Assembly: GCF_021869765.1 (NCBI RefSeq)
Contig: NZ_CP084580.1
Location: forward strand, 3,100,001 to 3,164,000
DNA: 64,000 nt
Direction: 5' to 3'
DNA from: Chryseobacterium sp. MEBOG06
Lineage (GTDB): Bacteria; Bacteroidota; Bacteroidia; Flavobacteriales; Weeksellaceae
How positions within the stretch are numbered: position 1 is the first letter of the stretch; the number at the start of each line of letters is the position of its first letter. The notes under the pieces were generated by a model. It saw only the letters and a program-made list of their open reading frames with translations, did no database searches and was not told where the DNA came from. A program made the position numbers and the translations under genes. This document shows, piece after piece, positions 1-64,000 of this stretch.

Positions 1-135
1 TCCTTCAAAGCTTTCAAGGTTTTTCACATTTAATCCTGAGTCTACTAAAGCAAAATCTTTTACTGTGCTTCCTACTGATGGTAATGTTCCTATTGTGTGT
101 ACTTCGTTTCCTTTTAAAGTGATTGTCGTTGACAT
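1..135 (-). CDS. tpx: Thiol peroxidase (Tpx), 5' part only; cut by window edge
   Basis: Only the first 45 codons are in the window; the gene continues past base 1. The translation starts MSTTITLKGNEVHTIG and continues with LPSVGSTVKDFALVD, the N-terminal signature of atypical 2-Cys thiol peroxidases, which reduce hydroperoxides with thioredoxin. The catalytic cysteines lie outside the window. There is no signal peptide, so this is the cytoplasmic form. An exported paralogue lies at 22035-22604. The start is the ATG at 133-135, and a TAAATTTG -7-like box lies upstream at 159-166 on the same strand. Confidence 0.85.
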   Translation of the reverse strand, partial: MSTTITLKGNEVHTIGTLPSVGSTVKDFALVDSGLNVKNLESFEG

Positions 136-2670
<2,535 letters not shown>

Positions 2671-2690
2671 TCTTTGATTTAATATAAATG

Positions 2691-2724
2691 AAAAGCTCCT
2701 TTTTTTTAAAGGGGCTTTTTTATT
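2691..2724 (+). terminator. Intrinsic terminator of icd
   Basis: A stem AAAAGCTCCTTT/AAAGGGGCTTTT (one G-U pair) is followed by a T-rich tract, 20 nt after the icd stop. Confidence 0.85.
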
Positions 2725-2737
2725 TTATTTAAATTGT

Positions 2738-2765
2738 GAGTGAGATAAAGCCCGCTCCTCTTGAA
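2738..2765. repeat. Partial copy of the TAAAGCCCGCTC intergenic repeat
   Basis: GATAAAGCCCGCTCCTCTTGA matches the right half of the double-palindrome repeat at 7364-7417 and 55381-55431. The left arm of the hairpin is degraded here, so this is probably a decayed copy. Confidence 0.55.
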
Positions 2766-2775
2766 TATTTCCCTC

Positions 2776-2806
2776 AAATCCCGACCGCAGAATCACCGGG
2801 ATTTTT
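2776..2806 (+). terminator. Hairpin with T run
   Basis: AAATCCCG/CGGGATTT stem with a 13-nt loop, followed by TTTTT. It is terminator-like and may be a second stop signal after icd, upstream of the cytochrome gene at 2932. Confidence 0.5.
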
Positions 2807-2931
2807 CATTTAATTTTCCGGCATAAAATTTTCCTGTTTCGCCTTTTCTTTTGTCTGCTTCGGCCTGTTTTACATTTCTGATCAAAGTTTATCAGCCTAC
2901 TTTTGGACCAGAAAAATAAAACAAATATGTT

Positions 2932-3912
2932 ATGGATACTGTAAAGAAAAAAAGAAACCCTATTGCGATTGTCTTTTTGGCAATATTGGGGATTTTCGGA
3001 GGACTGCAACTGTTCAGCAGGCCTTTGGAAGGAAAACCTGTTACAGGGAAGGTTGAAGCCCCTAAAGAAGTCCTTGCCATTCTTGAAAACTCATGTTTCA
3101 GCTGCCATTCCAATCAGCAAAACTTAAGCTGGTATGATAAAATAGCTCCCATTTCATGGGCCGTGAATAAGGATATAAAAAGAGCAAGGGAAGTTCTTAA
3201 TTTCTCAGAATGGGAAAAGTATTCCCCCGGTGAGCATCAGGGAAAAATGTATGCTATTCTCAATATGATGCAAAACGGAAAAATGCCTCTTCATGAGTAT
3301 ACCCTTCTGCATCCTTCTGCTAAGATTACCGACAAAGATGTTGAAACAATTAAAAAATACACTCTTTCATTATCTGCAGCAGGCCAGTCTGCCAAAAAGA
3401 AGGTTGAAACGCACGAATCTTACGCCACTCCTAACCTCAACCTTTCAAAATTTCCCGTTTCGCCTAATGGAGTTCAGTATACTGATGATTTTAAAAACTG
3501 GAAAGTCATCAGCATGAGTACACTCTTTGATCATTCGATAAGAGTTATTTATGGAAATGACATTGCTGTAAAAGCCGTTGAAACTGAAAACTTTCACCCA
3601 TGGCCGGACGGCAGCATTGTAGTAAAATCAGTATGGAAACAACAGGAATTGCCTGATGGAGAAATCAGAGCCGGAGAATTTGTGAATGCACAGTTTATGG
3701 TAAAAGATTCCGACAAATATGGAGATACAGAAGGATGGGGATTTGCCAAATTTTCAGGAAATGAACTTCATCCAACGGGGAAAACAGCATCATTTGCTAG
3801 AGAATCATGTATTGCCTGCCACAGACAGCTTGCAGAGAAAACAGGATATCTTTTCGATGTGCCCATGAAAATTAACACACAGAGACTTATTAAAAACCTA
3901 CAGCAACAATGA
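2932..3912 (+). CDS. Haem-binding domain plus cytochrome P460 protein
   Basis: A 326-aa exported or membrane-anchored protein. Residues 11-28 form a hydrophobic segment, so the rest should face the periplasm. A first CXXCH haem site (C55, C58, H59) lies in a region resembling the Haem_bd domain (NSCFSCHSNQ, then LSWYDKIAPISWAVNKDI). A second CXXCH (C293, C296, H297) ends a cytochrome P460-like domain (about 165-320). Known P460 proteins act in redox chemistry of small nitrogen compounds or in electron transfer; the substrate here cannot be told. The stop overlaps the start of the next gene by four bases (ATGA), so the two are translationally coupled. Confidence 0.8.
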   Translation: MDTVKKKRNPIAIVFLAILGIFGGLQLFSRPLEGKPVTGKVEAPKEVLAILENSCFSCHSNQQNLSWYDKIAPISWAVNKDIKRAREVLNFSEWEKYSPGEHQGKMYAILNMMQNGKMPLHEYTLLHPSAKITDKDVETIKKYTLSLSAAGQSAKKKVETHESYATPNLNLSKFPVSPNGVQYTDDFKNWKVISMSTLFDHSIRVIYGNDIAVKAVETENFHPWPDGSIVVKSVWKQQELPDGEIRAGEFVNAQFMVKDSDKYGDTEGWGFAKFSGNELHPTGKTASFARESCIACHRQLAEKTGYLFDVPMKINTQRLIKNLQQQ

Positions 3913-4352
3913 AACATACACTATTGATCTTATTCGCAAGTTTTATTTCACTTAATTCCTGCAGCAAAGAAAATCAGGATAATGATAAGGGACTGATAAG
4001 GCTGGTTTTTGATCCCGGCAATCTGAAATTCATCTCTACATCACTGAATCCGAAGAAGGAAACGATGTCTGCCCTGTATGGAAACGGAAAAGCCCTCGAA
4101 TCTTTATCAAAAGAAGCTCTCAAACCGGAAGGAGGCTCCCTTATGAAATTGGTTACCTGGCGCTATCATGATAACCCTCAATACTTTGGCGGTAAAATCA
4201 CCGGTGAACTGATAAGTATTGAAACAGTGAAAACTGATGACAGAGGAAATATTACCTACGACAGTCAAAATACCCAGACAAAAAATAATCACTCTGATCA
4301 AACGGAAAAAATACAGTATTTCATGAGTTATCGTCCTGTAAGCAGACCCTAA
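3909..4352 (+). CDS. Small lipoprotein, haem-less P460-like
   Basis: A 147-aa protein with a lipobox ending at C18 (SLNSC), so it is probably lipid-anchored. A segment with LKFISTSLN and SALYGNGKA resembles WKVISMSTLF and RVIYGNDIA in the upstream P460 domain. It keeps a YGN motif and a similar spacing to the following beta strands. It has no CXXCH, so covalent c-type haem binding is unlikely. The coupled reading frame (4-nt overlap) suggests it works with the upstream cytochrome. The P460 relation is inferred by eye. Confidence 0.6.
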   Translation: MKHTLLILFASFISLNSCSKENQDNDKGLIRLVFDPGNLKFISTSLNPKKETMSALYGNGKALESLSKEALKPEGGSLMKLVTWRYHDNPQYFGGKITGELISIETVKTDDRGNITYDSQNTQTKNNHSDQTEKIQYFMSYRPVSRP

Positions 4353-4354
4353 TC

Positions 4355-4380
4355 AAAAGCAGCCTCAAAGGTTGCTTTTT
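4355..4380 (+). terminator. Intrinsic terminator after the P460 pair
   Basis: AAAAGCAGCCT/AGGTTGCTTTT stem followed by T residues, immediately after the stop at 4352. Confidence 0.8.
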
Positions 4381-4504
4381 GCAAATATAGAATAGTGCCG
4401 GATTCTTACTGATTTAGAAAGTACCACATATTCTTTATTCATCAGCTCCTTTTATCATATATTCAATAAAAAGTATAAATTTAACTTTTGAAATCCGCAG
4501 TTCT

Positions 4505-5521
4505 ATGCAACAGCAAAAAATAAAAATTTCACAAGCAACCATCTGGATAAGTTCCCTTTTTCTCGGAATTCTATCCTCTGTGCCGCAGCTTGCCTATCAT
4601 GAGTTCAACTGGAAGGAAGCTCTCGTCAACTCATCGATAACAGCTGCATTCTCCGTTATTATGTGGTATATTAACATTTATATGCTGAATCGTTCGGCCA
4701 GACAGCGCAGACAGCATATTTCTTACTCAAGGTTACTCGTCATTTTAGCATTTGGGATGGTCATTATGTTTGGGCTGGCATGGATTCAGCAGCTGATCCT
4801 TTCGCATATCAACTTTGGCCCGGTAATGCTGATGATCGAAGTGAGAGGGATTTTAATCAATCTAGTATGTTATATGTTTTTAACCTTGCTGCAGAACAAT
4901 TATGCCAGTCAGCAGGTTCAGCTTGAACTTGAGAAAGTAAAAAGTGATAATCTTGGGGCTCAGTACGAGCTCTTAAAACAGCAGATCAATCCTCATTTTC
5001 TATTCAACAGCCTTAATACTTTAAAACTAATGGCAGAGACCAACGACTACGAAACGGTAGATTTCATTGTAAAGCTTTCTGATTTTTACCGGTTTACCCT
5101 GGAAAGCAGAAAACTGGATCTGATCAGTGTTCAGGAAGAAATGAAAATAGTGGAAGCTTATCTCTTCCTCCAGAAAGCCCGGTTTGGGGATGGGATTACA
5201 TTTACCAACCAGCTTGAAGGTGAAACGCTGCAAACCCTTATTCCACCTTTTACTCTTCAGCTTCTGGTTGAAAACTGCATAAAACACAATATCGTTTCAT
5301 ACAGTAAGCCTTTACATATTAAAATTTATAATGCTCCTGATACCATGGTCATAGAAAATCCTATTCAACGGAAAGTCGCCATAGAAGACTCTCTAGGCGT
5401 AGGCCTTGACAATATCAAAATGCGTTATAAACATCTTTTGGAACAGGATATTACCATTCATTCAGACGAAAAAACTTTTCAGATAAAACTACCGATAATT
5501 CATGAATATCATCATCATTGA
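4505..5521 (+). CDS. LytS/YehU-type sensor histidine kinase
   Basis: A 338-aa membrane kinase. About four transmembrane segments occupy residues 13-128, followed by a short coiled segment (135-160). The His_kinase family H-box QQINPHFLFNSLN follows, with the predicted phospho-acceptor at H164. The N-box is LVENCIKHN (N257) and the G-box GVGLDN (298-303). It has no extracellular sensor domain, so it probably senses through its membrane segments. The 3' end overlaps the response regulator gene by 20 nt, which makes the two a clear pair. Confidence 0.92.
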   Translation: MQQQKIKISQATIWISSLFLGILSSVPQLAYHEFNWKEALVNSSITAAFSVIMWYINIYMLNRSARQRRQHISYSRLLVILAFGMVIMFGLAWIQQLILSHINFGPVMLMIEVRGILINLVCYMFLTLLQNNYASQQVQLELEKVKSDNLGAQYELLKQQINPHFLFNSLNTLKLMAETNDYETVDFIVKLSDFYRFTLESRKLDLISVQEEMKIVEAYLFLQKARFGDGITFTNQLEGETLQTLIPPFTLQLLVENCIKHNIVSYSKPLHIKIYNAPDTMVIENPIQRKVAIEDSLGVGLDNIKMRYKHLLEQDITIHSDEKTFQIKLPIIHEYHHH

Positions 5522-6263
5522 AGACGAATTCAGAGCTGCAAAAGCTCTTCAGAGTTTAATTTCAGACTTAAAACCCGATTCAAAAATACTGGGAACCTAC
5601 GACAGTATTGAAACCAGCATTGAAGCCTTGTCTAAAGATATACAGCCTGATCTTATCTTTATGGATATTCAGCTTTCAGACGGGCTTTCATTTGAAATTT
5701 TCAAAACCATAGAAATTACCTGCCCGGTTATTTTCTGTACTGCTTTCGATCAATATATGTTGGATGCCTTTAAAAGTAAAGGCGTAGACTATGTTTTAAA
5801 ACCCTTTTCCCGAAAGGACATTGAAGAAGCATTGAAAAAAGTTGACGGATTAAAGATATTTTTTCAGAAGAATGAACTGCCGGACCTTGAATCTCTTTTA
5901 CAAAAAATCAATCAGCCTTCAGGTAAAAACAGTTTTCTGGTCTTTAAAAATCAAAAATACACCACAATTCCTACGGAAGATATTGCTTATTTTTATATTC
6001 ATAATGAAATCACCCATCTGGTGACCTTTACCAAAGAACAGTTTCAGCTTACTCCCCCGCTTAGCCAAATAGCTGAACAGGTTTCTGATAAGCAGTTTTT
6101 CAGAATCAACAGACAGTATCTCGTTAATTTTAAAGCTATAAAAGAAATGGAACATTATTTTCAACGCAAGATTCTCGTTAAACTGGTGATTGAAACTCCT
6201 GAACAACTCCTGATTAATAAGGAAAAAACGCATAGTTTTTTCAACTGGCTGGAAAACAGATAA
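5502..6263 (+). CDS. LytTR-family response regulator
   Basis: A 253-aa cytoplasmic transcription regulator. The receiver domain (1-120) has the acidic pair E7/D8, phospho-acceptor D55 (FMDIQL), T80 and K100 (LKPF). The LytTR DNA-binding domain covers about 145-250 and includes the FFRINRQYLVN motif. It starts inside the kinase gene, so it is co-expressed with it and should be phosphorylated by it. Targets are unknown; the adjacent DUF1223 gene is a candidate only by position. Confidence 0.93.
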   Translation: MNIIIIEDEFRAAKALQSLISDLKPDSKILGTYDSIETSIEALSKDIQPDLIFMDIQLSDGLSFEIFKTIEITCPVIFCTAFDQYMLDAFKSKGVDYVLKPFSRKDIEEALKKVDGLKIFFQKNELPDLESLLQKINQPSGKNSFLVFKNQKYTTIPTEDIAYFYIHNEITHLVTFTKEQFQLTPPLSQIAEQVSDKQFFRINRQYLVNFKAIKEMEHYFQRKILVKLVIETPEQLLINKEKTHSFFNWLENR

Positions 6264-6504
6264 CAAAGCATATACAGAAGGATAGAAGTCAAAAAGAGAA
6301 ACGTTTTCCTTTTATAGGAATTTATATTTCAAATGACACAATGAATATGGTTTACAATGACTTCCGGCTTCTATCCTCCACTATCTATTCTTAAAAAAAT
6401 CATCCCTTTTATTTTCCTGATTCGCCTCTCCATTTGTCCGGTTAAACCAGTTTCATATTCTCCGGGAATTGCGGAGTATCTACTTTTGAACCAAATTAAA
6501 AGAC

Positions 6505-7305
6505 ATGGTATTAAGAAACTTAATCTCAGTAGGTGCTTTCACCTTATTATTATTTGCAGCTTTCGCATTTGTACAAAAAGATAAAGTACAAAAAACCTCA
6601 CAGAATACTGACTCCGGAAACAATGGTTTTGCTATATTGGAACTGTTCACATCAGAAGGCTGCTCAAGCTGTCCTCCGGCTGATGAACTGATCGGAAAAG
6701 TTGTAAAAGAATATAAAGACCAACCGGTATACATCCTTTCCTATCATGTTGACTACTGGAACCGCCTGGGATGGAAAGACCGTTTCAGTTCTGCTGAAAA
6801 TTCACAACGGCAGCAGCAGTACAGCCACATGCTAAATTCACAGGTTTATACTCCTCAACTAGTAGTTAACGGGAGAGCTGAATTTGTAGGTTCTGACAGC
6901 AATGCAGTAGAAAATGCTATTCAGAAAGCTTTCTTCAATTCAAAAAACAACAGCATTGATCTTTCGGCAAAGATCTCTCAAAATCAAATTAATATCGAGT
7001 ACAATGCCTCTTCAGCTGATCCTAAAAAAGTACTTCTTATAAGCCTGATTGAAAAACAGTCTTCCACTCAGGTGGATAAAGGTGAAAATGAAGGCCGTCA
7101 TTTGCAGCACTGGCAAATCGTCCACAAGCAGAATATAATCTCATTAAATAAACCACAAAAAGGAACTGTTGCCTTCAGTCTTCCTGAACATTTTTCTCCG
7201 GAAAACTGGGAAATAATTGCCTTTATTCAGAATACAAAAACAGGTGAAATCTCTGGAGCTACAAAAGCACTATTGAATTATAAGGCTACGAGTACACGAA
7301 TTTAG
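6505..7305 (+). CDS. DUF1223 secreted thioredoxin-like protein
   Basis: A 266-aa protein with an N-terminal hydrophobic export segment (residues 5-22). The core starts ILELFTSEGCSSCPPADELI, the DUF1223 signature, a CxxC-containing thioredoxin-like fold, and continues with SYHVDYWNRLGWKD and YTPQLVVNG. The family is uncharacterised; the CSSC pair suggests periplasmic redox activity. A TACTTTTG box at 6481-6488 may be its -7 element. It converges on the MBL gene at 7503, with the palindromic repeat between them. Confidence 0.85.
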   Translation: MVLRNLISVGAFTLLLFAAFAFVQKDKVQKTSQNTDSGNNGFAILELFTSEGCSSCPPADELIGKVVKEYKDQPVYILSYHVDYWNRLGWKDRFSSAENSQRQQQYSHMLNSQVYTPQLVVNGRAEFVGSDSNAVENAIQKAFFNSKNNSIDLSAKISQNQINIEYNASSADPKKVLLISLIEKQSSTQVDKGENEGRHLQHWQIVHKQNIISLNKPQKGTVAFSLPEHFSPENWEIIAFIQNTKTGEISGATKALLNYKATSTRI

Positions 7306-7363
7306 CGTTATGAAATCTGTGTATTTGCAAATGAAAAATATTTTTAATTCTGAAATCAGGTTT

Positions 7364-7417
7364 TGGCTAAAGCCAGTAGAATGGATATTTATAATGAGAG
7401 CGGGCTAAAGCCCGCTC
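7364..7417. repeat. Double-palindrome intergenic repeat, full copy
   Basis: Two palindromes, TGGCTAAAGCCA (7364-7375) and GAGCGGGCT-AA-AGCCCGCTC (7398-7417), have starts 34 bp apart. The same pair with a 33-bp offset occurs at 55381-55431, and a half copy at 2738. The second hairpin is followed by CCTTTTGATTTT and sits between convergent genes, so it may act as a bidirectional terminator. Confidence 0.75.
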
Positions 7418-7502
7418 CTTTTGATTTTATAGTCATATTTCAAATAAAAGGAATCATCGAAGTCCTTCATAAGTAATCTTTCTAATATCTGTTTCTTCCC
7501 TT

Positions 7503-8495
7503 TTAGTTTATAAAACTTTCCGGAAACCACTGAAATCCGCTTGTTTTCTTCTTTGTAAAACCTAGTCCCGGCCATGGTAAGTGGCAGGCGAATGCTCTGG
7601 TTTTGGTATGTGACAGCTGTTCCAGAAGTTTTTTCCTTGAAGCTGTCGCAATATCCAGGTCCGTGTCTCCTGAAAAGCCCCAATCCGGATGAGGAAAAAG
7701 AATGACATCAGAATGAATAAGGTCTGCAATATATATAAGTTTTTCATCCCCTGAAGAAACAGTAGTTATGGTTAAACCAGGTGTATGCCCGGGAGCCAGT
7801 TGAAAACTAAAATATTCATATAACGGAGTGTTCATGTCATAGAATTTCACTTTTGGCTGGATGGTTTTCAGTATATTTTGTATTGCCACAATAGTCTTGG
7901 TAAGAAATTCCGGGTGAGCTTTCAGAGCACTGTTTCCAAAATCTTTAACGGAAGCTTTCATCCAAAAATCATATTCTATTTTAGACATAAAAAGAGCTGC
8001 ATTTGGAAATACTAGATTATTCTGCTTGTCCACTACTCCTCCGAAATGATCAGGATGGGCATGAGAAAGAAAAACATCTGTCACATCGTTCGCAGAGAAC
8101 CCGGCCTTTTGAAGACTTTTTACCAGAAATCCTGTTCTTTCATCTGCAAATATTCCCATTCCCGCATCCAGTAAAACCAGCCTGTCTTTTGTTTTGATAA
8201 GCAGAACGTTGATTGCCATATCGATGTAATTCTCAGGTCTGAAATTGTCTTTTAAGATCGTTTTCAGTTCCGAAACATTCCCTCTTGGTGCAAATGAATC
8301 CAGATTGGTTTCGTGAATATATCCGTCGGTAAGAATAAACAATTCAAGATCCCCCAATTCAATCTTTTTAAAACCTGATAAATCCTCTCTCTCTTTTTCC
8401 GGTGTTGTTTTCATTTCTGCAAACACATTGGAAAATGGGATAAAGCTTAATGTTCCGGCTAATAAACCGCTCTTTAAAAGTTCTCTTCTATTCAT
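7503..8495 (-). CDS. Exported MBL-fold metallo-hydrolase
   Basis: A 330-aa metallo-beta-lactamase-fold hydrolase. The N-terminus MNRRELLKSGLLAG resembles a Tat signal with twin arginines (R3, R4). Metal ligands are HAHPDH (H145, H147, D149, H150), H237 in PGHTPG, D258 and H305. The overall form resembles lactonase-like enzymes of the superfamily. Some Chryseobacterium members of this superfamily (AidC) hydrolyse acyl-homoserine lactones, but I cannot tell the substrate here. It is monocistronic and convergent with the DUF1223 gene. Confidence 0.88.
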   Translation of the reverse strand: MNRRELLKSGLLAGTLSFIPFSNVFAEMKTTPEKEREDLSGFKKIELGDLELFILTDGYIHETNLDSFAPRGNVSELKTILKDNFRPENYIDMAINVLLIKTKDRLVLLDAGMGIFADERTGFLVKSLQKAGFSANDVTDVFLSHAHPDHFGGVVDKQNNLVFPNAALFMSKIEYDFWMKASVKDFGNSALKAHPEFLTKTIVAIQNILKTIQPKVKFYDMNTPLYEYFSFQLAPGHTPGLTITTVSSGDEKLIYIADLIHSDVILFPHPDWGFSGDTDLDIATASRKKLLEQLSHTKTRAFACHLPWPGLGFTKKKTSGFQWFPESFIN

Positions 8496-8525
8496 ATTTC
8501 AATTTGTGATGTTGTATTTAAAATA

Positions 8526-8598
8526 CCTCCGTTTATGGAGGAACTGCATTAGCTATTATATAAGATTGAGTTCCTGCTGTTATTCAGGAACTCAATCT
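8526..8598. terminator. Two hairpins between the aldo/keto reductase and MBL genes
   Basis: A CCTCC/GGAGG hairpin (8526-8541) and a perfect 14-bp stem (8563-8576 with 8585-8598, AGATTGAGTTCCTG arm). Read on the minus strand they follow the aldo/keto reductase stop, but only short T tracts follow, so termination is probable rather than certain. Confidence 0.55.
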
Positions 8599-8615
8599 CA
8601 ATTTGGTGAATGTGT

Positions 8616-9617
8616 TTAGTTGTTGACCAATTTCATTGAACCTTCGCTGTATCTTTCTCCTACATTGGGATATTTTTTCAGGATAGCATCAATGGTATCC
8701 AGATCTGATTGGGAAAGTTCTATATTGACTGCTGCAATATTTTCTTCCAGATACTTAATACGTTTAGTACCAGGAATCGGAATGATATCATCCCCTTGGT
8801 TCAATACCCATGCCAAGGCCAACTGGGTGCCTTTCACCCCTTTTGAAGCAGCAAATTCGTTGATTTCTTTAGCCAGTTTTGTATTGTTTTCAAGATATTC
8901 CTGCTGATAGCGTGGTAATGATTTTCTGAAATCGTCATCTCCCAGATTCTGCACTTCATTGATATTGGCAAAAAGTCCTCTTGCAAGCGGAGAATAAGGA
9001 ACTAATGAAATACCCAATTCTCTGATCGTTGGCAGAATTTCTTTTTCAACATCTTTGGTAAGGATAGAATATTCTGACTGTAAGGCTGCAATTGGGTGAA
9101 TTTTATTAGCTTTTCTGATAGATTCTGGTGACGCTTCAGATAACCCGATATACTTCACTTTTCCAGCTTTTACAAGTTCTGCCATTGCTCCTACTGTTTC
9201 TTCAACAGGGATATTCGGATCTACTCTGTGTGCATAATACAGATCAATGGTATCTATTTTTAATCTTTGAAGGCTTAAATCTACCGCCTGTCTGATCCAT
9301 TCAGGAGAACCGTCAAAGTAAGTTCCCGGAGCTCCGCTATGGCTTGCAGTACCATCTTTGAACCTAAATCCAAATTTGGTAGCGATAAAAATTTTATCTC
9401 TGTTGGGTACAAGAACTTTAGAAATAAGCCTTTCATTTTCTCCGTTAGCATACATATCTGCCGTATCCCAAAAATTAACTCCTAAATCTAATGCTCTATG
9501 CAGGGTATTGATACTTTCCTGCTCATCTGCTGGGCCATAAGCAAAGCTCATTCCCATACATCCTAAACCAATTGCAGATAACTGCTCTCCGGTGTTTCCT
9601 AATTTTTTAAATTTCAT
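8616..9617 (-). CDS. Aldo/keto reductase
   Basis: A 333-aa NADPH-dependent oxidoreductase of the AKR superfamily, cytoplasmic. The catalytic tetrad is visible: D51 and Y56 (FWDTADMYANG), K81 (ATKFG) and H130 (LYYAHRVD). Cofactor-binding motifs YSPLARGLF and IPIPGTKRIKYLEEN are present. It resembles the YakC/IolS-type group that reduces aldehydes and quinones; the substrate is unknown. It lies 81 bp downstream of the AraC-type regulator on the same strand, with paired direct repeats between them, so this regulator probably controls it. Confidence 0.92.
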   Translation of the reverse strand: MKFKKLGNTGEQLSAIGLGCMGMSFAYGPADEQESINTLHRALDLGVNFWDTADMYANGENERLISKVLVPNRDKIFIATKFGFRFKDGTASHSGAPGTYFDGSPEWIRQAVDLSLQRLKIDTIDLYYAHRVDPNIPVEETVGAMAELVKAGKVKYIGLSEASPESIRKANKIHPIAALQSEYSILTKDVEKEILPTIRELGISLVPYSPLARGLFANINEVQNLGDDDFRKSLPRYQQEYLENNTKLAKEINEFAASKGVKGTQLALAWVLNQGDDIIPIPGTKRIKYLEENIAAVNIELSQSDLDTIDAILKKYPNVGERYSEGSMKLVNN

Positions 9618-9674
9618 GATGGTTTGATTTTAATAAGACAAAATTAGATCATGAATCAGATATCACCGATATAG

Positions 9675-9704
9675 AATTCAAACTAATAATTATAAAATTC
9701 AAAC
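9675..9704 (-). promoter_or_regulatory. Putative AraC-type operator (21-bp spaced direct repeats)
   Basis: On the minus strand GTTTGAATT occurs at 9696-9704 and again at 9675-9683, exactly 21 bp apart (two helical turns). This is the usual arrangement for AraC-family half sites. A third copy lies at 10620-10628, just upstream of the regulator gene. The 17-bp word around it (ATTATAAAATTCAAACA on the plus strand) is identical at 9689-9705 and 10613-10629. The function is inferred. Confidence 0.5.
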
Positions 9705-10604
9705 AGAATTCGCTCTAAGTGCATTTGGAGTAAGTCCGGTTTGTTTCTTAAAATAATTGGTAAAATAAGAAGGTTCTTCAAAACCTAACCCATAGGCAAT
9801 TTCGGCAATATTCCAGTCTGTATGTTTTAATAAAGCGTTAGCTTCCTGAATGATTCGGCCTGTGATCTGCTGGCTGGTCGTTTTTCCTGTAATTTCTTTC
9901 ACAGAACGGTTGAGGGAGTTGACATGAATAGACAGGCTCTGTGCATAATCATTGGGCGTCTTTAGCTTTAAGAAAGCTTCAGGGCTGTCAATTGGAAACT
10001 GTCTTTCAAGCAGTTCCATAAATAAAGAGGCTACTTTCTGTGATGCGTTCTGATAAGGCTCAAAATCTTCTGCCGGCTGCATTCTCATGGTTTCATGAAT
10101 CATCACGTGAAGATAGGCTCTGAGTATATCATACTTGTGAATATATTCCGATTGAATCTCAGTCATCATTTTTGTATATAGATCCGAAAGTATACCCTGC
10201 TGATCTTCATCCACAAAGAAAACCGGAGTTCCGCCAATTTTAAAAAGCGGAGAATCCTGAAGATTTCCCAAACGGCTTCCATTCTGTAAAAACTGTTCTG
10301 TAAAAAGGCAAAACCAGCCTTGCTGATCATCATCATCAGCTTCCCATGAATAAGGAACAATAGGATTTGAAAACAGTAATGCCGGACGATCTACTTTAAT
10401 CCATTTATCGGCATAGTGAAGCTTCCCCTTTCCAATAATCAAAGATATTTTATAGTAATCCCGCCTGCTGTAAGGAGTCAACGGAGAGCAGTACTCTCTT
10501 GAAAACACATTGAAATGTCCAAGCTTACTTACTCCAGCGTAAGGTTTACCTAGATTAAAAGCATTGCGCTCGTAAAAGCCATTTAATGATTCGTTTGATT
10601 CCAT
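9699..10604 (-). CDS. AraC-family transcriptional regulator
   Basis: A 301-aa regulator with an N-terminal cupin-like sensing region and a C-terminal AraC helix-turn-helix pair (about 200-298). The signature SIHVNSLNRSVKEITGK and IAEIAYGLGFEEPSYFTNYFKKQ is typical. The end GLTPNALRAN matches the family consensus. A TAATTTTG box ends 4 nt before the ATG, so the mRNA may be nearly leaderless. The stop overlaps one of the putative operator half sites at 9696-9704. Confidence 0.92.
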   Translation of the reverse strand: MESNESLNGFYERNAFNLGKPYAGVSKLGHFNVFSREYCSPLTPYSRRDYYKISLIIGKGKLHYADKWIKVDRPALLFSNPIVPYSWEADDDDQQGWFCLFTEQFLQNGSRLGNLQDSPLFKIGGTPVFFVDEDQQGILSDLYTKMMTEIQSEYIHKYDILRAYLHVMIHETMRMQPAEDFEPYQNASQKVASLFMELLERQFPIDSPEAFLKLKTPNDYAQSLSIHVNSLNRSVKEITGKTTSQQITGRIIQEANALLKHTDWNIAEIAYGLGFEEPSYFTNYFKKQTGLTPNALRANSV

Positions 10605-10652
10605 AGATCAAAATTATAAAATTCAAACAAATTAAACTATAAATTAATTTTC

Positions 10653-10685
10653 AAAAAAAAAGCGGCTGACAGCAATGCCAGCCAC
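10653..10685 (-). terminator. Terminator of the His-rich secreted protein gene
   Basis: On the minus strand GTGGCTGGCA/TGTCAGCCGC forms a stem with a small loop and is followed by nine T residues, 28 nt after the stop at 10714. Confidence 0.85.
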
Positions 10686-10713
10686 GTAAAGTGAATATAT
10701 AGTTGATAATGGT

Positions 10714-11175
10714 TTAATCCCAATCACCATGTCCATGACCATGACCATGATGTTTGTTTTGTTTTTTGTAGTATTTCTCCTGGTTTTTATAATATTTCTG
10801 CTGCTGCTTGCGGTATTTTTTATAATCGTTTTTATTTCTTCCGTAGACCATTACAGGATTTTGTCCTCTATAATATCTTTTTTTAAAGGCTATATATTTT
10901 TCTCTCCCCAGAATTCTTTCCAGCTCGTTGTATCGCTCACCTCTCCATCTTCCCGGATCTACTACATATACCCTGTTCCATGAATTATAATCACGGTATC
11001 TATCATTTAATGCATAAACCTGATTAGCCTGCGTTGTAGAAAGTAACAGATCAGCAACTACCGTCTGCCAGTTAACATCCGAAATACTCCTCCTGTAATC
11101 ATTATAATACTCTGACTGGGCAAAGCTAAAACTGAATGTCCCGATCAAAAATGCGGTTAATAATAACTTTTTCAT
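10714..11175 (-). CDS. Secreted protein with Lys/Tyr-rich and His-rich tail
   Basis: A 153-aa protein with a clean signal peptide (MKKLLLTAFLIGTFSFSFAQ, cleavage near 19-20). The middle part is rich in Tyr/Arg (RYNELERILGREKYIAFKKRYY). The C-terminus is a Lys/Tyr/Gln-rich segment ending in HHGHGHGHGDWD, a plausible metal-binding tail. I know no function. It has its own terminator and appears monocistronic. Confidence 0.75.
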   Translation of the reverse strand: MKKLLLTAFLIGTFSFSFAQSEYYNDYRRSISDVNWQTVVADLLLSTTQANQVYALNDRYRDYNSWNRVYVVDPGRWRGERYNELERILGREKYIAFKKRYYRGQNPVMVYGRNKNDYKKYRKQQQKYYKNQEKYYKKQNKHHGHGHGHGDWD

Positions 11176-11631
11176 TTCATTCCTCTTTTAAATTAAGCAT
11201 TATAATATAGTCAATTAGAGTGCCAAGAATTAAATTAAAACCCAAAGGTTTGTTAAAAAAAGCTATAAATAACTGATTATCTTTGAAATATTCTATACAA
11301 TCATATACTATTGAAGGTTGTTTATTATTTCAAAAGCCACTGTTTTTCAGGCTGTTTATTTTCTTAAACACTGGGAATAAAAAAATTGCTCTATCTGTTT
11401 TTAGGTACAAAAAATTTCTGATGAATGGGTGATATTGATATTTACCAAAATAAATCTGTTATCTGTTATCTGTTATCTGTTATCCGTAATCTTTAATCTT
11501 TACAATTATAAAATTCGTTAAGATTCCCGAAAACTATTATTCCATATCAATTAATTTTGTAATTTTAAAGGAGAGAATGTTTTTGGAAATTCTCCAGTCT
11601 ATTTTTTTAAATCAATCAAATCTCAGTAATT
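11176..11631. other. 456-bp intergenic region with heptamer tandem repeat
   Basis: No gene is visible. At 11455-11503 seven 7-bp units occur in tandem: four exact TCTGTTA, then TCCGTAA, TCTTTAA and TCTTTAC. On the minus strand the unit is nnYAGAT-like, matching short heptads near 30642, 39650, 60656 and 61721. A TAATTTTG box (11552-11559) may be the -7 element of the GNAT gene. Confidence 0.7.
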
Positions 11632-11919
11632 ATGGAAAATATAAAATTTAAAGTATCTCCATATCAGGATGAATTGCAGCTACTTATTGATGATCAGAAA
11701 GCAGGTTATATGTCCATAAAGGTTGATGGGAGGCTACTCATAGTATACTATACCAAGCTTGATGAAGAACGCGAAGGGAAAGGATATGCCAAATTATTAC
11801 TGGATGAGCTGGTTCGCTATGCAGAAGAAAAAGATTTGCTTGTAGATCCGGAATGTGATTTTGTAAGACAACAGTTTGAAAATCATCCGGCAAGATATAA
11901 AGATATCTGGCATGCCTGA
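11632..11919 (+). CDS. Small GNAT-like N-acetyltransferase
   Basis: A 95-aa protein of the YidJ/YjdJ type (Acetyltransf_CG-like). The acetyl-CoA-binding signature EEREGKGYAKLLLDELVRYA is at about 45-65, followed by the usual VDPECDFVRQQFENHP. Acceptor substrates are unknown in this short family. The stop abuts the stop of the convergent hydrolase gene, with no spacer. Confidence 0.85.
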   Translation: MENIKFKVSPYQDELQLLIDDQKAGYMSIKVDGRLLIVYYTKLDEEREGKGYAKLLLDELVRYAEEKDLLVDPECDFVRQQFENHPARYKDIWHA

Positions 11920-13023
11920 TCAGTCTTCCCACCAGATTCTAAATTGCTGATCTGACCGGTCAAGATCCACCACTTCTCCAATCATTGGAGTAAGAATATC
12001 AAGGTTTTGTGCTTTTCCGAGGGCTGTAACCTTTTGTAAAGGCTCATTCCAGGGGTGAAGGGCAAGCGCAAATTTTGCTGCATGAACAGGAATAATCTTT
12101 CTGGCCTGAATATCAACTGCTGCCTGAATTACATCTTCAGGAAGCATATGAATATACCTCCAGGCTTCTCCATACTGTCCGTTTTCAAGAATAGCATAGT
12201 CAAAAGGGCCATATTTATCACCGATCATTTTAAAATGAGCGTCGTATCCACTGTCGCCTCCCAGAAATATTTTCTTTGAGGGTGCTATCAAAACATAAGA
12301 AGACCAAAGGGTATCATTCTGCTTTATCCTTCTGCCCGAAAAATGCCTGGCAGGAGTGAAAACCAGTTTTATATTATTTTTTAATTCAACTTCAGTGCCC
12401 CATTCTTCCTCAATAAGCTGACTTTCATGATAACCCCATCTTTCAAAGTGGGCACCGACTCCCAATGGCAGGATGACGTTCCCCACCCTTTCTCTGATTG
12501 ATCTGACTGTAGGATAATCCAAATGGTCAAAATGGTCGTGGGTAATCACCAGATAATCCAATTCCGGAATATCTTCAGGTTTAAAGATGTCTGAACCTTT
12601 GAATGCTTTATTAAAATATTTAAACGGAGAGCCATATACACTTAAAACCGGATCTATCAGAAATGAAATCCCATTAGTCTGAAGGTAATAAGAAGAATGT
12701 CCCAGCCAGATAAATACATCTGTGCTCTTATCGATACTTTTTAAGTCTGTATGGATAGAAGGAATGTCTTTCAGGGGTTTTAACAAAGGATCTTTTTTAC
12801 CTAAAATGAAATCATAAGTAACTTTGGCCATACTATACCCTTCAGTGATAGAAGGGGTATGACTGATATTCTGAAACTGCTTTTTTTTATAAAGCCGTGA
12901 CTGCTGAATCCGTTTCAACCGTTTTCCTTTTGGTACTGCACCGAAGACCCTCATATTGATCACAATAAAAAAGGTAATAGTCAGTATAACCACACTTGTA
13001 ATAATCCAGTAAATCATCTGCAA
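11920..13023 (-). CDS. MBL-fold hydrolase, NAPE-PLD/UlaG-like, membrane-anchored
   Basis: A 367-aa protein with a single N-terminal transmembrane helix (4-24). The lactamase_B_2 core has GHSSYYL at 108-114 and the metal site THDHFDH (H162, H164, D166, H167). Further ligand motifs are PARHFSGR, GGDSGYDAHF and IPVHAAKFALA. This is the NAPE-phospholipase D-like group, often phosphodiesterases or lipid-active hydrolases; the substrate is not evident. It is convergent with the GNAT gene and shares no spacer with it. Confidence 0.88.
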   Translation of the reverse strand: MQMIYWIITSVVILTITFFIVINMRVFGAVPKGKRLKRIQQSRLYKKKQFQNISHTPSITEGYSMAKVTYDFILGKKDPLLKPLKDIPSIHTDLKSIDKSTDVFIWLGHSSYYLQTNGISFLIDPVLSVYGSPFKYFNKAFKGSDIFKPEDIPELDYLVITHDHFDHLDYPTVRSIRERVGNVILPLGVGAHFERWGYHESQLIEEEWGTEVELKNNIKLVFTPARHFSGRRIKQNDTLWSSYVLIAPSKKIFLGGDSGYDAHFKMIGDKYGPFDYAILENGQYGEAWRYIHMLPEDVIQAAVDIQARKIIPVHAAKFALALHPWNEPLQKVTALGKAQNLDILTPMIGEVVDLDRSDQQFRIWWED

Positions 13024-13237
13024 AAATAAGTATCAAATGTATTGACTTTTGTTTTTAAATAAAAAATCCGGGGGAACTTTTTAAAGATAAACAGCAAAAG
13101 ACATAAAGCTCTTACTGCTTTGTACCACAACTCACTTTTTAACTAATTTTATCATGTATTTCATAAAATTTATCATTCATTTAGATGATGATTAGCCTAA
13201 AACTTTATATTTTAGCAGCTTAAAAACTCAAAGTATA

Positions 13238-14773
13238 TTGAAAAATTATTCGGTAATATTTCTTCTCGTTATACTGTCGTCATGTGCATCTATCAGAAAA
13301 CATAACGAACAGCGGGCTTCATGTATTCCCCCGGAGCAGCTTAAAGAGGACATAGATTACGCGTATTCCAAACTCCAGCAAATGCACCCGCAATTGTACT
13401 GGTATATTCCCAAGAAGGAATTGGAACTTAAATTTGACAGTCTTAAAAAGACGATCACTGAACCGCTTACTCCTCTTCAGTTTTATTTTAAGCTTCAACC
13501 GGTGATTGCCGGAATTCGTGAAGGGCATCTTTCTTTACGAATTCCAAGAAAAAAATTCACCAAAAGAGAAATTAAAAAATTTGAGCATCAAAAAGGATTG
13601 TTCAGCCGTTTTGAATATTACGTAGAGGGTGATCAAATGTACATCATTGAAAATCAAGATTCTATTGAAGATATAAAACCAGGCACTGAAATTTTATCCA
13701 TCAATAATGTTCCGGTATCAGATTATATAAAAAAATACAGAAGCCTGATCAGCAGTGACGGATACAATACCACTTTCCAGTCTTATTTTTTAAAGGATCT
13801 GTTTTTTAACTTTTATACTGCAGAGCACGGTCTCTCCAGCAAAGCCGTTATTGAAACTATTTACAAAGGAGAAAAGCGCACTTATACCCTAAGCAGGGAG
13901 TCCAAATCAAATACCGACGTTGAAAAGGACAAGGAAATGCAGAAAAGAACTCAGGAAAAGAAACTGAATGACTATGTAGCTTCCAGCAATTCTTACAACC
14001 GGAGTTTTAAATTCCTTGATAAAGACAGTACTATTGCTTATATAAAAGTAAAGAGCTTCTCAAGAGATTACTCTGATGAGTTCTATAAAAAGACATTTTC
14101 AAAGATCAAAGATGCAAAGTCAGAATATCTGATCATTGATGTCCGAAATAATTATGGAGGTTCTCTTTATGAGATCAATAATCTGTATTCTTATTTAGCA
14201 GACAAGCCTTTTACCCTGATAAAGCCTTCTCAGGTCACTTCACGAGGCACACCTCTGAGAACCAATTATTTCAGAAAAAGCGCTCCTCTGGAATATGCTT
14301 TTAAAAGTATTGCTTATCCAAGTTACTTTTTTGCCCAGGCTTTCAGCACCTACAAAAAAGACGGAAAGGTATATTATAAGATGAAAGCAGATAAGCCTAC
14401 AAAGCCTAATAAAGAAGCATTTCATGGAAAAGTATTTGTACTGATCAACGGAGCCAGTTTCTCTGCCTCTTCTATCATCACAGCAAAACTCAAAAATGAT
14501 AAAAGAGCGATCCTTGTGGGAGAAGAAACAGGAGGAGCCAATGACGGAACCGTAGCTGGTTTTTATTCTTATCAGAAGCTGCCCAACTCTGAAATTAGAT
14601 TTCCTATCGGTCTCCTTCTTGTACAGCCGAATATTGATTTTTCAGATTCAAAAAAAGGAGTCGTTCCGGATATTCATATTAATGAAACGATGCAGGATAT
14701 TATTGATAAAAAAGACCCTCAGCTGGATTGGATAAAAAATGAAATCGCTAAAGAAAAAATAGATAAGGATTAA
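13238..14773 (+). CDS. S41-family peptidase, lipoprotein
   Basis: A 511-aa C-terminal-processing-type serine protease. It starts at TTG: this gives MKNYSVIFLLVILSSC with a perfect lipobox (C16), and no in-frame ATG precedes it. A divergent PDZ-like region lies around 125-215 (IKPGTEILSINNVPV). The catalytic domain is at about 260-490: IIDVRNNYGG at 299-308 and the nucleophile S409 in GASFSASS, followed by GEETGG. It should act in the periplasm or at the outer membrane. A strong bidirectional terminator follows. Confidence 0.88.
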   Translation: MKNYSVIFLLVILSSCASIRKHNEQRASCIPPEQLKEDIDYAYSKLQQMHPQLYWYIPKKELELKFDSLKKTITEPLTPLQFYFKLQPVIAGIREGHLSLRIPRKKFTKREIKKFEHQKGLFSRFEYYVEGDQMYIIENQDSIEDIKPGTEILSINNVPVSDYIKKYRSLISSDGYNTTFQSYFLKDLFFNFYTAEHGLSSKAVIETIYKGEKRTYTLSRESKSNTDVEKDKEMQKRTQEKKLNDYVASSNSYNRSFKFLDKDSTIAYIKVKSFSRDYSDEFYKKTFSKIKDAKSEYLIIDVRNNYGGSLYEINNLYSYLADKPFTLIKPSQVTSRGTPLRTNYFRKSAPLEYAFKSIAYPSYFFAQAFSTYKKDGKVYYKMKADKPTKPNKEAFHGKVFVLINGASFSASSIITAKLKNDKRAILVGEETGGANDGTVAGFYSYQKLPNSEIRFPIGLLLVQPNIDFSDSKKGVVPDIHINETMQDIIDKKDPQLDWIKNEIAKEKIDKD

Positions 14774-14801
14774 AAATTCATTGGATTAAGCCTTTCATTA
14801 T

Positions 14802-14840
14802 AAAAATCTCCGGCGGGCTTTCAGCCCGCCGGAGATTTTT
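14802..14840. terminator. Bidirectional terminator, perfect 18-bp stem
   Basis: AAAAATCTCCGGCGGGCT (14802-14819) pairs perfectly with 14823-14840 around a 3-nt loop. A/T tracts on both sides serve the convergent S41 peptidase and membrane-protein genes. The right arm overlaps the stop codon of the latter. Confidence 0.93.
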
Positions 14841-15429
14841 ATTTTTTCAACTCTGCCAGAAGATTTTCTATAGGTTTCATATACCTTCCATAGTAACGGT
14901 AAAACCAAAACTTTCCAAGCATATACAGTAAAAACATACCTATTACCACTGTCCCGATTAGTATTGAAGCAATCTTTATTTCGCTCAAAGGTTTAGGCCA
15001 GGGGATAAATTCCAGCACAATAAGAATTTCGCATACCAGAAATGGAGCAAAACTGATGTAGTATGAAAAATAGTACTGTTTATTCAGATTCAGCTGCATT
15101 ACCAAATCCTTCAGAGCATCAGAAGTCTTAAGCACGGGGTTACTGATTTCATTGTAAAGTTTAAAAAACTTACTGAAAAAGAAAACAGTAACAATCAGCA
15201 TTGAAGCAATCAGTACTGTAATATACAATTGAAGCTTAAACGGTTTGCACATGCCACAAACCATAAAAGCAAAAACGAAGATTCCTATTGCCCCCCAAAA
15301 CTCTTTACGCATGTTTTTTCGGATTTTTTCGAGAGGAAGATTGATTCCATCTCTTTGTTCTGTACTTATTTCGGGAGTTTCTTCCGCAATATCTTCGTTC
15401 CAGGTATTTTTCAATTCATCAATATTCAT
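14839..15429 (-). CDS. Membrane protein partnered with ECF sigma factor (module 1)
   Basis: A 196-aa protein with a cytoplasmic N-terminal stretch (1-44) and about four transmembrane helices (46-64, 68-88, 121-142, 150-172). It lies 23 bp after an ECF sigma gene on the same strand, the usual place for an anti-sigma factor. The N-terminus (LKNTWNEDIAEETPEIS, then PLEKIRKNMRKEFW) aligns well with the second-module protein at 16295. The anti-sigma role is inferred from position; no zinc-binding anti-sigma motif is seen. Confidence 0.75.
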   Translation of the reverse strand: MNIDELKNTWNEDIAEETPEISTEQRDGINLPLEKIRKNMRKEFWGAIGIFVFAFMVCGMCKPFKLQLYITVLIASMLIVTVFFFSKFFKLYNEISNPVLKTSDALKDLVMQLNLNKQYYFSYYISFAPFLVCEILIVLEFIPWPKPLSEIKIASILIGTVVIGMFLLYMLGKFWFYRYYGRYMKPIENLLAELKK

Positions 15430-15452
15430 TGGACTTCTGTTTTAAGGTTCTT

Positions 15453-15953
15453 TTACTTTGTATTTTGGCTTAAGATATCTTTCAGTTTATTCTTAGCCCG
15501 GTTCATTTTCACTCTTACATTTCCTTCAGAAATACCCATTTCATCTGCGATCTGTTTTCCTGAGAAATCTTCCAGATAATAAAATATAAAGGCTCTATCA
15601 ATAGGATTGAGCTGGTGAATTGCTTTATACATCTTAGACAGCCGCTCTTCTTTATCATCGTTATAATCTTCCTGAACTATAATATTATTGGTAAAATCTT
15701 CGCGTCCGATAAAACTTCTCCTCTTTTCCGATTTGAGGAAGATAATAGCTGTATTTAAAGCAATTCTGTACAGCCAGGTCGAAAATTTACTCTCATCCCG
15801 GAAGCCCGGATATGCTTTCCAGAGCTGATAGGTAATCTCCTGAAAAAGATCACTGCGGTCATCTTTTTCAGTCATGTACATTTTAGAAATCTTAAAAATG
15901 ATTCCTTTATGCTTCTCAATCTTACTTATAAACTCTTGTTCCAATAAGGTCAT
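15453..15953 (-). CDS. ECF RNA polymerase sigma factor (module 1)
   Basis: A 166-aa extracytoplasmic-function sigma factor. Region 2 holds DLFQEITYQLWKAYPGF and STWLYRIALNTAI; region 4 holds LNPIDRAFIFYYLEDFSGKQIADEMGISEGNVRVKMNRAK. It is closely paralogous to the factor at 17122. The start MTLLEQEF fixes the start of that paralogue as MSSLEKEF. TGTAAC occurs upstream on the coding strand near 15993-15998, but with no matching -10 partner. Confidence 0.93.
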   Translation of the reverse strand: MTLLEQEFISKIEKHKGIIFKISKMYMTEKDDRSDLFQEITYQLWKAYPGFRDESKFSTWLYRIALNTAIIFLKSEKRRSFIGREDFTNNIIVQEDYNDDKEERLSKMYKAIHQLNPIDRAFIFYYLEDFSGKQIADEMGISEGNVRVKMNRAKNKLKDILSQNTK

Positions 15954-16294
15954 GGCTTGTTGCTCTGTAGAGTTAGTTTACATTAAAAAAAATTGTTACA
16001 GATATTGGCAAAAAAAGTAAAAACCCCAACAGAAAATATTGTCAGGCTCTCATTATGTTTTTTAAACTGCTGCTATTTTTCAGAATAGTATTTGCATGAA
16101 ATAATTTTGAAAGAATTTATTTTGATCAGCTAATTCTCATAATAAATATTAAAATCAGGCTTATAATTTCTCTTTTCTATTGATTATATTTAAAATTTAG
16201 TAGGAAAAAAGTAAAAATACTATACTTTTCATGGATGAATTTGGGGATTTTTATAAGAAATGTGATAGAAACCAGATTTCCTGGCTTTCTATTT
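15954..16294. other. Spacer between the two sigma modules
   Basis: 341 bp, very AT-rich, no coding sequence seen. The right end holds an imperfect hairpin (16265-16292, ATAGAAA/TTTCTAT arms with CCAG/CTGG inside) that probably ends the module-2 transcript. The left end is the module-1 promoter region. Confidence 0.5.
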
Positions 16295-17110
16295 CTAATT
16301 CAGTCTGTTTAAAGCTCTTTGTAACGTTCCGATATCAAGAATATCGAATTTGGCACCGATGATAATAATGATTAGAAGAACCAATGTCAGAAACAAGATG
16401 ATAAAAATATACATTGAAACAAACCATACAACGGTATTCAGAATATTTCCTCTAATCCCCCATTTCATCATGAAGAATTTTTGTGTCCGCTCAAACCATG
16501 TTTTTTTCTTATCAACTTTCGGCTTTACTTCAATTCCGTTAAGCTCATCTACCGAACGTACCACATCATCAATATATCTTCCGTACATATAATAGATCCA
16601 GTATTTTATAATGAAAGCAACCAGCAGGAGCGTAACCAAAAGGCTTATTCCGAAAATTGCCAGATTATATTCCATTTCAAAATGGAAACTGATCTTGATC
16701 AGAGACAGCAGAAAGCCCAAAGGGATATAGGAAATGTAATATGAAATATAGATCTCTTTCGATATGAGAAGCCTGGTTTTGAGGTTAAACAGATCATAAT
16801 TGGTATTAATACTGTTCTTTTGGAGCAACTTATAAAGGGTAAGAAACCTGGAATAGAAATACGCTATAAAAGCAAGCGTGAGGATGGTGACAAATGTAGA
16901 GATAATCTTGATATTAGAATCCGTAGAAGCAAATGGGAAACTGGTTAAAAGTAATGGCAGCGTAACGACCATCAGCCAAAATTCAGTTTTCATATTGATT
17001 TTCAGCATTTGCAGCGGAGAGTGTATTTCACGCTGTTTTTCCAGAGAAATTTCAGGCGGCTCCTGCCCTGTATCTTTATTCCAAAGTTTTTTAAAGTTTT
17101 CTAGCTCCAT
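16295..17110 (-). CDS. Membrane protein partnered with ECF sigma factor (module 2)
   Basis: A 271-aa paralogue of the protein at 14839. It has the same N-terminal pattern (FKKLWNKDTGQEPPEIS, then PLQMLKINMKTEFW) and four membrane helices in the first 180 residues. It then adds about 80 residues with a charged linker (VKPKVDKKKTWFERTQ) and another long hydrophobic segment (225-250). It lies 11 bp after its sigma gene and is probably co-transcribed. An anti-sigma-like role is inferred from position and from the duplicated module. Confidence 0.75.
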   Translation of the reverse strand: MELENFKKLWNKDTGQEPPEISLEKQREIHSPLQMLKINMKTEFWLMVVTLPLLLTSFPFASTDSNIKIISTFVTILTLAFIAYFYSRFLTLYKLLQKNSINTNYDLFNLKTRLLISKEIYISYYISYIPLGFLLSLIKISFHFEMEYNLAIFGISLLVTLLLVAFIIKYWIYYMYGRYIDDVVRSVDELNGIEVKPKVDKKKTWFERTQKFFMMKWGIRGNILNTVVWFVSMYIFIILFLTLVLLIIIIIGAKFDILDIGTLQRALNRLN

Positions 17111-17121
17111 TCTCTTGTCTT

Positions 17122-17634
17122 TTAGTTTGAACCTGTTCTTTGTTGTTTTGCAATGATTTCTTTCAGTTTTTCCTTTGCCCTTTTCAGTTTTACTCTGGCA
17201 TTTACTTCCGTAATTCCCAGCTGAAGGGCAATTTCTCTTCCCGGAAAATCTTCCAAAAAGAAAAAAATCAGTGCTTTGTCTATAGGGCTCAACTGATGGA
17301 TCGCTTCATACATCAACTTCATATTTCTATCATCTGTGTCATTATAGGGCTCTTGCGGACTGCTTAATCCATCAATATTCTGATTCCGGATAAAACTACG
17401 TTTTTTTTCACTTCGAAGGAAAACAATTGCAGTATTAAGCGCAGTTCTGTAGAGCCATGTTGAGAAGTCGCTTCTCCCTTGAAAATCACCATATGATTTC
17501 CATGCCTGATAGATGATCTCCTGATAGAGGTCATTCTGGTCGTCTTTATTATCCATATACATTTTAGATATCTTGAAAACAACACCTTTGTGCTTTTCTA
17601 TTTTCTCTAAAAATTCTTTTTCCAGTGAAGACAT
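17122..17634 (-). CDS. ECF RNA polymerase sigma factor (module 2)
   Basis: A 170-aa ECF sigma factor from the ATG at 17634. An in-frame ATG at 17661 would add nine residues (MLPKDLSVR), but the paralogue at 15453 begins at the position equal to MSSLEKEF. Regions 2 (DLYQEIIYQAWKSYGDF, STWLYRTALNTAI) and 4 (LSPIDKALIFFFLEDFPGREIALQLGITEVNARVK) are intact. High similarity to module 1 along its length points to duplication of the whole sigma/membrane pair. Confidence 0.92.
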   Translation of the reverse strand: MSSLEKEFLEKIEKHKGVVFKISKMYMDNKDDQNDLYQEIIYQAWKSYGDFQGRSDFSTWLYRTALNTAIVFLRSEKKRSFIRNQNIDGLSSPQEPYNDTDDRNMKLMYEAIHQLSPIDKALIFFFLEDFPGREIALQLGITEVNARVKLKRAKEKLKEIIAKQQRTGSN

Positions 17635-17716
17635 ACGTACAGACAAATCCTTGGGCAGCATCTACACAATGCCACCATATTATAACACAAAACTTTAATT
17701 TCCCGGCATTAAGTTA

Positions 17717-17756
17717 AAAAATCCTCAAAAAACAATGATGTTTTTTGAGGATTTTT
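17717..17756. terminator. Terminator of the GapN-like gene, 18-bp stem
   Basis: AAAAATCCTCAAAAAACA (17717-17734) pairs perfectly with 17739-17756 around ATGA. A T tract follows in either direction. It ends the minus-strand dehydrogenase transcript. Confidence 0.9.
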
Positions 17757-17787
17757 ATTTTATGTTAAATACAAACAGGTCTTATTG

Positions 17788-19416
17788 TTAAAAAATATAG
17801 TCTGTACTTAAAAAATTGGAATCATGTTCTCTCACGATGGTATTTAGCAGTTCTTTATTAGATTCTGTAAGTTTTGCTGCTACCAGAGATCTTATAGAAA
17901 AAGAACGTAGGGCATCAAAAACCGAAAGCGTTCCTTCAGCGCTGTCTTTTCTTCCTGTGAAAGGAAATACATCCGGACCACGCTGTGCCTGACAGTTGAT
18001 ATTCACACGGCTCACAAGATTTACGAAAGGATCAATAAGCCTGGCAACTTCCTGAGGATCTTCACTGAAAATACTCACCTGCATCCCATGAGAAGCATTT
18101 ACCTGATATTCTATCGGCTCTTCTATATTCTCAAATGGCACTACAGGAATTACCGGACCAAACTGTTCTTCATGATACAGCTTCATGTCACTATTGACAG
18201 GATAAACTACAGCCGGGAAAACAAAAGATTCTTCGGTATAACCTCCGTCTTTATTTAAGACTGAAGCTCCTTTAAGCAAGGCATCATCAATACATTCTTT
18301 CAAATAAGGCGGTTTATTCACTTCCGGAAGCGGGGTTACCTTCACGTCTTTTTCCCATGGCAGTCCGGGTTTCATAGCAGAAACCGCTTCACTTAATTTC
18401 TTTGTAAACTCTGCAGCAATTTCTTTCTGAACGAATATCAGTTTCAATGCCGTACACCGCTGACCATTGAAAGAAAGCGCTCCCAGCATACATTCACTCA
18501 CTGCTACATCCAGATTCGCATTTTTAGTTACAATAGCTGCATTTTTAGCATCTAAACTAAGGATTGCTCTCAGGCGGTTCACTTTCGGGTGTAGTTTTTT
18601 CAATCCGTTTGCTACTTTGCTTGATCCGATAAAGGCCAGCACATTCACTTTACCGCTTTCCATGATTGGAGTGATAATTTCCGAACCTTTTCCGTATAAA
18701 GTATTTACTGTTCCTTTCGGGAAGGCTTCTCTAAAGGCATTCAATAAAGGATAATGGGCCAATACACCGTGTTTTGGAAGTTTAAACAAAATAGTATTCC
18801 CCATAATTAAGGCAGGAATCAGTGTGGTGAAAATTTCGTTCAGGGGATAGTTGAATGGTCCCATACTTAAAACAACTCCCAGCGGTGCTCTTCTGATCTG
18901 TGCTATTGTACCTTCTGCCTGCTGAAAACGGGAAGATTCTCTGTCCAGGTCTTTCAGAGCGTCAATAGTCTGATTGATATAATCTACAGTACGGTCAAAC
19001 TCTTTCGTAGAATCTGCCAATGTTTTTCCAATCTCCCACATCAGCAGTTTAATAACCAGATCGCGCTGCTGAATCATCAGATATACAAATTTCTGCATAC
19101 ACCTGATTCTTCCTTCCACAGACATTGTGGGCCACTCTCCAAGTCCGTTATCATAGGCTTTCACGCAAGCATCCAGCACTTCCATCGCTTCATCCGGGCC
19201 TATATTGGGTATACTTCCCAGCAGTTTTCTTTCCAATCCGTTTTCTGTAGGAATACAAACAGGTGAATAAATATTGGTAACCTCTCCGTGCCATTCTACC
19301 AGTTCACCATTCAAAAGATAGGTACTCTGATGAATGACCGGAACTTTATATTCTTCCGGAATTTCGTTTTCGCTTTTAAAAATATCGTGAAATGACGGTG
19401 TATTTACTGAATCCAT
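17788..19416 (-). CDS. gapN: NADP-dependent glyceraldehyde-3-phosphate dehydrogenase (GapN-like ALDH)
   Basis: A 542-aa aldehyde dehydrogenase superfamily member. The nucleophile is C321 in FNGQRCTALK and the cofactor region MGPFNYPLN (185-193). The C-terminal CQAQRGPDVFPFTGRKDSAEGT block is typical of the non-phosphorylating GAPDH group, which oxidises glyceraldehyde-3-phosphate to 3-phosphoglycerate and makes NADPH. Where most aldehyde dehydrogenases have ELGGK, this one reads LSLDAK (286-291), so the usual general-base Glu is absent. The length is about 60 aa above the common 475-500. It stands alone with its own terminator. Confidence 0.82.
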   Translation of the reverse strand: MDSVNTPSFHDIFKSENEIPEEYKVPVIHQSTYLLNGELVEWHGEVTNIYSPVCIPTENGLERKLLGSIPNIGPDEAMEVLDACVKAYDNGLGEWPTMSVEGRIRCMQKFVYLMIQQRDLVIKLLMWEIGKTLADSTKEFDRTVDYINQTIDALKDLDRESSRFQQAEGTIAQIRRAPLGVVLSMGPFNYPLNEIFTTLIPALIMGNTILFKLPKHGVLAHYPLLNAFREAFPKGTVNTLYGKGSEIITPIMESGKVNVLAFIGSSKVANGLKKLHPKVNRLRAILSLDAKNAAIVTKNANLDVAVSECMLGALSFNGQRCTALKLIFVQKEIAAEFTKKLSEAVSAMKPGLPWEKDVKVTPLPEVNKPPYLKECIDDALLKGASVLNKDGGYTEESFVFPAVVYPVNSDMKLYHEEQFGPVIPVVPFENIEEPIEYQVNASHGMQVSIFSEDPQEVARLIDPFVNLVSRVNINCQAQRGPDVFPFTGRKDSAEGTLSVFDALRSFSIRSLVAAKLTESNKELLNTIVREHDSNFLSTDYIF

Positions 19417-19691
19417 AAATTTTATTTTTTGATAATTGAGTGTGATTTAAATTTTACAGAATAAAGGTAGATGTTAAAATTGATTTTAAAAAGAGACCAC
19501 TGATAGATTTGCTCTATTTGACGGGTATTTGAATCAAAATTAATGTTGAAAGACCGAGATGACCAATCCTTGACACGAGGAAAAACTTAAAGAGATTTTT
19601 AATCTTTCCAAGGGGTTAACAAAAAAAAAGTCTAAAAAGCTTTGCTGATTATTTTAAACAAAGAATACTATTTCCCTTTTAGGAATTTTGT

Positions 19692-20480
19692 TTAAAAACT
19701 ATATCCCGCCCCTACATTCAGATAAACAGGGCGCATCTTAAATGTAATGGTTTTAAAATCAGATTTGAACATATTATTTAAGCCCAGGCTAAGATCTCCA
19801 AAAACATTGAGATGTCTGGAAAACTGCCATGCACTTCCCACCTGAATTCCATAAGAAAAGCGTCGCAGGTCATTTGAAAAATCATAAGAAGCTGTTTTAT
19901 CTCCTTCAAAAACCACTTTAGGACCGGTAGGACCTCCCTCCCGAAGGTAACCGTCAAATACATATCCGGAAAAGTTCTTATCCACCAGAAGAGACCAGAA
20001 AAGGCCTCCTGAGAAAGACCAGCGGTCATTTGTTTTGTAAGCAACCAGCGTCGGAATGGTGATATATGAATTGGCGACGTGGGTAGACACTCCGCCTGTC
20101 CAATTTCCCGCTACCCTCTCTCCTTCTCCTCCTATAATTTCCATTCCGTAATTTTTAACTCTGGAATCAGCTTTCATTCCCTTATTTTCCAGCCGGATTC
20201 CTGTGCGGAATCCCCAAGAATTTGGAGTTTGTTTCAGCCAGTAGGTTACATTTCCTTCGACACTGATGTTCAGCATCGGATTGAAGCTGCTGAGCTCTCT
20301 GATTTCAGCAGGGATCGGTATGGGAGTAAATCCACCGATATTAATTCCGGCCCGCACCTGATACACCATTTTTCCTGATTCTTTTTTATCAGGACCTAAG
20401 TCCTGGGAAAAGATTAATGAATTTCCTGCTCCAAGAAAAATTAAAAAAGAGATAAAAAGAAGATTGGAATTGTTTTTCAT
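19692..20480 (-). CDS. Outer-membrane beta-barrel protein
   Basis: A 262-aa protein with an N-terminal signal sequence (to about residue 25, SLIFSQ). Alternating aromatic/hydrophobic strands follow (YQVRAGINIGGF, SWGFRTGIRLENKG, WSFSGGLFWSLL, FSYGIQVGSAWQFS), ending in a C-terminal aromatic F (LNVGAGYSF). This suits a small 8-10-strand porin-like barrel of the Bacteroidota outer-membrane beta-barrel group. It starts 1 nt after the stop of the PCMD lipoprotein gene, so the two form an operon. Confidence 0.8.
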   Translation of the reverse strand: MKNNSNLLFISFLIFLGAGNSLIFSQDLGPDKKESGKMVYQVRAGINIGGFTPIPIPAEIRELSSFNPMLNISVEGNVTYWLKQTPNSWGFRTGIRLENKGMKADSRVKNYGMEIIGGEGERVAGNWTGGVSTHVANSYITIPTLVAYKTNDRWSFSGGLFWSLLVDKNFSGYVFDGYLREGGPTGPKVVFEGDKTASYDFSNDLRRFSYGIQVGSAWQFSRHLNVFGDLSLGLNNMFKSDFKTITFKMRPVYLNVGAGYSF

Positions 20481-20481
20481 T

Positions 20482-21567
20482 TTAATGTGTTATTTCGATC
20501 TCATCTATTAAAAGTGTGCTTCCTTCTGCTCCTGCAAAGGTATCTCCATCAATACTTGAGGTAAACACCAGTGTCAGATTGTACTTTCCGTCTTTTAGCT
20601 TCTGAGGGTCGATCGTTTTATTATTGACAATATCAAAAGGAATATAGAATGAGGTCCATTCTGAAGTTTCAATCCGTTGTGCCGGGGTCACTTTGGCAAT
20701 AGAGACAATATTGGGATGGGTAAATTTATTGGTTCCGTCAAGGTATTTCAGGTTTGAGTCTGTTTCAAAAAATACACCATAGATATCCCATGTATCCTTT
20801 TTATTGGGCTGCACCACTCCTCCTTGTTTATATACCGGTCCGGCCTTATATTTGAAAAACCCTTTTACTCCCTTAGGTACCAGATCTACAGGCACTCCCA
20901 GATGTAAGCTTTTTAAGGGATCTGATATAGAAGCGCTTAAATCAAATTCTCCCATAAAGAGGTTTCCCGCAGCCATAGGCTTACCCATTATCGCTCCCAA
21001 ACTTCCGGTAGACTGAGTGGTCAGCTTTGCGGCCTGCCCAACTTTCCCTTCTGCCCAGCGTGCTGTAGGATATCCTTCCGGAGTGGAAGAGGCTCCGGTA
21101 AGAGCAAAACCCAGATTCCCACTGGCCCAGTCCATAATATTATGATTGTTCTGATCGGTTTCAAAAAACACATCAAATTTTCCGTTTTCAAGACGTACTT
21201 GTTCAAAGCTGAATTTGGAACCTATGGTTGAGATCACATAAGAAACCTCATATTTTTTTTGAGACTGATGGTCTTCTGAAGTTACTGTATAAGTTTGAGG
21301 TTTTGTAAAATTAAGCACTGTTCCGCTTGCAGGAAAAATAGCAGCACCCGGTGTAAGGGTGAAAACGGGAGCCTGCTGGGTAAGATCTGTGGAAGACTTC
21401 ACCAGAATCTGGATACGGTCATTTTGGATAATAGGATCTTTTCGCAAGATATCCGGATCTACAGAGCAGGATAATATATCTGCTTCTGCATTGGGAAGTT
21501 CAGCCTGAATGCAGGATAAAAAAAGGAAACTGCTTAAAAACAGTAAGATATAGCTGATGTTCTTCAT
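20482..21567 (-). CDS. PCMD-domain lipoprotein
   Basis: A 361-aa lipoprotein from the ATG at 21567, chosen because it gives MKNISYILLFLSSFLFLSC, a signal with a lipobox; an in-frame start 48 bp upstream would bury it. A bacterial Ig/cadherin-like region (about 30-120) is followed by a jelly-roll-like putative carbohydrate metabolism domain (PCMD), with motifs TARWAEGKVGQAAKL, GTNKFTHPNIVSI and EGSTLLIDEIEI. PCMD proteins are often surface proteins next to outer-membrane barrels, as here. Ligand unknown. Confidence 0.8.
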   Translation of the reverse strand: MKNISYILLFLSSFLFLSCIQAELPNAEADILSCSVDPDILRKDPIIQNDRIQILVKSSTDLTQQAPVFTLTPGAAIFPASGTVLNFTKPQTYTVTSEDHQSQKKYEVSYVISTIGSKFSFEQVRLENGKFDVFFETDQNNHNIMDWASGNLGFALTGASSTPEGYPTARWAEGKVGQAAKLTTQSTGSLGAIMGKPMAAGNLFMGEFDLSASISDPLKSLHLGVPVDLVPKGVKGFFKYKAGPVYKQGGVVQPNKKDTWDIYGVFFETDSNLKYLDGTNKFTHPNIVSIAKVTPAQRIETSEWTSFYIPFDIVNNKTIDPQKLKDGKYNLTLVFTSSIDGDTFAGAEGSTLLIDEIEITH

Positions 21568-22034
21568 AGGTGATGGTATAAAAACAAGGCCAGGTTCTGA
21601 AAAGCCTGTTTTCAAGGTATGAATTTTTTTCCTGATACAGGTAAGAACCCACCTACTTTTTCTGGTATTCAGACTTTATTAAATGTAATTTAAGTCTGTT
21701 TAAACTCATCTGAATTTAACTACAAATCGAAGATTCAACGAAGTTAAAAGACACAAAAGTTTTTTTAACACTTTAGTTATTTTAAGTTTTAGGCTCCATG
21801 GATATAAAGTAGAAGGAAGTTTTGTGAAAATCTTTGATGTCTTTCTAAAGTGGACTTACTTATGCAAAAGTATATTAACGTCCTAAAGTGAAGTAAAGTG
21901 TTTGAAAATGACAGGTTATATAAATTTCATTGTAGCTAAAGAATTGGAAACCTATAAAATTTTAGACAGGCTCTTTAAATAAAATCAGTGTCGGCAAGTA
22001 AAAAAAGAATAATTTTACTGAAAAATAAAATTTC
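21568..22034. other. 467-bp intergenic region with a dispersed repeat copy
   Basis: I see no gene. At 21751-21811 a stretch starting ACACAAAAGTTTTTTTAACA resembles 23459-23519 over about 60 nt (see that entry). The rest is AT-rich and holds the divergent upstream regions of the PCMD gene and the exported thiol peroxidase. Confidence 0.55.
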
Positions 22035-22604
22035 ATGTTTTCAAAAGCAGTTTTCAGCACTTTATTATTTTGCTCAGCATTTATTTTCGCACAGAATACT
22101 AAAAAAGCCAATACCATTTTGATGAGAGGAACACCGGTACATACCTATTCTGCATTACCAGCAGTGGATAAGCCTGCCCCTAAATTCACGCTCACAGATG
22201 TTGATATGAAGGAGCAGACTTTAGATTCTTACAAAGGTAAATATGTAATCCTTAATATTTTCCCAAGTGTAGATACGGGGGTTTGTTCTGCTTCTGTACA
22301 TCATTTCAATGAGAATGCAGGTAATCTTCCGAACACGGTAGTTCTATGTATTTCTAAAGATCTTCCTTTTGCTCAGAAAAGATTTTGTGGTGCGGAAGGA
22401 ATCAAAAATGTGGTGATGCTTTCGGATTTCCGTTCAGATTTTGGATGGAACTACGGGGTAGAGCTGATAGATTCTCCTATGAAAGGTCTTTTAAGCAGAG
22501 CTGTTGTAGTTATTGATCCTTCAGGAAAGATTGTGTATGAAGAGCAGGTAGCTGATATTTCGCAGGAACCTAATTATGAAGCAGCAATTGCTGCTGTGAA
22601 ATAG
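22035..22604 (+). CDS. Exported thiol peroxidase (Tpx family)
   Basis: A 189-aa Tpx paralogue with an N-terminal signal peptide (MFSKAVFSTLLFCSAFIFAQ), so it should act in the periplasm. The core holds the peroxidatic C84 in FPSVDTGVCSASVHHFN and the resolving C118 in FAQKRFCGA, both conserved in atypical 2-Cys thiol peroxidases. The start of the domain (NTILMRGTPVHTYSALPAV) parallels the cytoplasmic Tpx at the left edge. Periplasmic Tpx is less usual, because a periplasmic reductant is needed. The downstream gene is on the other strand. Confidence 0.88.
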   Translation: MFSKAVFSTLLFCSAFIFAQNTKKANTILMRGTPVHTYSALPAVDKPAPKFTLTDVDMKEQTLDSYKGKYVILNIFPSVDTGVCSASVHHFNENAGNLPNTVVLCISKDLPFAQKRFCGAEGIKNVVMLSDFRSDFGWNYGVELIDSPMKGLLSRAVVVIDPSGKIVYEEQVADISQEPNYEAAIAAVK

Positions 22605-22639
22605 TAAAACTTTACAGCTTTTAATGTAATTAATTCTTT

Positions 22640-22684
22640 ATATCGATAATATTATTATATCGATAATATTATTATATCGATAAT
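22640..22684. repeat. 17-bp tandem repeat with TATCGATA palindromes
   Basis: The unit ATATCGATAATATTATT occurs twice in full and once in part (2.6 copies), placing the palindrome TATCGATA three times at a 17-bp spacing. It lies 36 bp after the exported tpx stop and upstream of its terminator. Confidence 0.85.
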
Positions 22685-22728
22685 TGCGGATGCGGATGTT
22701 TACTTAAACTTGTAAAACATAATATAGC

Positions 22729-22750
22729 AAACCCTCTTTTTAGAGGGTTT
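22729..22750 (+). terminator. Terminator of exported tpx, possibly bidirectional
   Basis: AAACCCTCT/AGAGGGTTT stem with TTTT loop, followed by a T-rich tract. It sits between convergent genes. Confidence 0.88.
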
Positions 22751-22801
22751 TTTATTTTTTATTTGGTTCTAAAATCTCTATTCCGAATCCTATTTATATT
22801 T

Positions 22802-23389
22802 TCATTTCTTCTTTCTAAACTTCTTTTCTTCGGAAGTAATCTCCACTACTCCATTTTTACCTTTCTTACCATATCGCAGGATTGCTTCTTCGGCAGACAG
22901 AATGTTAACTGTTTTTATATTTTCCGGTTTTAGCATTCTCAGTTCTTCCTGTGAAATCTGTTTATTATCTAAGATAATTAAAGGGTTCGCAGCCGGTTTT
23001 GAAGAAAACGCTCCTACCCTGATCGGCTGAGGTTTATATTCCGTATTCGTCAGAGCCACTTTACCAATGTATCCTGTAATTGCATCTGTAATCTTTATTT
23101 CCTGAGGCTTGGTTTCCTGTGCATTGGCTGTTGTTATAAAACCTCCGGCAGCTAATAGTCCCAATGCCATTGTACTGGCTATTGAAAAATTAAGATTTTT
23201 CCCCAGCTGATCCTCCCGAAACCGTCCGCACAGATCTTCATCAGAATTAAAACGACTGATCAGTTCTTCATCTGAAAAAGCAGTAAAATCATGCACTGTT
23301 CTTGAACATACAGAACAAAATCTACCCTTTTCTTCGGGGGACATGCCGTCCCAGTTTTCGTGACACGGCTTTGGTATCGTAATTTTCAT
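22802..23389 (-). CDS. CxxC-motif membrane protein with TonB-receptor-plug-like tail
   Basis: A 195-aa protein from the ATG at 23389; the longer frame lacks the conserved start MKITIPKPCHENWDGM. The N-terminal cytoplasmic part holds C9 and a CSVC pair (KGRFCSVCSRTVHDFT), a zinc-ribbon-like motif common in Bacteroidota. A single transmembrane segment follows (about 70-90, SIASTMALGLLAAGGF). The C-terminal part (PLIILDNKQIS, then MLKPENIKTVNILSAEEAILRYGKKGKNGVVEI) resembles the plug segment of TonB-dependent receptors. The job is unknown; I read it as a signalling or peptidase-linked plug protein. Confidence 0.75.
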   Translation of the reverse strand: MKITIPKPCHENWDGMSPEEKGRFCSVCSRTVHDFTAFSDEELISRFNSDEDLCGRFREDQLGKNLNFSIASTMALGLLAAGGFITTANAQETKPQEIKITDAITGYIGKVALTNTEYKPQPIRVGAFSSKPAANPLIILDNKQISQEELRMLKPENIKTVNILSAEEAILRYGKKGKNGVVEITSEEKKFRKKK

Positions 23390-23458
23390 AGTCTCTTTTT
23401 CTATAAAGATGCTCGAATAATGAAAAGGGTTGGAAACTTTTAAATTATTTTGTTTAAA

Positions 23459-23519
23459 GCACAAAAGTTTTGAACACTTAAGCCTTTTTTAAGTTTCAAG
23501 CTTTGTGAATATGAAGTAC
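23459..23519. repeat. Dispersed about 60-bp intergenic repeat, second copy
   Basis: Starting GCACAAAAGTTTTGAACACT and running through TTTAAGTTTCAAGC to GAATATGAAGTA, it aligns with 21751-21811 (ACACAAAAGTTTTTTTAACA, TTTAAGTTTTAGGC, GATATAAAGTA) at roughly 70% identity by eye. Confidence 0.55.
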
Positions 23520-23540
23520 AATTAAGTTATTTTAAAAAAA

Positions 23541-23604
23541 CCTTTGCATCTTTGCGATTCTCCAACAAGAAATAGGCAAATTGGAAGCATGCAAAGACGC
23601 AAGG
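23541..23604. repeat. Imperfect inverted repeat CCTTTGCATCTTTGCG / GCAAAGACGCAAGG
   Basis: The arms CCTTTGCATCTTTGCG (23541-23556) and GCAAAGACGCAAGG (23591-23604) are near inverse complements around about 34 nt. Similar CTTTGCGTCTTTGCG words occur between genes in flavobacteria, as I recall. It follows directly on the 60-bp repeat, so the two may form one unit. Confidence 0.5.
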
Positions 23605-23625
23605 ATTCTATCTACTATAAAAACA

Positions 23626-23650
23626 AAAACTCAGCGCAATGCTGAGTTTT
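23626..23650. terminator. Terminator of the DUF6261 gene
   Basis: AAAACTCAGC/GCTGAGTTTT stem with a 5-nt loop and flanking T/A tracts, 13 nt after the minus-strand stop. Confidence 0.88.
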
Positions 23651-23662
23651 TTTTATGGATTT

Positions 23663-24364
23663 CTAAGATGGATTTTCCGGTTTGGGGGTTCCTGTAGAAG
23701 AATTCTTTGCCGCCTTTAACAGTTCATTACTATCTGTGTAAAAAAGCTCCCAACCCGGGACATCTTTCATTATGGTAAGCAGACTGATATAGGATTTAAG
23801 ATTCTTTTCCAGATTTTTGCGGATAGCGGAAGCACTGGACATAAGGCGGAGGCCTGCGTTCGCTTCTGCCTGTTCTGCAAATACAGATTCAAATTCCTCA
23901 TGTTTTGTTTTCATTTCTTCAAAAGCTTCATCCAGCGAAAGGATTTTCATCTTCTGTTTATTTTCCGGAAGTTCCAGTGTTTCGATCAGCTTTTTCATCT
24001 GGGCAGTTTGGGAAGAATAGCTCAGACGATCAAGGTCTAATCCGAAAGTTTTAAACACCTGATAAAGTTCTTCTGCCACGTTATAATTGGCCATTAAAGT
24101 GAGTTTTCGATAGCCATTCAAAAAGGCTTTTATATTGCTATAAGCGAGATCCCTTTCATGATCCAGGGCTGCCACATCTTTTCCTTTTCCACTGTATATA
24201 TGTTTCACGTACACCTTATCATATTCAGCATAGGAAGCTTCCAAAGTGGCAATAAGAGGATGATTAGTAATTACAGGATATTTTCCTGAATGGAAATTGG
24301 AAATAATTCTCTGAGCCAAAGTCGCAAGATCTTTAGTACTCAGTTTGGTGAGTGCAATGTTCAT
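23663..24364 (-). CDS. DUF6261-like helical protein
   Basis: A 233-aa soluble, mostly helical protein starting MNIALTKLSTKDLATLAQRI and with LDHERDLAYSNIKAFLNGYRKLTLMA, typical of the DUF6261 group in Bacteroidota. No signal peptide or enzyme motif is visible. Function unknown. It has a well-formed promoter (24397-24426) and terminator, so it is transcribed alone. The upstream side carries the GC-rich repeat at 24418-24600, part of which overlaps the promoter. Confidence 0.7.
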   Translation of the reverse strand: MNIALTKLSTKDLATLAQRIISNFHSGKYPVITNHPLIATLEASYAEYDKVYVKHIYSGKGKDVAALDHERDLAYSNIKAFLNGYRKLTLMANYNVAEELYQVFKTFGLDLDRLSYSSQTAQMKKLIETLELPENKQKMKILSLDEAFEEMKTKHEEFESVFAEQAEANAGLRLMSSASAIRKNLEKNLKSYISLLTIMKDVPGWELFYTDSNELLKAAKNSSTGTPKPENPS

Positions 24365-24396
24365 CGATTTATGTTTTTAATTAATTACTTAGAAAT

Positions 24397-24426
24397 CAAA
24401 TATATAAAAAAATCGTGAAGTGACAA
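24397..24426 (-). promoter_or_regulatory. Promoter of the DUF6261 gene
   Basis: On the minus strand TTG (24424-24426), 19-nt spacer, TATATTTG (24397-24404), an exact fit to TTG-N17-23-TAnnTTTG. It lies 32 nt before the start codon. The -33 box sits inside the first unit of the GC-rich repeat. Confidence 0.75.
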
Positions 24427-24600
24427 ACACCCTTAAAACAAATCTCCGGAGGGCTCGGGAGGTCTCCCACAACTTGCAGGAGACTTCCGGAGCGCTCCGG
24501 AAGTCACAAACACTATTGTTTTAAACCAACGGAGCGCTCGGGAGGTTTGTTTTACTAGTGAATGTGAGTTCCGGAGAGGTTGTGGAGGTTGCAAACAGGG
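24418..24600. repeat. GC-rich degenerate repeat with long palindrome
   Basis: Three related units begin near 24418 (AAGTGACAAACAC), 24501 (AAGTCACAAACAC) and 24587 (GGTTGCAAACAGG), a spacing of about 83-86 bp. Each is followed by a TTGTTTT/TTAAAACA word and a GC-rich part such as GGAGCGCTCGGGAGG. A perfect 24-bp palindrome lies at 24482-24505 (core CTTCCGGAGCGCTCCGGAAG). Bases 24435-24456 and 24531-24553 are near-inverted arms starting AAAACAAA. The GC content stands out from the AT-rich surroundings. No ORF is seen. Confidence 0.7.
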
Positions 24601-24702
24601 TTGTTTTGAGATTGGAAATTTTTTTTGATTACATACGGTAAACCGTAATTGAAACTAAGTGAAATTCTACAAATTTGATAATTAATTAAAAAAGATACAA
24701 CC

Positions 24703-24903
24703 ATGAGTGATTTAGATAATTCTTTAATAAAAAGAAAGATTGAAAGCCAAAAATGTTCTAAACATAATGAGAAACCACAATTTATAAAAACCCAGAAAGA
24801 GTTTGAAATTAAAGCATGCTGTGAAGATTTCAGAACTATTTTATTTAAGAAATCCAAAAGCATTATTGCAGAAGAAACCAAAAAAATGATGAAAAATATT
24901 TAA
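24703..24903 (+). CDS. Small Cys/His protein, first gene of PHP-ATPase cassette
   Basis: A 66-aa charged protein. C18-x2-H21 (QKCSKHNEKPQF) and a CC pair at 39-40 (EIKACCEDFR) could bind a metal ion. The C-terminal third is Lys-rich and helical (KSKSIIAEETKKMMKNI). It has no signal peptide. It ends 15 bp before the PHP-ATPase gene on the same strand and shares its extreme AT bias. I recall similar short C-x2-H...CC proteins next to mobile genes in Bacteroidota, without known function. Confidence 0.6.
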   Translation: MSDLDNSLIKRKIESQKCSKHNEKPQFIKTQKEFEIKACCEDFRTILFKKSKSIIAEETKKMMKNI

Positions 24904-24918
24904 AAAAATAATACCATT

Positions 24919-27228
24919 ATGAAACCAATTTTTGTAGATATACATATTCATACTTCTGATGATCCAGATAATCTAAATTCAAATTACCCAGTTGAAACTT
25001 TAATAAGTAAAATTAAAGAATTTACTAATGATTCGGATTTTCTAATTTCTTTAACCGATCATAACACTATTAATGAGAACGCCTATTTGAAGGCTGTACA
25101 ATTAGGAGTAAACATCATTTTAGGTGTTGAACTGCATATAAAAAATTATGAAGACTGTCCTGCTTATCATTGCCATATCTATTTTGATGTTAATGAAATA
25201 ACGCAAAATACACTTGTTGATATTAATGCAAAATTAAATAAACTTTACCCTAAGAAGGTTGTCGAAAAATTGGATCCCACTATACCAACAATTCAACAAG
25301 TAATAAATGAGTTCGACAATTACGAATTTATTTTATTACCTCACGGAGGACAATCACATGCAACATTTGACACATCTATTCCAGAAGGGGTTAAATTTGA
25401 TACAACTTTGGAAAAAAGCATTTACTACAATCAGTTTGATGGTTTTACTGCGAGAGGTAATCGAGGTTTAGAAAGAACACAAGAATACTTTATAAAACTT
25501 GGAATCAATGAATTCGTAAATTTAATAACCTGTAGTGATAATTATAATCCGACAGTATATCCCAATGGAAAAGATCAAAATCCCTATATACCAACTTGGA
25601 TGCTGGCCTTGCCCACTTTTAATGGGTTACGATTATCATTATCCGAGTCCTCAAGATTAATTTATTCCGAAACTAAACCCGAATTTTGGTCAGAAAACAT
25701 TGAAAGTATTTCGCTTAATAAGGCAAATATTGAAATTGATGTAAAATTTAAATCTGGTTTAAATGTTGTTATTGGTAGCTCATCAAGTGGTAAATCCTTA
25801 CTTGTAGATTCAATATATAAAAATATAACTACAACAACAGCTGAATCTATATATTTAAGTCAATATGAAATAGATAAAGTAGTCATTAAAAACCCCTCCG
25901 GTATGACCCCTCATTTTTTATCTCAAAATTATATAATGAGCGTAGTAAATAATGTATCAGAAAATAAAATTGATGATATTGATATTATTAAAAATGTTTT
26001 TCCGGGTGATGACGAAGTAAAAGAGCAAATTACTAGAGGATTAGCAGAATTTAAAAAAGATGTCATTGCTTTAATAAAACAAGTACGGATAATTGATAAA
26101 GAAATTCAAAATTTTAACAACATACCAGTTATTTCAAGACTTATAATTAATGATAATTTACAATCAAATCCTTTTAAGAGTCTACAACCAAGTGATTTAG
26201 AAAAATCAAGATTAGAATTTTCTAAATCAAAATATGATAATTATAATTTAAGTTTGGATGAGGTAGAAGAATTCTTAAGCAGATATCCTTTTGTCAAGCA
26301 TAATTTAGATCTTATAAAAGAGTTGAAATCAGAATTAGAATTGGCTTATAATAATTTTTTTAACGAAAGTTCAACAAGAAAAATTGTCGATAGTTACAAA
26401 AAAGAATTTGATGATTTGTTAAGAGAAAATAATTCTGAAGATCAAAGTAAAAAACTACATTTTGAAAAATTAATTGAAACATTAAAGATATATGTAAAAG
26501 CTTATAAAAGATTTAATGAAATACTATCTAAAATTTCCAGTTACAATCTAAATTTTGGATCTGAAGTTATTGAATCCATGGGGCATAAACTTTATATTGA
26601 AAATGATTTTAAACTTGACAAAGAAAAGTTTATTGAGATTGTAAATTACTATCTAAAAATCAAAATTGATAGATTCGAAAATATCACACCTAATTTATTA
26701 TTTGAAACTAACCATAAAGGAAAAAACCCCAAGGTCCACGGATATGATGATTTCGAAAAGAAAATATATACCGATTTTGAAAATTTAAATAGAAAAAACT
26801 ATAAAATTATAACACAAGAAGGTAAAGATTTTGATTCTTTAAGTCCAGGATGGAAAACATCTGTGATTTTAGATTTGATATTGGGTTATGAAGAAGATAT
26901 TTCTCCTATAATAATTGATCAACCAGAAGATAATTTAGCAACTAATTATATTAATAAAGGACTTGTTAATGCAATTAAGAAAATTAAAGCAAAAAAGCAA
27001 GTTATTCTGGTTTCGCACAATGCAACTATTCCGATGCTTGCCGATGCTCAAAATATAATTCTATGTAGAAATATTGATAATAAAATTGTTATTACATCAT
27101 GTGAGCTTGAAGGTAAAATCGGAGATAAATATGTTGTTGATTATATTGCTGAAATTACTGATGGTGGAAAATCCTCTATAAAGAAACGAGTAAAAAAGTA
27201 TAATTTAAAAAAATATAATGAATCATGA
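24919..27228 (+). CDS. PHP phosphoesterase-ATPase fusion (candidate defence protein)
   Basis: A 769-aa protein. The N-terminal PHP domain (about 3-215) shows HIHTSDD (H9, H11), TDHNT (D47, H48), GVELH (E71, H73), PHGGQSH (H142, H147) and CSDNYNP (D207): a nearly complete metal-site set for a phosphoesterase or nuclease. An SMC/RecF-type ATPase follows: Walker A GSSSSGKS (286-293), a helical middle (360-620), signature-like LSPGWK (641-646), Walker B IIIDQPEDN (D667) and a switch-like SHNA (H700). The layout resembles antiphage PHP-ATPases (Ppl) and TrlF-type proteins. It overlaps the next gene by four bases. Its A/T-ending codon use is more extreme than that of its neighbours, suggesting transfer. 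Confidence 0.8.
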   Translation: MKPIFVDIHIHTSDDPDNLNSNYPVETLISKIKEFTNDSDFLISLTDHNTINENAYLKAVQLGVNIILGVELHIKNYEDCPAYHCHIYFDVNEITQNTLVDINAKLNKLYPKKVVEKLDPTIPTIQQVINEFDNYEFILLPHGGQSHATFDTSIPEGVKFDTTLEKSIYYNQFDGFTARGNRGLERTQEYFIKLGINEFVNLITCSDNYNPTVYPNGKDQNPYIPTWMLALPTFNGLRLSLSESSRLIYSETKPEFWSENIESISLNKANIEIDVKFKSGLNVVIGSSSSGKSLLVDSIYKNITTTTAESIYLSQYEIDKVVIKNPSGMTPHFLSQNYIMSVVNNVSENKIDDIDIIKNVFPGDDEVKEQITRGLAEFKKDVIALIKQVRIIDKEIQNFNNIPVISRLIINDNLQSNPFKSLQPSDLEKSRLEFSKSKYDNYNLSLDEVEEFLSRYPFVKHNLDLIKELKSELELAYNNFFNESSTRKIVDSYKKEFDDLLRENNSEDQSKKLHFEKLIETLKIYVKAYKRFNEILSKISSYNLNFGSEVIESMGHKLYIENDFKLDKEKFIEIVNYYLKIKIDRFENITPNLLFETNHKGKNPKVHGYDDFEKKIYTDFENLNRKNYKIITQEGKDFDSLSPGWKTSVILDLILGYEEDISPIIIDQPEDNLATNYINKGLVNAIKKIKAKKQVILVSHNATIPMLADAQNIILCRNIDNKIVITSCELEGKIGDKYVVDYIAEITDGGKSSIKKRVKKYNLKKYNES

Positions 27229-27476
27229 AACTAGTATTTACAAAAGAGAGTAATAACGATATTAAAGTACAAATTCAAACAGGTACAGTCCTTACAGATT
27301 TTAGCTATATAGAAATGGTAAAACAATTGATAGAAAATAAAAAAATTGATGATGTTTATTCTGATAGTTTCGAAGAGGATGAAAAAGCCAAAATAATAAA
27401 GATGCTAGATGAGATTAGTAAAATTTTCACTGAAGAAGAAGGCTCTAATTCTAACTCAGAAAATGAGATTAATTAA
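27225..27476 (+). CDS. Small acidic protein, third gene of PHP-ATPase cassette
   Basis: An 83-aa protein overlapping the PHP-ATPase by the ATGA of its start, so translation is coupled. The N-terminus looks like two beta strands (KLVFTKESNNDIKVQIQTGT), then a helical acidic part (FSYIEMVKQLIENKKIDDV, DEKAKIIKMLDEISKIF) and an acidic tail. No known domain is seen. It may be a regulator or stabiliser of the ATPase; this is inferred only from the coupled position. Confidence 0.6.
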   Translation: MKLVFTKESNNDIKVQIQTGTVLTDFSYIEMVKQLIENKKIDDVYSDSFEEDEKAKIIKMLDEISKIFTEEEGSNSNSENEIN

Positions 27477-27525
27477 CTATAATCTTGTAAGCTATGATGT
27501 AAATAAAGATAAATTCTTTAAGAAT

Positions 27526-27535
27526 AAAAACCTGC
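27526..27535 (+). other. Left half of a terminator split by the IS
   Basis: AAAAACCTGC here would pair with GCAGGTTTTT at 28950-28959. Removing the IS and one target copy rebuilds a 10-bp stem with loop CTCACA and a T run, a bidirectional terminator between the cassette and the convergent gene at 28983. Confidence 0.8.
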
Positions 27536-27543
27536 CTCACAGC
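27534..27543. repeat. IS target-site duplication, left copy
   Basis: GCCTCACAGC, identical to 28942-28951; neither neighbouring base extends the match, so the duplication is 10 bp, within the IS4-family range. Confidence 0.88.
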
Positions 27544-27548
27544 CAGTT

Positions 27549-27579
27549 ATGGTCGGAAGAAATTCCGGCCATATTTTTT
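27549..27579 (+). terminator. Inward-facing terminator in left IS end
   Basis: ATGGTCGGAA/TTCCGGCCAT stem (one G-U) with GAAA loop and T6. It stops plus-strand transcripts from the PHP-ATPase cassette. Confidence 0.78.
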
Positions 27580-27583
27580 GTGT

Positions 27584-28801
27584 TTATGTTTTGAATACTT
27601 TAGCAGGATCACCACCTGCAAAAAGGATTAGAATGGCAGTAATCATATCGCGAAGTTCCATAGTAATGCGTCTCTTTGCCGTTTTGTATCCTAAGTCGTT
27701 TGCTTTTTTGTAGATCAATAACAACATAGAAGCGATCATCGTCATATAGACCATCACTTCAATTCCGTTTTTATTAAGTGAAACAAGATGACTTAAATTG
27801 AGCTCTTGTTTCATAAACCTGAAGAACACCTCAATATCCCATCTTTTACTGTAATAATCCGATATTTCTTTGGCAGAAAGTTCAAATTCGTTGGTGATAA
27901 ACCAGAACTCTTTGTCTGTCTTTTCGTTTTTTATGACCATCAGTCTAAAATGTGTTTCCACTTTTTCTTCCCGATGATGGATGTTTCCACGTTTGTTTTG
28001 GATGGGTTTTCCCGTGTAAAGTTTTACCTTACTGTCTTTAATAGCTTTCCAGCTATCCCATTCTACAGTACTTTCCGGTTTAAGAAAAGATTCGATCTCT
28101 TCAAATTTTCTGTTTTCTTTAGAGCGAACAATAAATTTTATATCTTTTTCTTCAAATTCTTTTATGGTTCTGGTGGATTGTAAGCCCCTGTCTATGATAT
28201 AAATATTATCGTGGTGTTCTTCTTTTTTTACCTGCTTCAAAATAGCCTCAGCAAGAGCATTGTCTTCTGCCGAATACTTTTGCCCCGTAAAAATCTCTAC
28301 TGCCGATGGTAGAACTCCATCAAAGGAAAAACTGAATTTCACCAATTTTTTACCGCTTTTCTGATCGATGCCTTCCTTAAGCTTATTGCAGGTATCGGCA
28401 ACAATAGTACTGTCAACCCGGATTAAGTTATATTTTTCGATTTCGGTCCTGGGATAAAGTTCCGAAAATTTTCCGTACATCTGTTCATAAATTTCTTTGA
28501 AATAATTAGAATCGATTTTTGAAAGCCGCTCTGAAATCGAACTCCTGCGGACTTTTTCCTCTTCTCCCAAGCCAAATAATGCCTTAAATCCGCTGCTGTT
28601 AAAAGTATCTTCCAAAGTTCTCTGACTTAATTTTTCGTTATCGAAAATACAGAACAAAAGCAAGTAGAACATTTTTTTGCCATGCAGAACCTTACTGTAA
28701 TAATCTACTTTAGTAGTAGCAGAAAGATGGCTTAAAAGGGCTTCGGGAATAAATTCTAAAACATTTTTAAGTGATATCTTGTGATCTTTAAAAACTGACA
28801 T
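27584..28801 (-). CDS. IS4-family transposase
   Basis: A 405-aa DDE transposase from the ATG at 28801 (a longer in-frame start at 28852 would lie upstream of the promoter). Catalytic residues are D130 (IRVDSTIV), D204 (YIIDRGL) and E324. The IS4 YREK signature is exact: Y317-x2-R320-x3-E324-x6-K331 in YYSKRWDIEVFFRFMK. The full length and intact motifs suggest function. It is read opposite to the cassette upstream and insulated by terminators at both element ends. Confidence 0.93.
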   Translation of the reverse strand: MSVFKDHKISLKNVLEFIPEALLSHLSATTKVDYYSKVLHGKKMFYLLLFCIFDNEKLSQRTLEDTFNSSGFKALFGLGEEEKVRRSSISERLSKIDSNYFKEIYEQMYGKFSELYPRTEIEKYNLIRVDSTIVADTCNKLKEGIDQKSGKKLVKFSFSFDGVLPSAVEIFTGQKYSAEDNALAEAILKQVKKEEHHDNIYIIDRGLQSTRTIKEFEEKDIKFIVRSKENRKFEEIESFLKPESTVEWDSWKAIKDSKVKLYTGKPIQNKRGNIHHREEKVETHFRLMVIKNEKTDKEFWFITNEFELSAKEISDYYSKRWDIEVFFRFMKQELNLSHLVSLNKNGIEVMVYMTMIASMLLLIYKKANDLGYKTAKRRITMELRDMITAILILFAGGDPAKVFKT

Positions 28802-28821
28802 AAACAATTGATTATCAGTAG

Positions 28822-28852
28822 CAAAGATACAAAAAAACAAGCAATAAAACAA
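28822..28852 (-). promoter_or_regulatory. Transposase promoter
   Basis: On the minus strand TTG (28850-28852), 20-nt spacer, TATCTTTG (28822-28829): a textbook Bacteroidota promoter. The predicted start of transcription falls near 28815, about 15 nt before the ATG at 28801. Confidence 0.85.
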
Positions 28853-28853
28853 A

Positions 28854-28880
28854 TTAATTAACTGATAATCAGTTAATTAA
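28854..28880. repeat. 27-bp palindrome upstream of the transposase promoter
   Basis: TTAATTAACTGAT - A - ATCAGTTAATTAA, perfect arms of 13 bp. A related ACTGATAATCA word (minus strand) lies at the transcription start (near 28808-28819). Possible transposase or host-factor site. Confidence 0.8.
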
Positions 28881-28906
28881 AACAATAATATTGAATGCCT
28901 AAAAAC

Positions 28907-28933
28907 AAAAAGTCGGAAGAAAAATCTTCCGAC
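28907..28933 (-). terminator. Inward-facing terminator in right IS end
   Basis: Minus-strand GTCGGAAGA/TCTTCCGAC stem with T4 loop followed by T5. It shields the transposase promoter from transcripts of the gene at 28983. Confidence 0.8.
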
Positions 28934-28941
28934 CATCACTA

Positions 28942-28951
28942 GCCTCACAGC
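28942..28951. repeat. IS target-site duplication, right copy
   Basis: GCCTCACAGC, second copy; followed by AGGTTTTTT, the right arm of the split terminator. Confidence 0.88.
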
Positions 28952-28982
28952 AGGTTTTTTATTGTTAAAAATATCATTATCC

Positions 28983-29753
28983 CTACGCCTTTGCAAGATG
29001 AAAATATCTTGGATCGGGATATTGAAATTCAAAATTTAACTCTGAAATTAGTTTTGCAGGAGATATGGTTCTTCCCTCATTGGTACGATCCCCTTCATAG
29101 GGTAAATCTTTCTGAGCATTGATAATCTCTTCTTTATTCGGATGCACAGGCGCTACTACATTATATACTTTGGATTGGGATTTATTCTCCAGCATTTTTT
29201 CAACTACTGCGCAAATATCCGCATAGTGAATATGGTTAACCAGGAGATCAAGATTGGAGATATTATAATTCTTTAAAAGTCTCTGATCGCCCATTAAGCC
29301 TGCCAATCTTAAAATATTAACCTGAGGAAACCTGTTTTTTATAATATGCTCACTGGGAACATCATCGGGAGAACGGTCATCTTCTGTAAATTCTTTGTCT
29401 ATGTTAGGATACACCCCCGTAGAACTCATCATGAATACCTGTCCTTTATAATCGCCCAGAAATGTCAGCAGATTCTTAGCCCTGTCATACATGGGGATTT
29501 CACTTCCTCTAACTCCTGAAAAAGGAACCGTAATAATTACTGCATCCAACTGGGATGCTACTTTCCATACCGTCATTGTCTCGGAAATATCTTCGTCCGG
29601 AAAATCAACCAGCGTAGTATAATATCCCTTGGTTGATAAGTCTTTTACTTTAGAGTCGGTAGTGGTGGTTACGAAAATTTCATAGTGACCTGAGAGTTTT
29701 TCCGCAATATGACCGCCCAGCCAGCCACAACCTATAATTCCAATTTTTTTCAT
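28983..29753 (-). CDS. NAD(P)-binding Rossmann protein (SDR/epimerase-like)
   Basis: A 256-aa cytoplasmic protein with the dinucleotide motif GIIGCGWLGGHIA (5-17), a strand-turn ITVPFSGVRG, and the SDR-like MSSTGVYPN segment. It is of the YeeZ-like atypical SDR type that lacks a clear YxxxK; the substrate is unknown. It lies 40 bp after the MBL gene on the same strand. Its normal terminator was split by the IS, so its transcript now runs into the IS hairpin at 28907. Confidence 0.82.
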   Translation of the reverse strand: MKKIGIIGCGWLGGHIAEKLSGHYEIFVTTTTDSKVKDLSTKGYYTTLVDFPDEDISETMTVWKVASQLDAVIITVPFSGVRGSEIPMYDRAKNLLTFLGDYKGQVFMMSSTGVYPNIDKEFTEDDRSPDDVPSEHIIKNRFPQVNILRLAGLMGDQRLLKNYNISNLDLLVNHIHYADICAVVEKMLENKSQSKVYNVVAPVHPNKEEIINAQKDLPYEGDRTNEGRTISPAKLISELNFEFQYPDPRYFHLAKA

Positions 29754-29793
29754 TCATAAATTTATCAATTTATTTGCTAAAACAAACTATAAC

Positions 29794-30555
29794 CTAAGAA
29801 TCTATTAGCACCTCTCCGTCTTTTAAAATAAAATATGCCTGTCCTATCTTCTCTGAAGTTTCCTTCAGGTCCTTATCATCAAATAACTGGGGCACATAGA
29901 ACTTCTCATGAGCAAACAACCCATAGTGAATAGGAACCAGTTTTCCGGCATGTAATAAATGAGCGGCGGCAAAAGCTTCCTTCAGATTAAGAGAAGCCGG
30001 AACAGGGCTATATTCCAAACCAATGACCTCAAAGTTTACCACCACTCCGTTCACAGGTAAAAAAGCGTAATCAATATGCTGGTTTTCTTTTCCGATCTTC
30101 CAGAACTGATTGTGCCAGATGGTATCTCCTCCATGAAATATTTTGGTTTCCTGATCTTCCACAATCCATGAACTCTGGATCTCTCCTACTCCGTCCATTG
30201 CATACACAGGTTTGAATGTAATGTTGTTTTCGGTGAAAGTTTCATTAAGATTCAGAACAATCATTTCTACATTCTCTGCATATTTTCGCACGAAGTGTTC
30301 CAGCCCTGAGTACACGATCAGTTTTCCGTCTTTTTTCAGACATTTTTCAATGATGCTTTTGTCAAAGTGATCCAGATGCATATGGGTGAAAAGAATGTAA
30401 TCTGCCTGTACCTCATCAGAAAATACGATTAGTTTTTCCAAAGCATCTCCTAAAACGGGTTTGTAATAGGAAAAGTCTTCTACAGCGTCTATCAGAATGG
30501 TTTTGTTTTGGGACGTAAGTTTGATACCTGCCCAGTTTAATTTTTGAATTTCCAT
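29794..30555 (-). CDS. MBL-fold hydrolase, UlaG-like
   Basis: A 253-aa protein starting at ATG 30555 (MEIQKLNWAGIKL). An in-frame start 18 bp upstream falls inside the -7 box and is rejected. The metal motif is THMHLDHFD, then FHGGDTIWHNQFW and the late LVPIHYGLFAHE. No signal peptide is present, so it is cytoplasmic. It resembles L-ascorbate-6-phosphate lactonase-like and related hydrolases; the substrate is unknown. It has a well-formed promoter. Confidence 0.85.
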   Translation of the reverse strand: MEIQKLNWAGIKLTSQNKTILIDAVEDFSYYKPVLGDALEKLIVFSDEVQADYILFTHMHLDHFDKSIIEKCLKKDGKLIVYSGLEHFVRKYAENVEMIVLNLNETFTENNITFKPVYAMDGVGEIQSSWIVEDQETKIFHGGDTIWHNQFWKIGKENQHIDYAFLPVNGVVVNFEVIGLEYSPVPASLNLKEAFAAAHLLHAGKLVPIHYGLFAHEKFYVPQLFDDKDLKETSEKIGQAYFILKDGEVLIDS

Positions 30556-30570
30556 ATTTTCTTTTTTTAA

Positions 30571-30601
30571 CAAAGGAAGAAACTTATGGAAGGCCAGTCA
30601 A
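30571..30601 (-). promoter_or_regulatory. Promoter of the UlaG-like gene
   Basis: On the minus strand TTG (30599-30601), 20-nt spacer, TTCCTTTG (30571-30578), close to TAnnTTTG. It lies 15 nt before the ATG at 30555 and decides that start. A heptad stretch (ATTAGAT TTTAGAT ATCAGAT) lies farther upstream near 30642-30662. Confidence 0.65.
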
Positions 30602-30729
30602 TAAACAAAAGATAATTAATGAGGGGTATAGGGTGATGGATATTAGATTTTAGATATCAGATCTTCTGTAGGGATAGTATATAAAAGACTGTACTATCAA
30701 GTCTTTATTCCGGGATTTTCAAATTGAAA

Positions 30730-31266
30730 TTAAGAAATTCTCTTTCTTATTCTGCTTAGGGAAATCGGCGTTATTCCAATATAGGAAGCGAGATATTTTA
30801 GAGGAATATTCTGGATGTAATGGGGCCTGTTCTTCAAAAGGTATTCATAGAGATTCTGCGGGCTGTTTTTCAGCAACAGCATTTCTCTCTTCATGGCAGC
30901 ATTTAGTTTCCTGCTCAGATAGTAATTCTGTACGAAACGGCATTCAGGATTGACGGCAAACATTTCTTTGACCTCATCCATGGTAATTTCCCATGCCAGC
31001 CCCTTATTAATAGACTCATAGATTCCCTCGGATCCATCCCCACCAACGGTGAAGATATCACCCGGAAAGTAAAATTCTGCACAGATCTGGGTGTCTGTAT
31101 CTGAGGTATTATGAAGGTAATATTTACGGACAAGCCCATCTTCAAGAAGATAGGCTTTATGATCCGTAAATATATTTTTCTTTGAAAATTCAACTTTGAT
31201 CAATTTTTCCCAGACAGGATCACTATCCTCTACATTCAGGTGTGAAAACAGTTTTTTATTAATCAT
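30730..31266 (-). CDS. Crp/Fnr-type regulator
   Basis: A 178-aa protein from the ATG at 31266 (a TTG two codons upstream is unlikely). The N-terminal cyclic-nucleotide-binding fold (about 10-120, with AYLLEDGLVRKYYLHN and AEFYFPGDIFTVGG) is followed by a short C-terminal helix-turn-helix (IPLKYLASYIGITPISLSRIRKR). The nucleotide pocket lacks the classic RxS pair, so the ligand is unknown. It lies 23 bp downstream of hutU and may be co-transcribed with it. Confidence 0.85.
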   Translation of the reverse strand: MINKKLFSHLNVEDSDPVWEKLIKVEFSKKNIFTDHKAYLLEDGLVRKYYLHNTSDTDTQICAEFYFPGDIFTVGGDGSEGIYESINKGLAWEITMDEVKEMFAVNPECRFVQNYYLSRKLNAAMKREMLLLKNSPQNLYEYLLKNRPHYIQNIPLKYLASYIGITPISLSRIRKRIS

Positions 31267-31289
31267 TATCAATGCTGAATAGTTATCAG

Positions 31290-33275
31290 TTACAGTAAAT
31301 TTTCATCTACAAAGTTAGGAAGGGTCACTTTCAGATTAGGTTCTGCTTCCATGGCTCTTTTAATAGCGAAAACAGCGCCTTCATTTCTGGCCCAGCTTCT
31401 TCTTGAGATTCCGTTATTAACGTCCCAGAAAAGCATAGACTTTAATCTTCTGTCAGCATCTTCAGTACCATCCAGCAGCATTCCGAAACCACCGTTGATC
31501 ACTTCTCCCCAGCCTACTCCGCCTCCATTGTGAATGGAAACCCATGTAGCACCACGGAAACTGTCACCAATGACATTGTGAATGGCCATATCTGCTGTAA
31601 ATCTTGATCCGTCATAGATATTGGAGGTTTCTCTGTAAGGAGAATCTGTTCCGGAAACATCATGATGGTCTCTACCCAATACTACGGGTCCGATTTCACC
31701 GTTTTTAATGGCATTGTTGAAAGCTTCGGCAATTTTCATTCTACCTTCAGCATCCGCGTAGAGAATTCTTGCCTGTGAACCAACAACCAGTTTATTTTCC
31801 TGTGCTCCTTTGATCCACTGAATATTGTCTTTCATCTGCTGCTGAATCTCTTCAGGAGAGTTTTTCACCATTTCTTCCAATACTGCGCAGGCAATATTGT
31901 CGGTTTTCTGTAAATCTTCCGGGTTTCCGCTGGAACATACCCAACGGAACGGCCCGAAGCCGTAATCAAAGCACATAGGCCCCATAATATCCTGAACGTA
32001 GCTAGGATACTTGAATTCTCTTCCCAATGTAGGATTTTCTGCCATTACATCTGCTCCCGCTCTGGATGCTTCCAGTAAAAAGGCATTTCCGTAATCGAAG
32101 AAATAAGTTCCTTTCTCTGTATGTTTATTGATGGCTGCAGCGTGTCTTCTTAAAGTTTCCTGAACTTTTTCTTTGAATAATTCAGGATTTTCAGCCATCA
32201 TGATATTGGATTCTTCAAAACTCTGTCCGGCCGGATAGTATCCACCCGCCCATGGATTATGAAGTGAAGTCTGATCTGAACCGATATCAATTCTTAAATC
32301 GTCCTGATCAAATTTCTCCCAAACTTCTACTATATTTCCAAGGTAAGCCAGAGAAACGGTTTCTTTGTTTTCCTGAGCTTCTCTCACTCTTTTTACCAAT
32401 GCGTCAAGGTCTTCATAGATCTCATTCACCCATTTCTGATCATGACGTATTTTTGTGATTTTCGGATTCACTTCCGCACATACGGTAACGCATCCTGCAA
32501 TATTTCCTGCTTTTGGCTGAGCACCGCTCATTCCTCCTAATCCTGAGGTTACAAATAATCCTCCTTTCGGTTCTTTCTTAATTTTTCTGAAAGCATTTAA
32601 AACTGTAATCGTTGTGCCGTGTACAATTCCCTGCGGGCCAATATACATATAACTTCCTGCAGTCATCTGCCCATACTGGGTAACTCCTAATGCATTGAAT
32701 TTCTCCCAGTCATCCGGTTTTGAATAATTCGGGATCATCATTCCATTGGTTACCACTACTCTTGGAGCCTCTTTATGAGATGGAAACAATCCCATCGGAT
32801 GTCCTGAATACATGACCAGGGTCTGTTCATTGGTCATTTCAGACAGATACTTCATCGTCAGCAGGTACTGCGCCCAGTTAGAAAACACAGCTCCGTTTCC
32901 TCCGTACGTAATCAGTTCGTGAGGGTGCTGTGCCACTGCATAATCCAGGTTATTCTGAATCATCAGCATAATTGCTTTTGCCTGCTCAGATTTCCCGGGA
33001 TAGTCTGTGATAGGTCTTGCCTTCATTTCATAATCCGGACGGAAACGATACATATAGATTCTTCCATAGTCCTCTAATTCCTGCTTAAATTCAGGAATCA
33101 GTTCTGCATGAAACTGAGGTTCGAAATAACGTAAAGCATTCTTCAATGCCAGTTTTTTCTCTTCTTCTCCTAAAATTTCTTTACGCTTCGGAGCATGGTT
33201 GATATTGGTCTCGTATGGTTTAGGCTGTGGCAGCTGGCCGGGTATCCCCTGTTGTATCTGTTCTTGAAATGTCAT
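31290..33275 (-). CDS. hutU: Urocanate hydratase
   Basis: A 661-aa NAD-dependent enzyme converting urocanate to imidazolone propionate in histidine breakdown. Motifs include ITYGGNGAVFSNWAQYL, MTAGSYMYIGPQGIVHGT, GLGGMSGAQPKAGNIAG and GRDHHDVSGTDSPYRET. The length exceeds the usual 550-570 aa, as I recall for some Bacteroidota forms. The ATG at 33275 is preferred over an earlier one at 33305 because TFQEQIQQGIPGQLP is the natural N-terminus. No hutH, hutI or hutG is in the window. A Crp-like gene follows in the same direction. Confidence 0.93.
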   Translation of the reverse strand: MTFQEQIQQGIPGQLPQPKPYETNINHAPKRKEILGEEEKKLALKNALRYFEPQFHAELIPEFKQELEDYGRIYMYRFRPDYEMKARPITDYPGKSEQAKAIMLMIQNNLDYAVAQHPHELITYGGNGAVFSNWAQYLLTMKYLSEMTNEQTLVMYSGHPMGLFPSHKEAPRVVVTNGMMIPNYSKPDDWEKFNALGVTQYGQMTAGSYMYIGPQGIVHGTTITVLNAFRKIKKEPKGGLFVTSGLGGMSGAQPKAGNIAGCVTVCAEVNPKITKIRHDQKWVNEIYEDLDALVKRVREAQENKETVSLAYLGNIVEVWEKFDQDDLRIDIGSDQTSLHNPWAGGYYPAGQSFEESNIMMAENPELFKEKVQETLRRHAAAINKHTEKGTYFFDYGNAFLLEASRAGADVMAENPTLGREFKYPSYVQDIMGPMCFDYGFGPFRWVCSSGNPEDLQKTDNIACAVLEEMVKNSPEEIQQQMKDNIQWIKGAQENKLVVGSQARILYADAEGRMKIAEAFNNAIKNGEIGPVVLGRDHHDVSGTDSPYRETSNIYDGSRFTADMAIHNVIGDSFRGATWVSIHNGGGVGWGEVINGGFGMLLDGTEDADRRLKSMLFWDVNNGISRRSWARNEGAVFAIKRAMEAEPNLKVTLPNFVDENLL

Positions 33276-33420
33276 ATTGCTATTGAAAGTTCTATGTTTA
33301 AACAATGTTTGAAGTTTTAAAGATATTCAAATTATAAAATATCTGCAACAAAACGGGAGAAAAGCTGGAGAAGCGAAAAAGTTCAGGACTTTAAAGGCAA
33401 ACAAACAGTCTTTATCGGAT

Positions 33421-35565
33421 TTAATTGGCGACATCATTATTCTCGATCTTGCGTCTTGTACTTTTGATTTCTTCTTTTAATTTTCCGAATTTATAAGTAA
33501 CATTTACTCCGAATGATCTGTAATAGTCTTTCATATAGCTGTTCTGATAGAAATTGGCACCTGCAGTTTCTGTTATTATAGTCCTGAATTTACTAAAAGG
33601 ATTATTGATATAGCCCGAAATAGAAAATTGATTATTCAACAGGCTTTTACTGACTCTGAAAGATGTTCCTGTAAACGCATTGGTGTTATTTTGTAATCCT
33701 GCCGGCATTTTGCTGTTAATTTCCAGATTAGAATTGACTGACCAGCTGTTCTCAAGCTGATAGTTGGCTGACAGGTAGATATAATAGGTGAAAAGATTAT
33801 TCTTTACTTCAATACCCTCTGCTTTTCCAGTGATCAGGAAAACGGCAGAATTTCCGTTAATTCCTAAGGTCAGTTTCTTTGTCACCGGATAATTCAGATT
33901 ATAATCCAGTCCGAATCTGCTTACTTTGCTTGAATTTTCATAGGTTGTTTTGGTAATATGGGTTGCGGGGTCATAAGTTGAAACCTTCAGGTCAATTTTG
34001 TTGGAAAAAGAATAGCCAAGCCCAATATTGAAATTCACTTTACTATTGTATGAATAATTCGTCATTATATCATTGTTGATAACAGCCTTCAAATAAGGAT
34101 TCCCGCTGATTTCAAAGTAAGGATTTGCAGTATTCACGAAAGGATTCAGCCGATTGATGCCCGGTCTCTTTATCCGCTGCGAAAACCCGAAATTAATACT
34201 GTGATGTTCTTTCCAGTTTTTATTAATGGAAACATTCGGAATGAGGTTAAAATAATCCTGATTCACAGCGGTGTTGGTTGAAGTAAAATCAGCTTTATTG
34301 GTGGTATTCTCCAATCGTAACCCTGTCTGAAAATTCCAGCCAAGCAAAGTATATCTTGCTGAAAGATAAGCTCCGTAGATATTCTGGTGATTCAGATATT
34401 CATCGGAGTTATTCAAATTTTCCGGTACTGAAGCGTATTCACTTCTATTTTTTCGGAAAATCGCTTTAAGCCCTGTTTCTAAAAAGATTTTATTAATATT
34501 TTTCACAAAATCAATCTGAAAAGTCTGTTCATTGTTTTCATTCTGATTGTTCTGGGTAGTTTGATTCTGAGTATTAACCTTATCATTAAAAATAGCTGAA
34601 GAGCTTTCAAAATGATTATTGTTATCACTCAGTCTGTAAGAAAATGTAAGCAGCTGGCTTTTATTCTTTTTGAATCCCATCTGATAATTGGCAGAAACTT
34701 CGAATCCTCTGTCATTATTTTTTGAATGGATGTCTGAAAAGCTTTTCTCCCAAGGTATATCCTGTCCGTAGAAATAAGAATCCAATTGATTTTCAGTTCT
34801 GCTCCCTGAAACATTTCCTGCAAGCTGTATGCTCAGCAATTTTAAACTGTCAATTTCATAGCTGACAATGGTGCCCAAATATCCTCCTTTTCCTTTTTCT
34901 TTTATCTTTCCATTTTGCAGAAGATTGTCTGAACTGGTCTGCTGTTTATTCTGATTTTCTGTTTCCGGACTGTTTCTCAGAAATGCTCCACCGTAAGCAG
35001 AAATTCCAATTTTATTCTGCTTCAGATTCAGGGAAAAACCAAGATTCTGTTCCTGCTTTGGAAATCTGGCTCCGATATTTACAGAGGCATTATAGCCATC
35101 TCTCATCTTTTTAGTGGTAATAATATTAATGATACCGGCAACTCCCTCTGCTTCATATTTTGAGGATGGATTGGTAATAATTTCTATGCTTTGTATTGTA
35201 TTCGCAGGGATGTTTCTGAGAATGTCTTTTGCATTGTTATTAAGAAGCTGCGTTTCTTTCCCGTTCATCAGTATTTTAAAATTTCCTGTTCCTTTAAAAA
35301 GTATATTTTCATTGCTGTCAACGGACAGATAGGGCATTTTCTTCATCATTTCAAGGAGATTTTTAGAATTGCTCTCAGGATCAGACTGGATGTTATAGAC
35401 CAATCCATCGATCTTGGATTTTATAAGTCCTTTTTTCCAATTGATGGTAACTTCCTTAATGTTTGTTTCCTGTTGTGAAGAAACCGAATCTTTCTGTACT
35501 TCCTGCGCTTTTAAATGACCAAGGAAGAAAAGGAAAACGAATACTGAAATGATATATTTTCTCAT
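33421..35565 (-). CDS. TonB-dependent receptor-like outer-membrane protein
   Basis: A 714-aa outer-membrane protein with a signal peptide (to about residue 20, LGHLKAQ). A plug-like domain follows (about 35-150, with GTGNFKILMNGKETQ and IPANTIQSIEIITNPSSKYEAEGVAGIINI). The long C-terminal part is a beta-barrel of the OMP_b-brl_3 kind. No CarboxypepD_reg domain is seen, so it is shorter than SusC-type receptors. The ligand is unknown. It is monocistronic. Confidence 0.85.
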   Translation of the reverse strand: MRKYIISVFVFLFFLGHLKAQEVQKDSVSSQQETNIKEVTINWKKGLIKSKIDGLVYNIQSDPESNSKNLLEMMKKMPYLSVDSNENILFKGTGNFKILMNGKETQLLNNNAKDILRNIPANTIQSIEIITNPSSKYEAEGVAGIINIITTKKMRDGYNASVNIGARFPKQEQNLGFSLNLKQNKIGISAYGGAFLRNSPETENQNKQQTSSDNLLQNGKIKEKGKGGYLGTIVSYEIDSLKLLSIQLAGNVSGSRTENQLDSYFYGQDIPWEKSFSDIHSKNNDRGFEVSANYQMGFKKNKSQLLTFSYRLSDNNNHFESSSAIFNDKVNTQNQTTQNNQNENNEQTFQIDFVKNINKIFLETGLKAIFRKNRSEYASVPENLNNSDEYLNHQNIYGAYLSARYTLLGWNFQTGLRLENTTNKADFTSTNTAVNQDYFNLIPNVSINKNWKEHHSINFGFSQRIKRPGINRLNPFVNTANPYFEISGNPYLKAVINNDIMTNYSYNSKVNFNIGLGYSFSNKIDLKVSTYDPATHITKTTYENSSKVSRFGLDYNLNYPVTKKLTLGINGNSAVFLITGKAEGIEVKNNLFTYYIYLSANYQLENSWSVNSNLEINSKMPAGLQNNTNAFTGTSFRVSKSLLNNQFSISGYINNPFSKFRTIITETAGANFYQNSYMKDYYRSFGVNVTYKFGKLKEEIKSTRRKIENNDVAN

Positions 35566-35775
35566 AATTATTGTTTTTAAAAAAAGACATAAGAATTCTA
35601 AGGACCGTATTATTCTGTCCCTAAAAATGATGGAATTTACTATTGATTGTTACAATTCTCCGTTTGTTTACTAAGCCTGACAATCCTTACCGGTAAGGGT
35701 TTCGCTTCAGAGTAGCCGAAGTATTATATAGTTTACTGAATATCGAATGATAAGCTGCCTGTGACCTTCCTGAAG

Positions 35776-36108
35776 TTATTTCTTTTTATTTTTCATCAGA
35801 AAATAATAGGTCAGAAAACCTAATGATACAAAGACAGTAACTACCCCGTAAGGGAGCGGAGAGTTTTCATTATACGGAAGAAACTCCAGAACGATGAGCC
35901 CTATTCCTCCAAACATTAAAATGATTCCCCATTTCAGCATTTCAGACCCAAGGCCGGTAAGGTTGTTTAGAATAAGGAACATTTTTTCATCAATATGTTC
36001 TTTGTTCAGAATTTTCTTTTTCAGGTCGTAATTCGTCATTACTACTATAATAACAGAGATTGCAATAAGGATGGCAATGATTACTATAAAAGGTGCAAGG
36101 TGCTTCAT
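35776..36108 (-). CDS. Small membrane protein, divergent from ECF sigma operon
   Basis: A 110-aa protein with about three membrane helices (residues 4-24, 56-76, 84-103) and a short Lys-rich end, resembling the DUF6249 type. The ATG at 36108 is chosen because the ECF-like -10 element (TGTC, 36129-36132) lies between it and an in-frame TTG at 36126. Its promoter matches that of the divergent sigma gene, so it is probably a target of that sigma factor. Confidence 0.72.
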   Translation of the reverse strand: MKHLAPFIVIIAILIAISVIIVVMTNYDLKKKILNKEHIDEKMFLILNNLTGLGSEMLKWGIILMFGGIGLIVLEFLPYNENSPLPYGVVTVFVSLGFLTYYFLMKNKKK

Positions 36109-36128
36109 TTTAGATGATTTTACCAATA

Positions 36129-36203
36129 GACAAAAAAATACGGCATGGGTTACAAAATTTTAAACAAATTAAAAAATTGTAACTGAATTAAAAAAATACT
36201 GTC
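36129..36203. promoter_or_regulatory. Divergent pair of ECF-type promoters TGTAAC-N16-TGTC
   Basis: Plus strand: TGTAAC at 36178-36183, 16-nt spacer, TGTC at 36200-36203, ten bases before the sigma gene ATG. Minus strand: TGTAAC at 36149-36154, 16-nt spacer, TGTC at 36129-36132, before the membrane-protein gene. Same hexamer, same spacer and same tetramer on both strands. This is the geometry of ECF promoters (TGTAAC is also the -35 of Bacillus SigX). Confidence 0.75.
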
Positions 36204-36212
36204 TAATAGGAT

Positions 36213-36758
36213 ATGTTCGATGAAGAAAAAATCATTAATGATATACTAAAAGGCAACCTGAATACTTTTCAATTGGTTGTAAAACAGTATCAGAACCTGG
36301 TTTATTCTATTTTGAACAGAATGCTGGCCAACAATGAAGACATTGAAGATATTGGTCAGGAAGTTTTTATAAAGGTGTATGAAAACCTAAAAAAATTTAA
36401 AAAAGAGTCAAAACTCTCTACCTGGATTGCCAGAATTGCATATAATGTAACCATCAATCATCTGAAAAAAGAAAACAGGAATCATTTTGATGATATTGAT
36501 GATCGTTTTGAATTTCATTCTACACCGGAAAACCCTGAAACAAAGCTTATCGGAAAAGAGCTTACTGATTATCTGAATCATCTGATTTCCGAACTGCCTC
36601 TACAATATCGAACCGTGATAACGCTTTATCATTGGGATGAGTTTAGTGTTCAGGAAATCTCTGAGATTACAAAATTTCCGGAAGGAACCGTGAAAGGCTA
36701 TCTGTTCCGGGCACGAAAATTATTAAAAGAAAAATTACAAAAAGATGGATACCAATAG
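36213..36758 (+). CDS. ECF RNA polymerase sigma factor (module 3)
   Basis: A 181-aa sigma factor. Region 2 has DIEDIGQEVFIKVYENLKKF and LSTWIARIAYNVTINHLKK; region 4 has LPLQYRTVITLYHWDEFSVQEISEITKFPEGTVKGYLFRARKLL. It is a different ECF lineage from modules 1 and 2. It overlaps the next gene by 14 bp. The TGTAAC-N16-TGTC promoter in front of it suggests autoregulation. Confidence 0.94.
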   Translation: MFDEEKIINDILKGNLNTFQLVVKQYQNLVYSILNRMLANNEDIEDIGQEVFIKVYENLKKFKKESKLSTWIARIAYNVTINHLKKENRNHFDDIDDRFEFHSTPENPETKLIGKELTDYLNHLISELPLQYRTVITLYHWDEFSVQEISEITKFPEGTVKGYLFRARKLLKEKLQKDGYQ

Positions 36759-37125
36759 AAAGAAAATAGTGGACGATCTTAAGGAATATCAGGATATTTC
36801 TGAAAATGATATGAACGCCTATGAATTACTCTACACTCGTCTCGAGGAAAAAAACACCGATGGTTTTTCTTTAGGATTTTCAAAAAATATCATTCAAAAA
36901 ATTGAAGCTAAACAACAACGCAGGTTTAATATAAAAATCTATTGTCTGGCTTCAATCTTAATACTGATAGGTATTCCATTTTTTATAGGTTTTATGGATC
37001 AGGAGTTTTTCACGCTGTTGTTATCAACTTTTCTGAAGTATAAATTACTGGTTGTAATGGTATTAGCAGGTGTGATCCTTATTCACTTCAGCGATCAATT
37101 GATATCAAAAAACAAAATTGACTGA
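36745..37125 (+). CDS. Membrane protein, likely anti-sigma partner (module 3)
   Basis: A 126-aa protein: a soluble charged N-terminal half (1-65, with DDLKEYQDISENDMNAYELLY) and two or three membrane helices (68-86, 88-104, 104-120). It starts inside the sigma gene, so the two are translationally coupled. Position and topology suit an anti-sigma factor, though no family motif is seen. It is unlike the module 1 and 2 membrane proteins. The 36-bp hutU-like fragment begins 4 bp after its stop. Confidence 0.7.
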   Translation: MDTNRKKIVDDLKEYQDISENDMNAYELLYTRLEEKNTDGFSLGFSKNIIQKIEAKQQRRFNIKIYCLASILILIGIPFFIGFMDQEFFTLLLSTFLKYKLLVVMVLAGVILIHFSDQLISKNKID

Positions 37126-37129
37126 ATTC

Positions 37130-37165
37130 CGAAATAACGTAAGGCATTCTTCAATGCTAGCTTTT
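37130..37165. repeat. 36-bp fragment resembling hutU
   Basis: Positions 37130-37165 match 33122-33157 (inside hutU, codons for LKNALRYFE) at 33 of 36 bases, the three differences being transitions. Both are given in plus orientation, so this strand is antisense to hutU mRNA. It could be a decayed duplication or an antisense RNA segment. Confidence 0.7.
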
Positions 37166-37257
37166 CATTAATTGTCTATATTTGAAAAATAACTTGCATT
37201 CCGCTCTTCTGGAGGGGTGGAATGTTGTTCTTACTCATCTATCGGTGTTTAGGGAAT

Positions 37258-37285
37258 AAAAAAACCTTACTGAAATTCAGTAAGG
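37258..37285 (-). terminator. Terminator of the acidic protein gene
   Basis: Minus-strand CCTTACTGA/TCAGTAAGG stem with a 3-nt loop and T7, 22 nt after the stop at 37308. Confidence 0.85.
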
Positions 37286-37307
37286 AATGTATGTAAGCTT
37301 GTAGGAT

Positions 37308-37601
37308 TTACGTTAAAACATCATCATTTTCTTCTTCATGGTCATCATCATTATCACTTAGGCTCCAATAATTGTTTTCTTCGTCTTCGGAGCCAATATC
37401 TTCCATTTCATCGTCGTCATCTGCTCCCGGAATATCCAATCCTTTATCAATTTTGTCATCTTCAAGATCTTCATCTAAAATAGGATTACCATCTCCGTCC
37501 AGCGAAATATGTTTTTCTTTCTTAAATATATCTTCGCTGGGACTGTACTCCATTTCTTCTAACTTCTTGTTTTGCTCGTTGGTATTATTTTCTGGTGCCA
37601 T
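37308..37601 (-). CDS. Highly acidic small protein
   Basis: A 97-aa protein rich in Asp and Glu (IPGADDDDEMEDIGSEDEENN, DNDDDHEEENDD), with no signal peptide or membrane segment. It is probably disordered. A stretch ISLDGDGNPILDED looks like an EF-hand-like loop but has no helix context. No function is known. It has its own terminator and lies just after the frameshifted dehydrogenase on the same strand. Confidence 0.7.
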   Translation of the reverse strand: MAPENNTNEQNKKLEEMEYSPSEDIFKKEKHISLDGDGNPILDEDLEDDKIDKGLDIPGADDDDEMEDIGSEDEENNYWSLSDNDDDHEEENDDVLT

Positions 37602-37649
37602 ACTTTTAAGTTTTTTGGTTGATATAGATAGAACAAAAATAATTCCAAG

Positions 37650-38635
37650 TTATGATGAATGGCGAGAATAAACTTCAGGATTAGTGCAATGCGGCATTTT
37701 TTCGCCTTTTGAGAAAGCGATTATATTTCCGGCTGCCAGTTTTGCCATTCCGTTTCGGGCTTCAATAGTAGCGGACCCAATATGCGGAAGCACGCATACG
37801 CTTGAAAGTTCTAAGATAGGATCATCCGGAGATATAGGTTCCGGATTGGTAACATCCAAACCTGCACCCCAAATTTTCTTATCAAGCAATGCCCTGTAAA
37901 GATCTTTTTGATTATGGAATCCGCCTCTTGCAGTATTGATAAAAATCGCATCAGGTTTCATCTTTTCAAATACCGAATAATTAAACAGTTCTTTATGCTC
38001 AGGAGTAAAATTGGCATGCACACTCAAAACATCTGCGTTTTCTATCAGCTCATCAAAGGAAACATATTTTGCGCCCAATTCTTTTTCGGCTTCTTCGTTA
38101 TGGTTTCGGTTATGGTAAATAATATTCATATCAAAAGCCTTTTTTGCTTTTTCAGCCATCTCAAAACCTATTCTTCCCAGCCCAAAAATACCCAGCGTTT
38201 TTCCGTAAAGCTCCTGTCCTAGGGCATGTAAAGGATCAAAATCATTCCAGTTTCCTTCTTTCACTTTCTGAAAATTATAGCTTGCTCTTCTGGCAACAGA
38301 CTGCATCAAAAGAAAGGCTATGTCAGAAGTTGCCCTGCTCAAAACATCCGGTGTGTTTCCTACCGGAATATTTCTGTGGATGGCTTCTTTTATATCAACG
38401 TGGTCAAACCCTACGGAATATAGAGCAATAGCTTTAATATTGGGGCAAGCATCAAAAAATTCTTATCGTATTTAAAATCTCCGCCTACACTTAAGATGGT
38501 ATCTGTATTTTTACAATATTCTATCCATTCTTCATAGGAGAGATTTTCATTTTCCGGAAGTATTACCTGCAGGCCTGCTTTTTTCAGCATTTCGATTCCG
38601 ATTTCCGGAATTCTTTTGTTTACAAAAACTTTCAT
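37650..38635 (-). pseudogene. 2-hydroxyacid dehydrogenase, frameshifted
   Basis: Two minus-strand frames, 38411-38635 (N-terminal, MKVFVNKRIPEIGIEML) and 37650-38342 plus the region before it, together encode one D-isomer-specific 2-hydroxyacid dehydrogenase of about 328 aa. Conserved parts are GKTLGIFGLGRIGFEMA (NAD), INTARGG (catalytic Arg), LDVTNPEP (Glu) and LPHIGSAT (His). The break is at the A6 run (38454-38459): one more base would restore FFDACPNIKAIALYSVGFDHVDIKEAIH. A true mutation or a homopolymer sequencing error are both possible. The enzyme resembles glyoxylate/hydroxypyruvate reductases. Confidence 0.88.
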
Positions 38636-38664
38636 TGTCGTCTGTTAATGATTGGTGAATAAAA

Positions 38665-38690
38665 AACCTCACTCGCAAAAAGTAAGGTTA
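38665..38690 (-). terminator. Probable terminator of pcm
   Basis: Minus-strand AACCTTACT/AGTGAGGTT stem (one mismatch) followed by T6, about 295 nt after the pcm stop and upstream of the dehydrogenase gene. Confidence 0.55.
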
Positions 38691-38829
38691 TGTAACTTTA
38701 ATATTAAAAATATTTCTTTTCATCCGAATGTTTTGTTCTGGATATCATCATGTTGATTGATAAAAATTGAATAGTGAGTTTTACCTGAATCCAATTTCCG
38801 TTCCGAAATAGGTTAAAATATTTTAAATT

Positions 38830-38961
38830 TTGGATAAAGCCAAGGGAATCTTATCTTTTATTAAAAACGGAGTAAAGTTCGTTTCTATTAAGAAGATAAC
38901 TGCTATTGAAGAACTGGTGTTTGAGACCAGTACTGCTGCCAATTCCGGTAATTTATTTTAA
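38830..38961 (+). CDS. Possible 43-aa small protein
   Basis: A TTG-started frame of 43 codons, LDKAKGILSFIKNGVK then FVSIKKITAIEELVFETS, ending at TAA 38959-38961. The amino-acid mix looks coding-like and helical, in an otherwise empty 348-bp gap (38636-38983) that holds no other feature except the terminator. It has no recognisable family and no clear promoter. Convergent with pcm. Confidence 0.3.
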   Translation: MDKAKGILSFIKNGVKFVSIKKITAIEELVFETSTAANSGNLF

Positions 38962-38983
38962 AATTCAATCAAAAGTAATGGTA

Positions 38984-39634
38984 CTACTGATTGGTGCTTC
39001 CCAACATCGGAACAAATTTGTAAGCTCCAAATTCTTCTTTTTCAAATTCTGTAGGGCCTATTTTGGTAAATCTGTACAAAACCTGTTCATCTGTAGGTCC
39101 CAGTGGAATAACCATTATTCCTCCAATATTCAGCTGTTTCAAGAGTTCTGTAGGTAAAGTGGATGCACCACAGGTAACGATAATTTTATCAAAAGGAGCA
39201 AAAGTAGGAAGCCCTGCAAAGCCATCTCCAAAACTCTGAAATTTTGGACTGAGATGGATCTCTCTGAGTTTCTTTTTTGAAAAGTCAAACAGATCTTTTT
39301 GCCTCTCAACGGTATACACCAAAGCTTTCATCGCCACCAAAACGGCAGTCTGATATCCACATCCTGTGCCTATTTCCAGTACTTTCTCGCCGGCTTTTAC
39401 CTGGAGCAGTTCAGATTGTTCTGCTACTGTTGATGGGTGTGAAATAGTCTGATGCGCCAGAATGGGGAAAGCCCGGTCTTCATAAGCGAAATCTTCAAAA
39501 ATACTTTCTATAAAAAGGTGTCTCGGAATTTCATTCATTGCCGAAAGTACCTTTTCATCTGAAATCCCGATTCTATAGCGGAGATATTCTACTAAATTCT
39601 TTCTTTTTCCTTTATGTACAAACGAATCCTGCAT
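38984..39634 (-). CDS. pcm: Protein-L-isoaspartate O-methyltransferase
   Basis: A 216-aa cytoplasmic repair enzyme that methylates L-isoaspartyl residues in aged proteins, using SAM. The family motifs are ISHPSTVAEQSELL, the SAM-binding VLEIGTGCGYQTAVL (about 85-99), and FDKIIVTCGASTLPTELLKQLNIGGIMVIPLG. The length is typical. It is monocistronic. Confidence 0.95.
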   Translation of the reverse strand: MQDSFVHKGKRKNLVEYLRYRIGISDEKVLSAMNEIPRHLFIESIFEDFAYEDRAFPILAHQTISHPSTVAEQSELLQVKAGEKVLEIGTGCGYQTAVLVAMKALVYTVERQKDLFDFSKKKLREIHLSPKFQSFGDGFAGLPTFAPFDKIIVTCGASTLPTELLKQLNIGGIMVIPLGPTDEQVLYRFTKIGPTEFEKEEFGAYKFVPMLGSTNQ

Positions 39635-39750
39635 AGGACAAAAGTAAGAAATTAGATTTTAGATTCCAGAGATTGAGGGAAAGAATTATCCACAAAAACT
39701 ACTTCTGCAATCTAACTTCTTTCTTATCTTTACAAAAATTTAATACAGCT

Positions 39751-40713
39751 ATGTTAAAAGCAGGTTTGGTAGGTGCCGGACATTTAGGAAAAATACATTT
39801 AAAACTTCTTAATCAGTCAGATAGATACGAATTTGTAGGTTTCCATGATAAGGATGTTGAAAACGGAAAGAAATTAGAAGCCGAATTCGGATATAAATAT
39901 TTTGAAAACTTTGATGAATTGCTTGGGCAGATCGACATGCTAGATATTGTCACTCCTACTATTTATCATTACGATTATGCGTTGAAGGCTATCGATAAGG
40001 GACTTCATTTCTTTATTGAAAAACCGGTTACTCAAACTCTGGAACAGGCGGAAGAAATTTTGCATTTATGCCAGCAAAACGGTATTAAAGCACAGGTTGG
40101 ACACGTAGAAAGATATAATCCGGCTTTTATTGCGACTAAGGAATATATCAAGAATCCGATGTTTATTGAAATCCACAGACTTGCAGAGTTCAATCCGAGA
40201 GGTACTGACGTTTCTGTTGTTTTGGATCTTATGATCCATGATCTGGATATTTTATTAAGTATCGCGAAATCTAAAGTGAAAAATATTCATGCAAGTGGTG
40301 TATGCGTGGTGAGTAAGACTCCTGATATTGCCAATGCCAGAATAGAGTTTGAAAACGGATGTGTTGCCAATCTTACCACTTCAAGAATATCTATGAAAGC
40401 GATGAGAAAAAGCAGATTCTTCCAGAAAGATGCTTACGTTTCTGTTGATTTTCTTGAGAAAAAAGCAGAGGTTATCAAGATGAAAGATGCACCTGAGAAC
40501 CCTACTCCATTTGATATGATTATTGAAAATGCTGAGGGAGAAAAGAATCAAATCTTGTTTGAATACCCTAATATTCAGCCTAATAATGCAATTTTAGACG
40601 AATTAAACTCTTTTGCTGATGCTATTACAGGCGATAAAAATGTAGAAGTTTCTCTTGAAGACGGAACTGAAGCTCTGAAAGTGGCCTTAGAGATTATGAA
40701 ACTTATAAGTTAA
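39751..40713 (+). CDS. Gfo/Idh/MocA-family oxidoreductase
   Basis: A 320-aa NAD(P)-dependent sugar or sugar-acid dehydrogenase from the ATG at 39751. Earlier in-frame starts add a non-coding-looking tail that includes a TATCTTTA box (39725-39732). Motifs are GLVGAGHLGKIHL (Rossmann), FIEKPVTQTLEQAEEIL (catalytic Lys in EKP) and GHVERYNPAF. The C-terminal (beta/alpha) part is complete. The substrate is unknown; similar genes sit near sugar-nucleotide enzymes. It ends 1 bp before a lipoprotein gene, so they share a transcript. Confidence 0.9.
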   Translation: MLKAGLVGAGHLGKIHLKLLNQSDRYEFVGFHDKDVENGKKLEAEFGYKYFENFDELLGQIDMLDIVTPTIYHYDYALKAIDKGLHFFIEKPVTQTLEQAEEILHLCQQNGIKAQVGHVERYNPAFIATKEYIKNPMFIEIHRLAEFNPRGTDVSVVLDLMIHDLDILLSIAKSKVKNIHASGVCVVSKTPDIANARIEFENGCVANLTTSRISMKAMRKSRFFQKDAYVSVDFLEKKAEVIKMKDAPENPTPFDMIIENAEGEKNQILFEYPNIQPNNAILDELNSFADAITGDKNVEVSLEDGTEALKVALEIMKLIS

Positions 40714-40714
40714 T

Positions 40715-41455
40715 ATGACCATAAAGTCTGCTTTATTTTCTTTAGCAGCACTCACAATGCTATCTTGTAATCAGAAAAAAAATGGTTACGAGATAGATTG
40801 TGAGTATGAAAAAAAACAGGCTCAAAATGACTTCAACTATAAAAAATATACATGGACCATCTTCTCTGGGCAGGGCGGTTACATTCTGGGTAGAGAGGAA
40901 TTCATCATACTGCTAAACCAAAATCATATAGAAACGATAGACATCCCGTTGTCCTGTATGAGATACGCTAATGATAGGTATGAAAACTGTCGTGAGATTG
41001 AGATGAACCGCCTTATCCGGCAAAAGTTTGGCAAGGGCTTTATTGACTCTTTGAAATACCTTGCTAACAAGAGGTTTATAGAAAATCATCCGGACGAAGT
41101 ATTTTCTTATCAGGAATGTGATGATATATCCCGCTACCCAAATTCTACAGCAGATAATCAGTTCAAGAAAATCAGCCAGGATTACTTTATAAAATATCCT
41201 TCTCCTTCGAAGTACATCAAAAAGAATAAAGATGAACATTCTTCTTATACTTCCGCTTCTTTTGTTCTTACCAAAAACGGAAAAATTAAAGAATTAACAA
41301 TAGATAGTGAATTTCAAAACAAAAAAAACAATATATTTGAAAAACAATTCAATACACAATTGGAAAATTTTGTTTTACAGACCGAATGGATACCTGGCAA
41401 AATAAATGGTCTCAATGTAGATTCATATTATGATGTCAGCATTCATTATGATTAA
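40715..41455 (+). CDS. Lipoprotein with TonB-C-like tail
   Basis: A 246-aa lipoprotein (lipobox LTMLSC, C18), exported. The middle is rich in charged and aromatic residues with four cysteines (CEYEKK, CMRYANDRYENC, YQECDD). The C-terminal 70 residues (SASFVLTKNGKIKELTIDSEF, then WIPGKINGLNVDSYYDVSIHYD) resemble a TonB C-terminal domain. It follows the oxidoreductase by one base. Function unknown. Confidence 0.72.
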   Translation: MTIKSALFSLAALTMLSCNQKKNGYEIDCEYEKKQAQNDFNYKKYTWTIFSGQGGYILGREEFIILLNQNHIETIDIPLSCMRYANDRYENCREIEMNRLIRQKFGKGFIDSLKYLANKRFIENHPDEVFSYQECDDISRYPNSTADNQFKKISQDYFIKYPSPSKYIKKNKDEHSSYTSASFVLTKNGKIKELTIDSEFQNKKNNIFEKQFNTQLENFVLQTEWIPGKINGLNVDSYYDVSIHYD

Positions 41456-41496
41456 TTTCTAATTATTTCCCTTCTATTTTAAACCATTGAAATACT

Positions 41497-43227
41497 ATGA
41501 AAAGAACAATCCTATTATCCGCTTTATTATTGTCTCAATTTGGGACATCACAATTATTAAAAACCTCCGGACAAAAAATCGTTAACGATAAAGGTGAAAA
41601 TATTCAGTTGAGAGGCCTTGGTCTTGGCGGCTGGATGCTTCAGGAGGGCTATATGCTAAAAACAGCTGATTTTGCAGGACCTCAGTATAAAATCAAGGAA
41701 AAAATAACTGACCTGATTGGAGAAGAGGGAATGAATGAATTCTATAAAGCCTATCTGAAAAACGGAATTACAAAACAGGACATCGATTTTCTTGCAAAAG
41801 CGGGCTTCAATTCTATCAGGCTTCCGATGCATTATAATCTGTACACTCTTCCTATTGAAAAAGAACCTGTAAAAGGTAAAGACACATGGCTGGACGAGGG
41901 GTTTAAAATGACTGATGACCTGCTTCAATGGTGTGCAGATAATAAAATCTATCTGATACTGGATCTGCATGCAGCTCCGGGCGGTCAGGGAAACGATGCT
42001 AACATTTCGGACAATGATAAATCCAAACCATCACTTTGGGATAGTGAAGAGAACCAGAGAAAAACGATAGCACTCTGGAAAAAACTGGCAGAACGTTACA
42101 AAAACAGTCCGTGGATTGGAGGTTATGACCTGATCAACGAACCTAATATTAACTTCACAGGGAAGAATCCAAACGGAACTGATGAAATGTCCAATGCTCC
42201 TCTCTGGAAGCTTCAGAAAGATATTACAGCGGCCATTCGGGAAGTGGATAAGAAACACATTATTTTCATAGAAGGAAATGCCTGGGGAAATAATTATAAC
42301 GGTTTACCGGCTATCTGGGATCATAATATGGCATTCAGTTTTCATAAATACTGGAATTATAATGACGATTCTACCCTGAAGTCTGTACTGGATCTAAGAG
42401 AAAAACACAATATACCGATTTGGCTTGGAGAAACCGGTGAAAATTCCAATGTCTGGTTCACTGAGCTGATCCAGCTATTGGATAAGCATAATATCGGCTA
42501 TGCATTCTGGCCGATGAAAAAGATAGATAACATCGCAGGGATTGCGAATGTAAAAATAACCCCAGAATATGAGAAGCTGCTGGATTACTGGAAAAATGGC
42601 GGTGAGAAACCTTCGAAGGAATATGCAAGGAAGGCTTTGATGAAGATTGCAGACCATTATAAGCTTAATAACACGGAAATTAAAACCGATGTTATTGATG
42701 CCATGTTCAGACAGGTTACAGATGCCTCTACAAAGCCATTCAGAAATCATCAGGTTCCCGGAAGAGTATTTGCTTCGGAATATGACCTGGGAAGAATAGG
42801 TGCTGCCTATGAGGATAAAGACTTCATCAATCTCTGGGTAAGTGACCCGGCTAAAAGGTCAGAATGGAACTCCGGCCAGCAGATGAGAAATGATGGTGTA
42901 GACCTTTATAAATGTAATGACAAGGTAACTAATCATTATTATGTAGGCAAGACAGAATCCGGAGAATGGCTTCAATATACTGTCAACTCCAAAGCAGCCC
43001 AAAATTATACATTTGATATCAGATATGCTGCTGATAAGGATTCAAAAATAAGAATTGAAAAACCTTCAGGAGAATCATTAGCCTCTGTATTGCTGCCTTC
43101 CGGCGGAGGAAAAGAAAACTGGAAAACGTTTTCTGTAAAAAATATTCCTCTTCAGAAAGGAGAAAATAAAATCAGGATATTCTTTGAAAATGACGGGGTC
43201 AACCTGAATTATTTTGAAGTAAAGTAA
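41497..43227 (+). CDS. Glycoside hydrolase family 5 with C-terminal binding domain
   Basis: A 576-aa secreted enzyme (signal to about residue 18). The GH5 catalytic domain spans about 22-370: RGLGLGGWML, the acid/base E215 in YDLINEPN, and the nucleophile E312 in WLGETGEN. The C-terminal 150 residues (about 425-576: VPGRVFASEYDLGRIGAAYEDKD, NHYYVGKTESGEWLQYTV) look like a CBM6-type beta-sandwich. This layout suits a beta-glucan- or mannan-acting exoglucanase or endoglucanase; the substrate is uncertain. It lies 41 bp after the lipoprotein stop. Confidence 0.88.
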   Translation: MKRTILLSALLLSQFGTSQLLKTSGQKIVNDKGENIQLRGLGLGGWMLQEGYMLKTADFAGPQYKIKEKITDLIGEEGMNEFYKAYLKNGITKQDIDFLAKAGFNSIRLPMHYNLYTLPIEKEPVKGKDTWLDEGFKMTDDLLQWCADNKIYLILDLHAAPGGQGNDANISDNDKSKPSLWDSEENQRKTIALWKKLAERYKNSPWIGGYDLINEPNINFTGKNPNGTDEMSNAPLWKLQKDITAAIREVDKKHIIFIEGNAWGNNYNGLPAIWDHNMAFSFHKYWNYNDDSTLKSVLDLREKHNIPIWLGETGENSNVWFTELIQLLDKHNIGYAFWPMKKIDNIAGIANVKITPEYEKLLDYWKNGGEKPSKEYARKALMKIADHYKLNNTEIKTDVIDAMFRQVTDASTKPFRNHQVPGRVFASEYDLGRIGAAYEDKDFINLWVSDPAKRSEWNSGQQMRNDGVDLYKCNDKVTNHYYVGKTESGEWLQYTVNSKAAQNYTFDIRYAADKDSKIRIEKPSGESLASVLLPSGGGKENWKTFSVKNIPLQKGENKIRIFFENDGVNLNYFEVK

Positions 43228-43292
43228 TAATAATTATCTTAAATTACAGTTCTCTTTCGAAGACCGGAAGAGAACTTTTTAATTTTAATATT

Positions 43293-44171
43293 ATGAAAAA
43301 AACAGCACTTCTTTTTCTTCTGATCTCTGCATTCTCATTTGCTCAGACTTCGCTTTTGGAACAGAAAATAAATTCAATTCTTAAAAACAAAAAAGCAACA
43401 GTAGGCGTTTCTGTCCTGGGTTTTGAAAATGGTTTTAAATATGATCAAAATGCAGATAAAAAACTCCCGATGCAAAGTGTATTTAAATTTCACATTGCCG
43501 TTGCAGTTTTGAATGCTGTAGATCAGGGAAAACTATCTCTGGATCAGAAAATCAAATTGGATGAATCAAACTTGCTTGAGAACACATGGTCGCCACTTCA
43601 TGATCAATATGCAGGAAAAAATGTTGAAATCCCATTAAGTGAGGTGATTGAATATACTGTTGCCCTAAGTGATAATAATGGTTGTGATATTCTTCTCAAG
43701 CTATTGGGTGGAACGCAGACTGTGCAGAAGTTTATGGATTCCAAGGGGATAAAAGGTTTTAAGATCAAATATAATGAAGAGGCTATGCATAAAGCCTGGA
43801 ATGCTCAGTATGAAAACTATAGTACTACAAAATCAGCGGTTGATGTTCTTAAAAAATTCTATGACGGAAAATTATTATCTAGGAAATCTACAGATTATCT
43901 GATGAAAGTAATGTGGTCTACGTCAACGGGATTGAATAAAATGGTAGAACAACTTCCCAAAAACACTCCGGTGGCAAGAAAAACAGGATCTTCAGGCAAA
44001 AATAAGGAAGGTATAACCGGTGCAGAAAATGAAATTGCAATTGTTACTTTACCCAATGGAAAACATTACGCAATTGCTGTATTTGTAAGTAATTCTTCAG
44101 AATCTGAAACTGTAAACTGCAAAATAATTTCTGATATCTCCAGGACGGTATGGGAATATTTTAATAAGTAA
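43293..44171 (+). CDS. Class A beta-lactamase (CGA/CIA/CME-like, subclass A2)
   Basis: A 292-aa periplasmic serine beta-lactamase with signal peptide (to about 18). Motifs: S62-V-F-K65 (nucleophile), S126-D-N128, E162 with His at the position of residue 170 (NEEAMH), and K230-T-G232. The His at 170 is shared with PER-type and the chromosomal CGA/CIA/CME enzymes of Chryseobacterium and Elizabethkingia, which can give extended-spectrum activity. There is no mobile element at its edges, so it is probably intrinsic. Confidence 0.92.
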   Translation: MKKTALLFLLISAFSFAQTSLLEQKINSILKNKKATVGVSVLGFENGFKYDQNADKKLPMQSVFKFHIAVAVLNAVDQGKLSLDQKIKLDESNLLENTWSPLHDQYAGKNVEIPLSEVIEYTVALSDNNGCDILLKLLGGTQTVQKFMDSKGIKGFKIKYNEEAMHKAWNAQYENYSTTKSAVDVLKKFYDGKLLSRKSTDYLMKVMWSTSTGLNKMVEQLPKNTPVARKTGSSGKNKEGITGAENEIAIVTLPNGKHYAIAVFVSNSSESETVNCKIISDISRTVWEYFNK

Positions 44172-44215
44172 AATATTAACCTTAATTTTAGCGCCTAGAA
44201 TTGAGTCCATCATTT

Positions 44216-44638
44216 ATGAAAAAAATAATAACGGCTGCTGCTGTGTTTTGTTTTGCACTTGTCTTTTCTCAGAAGAATCAAAACTATTTAGAGATCGGCT
44301 ATGCAAGCATATGTTGTGGTCCGCCATCTGACCAGCCTGTCATGAGTTACCTGAAAGAGTTTAAGAAAAAAAACCAGATCAAGAGTCTGGAAATCCTGAA
44401 ACAGAGCGGTTTAGGCAGAGAGGGTGAATTTGCTTTATATATAGGCACGGATTATCTTACAAAAAATCAAAAAAACCGTCTTATACGCGGGCTTATGGCT
44501 ACTGTTTCAAACCAGAACCAAAATCAGAGCAACAACAAAAAGCAAAGCAATAAGGGGAATGTCAATTTTGATTCGGCTACTGTTGTCAATCAATCTGATC
44601 TCATGAATGCAAAAAATTTAACTATCTATAAAAAATAA
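44216..44638 (+). CDS. Small secreted protein
   Basis: A 140-aa exported protein from ATG 44216 (signal MKKIITAAAVFCFALVFSQ); an in-frame TTG at 44201 is rejected because the signal follows it. It contains a CCGPP motif and an Asn/Gln-rich linker (VSNQNQNQSNNKKQSNKGN). No known domain. It is 44 bp after the beta-lactamase stop and 7 bp before the dehydrogenase gene on the same strand. Confidence 0.65.
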   Translation: MKKIITAAAVFCFALVFSQKNQNYLEIGYASICCGPPSDQPVMSYLKEFKKKNQIKSLEILKQSGLGREGEFALYIGTDYLTKNQKNRLIRGLMATVSNQNQNQSNNKKQSNKGNVNFDSATVVNQSDLMNAKNLTIYKK

Positions 44639-44645
44639 AAGAAAA

Positions 44646-45539
44646 ATGATCAAAAACATTGTAGTTATCGGAGCGGGAACTATGGGGAACGGTATTGCCC
44701 ATACTTTCGCACAAAGCGGTTTTAAAGTAAATCTTGTAGATGTATCTCAGGACGCTTTAGATAAGGGTTTAAAAACCATCACTACCAATCTTGACAGAAT
44801 CATTGCGAAAGGAAATCTTACGGAGGAGCAGAAAGCTGAAACTTTAGGAAACATCACTACTTTTACAGCACTTACTGATGCTGTAGGGTCTGCTGATCTT
44901 GTTGTAGAGGCGGCTACTGAAAATCTTGATCTTAAATTAAAGATCTTCGGGCAAATGGATGAACTGGCACCTGCAGATTGTATTCTTGCTACCAATACCT
45001 CTTCTATTTCTATCACTAAAATCGCTGCTGCAACAAAAAGAGCAGATAAAGTAATCGGAATGCACTTTATGAACCCTGTTCCTATCATGAAGCTTGTTGA
45101 AATCATCAAAGGATATTCTACTTCTAAAGAAACTTTTGCTTCGATCTATGAAATGAGCAAAACATTAGGTAAAGTTCCGGTAGAGGTTAATGATTATCCT
45201 GGTTTTGTGGCCAACAGAATCTTAATGCCAATGATCAATGAGTCTATTGAAACACTTTATAACGGAGTAGCGGGTGTAGAGGAAATTGATACGGTAATGA
45301 AATTAGGTATGGCTCATCCGATGGGACCGCTTCAGTTAGCAGATTTTATTGGCCTTGATGTATGTCTTGCCATCCTGAATGTAATGTATGACGGTTTCAA
45401 AAATCCTAAATATGCTCCGAATCCATTACTTGTAAATATGGTAATGGCTGGAAAACTGGGTGTTAAATCTGGTGAAGGCTTCTATGATTATTCAGAAAGC
45501 AAAAAAGCTGAAAAAGTTTCAAAAATGTTTTTGAAGTAA
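44646..45539 (+). CDS. hbd: 3-hydroxybutyryl-CoA dehydrogenase
   Basis: A 297-aa NAD-dependent 3-hydroxyacyl-CoA dehydrogenase. The Rossmann motif is VVIGAGTMGNGIAHTFA (6-22), with ATNTSSISITKIA (S119/S120), H140 in GMHFMNPVP and the E152 region MKLVEIIKG, then NDYPGFVANRILMPMINES. It catalyses interconversion of acetoacetyl-CoA and 3-hydroxybutyryl-CoA in fatty-acid or butanoate metabolism. It stands without other beta-oxidation genes here. Confidence 0.94.
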   Translation: MIKNIVVIGAGTMGNGIAHTFAQSGFKVNLVDVSQDALDKGLKTITTNLDRIIAKGNLTEEQKAETLGNITTFTALTDAVGSADLVVEAATENLDLKLKIFGQMDELAPADCILATNTSSISITKIAAATKRADKVIGMHFMNPVPIMKLVEIIKGYSTSKETFASIYEMSKTLGKVPVEVNDYPGFVANRILMPMINESIETLYNGVAGVEEIDTVMKLGMAHPMGPLQLADFIGLDVCLAILNVMYDGFKNPKYAPNPLLVNMVMAGKLGVKSGEGFYDYSESKKAEKVSKMFLK

Positions 45540-45560
45540 TTTTAAATCAATAATTTTATT

Positions 45561-45568
45561 TATCTTTG
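45561..45568 (+). promoter_or_regulatory. Putative -7 box of the acidic protein gene
   Basis: TATCTTTG, exact TAnnTTTG, 22 nt before the ATG at 45591. A TTG lies at 45531-45533, but the 27-nt spacer is longer than the usual 17-23. Confidence 0.5.
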
Positions 45569-45590
45569 AGAAAGTTAAAACATTAAAAAA

Positions 45591-45830
45591 ATGAAATTAC
45601 CAAAGTTTTTATTAGCAGATAATTCGGAGTTTCCAGAAGATCTATTCGTAGTTCATACAGAATATCCAAGATTTATCCTAAACGTTGAGGAAGAAGAAGT
45701 TGAGTGGTTAGATGATCTTGAAGGTGATGATGAAGAAACGATGGCAGACGAAGCTACGAAAGTAGTAGAAGCAGCATTCAAATGGTGCGACGAGGAGTTG
45801 GCTAAGTACGACGAGGAAGAGGAAGATTAA
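45591..45830 (+). CDS. Conserved small acidic protein
   Basis: A 79-aa cytoplasmic acidic protein (FLLADNSEFPEDLFVVHTEYPRFI, then WLDDLEGDDEETMADEATKVVEAAFKWCDEELAKYDEEEED). I recall similar short proteins throughout Flavobacteriaceae and Weeksellaceae, but no function. It has its own -7 box and a strong terminator at 45851. Confidence 0.8.
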   Translation: MKLPKFLLADNSEFPEDLFVVHTEYPRFILNVEEEEVEWLDDLEGDDEETMADEATKVVEAAFKWCDEELAKYDEEEED

Positions 45831-45850
45831 TAATTACACTCTAAACATAA

Positions 45851-45876
45851 AAAAGGAACTCAATTGAGTTCCTTTT
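45851..45876. terminator. Bidirectional terminator
   Basis: A 26-bp perfect palindrome (arms AAAAGGAACTCAA / TTGAGTTCCTTTT) followed by T-rich sequence, between convergent genes. Confidence 0.92.
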
Positions 45877-45881
45877 GTTTT

Positions 45882-46292
45882 TTATTCTGATTTATTGAAT
45901 TTCAATAATAAAAGATTGTCTTTATATAACTCTAAGGTATTTCCGGTAATCACATATTTGTTTGCTTTTCCCATCATATCCATAAAATTCTGCTCTACTC
46001 CGATGTTATTACACATCATTTTTGTAGACCCCATCTGACCTGCAGAAAAACCTCCTGTGGAAGGATCTATTGATGCTGTTCCAAAATAGTTATTGCATCC
46101 TGCATTTCCTGTGATCTTTTCCCCTTCAATATTTAATGTTGGAATTTTCCCTTTTACATTGTCAGCCAATGTCCATTTTGTATTTACAAGAGCTGGCTGT
46201 GCTTTTCCTACCTTAGATGCAGACGGGCTGCTCATAGTTCCACATGAAGCCAATACTGCTGCTGTACATATACTTAAAAAAAGATTTTTCAT
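45882..46292 (-). CDS. META-domain lipoprotein (HslJ-like)
   Basis: A 136-aa lipoprotein (lipobox ending VLASC, C17) carrying a META domain: NTKWTLADNVKGKIPTLNIEGEKITGNAGCNNYFG, then MGSTKMMCNN. HslJ-type proteins are linked to heat and antibiotic stress in other bacteria. The gene is monocistronic and convergent with the acidic protein gene. Confidence 0.85.
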   Translation of the reverse strand: MKNLFLSICTAAVLASCGTMSSPSASKVGKAQPALVNTKWTLADNVKGKIPTLNIEGEKITGNAGCNNYFGTASIDPSTGGFSAGQMGSTKMMCNNIGVEQNFMDMMGKANKYVITGNTLELYKDNLLLLKFNKSE

Positions 46293-46448
46293 TTTTTTCT
46301 TTTTGAATTAACCCAAATTTACGGAAATTATATTATTTAAACGGTCTGGAAAGAATTTTATTATCCTTTAACATCTGGTATTTATACTTTATTTTAAATA
46401 CTATTATTCAATAGTAACATCCCTTTAGCCAACCTCTTTAAAAACAAA

Positions 46449-46472
46449 AAACGGACTCAAAAGAGTCCGTTT
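46449..46472 (-). terminator. Terminator of pheT
   Basis: AAACGGACTC/GAGTCCGTTT stem with a 4-nt loop; on the minus strand a T-rich tract follows. It is 28 nt after the pheT stop. Confidence 0.9.
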
Positions 46473-46499
46473 ACTATGATAATAAATATTTGTTTACAA

Positions 46500-48902
46500 T
46501 TAAGATCTCAATTCGGCATTGAATTCTTTCTGGAAAGACTTGATAAGGGAATCCATTACTTCGGTAATCTCTTTTTCTTCTAACGTCTTTTCTTCGTTTA
46601 ACAGCTCAAAACTCATTGCATAAGACTTTTTGCCTTCAGGAAGATTCTTACCTTCATATACATCGAATAAATTGATGCTCTTAATGAATGGGGATTTGTT
46701 CTTTTTCGCAGTCTGATACAATTCCTGATAATTGATATTTTTGTCAATCAATAAAGCTAAATCTCTTCTGATTTTATTGAATTTCGGGATATCTCTGAAT
46801 TTCAATTCATTTTTAGAACGGAGTTCCTGAGCATATTCCAGTTCTATCTCAGCATAGAAACAGTCCTGATCAATATCAAAGTCTTTCAATAGTGAAGAAG
46901 CTACTTTTCCGATTCTTACTAAAGCTTTTCCATCTGCTTCGTATACCAAAGCATCTGAAAATCTCTCATCAGATAAAGCCACTTCTTTATAATCTACAGC
47001 AAGTCTTTCCAATAAAACTTTTACATAAGCTTTAAGGTTGTAGAAACTTACAGCAGATTTTGGCTGAAGCCAGTTTTCAGCAACATCTCTTCCTGATACC
47101 AAAACAGCAAGCTGCTTTCTTTCTTCATATTTATCTTTTTTATGATAAATTTTCCCGAATTCAAAGAACTTGATATCCTGATTTTTTCTATTGATATTAT
47201 ATACCGTATTCTGAAGAAGTCCTTCTAATAAAGACTTTCTCATGAATGCCAAATCTCCGCTCAAAGGGTTTAACAGTTTTACAGCATCTGTTTCATCTTT
47301 TACAGAAGTTAATGAATTGTTCATTACTTCGTTGAAACCAAGACCTTGTAAAGCTCTTGCCCAGCTGTTTTCCAGTTCATCCTGATCGTTTGCGCTCAGT
47401 TTAACCGGTGTAAATGAGAATTTTTGAGGAGCATCTATTTTGTTATAGCCATAGATTCTTAAAATCTCTTCAATGACATCAATTTCTCTTGTTACATCTG
47501 CTCTGTAAGCAGGAACAGAGATTTCAAAACCATTAGGAATTTCATTTAAAACCTGAATTTCCAGTGCTTTTAAGATTTCTTTTACTTTTTCTCTGTGGAT
47601 CTTTGTTCCTAAAATCTGCTCGATTTTTGAAAATCTGATAATCACATAGTTATCTTCAATTTTCTTAGGATATTCTTCCAGCAACTCTCCTATCAGTTTC
47701 CCTTCAGCAATTTCCTGAATCATTTTGATAGCATGAGTGATCGCTGTTCTTGTAAGATTCGGGTCAACTCCTCTTTCAAATCTGAAAGATGCGTCTGTAT
47801 TCAGAGCGTGGGCTTTTGCTCCTTTTCTTACTGCAATAGGGTTAAAATATGCGCTTTCCAGAAATACTGTTTTTGTAGTTTCAGATACTCCTGAGTTTTC
47901 ACCTCCAAAAACTCCTGCAATACACATTGGATTATTTTTACCATCTTTGATCATGATTTCAGAACCGTTCAGAGTTCTTTCCACACCATCCAGGGTTGTA
48001 AATTTCGTTCCAGGGTTTACTGTTCCGACTTTTACTTTTTTATCTGCAATTTTATCTGCATCAAATGCATGAAGAGGCTGTCCATATCCGTGAAGGATAT
48101 AGTTGGTAATATCTACAACATTATTGATAGGGCTTAGTCCGATTGCTTTCAATCTGTCTTTCAGCCAGCTTGGAGATTCTGCAATTTTTACATTCTCAAT
48201 GACAGCACCAATGTATCTTGGGCACAATTCTGCATCTTCAATTTCCAGTTTAAAATCGTGAGAACCTTCGTTATTTAAAACTTCAGATGCTACTTTATTA
48301 AACTGAGACTTCAGTTGATTGGTAGAAAGATAGGCATGCAAGTCTCTGGCAACCCCATAGTGAGACATTGCGTCTGTTCTGTTGGGTGTTAATCCAATTT
48401 CAAAAACCTCATCATTGGTAAGTTCAAAATAATCTGCAAAGTTCTTCCCTACTTCATATTTGCTTTCATCTAAAACCATGATTCCTCCATGATCTTCGCT
48501 AAGGCCAAGTTCATCTTCAGCGCAAATCATTCCCTGAGAGACCTCACTTCTGATTTTTGCTTCTTTAATTTCAAAAAAGTTTCCTGTTTTGTCATAGATT
48601 TTGGTTCCGACAACGGCTACAGGAACCGTCTGCCCCGCTTCTACATTAGGAGCTCCGCAAACAATGTTTAACACTTTTCCGTTTCCTATGTCTACTGTTG
48701 TCTTCTTCAGTTTATCAGCATTAGGATGTTTTTCGCAAGTTAAAACCTTACCTACAACAATTCCTTCCAGACTGCCTCTTACACTTTCAAATTTATCTAT
48801 CCCTTCAACTTCAAGACCTATGTCTGTAAGGAATTCACCGATTCTTTCAGTTTTCAATTCCGTTTTTACAAAGTCCTTCAGCCAGTTGTTTGATATTTTC
48901 AT
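46500..48902 (-). CDS. pheT: Phenylalanyl-tRNA synthetase beta chain
   Basis: An 800-aa subunit of the alpha2beta2 enzyme that charges tRNA-Phe. The B1 tRNA-binding fold (about 40-150: CEKHPNADKLKKTTVDIGNG, IVCGAPN), B3/B4 editing region, B5 and the C-terminal ferredoxin-fold anticodon-binding domain (about 705-800: FRDIPKFNKIRRDLALLID, FDVYEGKNLPEGKKSYAMSFEL) are all present. pheS is not in the window. Confidence 0.97.
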   Translation of the reverse strand: MKISNNWLKDFVKTELKTERIGEFLTDIGLEVEGIDKFESVRGSLEGIVVGKVLTCEKHPNADKLKKTTVDIGNGKVLNIVCGAPNVEAGQTVPVAVVGTKIYDKTGNFFEIKEAKIRSEVSQGMICAEDELGLSEDHGGIMVLDESKYEVGKNFADYFELTNDEVFEIGLTPNRTDAMSHYGVARDLHAYLSTNQLKSQFNKVASEVLNNEGSHDFKLEIEDAELCPRYIGAVIENVKIAESPSWLKDRLKAIGLSPINNVVDITNYILHGYGQPLHAFDADKIADKKVKVGTVNPGTKFTTLDGVERTLNGSEIMIKDGKNNPMCIAGVFGGENSGVSETTKTVFLESAYFNPIAVRKGAKAHALNTDASFRFERGVDPNLTRTAITHAIKMIQEIAEGKLIGELLEEYPKKIEDNYVIIRFSKIEQILGTKIHREKVKEILKALEIQVLNEIPNGFEISVPAYRADVTREIDVIEEILRIYGYNKIDAPQKFSFTPVKLSANDQDELENSWARALQGLGFNEVMNNSLTSVKDETDAVKLLNPLSGDLAFMRKSLLEGLLQNTVYNINRKNQDIKFFEFGKIYHKKDKYEERKQLAVLVSGRDVAENWLQPKSAVSFYNLKAYVKVLLERLAVDYKEVALSDERFSDALVYEADGKALVRIGKVASSLLKDFDIDQDCFYAEIELEYAQELRSKNELKFRDIPKFNKIRRDLALLIDKNINYQELYQTAKKNKSPFIKSINLFDVYEGKNLPEGKKSYAMSFELLNEEKTLEEKEITEVMDSLIKSFQKEFNAELRS

Positions 48903-49163
48903 TTGTTTATCTATCTACTTTTTTAGTTGGTCAGAGGAAACCGAGGGTTTCTTCTGCTTTATTTTGAAACTTTTACTTGAAATTCCACGCCTTTATTCGG
49001 TATGATTTTTCGAGCTACAAATGTCGTGTTTTTTTGATAAATAGAGAAATTTCGAAACGATTTTAAGATAATTAATTTTCATTAACAGCTCTCTTCTGAA
49101 ATTGATAAAACTTTCAACTGCTTCTCATCAGTTAGTTTAAAAATAAATTTAAGAAAGCTAAGA

Positions 49164-49403
49164 TTATAATAGATTCTGGCTATGAGTATATTCACCATCT
49201 GGTCTGACTATTTTCTTCAGACTGTCAGAAAACAGTACCAAGCCTCCAGCCGTCATAATGAGATCCTTCAAAACAAGCCTTCCAGCACCTGACAGATAAG
49301 GAAATCCATATTGAGGTGAAGGATAGTCTCCGCCAAGTTCAGGAACATATACTTCCGGAGTTGTAAGCAGAAAGGATAGGGTCACGAAAGACAGGGAAGT
49401 TTA
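49164..49403 (-). pseudogene. DUF417-family membrane protein, C-terminal remnant
   Basis: About 75-80 codons remain. SLSFVTLSFLLTTPE, YGFPYLSGAGRLVLKDLIMTAGGLVLF and DSLKKI match the C-terminal end of the DUF417/YkgB membrane protein family (normally about 180-190 aa). An in-frame TAA and the neighbouring gene lie where the missing N-terminal half should be. The remnant starts at the edge of the AT-rich pair at 49417-51892, so the arrival of that segment, or a deletion, truncated it. Confidence 0.7.
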
Positions 49404-49416
49404 CCTAATTACCGAC

Positions 49417-49845
49417 TTATTTAATCCATTTTTTAAACATCCTCCAATTTGTAAAACCTAAAACCCCAATAATCATGATAAATAAAATATTAGGATGAAA
49501 GTGATCAAAATACAAAATAGTTATCAAATAAATAATAGTTAAATATATTATGTGAAACCAAAGTTTATTGCCTATTTGCGATATAAATAAATATAACAAT
49601 AGATAAACCCAAAAATAAAATATTATGGCAAAAAATATAAAATCATATAAAAACATCAATTCTATTAACCCAATTTTTGTTTCAAATGTAAATTCCTTAT
49701 TTAGATTTATTAATCCATAAGGCTTCGCAACTTTTGAATAGTTGAAAATAGTACCTAACAAAATTTGTAAAATATTTTTTAAAATTATAGATATATATAA
49801 TATTACTACAAGTTTAAATAAATTGTTTATTATTCTTTTAGTCAT
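49417..49845 (-). CDS. Four-helix membrane protein, possible immunity partner
   Basis: A 142-aa integral membrane protein with about four helices (8-32, 58-87, 93-111, 116-134) and a basic N-terminus. It has no recognisable family. It lies 7 bp after the stop of the 679-aa lipoprotein gene on the same strand and shares its strong AT bias. A membrane protein directly behind a large secreted protein is typical of toxin-immunity pairs, but the role is inferred from order only. Confidence 0.6.
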   Translation of the reverse strand: MTKRIINNLFKLVVILYISIILKNILQILLGTIFNYSKVAKPYGLINLNKEFTFETKIGLIELMFLYDFIFFAIIFYFWVYLLLYLFISQIGNKLWFHIIYLTIIYLITILYFDHFHPNILFIMIIGVLGFTNWRMFKKWIK

Positions 49846-49852
49846 AGTATTT

Positions 49853-51892
49853 TTAATTACAACCTAGCGAACTTAACGGAGCATTTCCTTTAATGTAATT
49901 TTTTATTTTATTATAATTTGGTCTGTATATTTCAGGAGTAACTTTGTCTGCATATCCCCCATTATTAACAATAAATGTTGACAATTTAGCTTGCATACCT
50001 TTCCATAAATTATCAGCACCTAAAAATGCCAATGATTGTATTATGGAATTTAAAATTGTAGAATTATCTGAATAATTATAAGAAACCCGGTCAACTCCCC
50101 GGGTGTAAATATACATAGTATTATCATTAGGATCAGTATAATAACTAAATAACCTATTTCCTGCAACGGGATGTATACCATCATAAGACCAAGACTTAGG
50201 AGCTTTCACGGTTGTAAACATCCATGAATTCGTCCAGTATCCGGAACACACAACCGTTCCATCATCAGGTGTAATATCAATATGAATCAAAGCCCCTAAT
50301 GGGTTGTTAGAAAACCATAGTGCTGTGTCATTTATTCCATAATAATTATCAACAGTTGGATTGAATTTTTCAGCAAAAAGATTTATATTTTTTCTAAAGA
50401 AATCGAAAAATTCAACAGGATTATATTTTACGTTTGTTCCCGGTTTATTTGGGAGACTTGTAATTTTGACAGGAAATAGATCCATATTTAATTTTACACC
50501 TAAACCATTGTCCAAATCCGTTAATGCCCAATTATCATAATAGTTAGTTTGATTTTTAATATTTTGCATTTTTGTTTTAACACTTTGAGGCACTTGATGA
50601 GTAGCTACATCTTTCCATTTAGGCAATTGACTACAAGGAATGTCTATTAATAAATTAGGATTTTGGGTTAAGGCATCATCTAATACTTTTAATCTTGAAA
50701 AAATTTGTTCTGGATTAATAGTATTTGGATTTTGTTGTAAGAAGTCTTGAGCAAATGTTAACATCGACTGAAATCGTTCCCAAGAAACGGTAGGGTTTTG
50801 AGCTAAGAATTGAATTCCCCATTTCACAAAATCAGCATTTTTCTGTGTAGGGGTATCAAAAAGATATTTCAACAGGTTGTTTATTTTAGAATCATTATAT
50901 ACTCCCTGTAGATAATTGGTTCCGGAAGTATACACTTGGGTATAATAATCATCAATCAATTCAAAAATACTATCGTTGTTCACAAATACGCCTATTTTCT
51001 CGTTCAGAATATTTACCTCATCACTGGTCAAAGGATCAGAAACCATGCTTGCCCAGTATGCAGTATGATTCAATAAATAAAGATGATTCGGCTCGGTAAT
51101 GTATGATGTATACATAAAATTAGGGTTGGTTAAAACCTTATGTAATGGGCTGTAACCACCTCCGTTACTTATAGTAGGGGCTTCAGGCGGGCCTTCAAGA
51201 TAATTGGGTGTTCTGCCACAAACCATTTTAGTGGAAATTTCATAATATCCGTCATTTACATCTGGCGCATTACAGGAAACACCGGGAGGATGATTACCCC
51301 CGTTACTACAATTATGAACAATAACTATTGTCTGGTTCCAGCAGTCAAATTTTGAAGAAACAGTGGAAGTGGACTTGGGAGAAACTGGATTTCCATGGAG
51401 GTATTCACTTTGGCTAAAAATTTTTAAATCTTCTCCCAAGATCTGAATAGTACCCGAAAAATCACTTAGAATAGGTATATTGCCCTTCGGTGTACTATTA
51501 GGAATGATCTTAAGAAAGCCATATTTCTCTATTCCATTTTCTATGGTGATAATATGTTTGAGTATAAAGGGACTTTGTTTAGAATAATCAGTTAAAGGAA
51601 GTGTAAAGGTAGTAACATCTTTGGCTGCATCATATACTTTTTCGTAGAACAGAATATCTGTTTCATTTTTTTTACTTCCTTCTGCCAAAGCATCTACAGA
51701 TAATTTTACCCTTGAGTTTTTAAGTAGGGTTTTAAGGGTTTTGATACTTACAAAGGAAGAAGAAAACCTGTTGTGAATATTTTCCTGTTTGGCAACTTCT
51801 TCCGTTTTGTTATTTTCAACAAGTAGGTTTTCATCTCTACAGCCCAATAATAACAATAATGTTATAATAATCAGATAATTAAAATTTTTCAT
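49853..51892 (-). CDS. Large lipoprotein with conserved C-terminal domain, possible toxin
   Basis: A 679-aa lipoprotein (lipobox LLLLLGC, C18). The middle is Asn/Thr/Tyr-rich. Near the C-terminus are clustered conserved-looking residues: H537/D539 (ALIHIDI), D543/D544, HPVAGNR (H574-R580) and YTRGVDR (R598, D601, R602). I recall similar HPVxGNRxF/YTRGxDR C-terminal modules in other flavobacterial secreted proteins, but no defined family. The variable body with a small membrane protein behind it resembles a contact-type toxin layout; this is a hypothesis. Confidence 0.6.
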   Translation of the reverse strand: MKNFNYLIIITLLLLLGCRDENLLVENNKTEEVAKQENIHNRFSSSFVSIKTLKTLLKNSRVKLSVDALAEGSKKNETDILFYEKVYDAAKDVTTFTLPLTDYSKQSPFILKHIITIENGIEKYGFLKIIPNSTPKGNIPILSDFSGTIQILGEDLKIFSQSEYLHGNPVSPKSTSTVSSKFDCWNQTIVIVHNCSNGGNHPPGVSCNAPDVNDGYYEISTKMVCGRTPNYLEGPPEAPTISNGGGYSPLHKVLTNPNFMYTSYITEPNHLYLLNHTAYWASMVSDPLTSDEVNILNEKIGVFVNNDSIFELIDDYYTQVYTSGTNYLQGVYNDSKINNLLKYLFDTPTQKNADFVKWGIQFLAQNPTVSWERFQSMLTFAQDFLQQNPNTINPEQIFSRLKVLDDALTQNPNLLIDIPCSQLPKWKDVATHQVPQSVKTKMQNIKNQTNYYDNWALTDLDNGLGVKLNMDLFPVKITSLPNKPGTNVKYNPVEFFDFFRKNINLFAEKFNPTVDNYYGINDTALWFSNNPLGALIHIDITPDDGTVVCSGYWTNSWMFTTVKAPKSWSYDGIHPVAGNRLFSYYTDPNDNTMYIYTRGVDRVSYNYSDNSTILNSIIQSLAFLGADNLWKGMQAKLSTFIVNNGGYADKVTPEIYRPNYNKIKNYIKGNAPLSSLGCN

Positions 51893-52001
51893 TTATTTGT
51901 GATTTTTTATATGATACAAGAATAGAGATATTACCCCAACTTACACCATAACTTTTTCGAAAAAAATATTACTTTTGTAATTATAATTATAATCTTTAGT
52001 T

Positions 52002-52394
52002 ATGGATACCATGGAAGTTATCATCGAAAAAATAAAAGAATACCGTAAAAAGAAAGGCTTTTCACATGAAAATATGGCCGAAGAATTACACATAAGCCAA
52101 GCTGCGTACAGCAAAATAGAAAAGAATGAAACCAAACTTACTGTTGACAGATTATATCAGATCGCTGAAATCTTAAAAGTTCCTGTTTATGGATTACTGG
52201 ATACAATTCCAAATAATATTTATAATCAGCAAAATTTTTATGATACTTCTGTTGGCCACCAAGAAATTCAAAATTTATATCAGGAAAATAAAGACAAAAC
52301 AGGAAAGATAGAGTCTTTGTATGAAGAAAGACTCAAAGATAAAGATAAAATGATTGAGCAATTACAAAGTCTTATCAACTTAATAAAGAAATAA
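52002..52394 (+). CDS. XRE-family transcriptional regulator
   Basis: A 130-aa protein with an HTH_3 domain (about 8-65: IKEYRKKKGFSHENMAEELHISQAAYSKIEKNETKLTVDRLYQIAEIL) and a coiled-coil-like C-terminal helix (85-128, Glu/Lys-rich). It is divergent from the 679-aa lipoprotein gene, with 109 bp between, and may control it. A TACTTTTG box (51970-51977) is a candidate -7 element. A terminator follows directly. Confidence 0.9.
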   Translation: MDTMEVIIEKIKEYRKKKGFSHENMAEELHISQAAYSKIEKNETKLTVDRLYQIAEILKVPVYGLLDTIPNNIYNQQNFYDTSVGHQEIQNLYQENKDKTGKIESLYEERLKDKDKMIEQLQSLINLIKK

Positions 52395-52419
52395 GAGCTG
52401 GAAAAATCCAGCTCTTATT
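52390..52419. terminator. Bidirectional terminator between XRE gene and dnaN
   Basis: AATAAGAGCTGGA/TCCAGCTCTTATT 13-bp stem with a 4-nt loop followed by T-rich sequence; its left arm overlaps the XRE stop codon. Serves both convergent genes. Confidence 0.92.
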
Positions 52420-52440
52420 TTCTTTTTTATTGATTTAATG

Positions 52441-53571
52441 TTACAATCCGATCACCGGCATTGATAACATTAAAATATTTTCGTTTTCTTCAAGACCGTC
52501 AAGAGGTTCGATAATTCCTGGTCTGTTTGGCTGTGACATTTTCATGGTGATATCGTCAGAGCCTAATATTGTTAACATTTCAGTTAAGAATTTCGAGCTA
52601 AAACCGATATTGATATCTTCACCGTTATAGTCACATGGGATCTGCATGTCTGCTTTGTTTGCATATTCTGTATCCTCTGCGTGAAGGTGAAGTATATTTC
52701 CTGAAAGCTTAAATCTTACCTGATTGGTTGATTTATTAGACATAATAGATGCTCTTTTAATGGCTCCCAACAACAGGTTCCTGTTGATCGTTAATACATT
52801 CGGGTTTTCTTTAGGGATTACCGCTGTATAGTTTGGATATTTTCCATCGATCAGTCTACAGATCCAGATGTGTTTATCAAAAGTAAATTTAGCCATATTC
52901 TCATTGAAGTCGATTTTCACGTCTTCATTGGAGCTTGCCAGAATATTTTTGAAAATATTCAGAGGTTTTTTAGGCATGATAAACTCCATTGGCTCAGCAT
53001 TCATCAGATCTGTTCTTTTGTAAACTACCAATCTGTGAGAATCTGTAGAAACAAAATTGGTTTCATTTTCTCCAAACTGGAAGAGAACTCCTGTCATTAC
53101 CGGACGAAGAGAGTCATTACTTGTAGCAAATAATGTATTGGTTAAAGCTTCAGACAGAACTCCAGCTGACATTGTTACACTCTGAGAAGCGTCAAATTCC
53201 GGCAGCTCAGGGTAATCGTCTGCATTGTCTAATGCTACTGCAAAATTGTCTTTTTCATCTAAAATCTCAAGCTGGCTTCCAGTTCCTTCCGCATTGTCCT
53301 TTACAACAAATGTCAAAGGCTGTTCACCATAAGTCTTGATAAAATCCTGAAAAATTTTAGCAGGAACAGCAAATTTACCTGAGTCATCAGACTTCACCTC
53401 CAAAGAAGTTACAAGAGTCGTCTCACCGTCAGATGCTGTAATGGTCACATTATTTCCGTCTAATTCAAAAAGATAGTTTTCTAAAATCGGTCTCGATTGA
53501 GAGCTTGATATTACGCCACTTACAGTTTGCAAAGCCTTCTGCAGTTCACCACTTGAAATAATAAATTTCAT
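52441..53571 (-). CDS. dnaN: DNA polymerase III beta sliding clamp
   Basis: A 376-aa clamp of three repeated domains that tethers the replicative polymerase to DNA. It starts MKFIISSGELQKALQTVSGVISS, has QFGENETNFVSTDSHRLV in the middle and ends LMLSMPVIGL. Full-length and intact. It is not next to dnaA or gyrB here; it stands alone. Confidence 0.97.
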   Translation of the reverse strand: MKFIISSGELQKALQTVSGVISSSQSRPILENYLFELDGNNVTITASDGETTLVTSLEVKSDDSGKFAVPAKIFQDFIKTYGEQPLTFVVKDNAEGTGSQLEILDEKDNFAVALDNADDYPELPEFDASQSVTMSAGVLSEALTNTLFATSNDSLRPVMTGVLFQFGENETNFVSTDSHRLVVYKRTDLMNAEPMEFIMPKKPLNIFKNILASSNEDVKIDFNENMAKFTFDKHIWICRLIDGKYPNYTAVIPKENPNVLTINRNLLLGAIKRASIMSNKSTNQVRFKLSGNILHLHAEDTEYANKADMQIPCDYNGEDINIGFSSKFLTEMLTILGSDDITMKMSQPNRPGIIEPLDGLEENENILMLSMPVIGL

Positions 53572-53593
53572 AGATTTATAAAATAAGTTTCTA

Positions 53594-53601
53594 CAAATAT
53601 A
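53594..53601 (-). promoter_or_regulatory. Putative -7 box of dnaN
   Basis: Minus-strand TATATTTG, exact TAnnTTTG, 22 nt before the ATG. The nearest TTG has a 14-nt spacer, shorter than usual. Confidence 0.5.
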
Positions 53602-53805
53602 ATAAATACATATAACAAAGAAAAAAATAATAGGGAGGAGTTTTTAACAAACATCATCAATCTGTTTGCAGAGTGGATATTATGTACAGATTCTATAGTT
53701 TTTATTCTTCCTGAGAAAAATATGGACGCTGGAATCACTCAACCTTCTTTTTTATCCTGTATTCCAAATATAGCATATTAAAAATTATAATCAAAATACA
53801 AAACC

Positions 53806-53813
53806 TATCTTTG
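53806..53813 (+). promoter_or_regulatory. Putative -7 box of dgkA
   Basis: TATCTTTG, exact TAnnTTTG, 20 nt before the ATG at 53834; no clear -33 TTG. Confidence 0.5.
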
Positions 53814-53833
53814 CTGTTAAAGTAGAAAAAGTC

Positions 53834-54187
53834 ATGCAAAAACCACCTATCCATAAAAGTTTTCTCAATGCTTTCCGTGGTATTGCCATGATGATAAAGA
53901 CAGAAAGGAATTTTCAGATTGAGCTGGTGGCTTTCTTCGTCAATCTGTTTTTAATTTTTTATTTACAGGTCAGCAGTATGGATGCCGTTCTTATTCTTAT
54001 GGTCTCATTTGCCGTTTTAAGTGCTGAAATTTTCAACACAGCCATTGAGAAGATATGTGATGTCATTCAACCCGATTTTGACAAAAGAATAGGTTTTATT
54101 AAAGATATTGCTGCCGGAGCAGTAGTGCTGATGGCATTAACTTCTGTTATTGCTGGAATCCTTATTTACAGGAAATATATTTTTTAG
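53834..54187 (+). CDS. dgkA: Diacylglycerol/undecaprenol kinase family protein
   Basis: A 117-aa integral membrane kinase with three helices. The active-site signature VLSAEIFNTAIEKICD (about 62-77) and the following KDIAAGAVVL are typical of the DgkA/undecaprenol-kinase family, which phosphorylates lipid alcohols with ATP in lipid recycling. The N-terminus has the family NAFRGIAMMIKTERNFQIE. It is monocistronic. Confidence 0.92.
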   Translation: MQKPPIHKSFLNAFRGIAMMIKTERNFQIELVAFFVNLFLIFYLQVSSMDAVLILMVSFAVLSAEIFNTAIEKICDVIQPDFDKRIGFIKDIAAGAVVLMALTSVIAGILIYRKYIF

Positions 54188-54293
54188 TTATGTAGTATAC
54201 GGCTACGGCTTTATTTTTCTTAATTTTTTATAAAATTTAAAGAATGGTTTAAATAATTTAATAATTTTCATTAAGTTCGCCAAAAAATTGTTT

Positions 54294-54752
54294 ATGAAAA
54301 AGGTTTTAGCAGGAATCTTATTTACAGGCGTTCTTTCATCATGCAATATGGGTGATAGTGAATTGCCTGCTTATGAGAATAATGAGAACAACAATACAAT
54401 GGTTGTAGGAGTATGGAAGATACAAACTCAATATCAAATTTCAGGTGCTGACAAGACAACTGTTATTAAAGAAACTCTTCCTGATGATTGTAAAAAGCAA
54501 GGAACGTATGAGTTCAGAAATGACGGAAAATATTATATGATTGATTATAACACAATTAATGGCAATTGTGTAAAAGCTGAAACTACATCATCATATCAGT
54601 ATGACCCTGTTCAAATGAAACTAACCATTAATAACAGCAGTTCAGAAGTACTGGATCTATCTGCCAATAAACTTACCATACTGGCAGCGGACACTCAGGA
54701 CTTCAATGGTGATGGTATTAATGATTATATAAAAACAGTTTTTTATAAGTAA
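54294..54752 (+). CDS. Lipocalin-like lipoprotein
   Basis: A 152-aa lipoprotein from ATG 54294 (an in-frame TTG two codons earlier is unlikely). The lipobox ends at VLSSC (C17). The rest (VVGVWKIQTQYQI, GTYEFRNDGKYYMIDYN, MKLTINNSSSEVLDLSANKLTIL) is a single beta-rich lipocalin_4-type domain, common in Bacteroidota. No ligand is known. A terminator follows. Confidence 0.8.
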   Translation: MKKVLAGILFTGVLSSCNMGDSELPAYENNENNNTMVVGVWKIQTQYQISGADKTTVIKETLPDDCKKQGTYEFRNDGKYYMIDYNTINGNCVKAETTSSYQYDPVQMKLTINNSSSEVLDLSANKLTILAADTQDFNGDGINDYIKTVFYK

Positions 54753-54772
54753 ATCTTTGTAATAATATATAG

Positions 54773-54807
54773 AGCCTGCTGTCTAAAGTGACTGGCAGGC
54801 TTTTTTT
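54773..54807 (+). terminator. Terminator of the lipocalin-like gene
   Basis: AGCCTGC/GCAGGCT stem with a nested GTC/GAC part, followed by T7. Confidence 0.88.
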
Positions 54808-54822
54808 ATTAAATATCAAGTT

Positions 54823-55281
54823 CTATTTCACAGCAATTAATATATTCACTTCTTCATCTGAAGGATTTTGTGTTTTTTTCCCATAGAGTTCAAAATCAGC
54901 TGTAAATGCTCTGTCCAGATCCATATTCCATATTTTAAACCATTCATTAATGACTAAATCTTCTGCAAGATTTCCTTTTGCTGTAAACTTAATGTAATTC
55001 CCCCCGTCAAAAGATTTGCCTACCATTCCTTCGGGGATATCGTCCAGATTTTCAACCCTGCATCCTAATACTGTTGTATAGGGCTTTGTATGGTCTTTTT
55101 CATAGTCGGTATAAATAGAGTATACTGTATCATCTATTTTTTTTGGAATATTATTAAGAACATTATCGTTTATCAGTTTTTCCCATAACAGAGGGATATC
55201 CTTTGCCGCCTGGTTATTTTCATTGGTAGTTCTTACTGAGATTCCGATGATGTTAAAAGGCTCTACTTTGATGTTGTCCAT
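54823..55281 (-). CDS. GyrI-like effector-binding protein
   Basis: A 152-aa soluble protein of the GyrI-like/AraC effector-binding fold: FNIIGISVRTTN, DDTVYSIYTDYEKDHTKPYTTVLGC, then INEWFKIWNMDLDRAFTADFELYG. There is no DNA-binding domain, so it is a stand-alone small-molecule binder. The AraC gene at 9699 is far away, so no partner is evident. It is convergent with the lipocalin gene. Confidence 0.85.
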   Translation of the reverse strand: MDNIKVEPFNIIGISVRTTNENNQAAKDIPLLWEKLINDNVLNNIPKKIDDTVYSIYTDYEKDHTKPYTTVLGCRVENLDDIPEGMVGKSFDGGNYIKFTAKGNLAEDLVINEWFKIWNMDLDRAFTADFELYGKKTQNPSDEEVNILIAVK

Positions 55282-55380
55282 TGTTTATTTTCTTTTAGGT
55301 AATAAAGATAATAACAGATTGTGACATGTGTATGTCAGTAGCTTTTTGATATTGATTTTAAAACAGCTTTTTAAAAGTTG

Positions 55381-55431
55381 TGGCTAAAGCCAATGGGTGG
55401 AATTTAAACTAAAGGCGGACTAAAGCCCGCC
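55381..55431. repeat. Double-palindrome intergenic repeat, second full copy
   Basis: TGGCTAAAGCCA (55381-55392) and GGCGGACT-AA-AGCCCGCC (55414-55431, one mismatch), a 33-bp offset, matching 7364-7417; the linker is also similar (GGGTGGAAT/GTAGAATGG). It lies in a gap between two same-strand genes. Confidence 0.75.
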
Positions 55432-55485
55432 ACTATTGATGTTTGATATGTTTTATTGAAGAAAAGAATTTGTATTTCTAAAAAA

Positions 55486-55818
55486 TCATTTTCCTACGTA
55501 AATAAATCCTTTATTGCCAGATTTAAAAACAGTTTCAATTCTTTTGTAGTCATCCACCTCATATTCATCTGCCTGAAGGATTTCCTCTTCTGTTACTTCA
55601 AAAAGCACCCCTTCCACTTTATGATTATCATTTCCTGAAAATGTAAGCACAGGATGATACTTCTGTCCGCTTTTACGAAGCACTTCGGGATCGGTTATTT
55701 CAATCATATTCAATTGATACCCGGAAAGAATATCTTTTGTTCCCTTTAGAATACGTCCAAAGGTTTCAAGCTGTACCTGCTCTTTCTGCAGGGTTCCGTA
55801 GGAGAATAATTTAGGCAT
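55486..55818 (-). CDS. Gamma-glutamylcyclotransferase-like (AIG2) protein
   Basis: A 110-aa cytoplasmic protein with the YGTLQ substrate-binding motif at 7-11 and the catalytic-like Glu within DEYEVDDYKR (about 85-95). Family members cleave gamma-glutamyl-amines or -amino acids to 5-oxoproline; the substrate is not evident. Its start overlaps the stop of the SGNH hydrolase gene by one base, so the two are co-transcribed. Confidence 0.88.
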   Translation of the reverse strand: MPKLFSYGTLQKEQVQLETFGRILKGTKDILSGYQLNMIEITDPEVLRKSGQKYHPVLTFSGNDNHKVEGVLFEVTEEEILQADEYEVDDYKRIETVFKSGNKGFIYVGK

Positions 55819-56447
55819 TATAAATATTTTTCAATGATTGGGATTGCGACTTCAGCCATCATTCCATAGCCTTTTTCATTCGGATGAACTCCGTCTGCGG
55901 AAAGTAAAAATTCTTTATCTTCTACAAAAGCACTATAGAAATCTATATATGTCAAAGACTCACCAGCGGCAATATCTTTAAGAATCTGGTTATAAAGGAT
56001 GACATCTTCGTTGGTTCTCAGCTTGCCAGAACTTACCACTACTCCATCCACTTTCCGTGCAAAAGGAAGAATGCTAACCAGGTAAATATCGTTGGAAAAT
56101 TGCTTCGCGAATTGAACGGCTGTTTTAATATTATTTCTAAACTGTTCGGGATTTACGATTTGTACTCCTTCTTTGATGGCAAGGTCATTCGCTCCATAAC
56201 TGATAAAAACAAGGTTTCCATCTGGTGAATTTCTCGCACTTAATTCATGAGGCATTCTTTTAAGCAATCCTTCTGTAGTTTCTCCTCCAATTCCTAGGTT
56301 ATAAAGAATCAACTCATCACCGTTTCCTTCATGAAATTTCTGCAAAGCGTATCTTTTCAGGATATCCACCCAGCCTCCAAAAACTCCGTCATATTCTCCA
56401 TAAGTAATACTGTCGCCAAAGAACAGTCCGTAAATCATTTTCTTCAT
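55818..56447 (-). CDS. SGNH/GDSL-family hydrolase
   Basis: A 209-aa serine esterase/lipase-like enzyme. Block I GDSITYG (nucleophile S13), block II GGET, block III GAND and block V DGVHPNEKG (D/H pair) are intact. There is no clear signal peptide; MKKMIYGLFFG leads directly into the GDS block, so it is cytoplasmic. The substrate is unknown. It is coupled by one base to the next gene. Confidence 0.88.
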   Translation of the reverse strand: MKKMIYGLFFGDSITYGEYDGVFGGWVDILKRYALQKFHEGNGDELILYNLGIGGETTEGLLKRMPHELSARNSPDGNLVFISYGANDLAIKEGVQIVNPEQFRNNIKTAVQFAKQFSNDIYLVSILPFARKVDGVVVSSGKLRTNEDVILYNQILKDIAAGESLTYIDFYSAFVEDKEFLLSADGVHPNEKGYGMMAEVAIPIIEKYL

Positions 56448-56567
56448 GTAATCAACTCTTATTTTATTCCGGTAAAAATATTAAGAATAAAGGAATTTCT
56501 GATACAACTTAACTTATTTTAAAATCTTCACTTTCCTTAAATGGTTAGTTCCCGCACTTATGATCTA

Positions 56568-56948
56568 TCAATGCAGTTTCAGCGTAATATTAATATGTGA
56601 CTGAATAATTTCAATCAGGATATCGAACAGCGTCTGCCCTTTCCCCTCCATCAAATTATCCAGTTTCTGCTGAATCAGTTCTATGTTGAAAGGTTTTCCC
56701 TGTCTGAGTTTATTTTCGTAAAATTCACGAGTTTCATTAAAGCCCAGATTTTCTTTTGATTTCTGTGACTCTTTCCAGATGATTTCAATTTCCTCATTAT
56801 TTTCAAAGACTCCAAAACCTCCGTAGAGTATATCATCAAAACCGTCTAAAGTTCCTACTTTCCAATCTGTATCTTTCATCAGGACATTGGAAATTTCTTC
56901 ATAGAAACCCGCCAGAGATGAAAAATGACCGCCATGGATGACGATCAT
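56568..56948 (-). CDS. Barstar-like protein
   Basis: A 126-aa protein from ATG 56948, which gives MIVIHGGHFSSLAGFYEEISNVLM; an earlier in-frame start overlaps purL. The core GFYEEISNVLM and WKVGTLDGFDDILYGGFG has the barstar (ribonuclease-inhibitor) pattern. Barstars block a partner ribonuclease; no barnase-like gene is seen next to it. It lies 13 bp after the purL stop on the same strand. Confidence 0.72.
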   Translation of the reverse strand: MIVIHGGHFSSLAGFYEEISNVLMKDTDWKVGTLDGFDDILYGGFGVFENNEEIEIIWKESQKSKENLGFNETREFYENKLRQGKPFNIELIQQKLDNLMEGKGQTLFDILIEIIQSHINITLKLH

Positions 56949-56961
56949 TTTTCTTGTATTG

Positions 56962-59900
56962 TTATTTGAAGTATTCAACACCGTTTTTGAATATATTGTG
57001 ATAATTCGCAGTAGGTATGTTTTTCATAAGACCATCCGTAAATCTTTCCGGGTGTCCCATTCTTCCGTAGATCTTGCCACATGAACTTGTGACCCCTTCG
57101 ATTCCGAATAATGAGTTATTGGGGTTAAAAGGCATTCCGTGGGCGATGTTTCCATCAAAATCGATGTATTGGGTTGCAATCTGCCCGTTTTCATACAACT
57201 TTTTAATTTCTTCTTCTGAAGCCATAAAACGTCCTTCACCGTGAGAAATCGGAATTGTGAATGTCTGGTCTTTCATTCCTTTTAACCAAGGGCTTTCGTC
57301 ATTCACCACTTTTACCGTCACCATCTGGGAAATATGTCTTCTGATGGCGTTGTGGGCCAAAGTTGGAGAGTTTTCATCCAGATCTTTGATTCTTCCGTAT
57401 GGCAATAATCCTGATTTAACCAATGCCTGGAAACCGTTGCAGATTCCGATGATCATTCCATCTCTGTCTAATAATTCGTGAACGGCATTTCTCATTTTCT
57501 CATTTTTCAGAACGTTGACAATGAATTTTGCAGAACCATCAGGCTCATCACCTGCAGAGAAACCTCCTGAGAAAGCTAATATCTGAGATGTTCTAATCTC
57601 TTTCACCCAGGCATCAATGCTTTCTTCAAGCAATTGGTGGCTGATATTAATTAAAGGTAAACTGCTTACTACAGCACCTTCTTTTTGGAATGCATTCAAA
57701 GTATCATACTCACAGTTGGTTCCCGGGAATACAGGAGCAAAAACTTTAGGTTGCGCAATTCCATGTTTTTTAATGATGATATTTCTTGGGTTGATGGAGT
57801 TGTGTTTAGCATCAATTTCAACCGTAATCTTTTCTTTTTCTACTGTTGGGAAAAGTTTTTCGAATGTATTTGTATAAGCAGATACTAGATCCAAGATACT
57901 AGATTCAAGACTGTTGATTTTCAAAATTCCTGAATCCTTTACTTCTCCGATCAACTGAAGAGCTGTTGAGCTTAATTCTTCTTTTGATTCAATGACTAAG
58001 CTACCGATATTTTTAGCCAATAAAGTGTTTTCATCAGCATTGATCTCGGCACCCAGTCTGTTTCCGAAGCTCATTTTCGCTAATGCTACAGCAACTCCAC
58101 CATCTTTCACTGTTTTTACAGAAATGATTTTTCCGGATTTGATGTTTTCGAAGATGAATTCATAAACATCTTTTAAAGCATCATAGTTAGGGAGACCGTT
58201 TTCCTGAGCAACGTGGTTAAAGAAATAAATTTTGTTCCCAGCTGCTTTAAATTCCGGAGAAATGATATTTTGCTTTTCTCCATTAGCACAGGCAAAAGAG
58301 ATCAATGTCGGCGGAACATTCAGATCCTGGTACGTTCCACTCATTGAATCTTTTCCTCCTATAGCAGCCAGACCAAGGTTGATCTGAGCGTCATAAGCTC
58401 CTAAAAGAGAAGCTAAAGGTTTCCCCCACTTTTCAGGAGACTGACCCAGTTTTTCAAAATATTCCTGGAAGCTCAGTCTGATATTTTTGTAATCGCCACC
58501 CATCGCAACAATCTTCGCCACGCTTTCTACGACAGCATACGATGCTCCTAATAATGAGTTTTGTTTTGAAATTTCAGCATCGAATCCCCAGCTTGCCAGA
58601 GAAACGGTTTTGATATCTTTTGCGCCTAAAACAGGTAGTGTCTGAACACTTCCTTCCATCAAAGTCTGCTGATATTTTCCTCCTAATGGCATCGCTACAG
58701 TAGTTGCACCGATGGAAGAGTCGAACATTTCCAGTAATCCTTTTTGGGAAGCTACGTTTTTATCTTTTAAGATGTTCAGGAAGTTTTCTTCCGTGAATAC
58801 TTTTGTTTCTTCTTTTACTTCTTCAAGATGGGTGATCTTCACTTCCTGAGATTTTGAACATCCGTTCGTATCAAGGAACTCTCTTGAAAGGTCTACAATT
58901 TTGTCTCCTTTCCAGAACATCTGCATTCTTCCTGAATCTGTCACTTTTGCTACTTCTACGGCAACAATATTTTCAGCTTCGCAGAATTTGATGAACTGTT
59001 CTTTATCTTTCGGATCTACCACAACAGCCATTCTTTCCTGAGATTCAGAAATAGCCAGCTCCGTTCCATTTAATCCTTCATATTTTAATGGCAATACATC
59101 AAGGTTTACTTCCAAAGAGTCTGCAATTTCTCCAATAGCTACAGAAACACCTCCGGCACCGAAATCGTTTGATTTCTTGATGAGTCTTGTTAATTCAGCG
59201 TTTCTGAATAATCTTTGGATTTTACGTTCTTCTACAGCATTTCCTTTCTGAACTTCAGAACTCATGGTGTGAATAGAAGTTTCGTCCTGCTCTTTTGAGC
59301 TTCCGCTTGCTCCTCCTACTCCGTCACGACCTGTTGCACCTCCTAAAATAATGATTGAATCGCCATTTGCAGGTTTTTCACGTCTTACCCATTCTACAGG
59401 TACGGCTCCGGTAACGAAACCTACTTCCATTCTCTTGGCTTTGTAGCCATCGTCATAGATTTCAGAAACCATCGTAGTCGCCAAGCCGATCTGGTTACCA
59501 TAAGATGAATATCCGTTGGCAGCCTGTTTAGTAATAGTTTTCTGAGGCAATTTTCCTGGTAATGTTTTGTCAACTGATTCTAAAACATCTGCAGCACCCG
59601 TTAATCTCATTGCCTGGAATACGAAAGATCTTCCAGATAAAGGGTCTCTGATTGCTCCTCCTAAACAAGTAGAAGCTCCACCGAAAGGTTCAATTTCTGT
59701 TGGGTGGTTGTGTGTTTCGTTTTTGAATAGTAAATACCAGGGTTCTTTTTTACCGTCGTATTCTGCTTCAATCTGGATGGTACATGCATTAATCTCATCA
59801 GAAATCACCAGGTTATCCAGGTTTCCTGTTTTATGGAAATATTTACCGCATACTGTTGCCAGATCCATTAAGGAAATCGGCTTCAGCTCGCGGCCTAAGA

Positions 59901-60657
59901 ATTTTCTTTTCTCGATATAGTCATTGAAAATGGTTTCCAATGTATGTTTGAATGCTCCTTCAAACTGAATGTTTGATAATTCTGTTTCGAAAGTTGTATG
60001 ACGACAGTGATCGCTCCAGTAGGTATCTAATACTTTCAGTTCAGTTTCTGTAGGGTTTCTCTCCTCAGTTTTGAAGTACTCCTGAATGAATTTCAGGTCA
60101 TCTAATCCTAATGCAAAACCATGATTATTATAGAATTTTTCAAGTTCAGCGTCATTGAAATTGATGAAATTTTCGTGAATTAACACCTTGGATGGTGTTT
60201 CATCAGCTGGAATATCTAAGATAGACAGGTCCTTTTCCTGAGATTCCACTTTATTGATCAAAAGGTCTTTGATTTTCACCAAATCAGCTTCTGAAACTCC
60301 TTCAAATTCGATCAGTTTTCCACTTCTTACTTTTGACTTTTCATTTTCTGTCAGCAAAGCAATACACTGTTGTGCAGAGTCTGCTCTCTGGTCATACTGG
60401 CCAGGTAAAAACTCCATTCCGAAATGGATTGTTTTTGCCGGGTTTTCTGTGTGTAAAATATCAGTAACCGGGTCTACAAAAGTGTTGTTTACCACTTTTC
60501 CGAATTCTCCGTCATTCAGGTTGAAAATATCATATACATTGTATACTTTCACACTCTGAACAGCCGGAACAACTGCTTTTACTTCATCAAAAATTTTTGG
60601 ACTTTCAACATCGAAAATACCTCTCTTTTCTACGAAAATTCTTTTGTTATTAGACAT
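56962..60657 (-). CDS. purL: Phosphoribosylformylglycinamidine synthase (large PurL)
   Basis: A 1231-aa enzyme that converts FGAR to FGAM in purine synthesis. The N-terminal linker and two AIR-synthase-type halves (TYWSDHCRHTTFET, LGLAAIGGKDSMSGTY) are followed by a GATase domain: VFPGTNCEYDTLNAFQKEGA, the nucleophile C1073 in GICNGFQALV, and H1202/E1204 in GHPER. This is the single-chain form used by proteobacteria and Bacteroidota. The 35-bp repeat at 60656 begins inside its start codon. Confidence 0.97.
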   Translation of the reverse strand: MSNNKRIFVEKRGIFDVESPKIFDEVKAVVPAVQSVKVYNVYDIFNLNDGEFGKVVNNTFVDPVTDILHTENPAKTIHFGMEFLPGQYDQRADSAQQCIALLTENEKSKVRSGKLIEFEGVSEADLVKIKDLLINKVESQEKDLSILDIPADETPSKVLIHENFINFNDAELEKFYNNHGFALGLDDLKFIQEYFKTEERNPTETELKVLDTYWSDHCRHTTFETELSNIQFEGAFKHTLETIFNDYIEKRKFLGRELKPISLMDLATVCGKYFHKTGNLDNLVISDEINACTIQIEAEYDGKKEPWYLLFKNETHNHPTEIEPFGGASTCLGGAIRDPLSGRSFVFQAMRLTGAADVLESVDKTLPGKLPQKTITKQAANGYSSYGNQIGLATTMVSEIYDDGYKAKRMEVGFVTGAVPVEWVRREKPANGDSIIILGGATGRDGVGGASGSSKEQDETSIHTMSSEVQKGNAVEERKIQRLFRNAELTRLIKKSNDFGAGGVSVAIGEIADSLEVNLDVLPLKYEGLNGTELAISESQERMAVVVDPKDKEQFIKFCEAENIVAVEVAKVTDSGRMQMFWKGDKIVDLSREFLDTNGCSKSQEVKITHLEEVKEETKVFTEENFLNILKDKNVASQKGLLEMFDSSIGATTVAMPLGGKYQQTLMEGSVQTLPVLGAKDIKTVSLASWGFDAEISKQNSLLGASYAVVESVAKIVAMGGDYKNIRLSFQEYFEKLGQSPEKWGKPLASLLGAYDAQINLGLAAIGGKDSMSGTYQDLNVPPTLISFACANGEKQNIISPEFKAAGNKIYFFNHVAQENGLPNYDALKDVYEFIFENIKSGKIISVKTVKDGGVAVALAKMSFGNRLGAEINADENTLLAKNIGSLVIESKEELSSTALQLIGEVKDSGILKINSLESSILDLVSAYTNTFEKLFPTVEKEKITVEIDAKHNSINPRNIIIKKHGIAQPKVFAPVFPGTNCEYDTLNAFQKEGAVVSSLPLINISHQLLEESIDAWVKEIRTSQILAFSGGFSAGDEPDGSAKFIVNVLKNEKMRNAVHELLDRDGMIIGICNGFQALVKSGLLPYGRIKDLDENSPTLAHNAIRRHISQMVTVKVVNDESPWLKGMKDQTFTIPISHGEGRFMASEEEIKKLYENGQIATQYIDFDGNIAHGMPFNPNNSLFGIEGVTSSCGKIYGRMGHPERFTDGLMKNIPTANYHNIFKNGVEYFK

Positions 60658-60690
60658 TAGATGTCAGATTTTAATATTAGATTTATTTTT
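60656..60690. repeat. 35-bp direct repeat, left of the YhcG-type gene
   Basis: Matches 61721-61755 at 32 of 35 bases (ATTAGATG, CAGATT, ATTAGATTTATTTTT blocks). It spans from the purL start codon to just past the stop of the YhcG gene. The heptad rhythm resembles the other nnYAGAT loci. Confidence 0.75.
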
Positions 60691-61711
60691 TATTTTCAAA
60701 TTTATTTCTTGCTATCTCTATTGAACGATGCAATTTTTCAAGCAAAACTTTTTCTGAGGGCAGGATAAGCAAATATTCTGCAATTTTTATGTTATCCCCT
60801 TCCAGATTCATTAATTCTATATGTTCAGAATTTTTTCCGGAGCAAAGAATTAAACCAATCGGTGAATTTTCACCTTCTACTTTTTCATATTTATTAAGAT
60901 AAGAGAGATAAAGTTCCATCTGGCCTTTATGGCTTGCTTCAAACTCTCCCAGTTTCAGTTCAATCACTACTAAGGATTTTAGTTTTCGATGATAGAAAAG
61001 CAAATCCAAGTAATAATCTCTACTATCTATAGTGATTCTTTTTTGTCTTGAAAGAAATGCAAAATCACTTCCTAATTCAGAAATAAATTTTTGAAGTTCC
61101 ACAATAATTGCTTCTTCTAAATCTTTTTCAGAAAAAGTATCTTTCAGTTCTAAAAAATCAAGAAAATAGGGGTCTTTAAAAACCAAATCTGGATTTAAAA
61201 TATTATTTTCAGACCAATTCTTAAGTTCTCTATCAATAATTTCTTCAGGCTTTTTACTTATTGCTGTACGCTCAAAAAGCAGAGAATTAATTTTTTCTCT
61301 TAAAATTCTGACACTCCAGTTTTCAATTTTACAAACTTCCAGATAAAAGTTTCTTTTGGTATCTTCTGAAATTGGAATCAGAATTAAGAAATGAGTCCAT
61401 GATAATTGTCGCATCGCTGATGCGACAATTTCAAAATCATTAAAAACAGAAGCAAACTGCATCATTTTTCTGATATTTTTTTCAGAAAATGAACTTCCAA
61501 ATTCTACAGTAAGCTGGTCAGAAATCTGTAAAATGGTCTCTTTGCCGTATTCTGCTCTTTTATTTTCTAAAACATCTTCATTGATTCTTTGTCCGATTTT
61601 CCAGTACAAAACCACCATAGCCGAGTTTACCTGAGCCGCGACCTGACTTCTTGTCTTGTCTACCAGCTCTTTGAGATCGGTAATTAACTGATGGTTATGA
61701 TTCTGTAACAT
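60683..61711 (-). CDS. YhcG-type PDDEXK nuclease-domain protein
   Basis: A 342-aa protein from ATG 61711. The N-terminal DUF1016 part (about 8-150, ELVDKTRSQVAAQVNSAMVVLYWKIGQRI) and the C-terminal PDDEXK core (about 215-320: RDYYLDLLFYHRKLKSLVVIELK, GQMELYLSYL) are intact, with D in YYLDLLFYH and the ELK. YhcG family proteins are mobile-linked putative nucleases. It lies between purL and the serine hydrolase and is bracketed by 35-bp direct repeats, which suggests insertion. No restriction or toxin partner is present. Confidence 0.85.
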   Translation of the reverse strand: MLQNHNHQLITDLKELVDKTRSQVAAQVNSAMVVLYWKIGQRINEDVLENKRAEYGKETILQISDQLTVEFGSSFSEKNIRKMMQFASVFNDFEIVASAMRQLSWTHFLILIPISEDTKRNFYLEVCKIENWSVRILREKINSLLFERTAISKKPEEIIDRELKNWSENNILNPDLVFKDPYFLDFLELKDTFSEKDLEEAIIVELQKFISELGSDFAFLSRQKRITIDSRDYYLDLLFYHRKLKSLVVIELKLGEFEASHKGQMELYLSYLNKYEKVEGENSPIGLILCSGKNSEHIELMNLEGDNIKIAEYLLILPSEKVLLEKLHRSIEIARNKFENKK

Positions 61712-61720
61712 TATCAAAAA

Positions 61721-61755
61721 ATTAGATGCCAGATTATATTATTAGATTTATTTTT
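61721..61755. repeat. 35-bp direct repeat, right of the YhcG-type gene
   Basis: Partner of 60656-60690, 10 bp upstream of the YhcG start, same orientation. Confidence 0.75.
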
Positions 61756-61780
61756 ACTTTTTTAGGTTGAATACTTTATT

Positions 61781-63214
61781 TTAAAGCATAAAAACTAAAT
61801 TATTATCTTCTGTTCCGTCAATATTGGACGCATTTTTAGGAGTCGTCATCCAACTCTCTTTATTGAGTACAAATTTAAAAGAATATATCTTACCTTTTTC
61901 AAATTTGGTAAGCGGAACTTCTAATTCAAACAGATTTTCACCTTTTTTCTTCATCTGATATTCTTTGTTTCCGGGATTCCAGTCATTGAAACTACCTGCT
62001 ACGGAAACAGAGTGGATGAGTTTTGAATCCATTTTCTCAGGATGGGCGTAAGAAAAAACAGCATTATTTCCTCTAACGGAATATCCGTATACCTGTTTTT
62101 TATCTGAAGTATTGGTAAGATCTTCAATCAAATTTGTCGCTGTACTATGGAGTATACCAAGTGTTTCCGGATTGCTGATGTTTATAATCATACAAATTCC
62201 GGCATTCAATTCAGGGTATATCATAAACATGGTTTGTGTACCATACGCCCCACCATGTTTGAATCCTGATTTTCCTTTTTCAGTTACATAATAATCATCC
62301 CAAAAATACCCATGCCATTTTTCTTTGCTTCCTTCTATATTTTTTTGAGATTCCTGTGCTATTTTATTTTGTGGGTTAAGTTCTTCCTTCATGAACTTCA
62401 TCAAATCGCCCAAACTGGATTTTGTTTTTGCTCCAGTAGAGCTCCAGAGATTTGAATTGAAATGAGGCATTAAACGATGATTACCACAGCAATATCCATT
62501 TGCCAGTGATTCATTTTTATCTAATGTAAATTTAGTATGTTTCATTCCCAATCCTGAAAAAATATTCTCGTCAAAAATTGTTTCGATACTTTTTCCATAT
62601 ACGTTCTCTAAAATCACTCCTGTTAATTCAAGGCTTAAGTTACTATATTTATATTTTGTACCGGGAATTGTATCTAGTTTAACGTTTTTTAGGTCTTTAA
62701 AAAACTGTTCTTTAGAATAGTCGGCTGCCAGCTTATTGATTAAAAAAGGAGTCTCGTCAGTTAAGTTTTGATATAATTTCTCATCATCAGGCAGAGTTCG
62801 AGGTAATGCTGTTGTATAAGATATAACATTCTTTATTTTAATGGGTGTACCATTATATTCCAGATTCGGGTAATCATTTTTAAGATATTTACGGATATCA
62901 TCTTCCAGGCTGATCTTGCCGTCCAAAACAGCTTTAGCCAGGAGCTGGCCTGTAAAAAGCTTGGTCACAGAAGCTATTTCAAAATAGGTATCGTCATTTG
63001 CTTTATTCCTTTTCCCTTTATCTACTTCACCAAAATGTTTAGTATAGGTTTTGCCATCTTTCAAAATTCCTATAGAAACTGAATACGCCCCAGATTTTTG
63101 GGCAAGCTGCTGAGCGTTTGCATCCATTATTGAATAAATTGCTTTATCATTTTGAGCATAGTTTTTTATGAATGTTAATAAAGCAAGTGCAAATACCAAT
63201 ATACTTTTTTTCAT
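61781..63214 (-). CDS. Serine beta-lactamase-family hydrolase with C-terminal E-set domain
   Basis: A 477-aa exported protein (signal to about 20). The beta-lactamase/DD-peptidase domain (about 25-370) has S82-x-x-K85 (ASVTKLF), Y190-S-N192 and FKHGG. The C-terminal 90 residues (VSVAGSFNDWNPGNKEYQM, FELEVPLTKFEKGKIYSFKFVLNKESWM) match the glycogen-binding/AMPK-type early-set fold. Such fusions are uncommon; the E-set may hold the enzyme to glycan. It may act as an esterase or peptidase. It lies 5 bp after the WG-repeat gene. Confidence 0.85.
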   Translation of the reverse strand: MKKSILVFALALLTFIKNYAQNDKAIYSIMDANAQQLAQKSGAYSVSIGILKDGKTYTKHFGEVDKGKRNKANDDTYFEIASVTKLFTGQLLAKAVLDGKISLEDDIRKYLKNDYPNLEYNGTPIKIKNVISYTTALPRTLPDDEKLYQNLTDETPFLINKLAADYSKEQFFKDLKNVKLDTIPGTKYKYSNLSLELTGVILENVYGKSIETIFDENIFSGLGMKHTKFTLDKNESLANGYCCGNHRLMPHFNSNLWSSTGAKTKSSLGDLMKFMKEELNPQNKIAQESQKNIEGSKEKWHGYFWDDYYVTEKGKSGFKHGGAYGTQTMFMIYPELNAGICMIINISNPETLGILHSTATNLIEDLTNTSDKKQVYGYSVRGNNAVFSYAHPEKMDSKLIHSVSVAGSFNDWNPGNKEYQMKKKGENLFELEVPLTKFEKGKIYSFKFVLNKESWMTTPKNASNIDGTEDNNLVFML

Positions 63215-63219
63215 TAAGT

Positions 63220-64000
63220 TTAATTCTGTTCGTTCATGAATTTGTTCGGGTTATCTGTATGTTCTTTCTGAAAGTCTTTGGCATTTTTTATTTCATCTTT
63301 CAGCCATTCTGCAAAAGGAATTTTTTCCTCATTATAACTATTTAATGCATAGAATGTGCTGCCATCTTCTGAAACCATAAATTTAAATCGATACAGCATA
63401 TCCAATTCATTTTTTTCATGATTATAGGTATTTACCTGATAATAAGGAAAGTTTTCTTTGGGTCTTTCTACGATTTCAAAAAAGAGTTTCTTTTCTTTAT
63501 CAGACAATTTGTTGTAGACATTCACATGATACAGGTCTGAAAGCTTTTTATTTTGTTTTTCAAAGAACTTAAGAATATTTTTTTCTTTTTCGTTGTATTG
63601 AAAGGGATTTGGATAATATTTCCCATCAATTTCTACATCTTTCTCAGAGTGTTTTGCCAGTGGCTGAACGATTTTTCCTTGGGTATTCATTATTCCCCAA
63701 TTTCCACCTACAACAGCTTTATGTTCATCATCTGTCTTTTCCCAATCGCAGCCATCGCAGAATGCAGCATATCCATAGTTGAAGGGGACCGCAAAATCAT
63801 GTTCAGGCTGAATGACTGTTTTTCCATTTCGGTCTGCAAAGCCTATTTTACCGTTTTTAACCAATCTTCTGAATCCTTCAGAAAAATAATCCGCTCCGTT
63901 ATCATACATAAATGGCTGATACAAATAGTTTCCTTTTCTGTCATAAATATATCCCCATGCATATTTCTCATGCTCCTCTCCTGCTTTAGTTCCATCAAAA
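63220..64000 (-). CDS. WG-repeat protein, 3' part; cut by window edge
   Basis: The frame is open to the right edge, so the start lies outside the window. The part seen is about 260 codons with WG-type repeats (YAWGYIYDRKGNYLYQPF, NGKIGFADRNGKTVIQPEHDF, GGNWGIMNTQGKIVQPL). The C-terminal portion (about 150 residues, acidic) has no known motif. WG repeats form beta-propeller-like folds in many secreted Bacteroidota proteins. It overlaps no gene and precedes the serine hydrolase by 5 bp, so they share a transcript. Confidence 0.82.
   Translation of the reverse strand, partial: FDGTKAGEEHEKYAWGYIYDRKGNYLYQPFMYDNGADYFSEGFRRLVKNGKIGFADRNGKTVIQPEHDFAVPFNYGYAAFCDGCDWEKTDDEHKAVVGGNWGIMNTQGKIVQPLAKHSEKDVEIDGKYYPNPFQYNEKEKNILKFFEKQNKKLSDLYHVNVYNKLSDKEKKLFFEIVERPKENFPYYQVNTYNHEKNELDMLYRFKFMVSEDGSTFYALNSYNEEKIPFAEWLKDEIKNAKDFQKEHTDNPNKFMNEQN

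Follow-up and report, generated by a model that had tools for sequence, protein, structure and literature searches.

The locus studied here raises two questions: which genes of a small cassette, carried by a Chryseobacterium-type genome, belong together, and what the large enzyme that it encodes could be used for. The earlier note on this DNA had proposed an undescribed antiphage system of three genes, in which a protein joining a PHP domain to an ATPase (gene 2) would be accompanied by a mini-protein encoded in front of it (gene 1) and by an acidic protein encoded behind it (gene 3). On the basis of the window, i.e., the whole stretch of 64,000 nucleotides that was analysed, and of searches over sampled genomes, we found that the cassette consists of two genes, 2 and 3, and not of three. 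Because the pair is rare and mobile and occupies a site at which related bacteria carry other antiviral systems, we consider it a probable relative, not yet described, of a known enzyme of phage defence.

Layout and distribution of the cassette

The three plus-strand open reading frames were all found where they had been reported (Table 1), with a spacing of 15 bp between genes 1 and 2 and a 4-bp overlap, ATGA, between genes 2 and 3; the AT bias was borne out as well, since the GC content of the cassette is 24–27% versus 35.5% in the window. The closest relative of the locus is that of C. takakiae. The PHP-ATPase was found in 2 of 148 genomes of the genus and in 2 of 395 genomes of the phylum, so that its distribution is accessory rather than core, as anticipated. 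In total, five loci with the PHP-ATPase and gene 3 were collected from the sampled genomes, two from Chryseobacterium and one each from Moheibacter, Flavobacterium and Ferruginibacter; these few loci are the family sample on which the following comparisons are made. The gene pair is rare, mobile and accessory. Carriage by phages or plasmids was rejected, as phage records, plasmid records and viral contigs held no close relative of the cassette.

The earlier description of a cassette bordered by a repeat field and an IS was right in part. A short repeat stretch and an IS do exist on the two sides; however, the IS does not delimit the unit, because in C. takakiae the same cassette lies at the same site, between the DUF6261 gene and hutU, and the IS is absent. 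For the same reason the IS was rejected as the mobiliser of the cassette, and it is an unrelated neighbour.

Table 1. Features of the locus, with positions in the window unless a locus handle is given.
Feature	Position	Strand	Description	Remark
Gene 1	24703..24903	+	66 aa, CxxH...CC mini-protein of a genus-resident family	probably not a system component
Gene 2	24919..27228	+	769 aa, PHP domain (~1-250) and SMC/Rad50-type ATPase head with coiled-coil insertion (~259-750)	
Gene 3	27225..27476	+	83 aa, acidic partner, pI ~4.4, translationally coupled	in 5/5 loci
DUF6261 gene	23663..24364	-	left flank of cargo hotspot	
hutU	31290..33305	-	right flank of cargo hotspot	presumably urocanate hydratase
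DDE transposase	27584..28852	-	transposase of the IS adjoining the cassette	missing at the C. takakiae sister locus
Palindrome	24633..24648		ATACGGTAAACCGTAA, candidate operator, ~68 bp 5' of gene 1 start	1 mismatch
Repeat stretch	~24417-24546		short, GC-rich, left of cassette	
Further palindrome sites	G000:C1:2484199, 3634313, 5066975; L077:2825; L002:5919; L198-L227 position 1501			

The PHP-ATPase and its small acidic partner

The presence of an N-terminal PHP domain and a C-terminal SMC-like ATPase in a single chain was confirmed for gene 2. Its matches in Pfam, to SMC_N and PHP, are weak. An AlphaFold2 model built on a 22-row alignment (mean pLDDT 69, pTM 0.55) resembled, in residues 259–749, the heads of SMC/Rad50 proteins (best Z 18.0 over 233 residues, 3.3 Å) and, in its PHP part, the PHP phosphoesterase 3o0f, Pol III alpha and RNase AM, with E values of about 1e-4. 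The four orthologues are 62–87% identical to the window protein and, over the five members of the family, all the catalytic positions singled out earlier are invariant or nearly so, namely the PHP metal residues H9, H11, D47, H48, E71, H142 and D207 and, in the ATPase, the Walker A motif at 286–293 with its lysine, D667 in the stretch D667-Q-P-E-D, and H700; no variation at all was seen in the PHP residues, the Walker A lysine, the stretch D667-Q-P-E-D and H700. In the 22-row alignment, which includes distant relatives, D7, H11, E71, D207, G291-K292, D667 and H700 are invariant, and the core residues are kept in comparison with 18 relatives from viral contigs that share only 16–23% identity. 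The last ligand position of the canonical PHP motif D-x-H is occupied in gene 2 by Tyr (S-D-N-Y).

In a tree of 61 rows, the five members formed one clade with support of 100. Its stem is the longest in the tree (2.75 changes per column), and with so long a branch the exact placement of the clade with respect to the TrlF clades is unsure. By its sequence, the family is best described as a deep and separate branch of the Ppl/TrlF/Spaf_1101 group.

Gene 3 lies directly 3' of the PHP-ATPase gene in all five loci. The junction is a 4-nt overlap in the window and in C. takakiae, a 1-nt overlap in Moheibacter, and a 1-nt gap in Ferruginibacter and Flavobacterium. When 296 genomes of the order were searched with a gene 3 profile, three loci were retrieved, all adjoining a PHP-ATPase, and none elsewhere. 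The core of the protein, GT..DFSY.EM..QL, is invariant, and its acidic tail is variable. Both genes are under purifying selection, with dN/dS of ~0.06 for gene 2 and ~0.08 for gene 3 between the window and C. takakiae, values that are only approximate because dS exceeds 1. The predicted fold of gene 3 (beta-beta-beta-alpha-beta-alpha, pLDDT 74) gave no significant match in fold searches (best E in Foldseek 0.074), and the best VIA match, to TolR (Z 6.1, 61 residues, 2.0 Å), is at a level that the tool calls a common arrangement; the model could represent an unlisted fold. An identification as Cas4, suggested by marginal matches in PADLOC-DB 2.0.0 (E 0.0029) and NCBIfam (E 0.011), was rejected as composition-driven chance. 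The role of gene 3 is a guess, since its fold matches nothing significantly; we favour a regulatory or adaptor subunit, because the protein is conserved, small and acidic, is coupled to the PHP-ATPase and has so far turned up only in this branch.

On the whole, we lean towards a two-subunit PHP nuclease-ATPase directed against phages or other mobile elements, which would work like Ppl and in which gene 3 would be the regulatory or adaptor subunit. From the domains and the gene order, we infer that the SMC/Rad50-type ATPase would gate the attached metal-dependent PHP nuclease, as described for Ppl, and would do so on sensing nucleic acid that is damaged or foreign, with DNA ends as the likeliest signal. 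The gene 3 protein, presumably produced in step with the enzyme by translational coupling, would most likely restrain the nuclease or couple the state of the ATPase to nuclease activity. Against this reading stand the Tyr at the last PHP ligand position, the weak resemblance to Ppl in the C-terminal ATPase part only, the cargo at the chromosomal site that shows no known defence domain, and the isolation of the Moheibacter and Flavobacterium copies from defence genes. If gene 3 always accompanies the branch, what keeps a PHP nuclease off the host genome can be tested directly, with one protein of 83 amino acids added or taken away.

The same gene pair may be read as an abortive-infection or toxin-antitoxin-like module, with a toxic PHP-ATPase and gene 3 as the antidote, released when a phage perturbs the host. 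A small, acidic, translationally coupled partner, present once per locus and never found alone, would fit this explanation, and its acidity could mask a nucleic-acid site. However, classical antitoxin genes usually precede the toxin and gene 3 is downstream; moreover, a predicted mixed alpha-beta fold with an invariant core is not what a purely disordered acidic chain would show, and we regard the antidote as rather unlikely.

Chromosomal site, upstream palindrome and the first gene

Across Chryseobacterium, the stretch that the cassette occupies, flanked by the DUF6261 gene and hutU (loci L071-L089), is a cargo hotspot. In 18 other genomes of the genus with both flanks, it measures 1.7–5.3 kb and its content, mostly AT-rich, differs from genome to genome. 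The defence-type surroundings expected for the cassette were indeed recognised in PADLOC, in which ten cargo proteins were tested: the matches include Menshen NsnA/NsnB (360/341 bits), AbiU (429 bits) and a relative of Thoeris ThsB (341 bits), as well as relatives of HEC-01A, HEC-03B and PDC-S60, and in some of the cargo no defence domain was recognised. In Moheibacter and Flavobacterium, the cassette stands by itself, with non-defence genes around it. The surroundings of the Ferruginibacter copy (L003:4026-10824), in which a 640-aa GHKL ATPase is encoded on the 5' side and the opposite strand carries an HD-GHKL (HD-CE) gene, resemble a defence island.

Upstream of the cassette lies a palindrome, TTACGG-N4-CCGTAA, whose match in the window is the only one when up to one mismatch is allowed, against 0.04 expected. 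At three loci its inner part, ACGG-N4-CCGT, precedes the first gene by 66–80 bp; the Flavobacterium copy is preceded by a one-mismatch match to the full pattern, and none was found at the Ferruginibacter locus when the palindrome was searched there. Perfect sites occur in 58 of 60 genomes of the genus, from 1 to 12 in each and about 5 per genome, in comparison with 0 or 1 for a reversed-pattern control. At 30 loci, one per genome, no site fell inside a long open reading frame, and many were placed 30–90 bp before a gene. The genes that follow across the genus include GajA (494 bits), QatA (354 bits), Vsr and AbiU types, and some others have no evident link to defence. Of ten proteins encoded downstream, 6 matched PADLOC at 1e-5, compared to 0 of 10 control genes of the window; as the ten were picked by hand, the association of the palindrome with defence genes is suggestive and is not to be read as a rate. 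These observations suggest a candidate operator of a regulon of defence or accessory genes. It is also possible, though we put it forward only tentatively, that the cassette represents a new branch of two-subunit PHP-SMC defence nucleases under the control of a dedicated acidic alpha-beta mini-protein whose fold is not a recognised one; in Chryseobacterium, its genus-wide palindromic operator would be common to Gabija-, Qat- and AbiU-type genes in a coordinated defence regulon. Both the hotspot and the palindrome offer a simple route by which more defence cargo could be found in this genus and in related bacteria.

The site and the palindrome also bear on whether the enzyme could serve in DNA repair or nucleotide metabolism instead of defence, as an accessory Rad50-like ATPase and PHP phosphoesterase acting on damaged ends. 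In favour of this are the ATPase fold, which is closest to SMC/Rad50 heads, and the PHP domains known also from DNA polymerases. Nevertheless, the cassette is very patchy, low in GC and placed in a hotspot whose cargo includes defence genes, it shares an upstream element with such genes, and a related TrlF gene sits inside a type I R-M operon, all of which make a repair enzyme unlikely in our opinion.

As for gene 1, it precedes the PHP-ATPase only in the two Chryseobacterium copies, 12–15 bp upstream. No homologous open reading frame was found before the PHP gene at the Moheibacter and Flavobacterium loci, and in Ferruginibacter the gene in that position encodes the GHKL ATPase, which is unrelated to gene 1. 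Homologues occur elsewhere: in another species, within the same hotspot, one of 73 aa, 61% identical, precedes a DUF3800 gene (L084:8543-9728), and others, one of them in the window's own genome, lie near a gene for an FKBP-type isomerase, named from its sequence, and have no PHP-ATPase beside them. The family conserves C18, H21 and C39-C40, which makes a small zinc protein plausible. Matches of gene 1 to SelP_C and PH_Tiam1 were treated as composition-driven chance, and PADLOC-DB 2.0.0 gave none. A three-component system with gene 1 as a zinc-binding sensor, for which the close spacing in both Chryseobacterium copies and a dN/dS of ~0.24 between them, indicative of purifying selection, could be adduced, is very improbable and was rejected, as gene 1 is missing before the orthologues of three genera and its homologues have other neighbours; its place beside the PHP-ATPase is probably not that of a component. 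The co-occurrence of both small genes with the PHP-ATPase in other Bacteroidota, on which the three-gene proposal depended, therefore holds for gene 3 and fails for gene 1: the absence beside orthologues that the earlier note had named as an argument against itself was found for the first gene, which is lacking in 3 of the 5 loci, and not for the last.

Comparison with known systems

No named system in PADLOC-DB 2.0.0 is matched by all the proteins of the cassette, in agreement with what the earlier note had supposed. A literature search, outside which most subscription papers and preprints lay, found no description of a PHP-ATPase with a small partner, nor any report that a member of the PHP-ATPase and gene 3 family had been tested against phages.

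Lamassu, Wadjet and PARIS use an SMC/Rad50-type ATPase as a sensor together with an effector nuclease; in the window, by contrast, the putative effector is a PHP domain fused to the N-terminus, and the similarity is at the level of the P-loop only (LmuB 24.7 bits). Spaf_1101 (NF045781) shares the layout of a PHP domain and an AAA-like ATPase, but gene 2 scores 100.3 bits, under the curated cut-off of 475, and is placed elsewhere in the tree; none of 198 Bacteroidota genomes had a Spaf_1101 above the cut-off.

TrlF (NF045780) is the best profile match of gene 2 and has the same domain order. The score of 179.5 bits is nevertheless under the cut-off of 350, as are those of orthologues (182.8 and 205.5 bits); furthermore, gene 2 is shorter and stands on its isolated stem. 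The TrlF loci examined lack a gene 3 homologue, and none above chance was found next to long TrlF or viral TrlF genes. In one TrlF clade the corresponding position is taken by an overlapping Schlafen/AlbA-like gene of ~385 aa, where the window has gene 3. This downstream gene, of ~385–397 aa and with a Schlafen/AlbA-like N-terminus as judged by eye, was seen at seven loci (L021, L023, L024, L028, L031, L154, L114); at L114, on a Klebsiella plasmid, it is annotated as 'RNA-binding domain-containing' and the pair lies inside the type I R-M operon. A split version of a TrlF-type protein, whose PHP half and ATPase half are encoded by adjoining but separate genes, was seen in a Vibrio tectivirus-like phage (L112:1259-3875).

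Ppl (NF042955; PADLOC PDLC02208) is described as a single-gene PHP exonuclease that acts 3'-5' on ssDNA and has NTPase and PHP domains, both inhibited by NTPs; nucleotide depletion and 3'-OH ends are given as the triggers (PMC12904381). Gene 2 differs from it in length (769 versus 882 aa), in its score (74.2 bits against a cut-off of 1000) and in having a fixed partner, gene 3, in all five loci; its match to Ppl in PADLOC-DB 2.0.0 is weak (66.6 bits), and no Ppl above the cut-off was found in 128 genomes. As gene 2 stays below the scores by which Ppl and TrlF are defined, it cannot be claimed to be either of them. On the other hand, gene 2 and Ppl both fuse a PHP domain to an SMC-like NTPase and keep the Walker and PHP residues, even though their alignment is weak and confined to the C-terminal ATPase part, and a mode of action like that of Ppl is plausible for gene 2.
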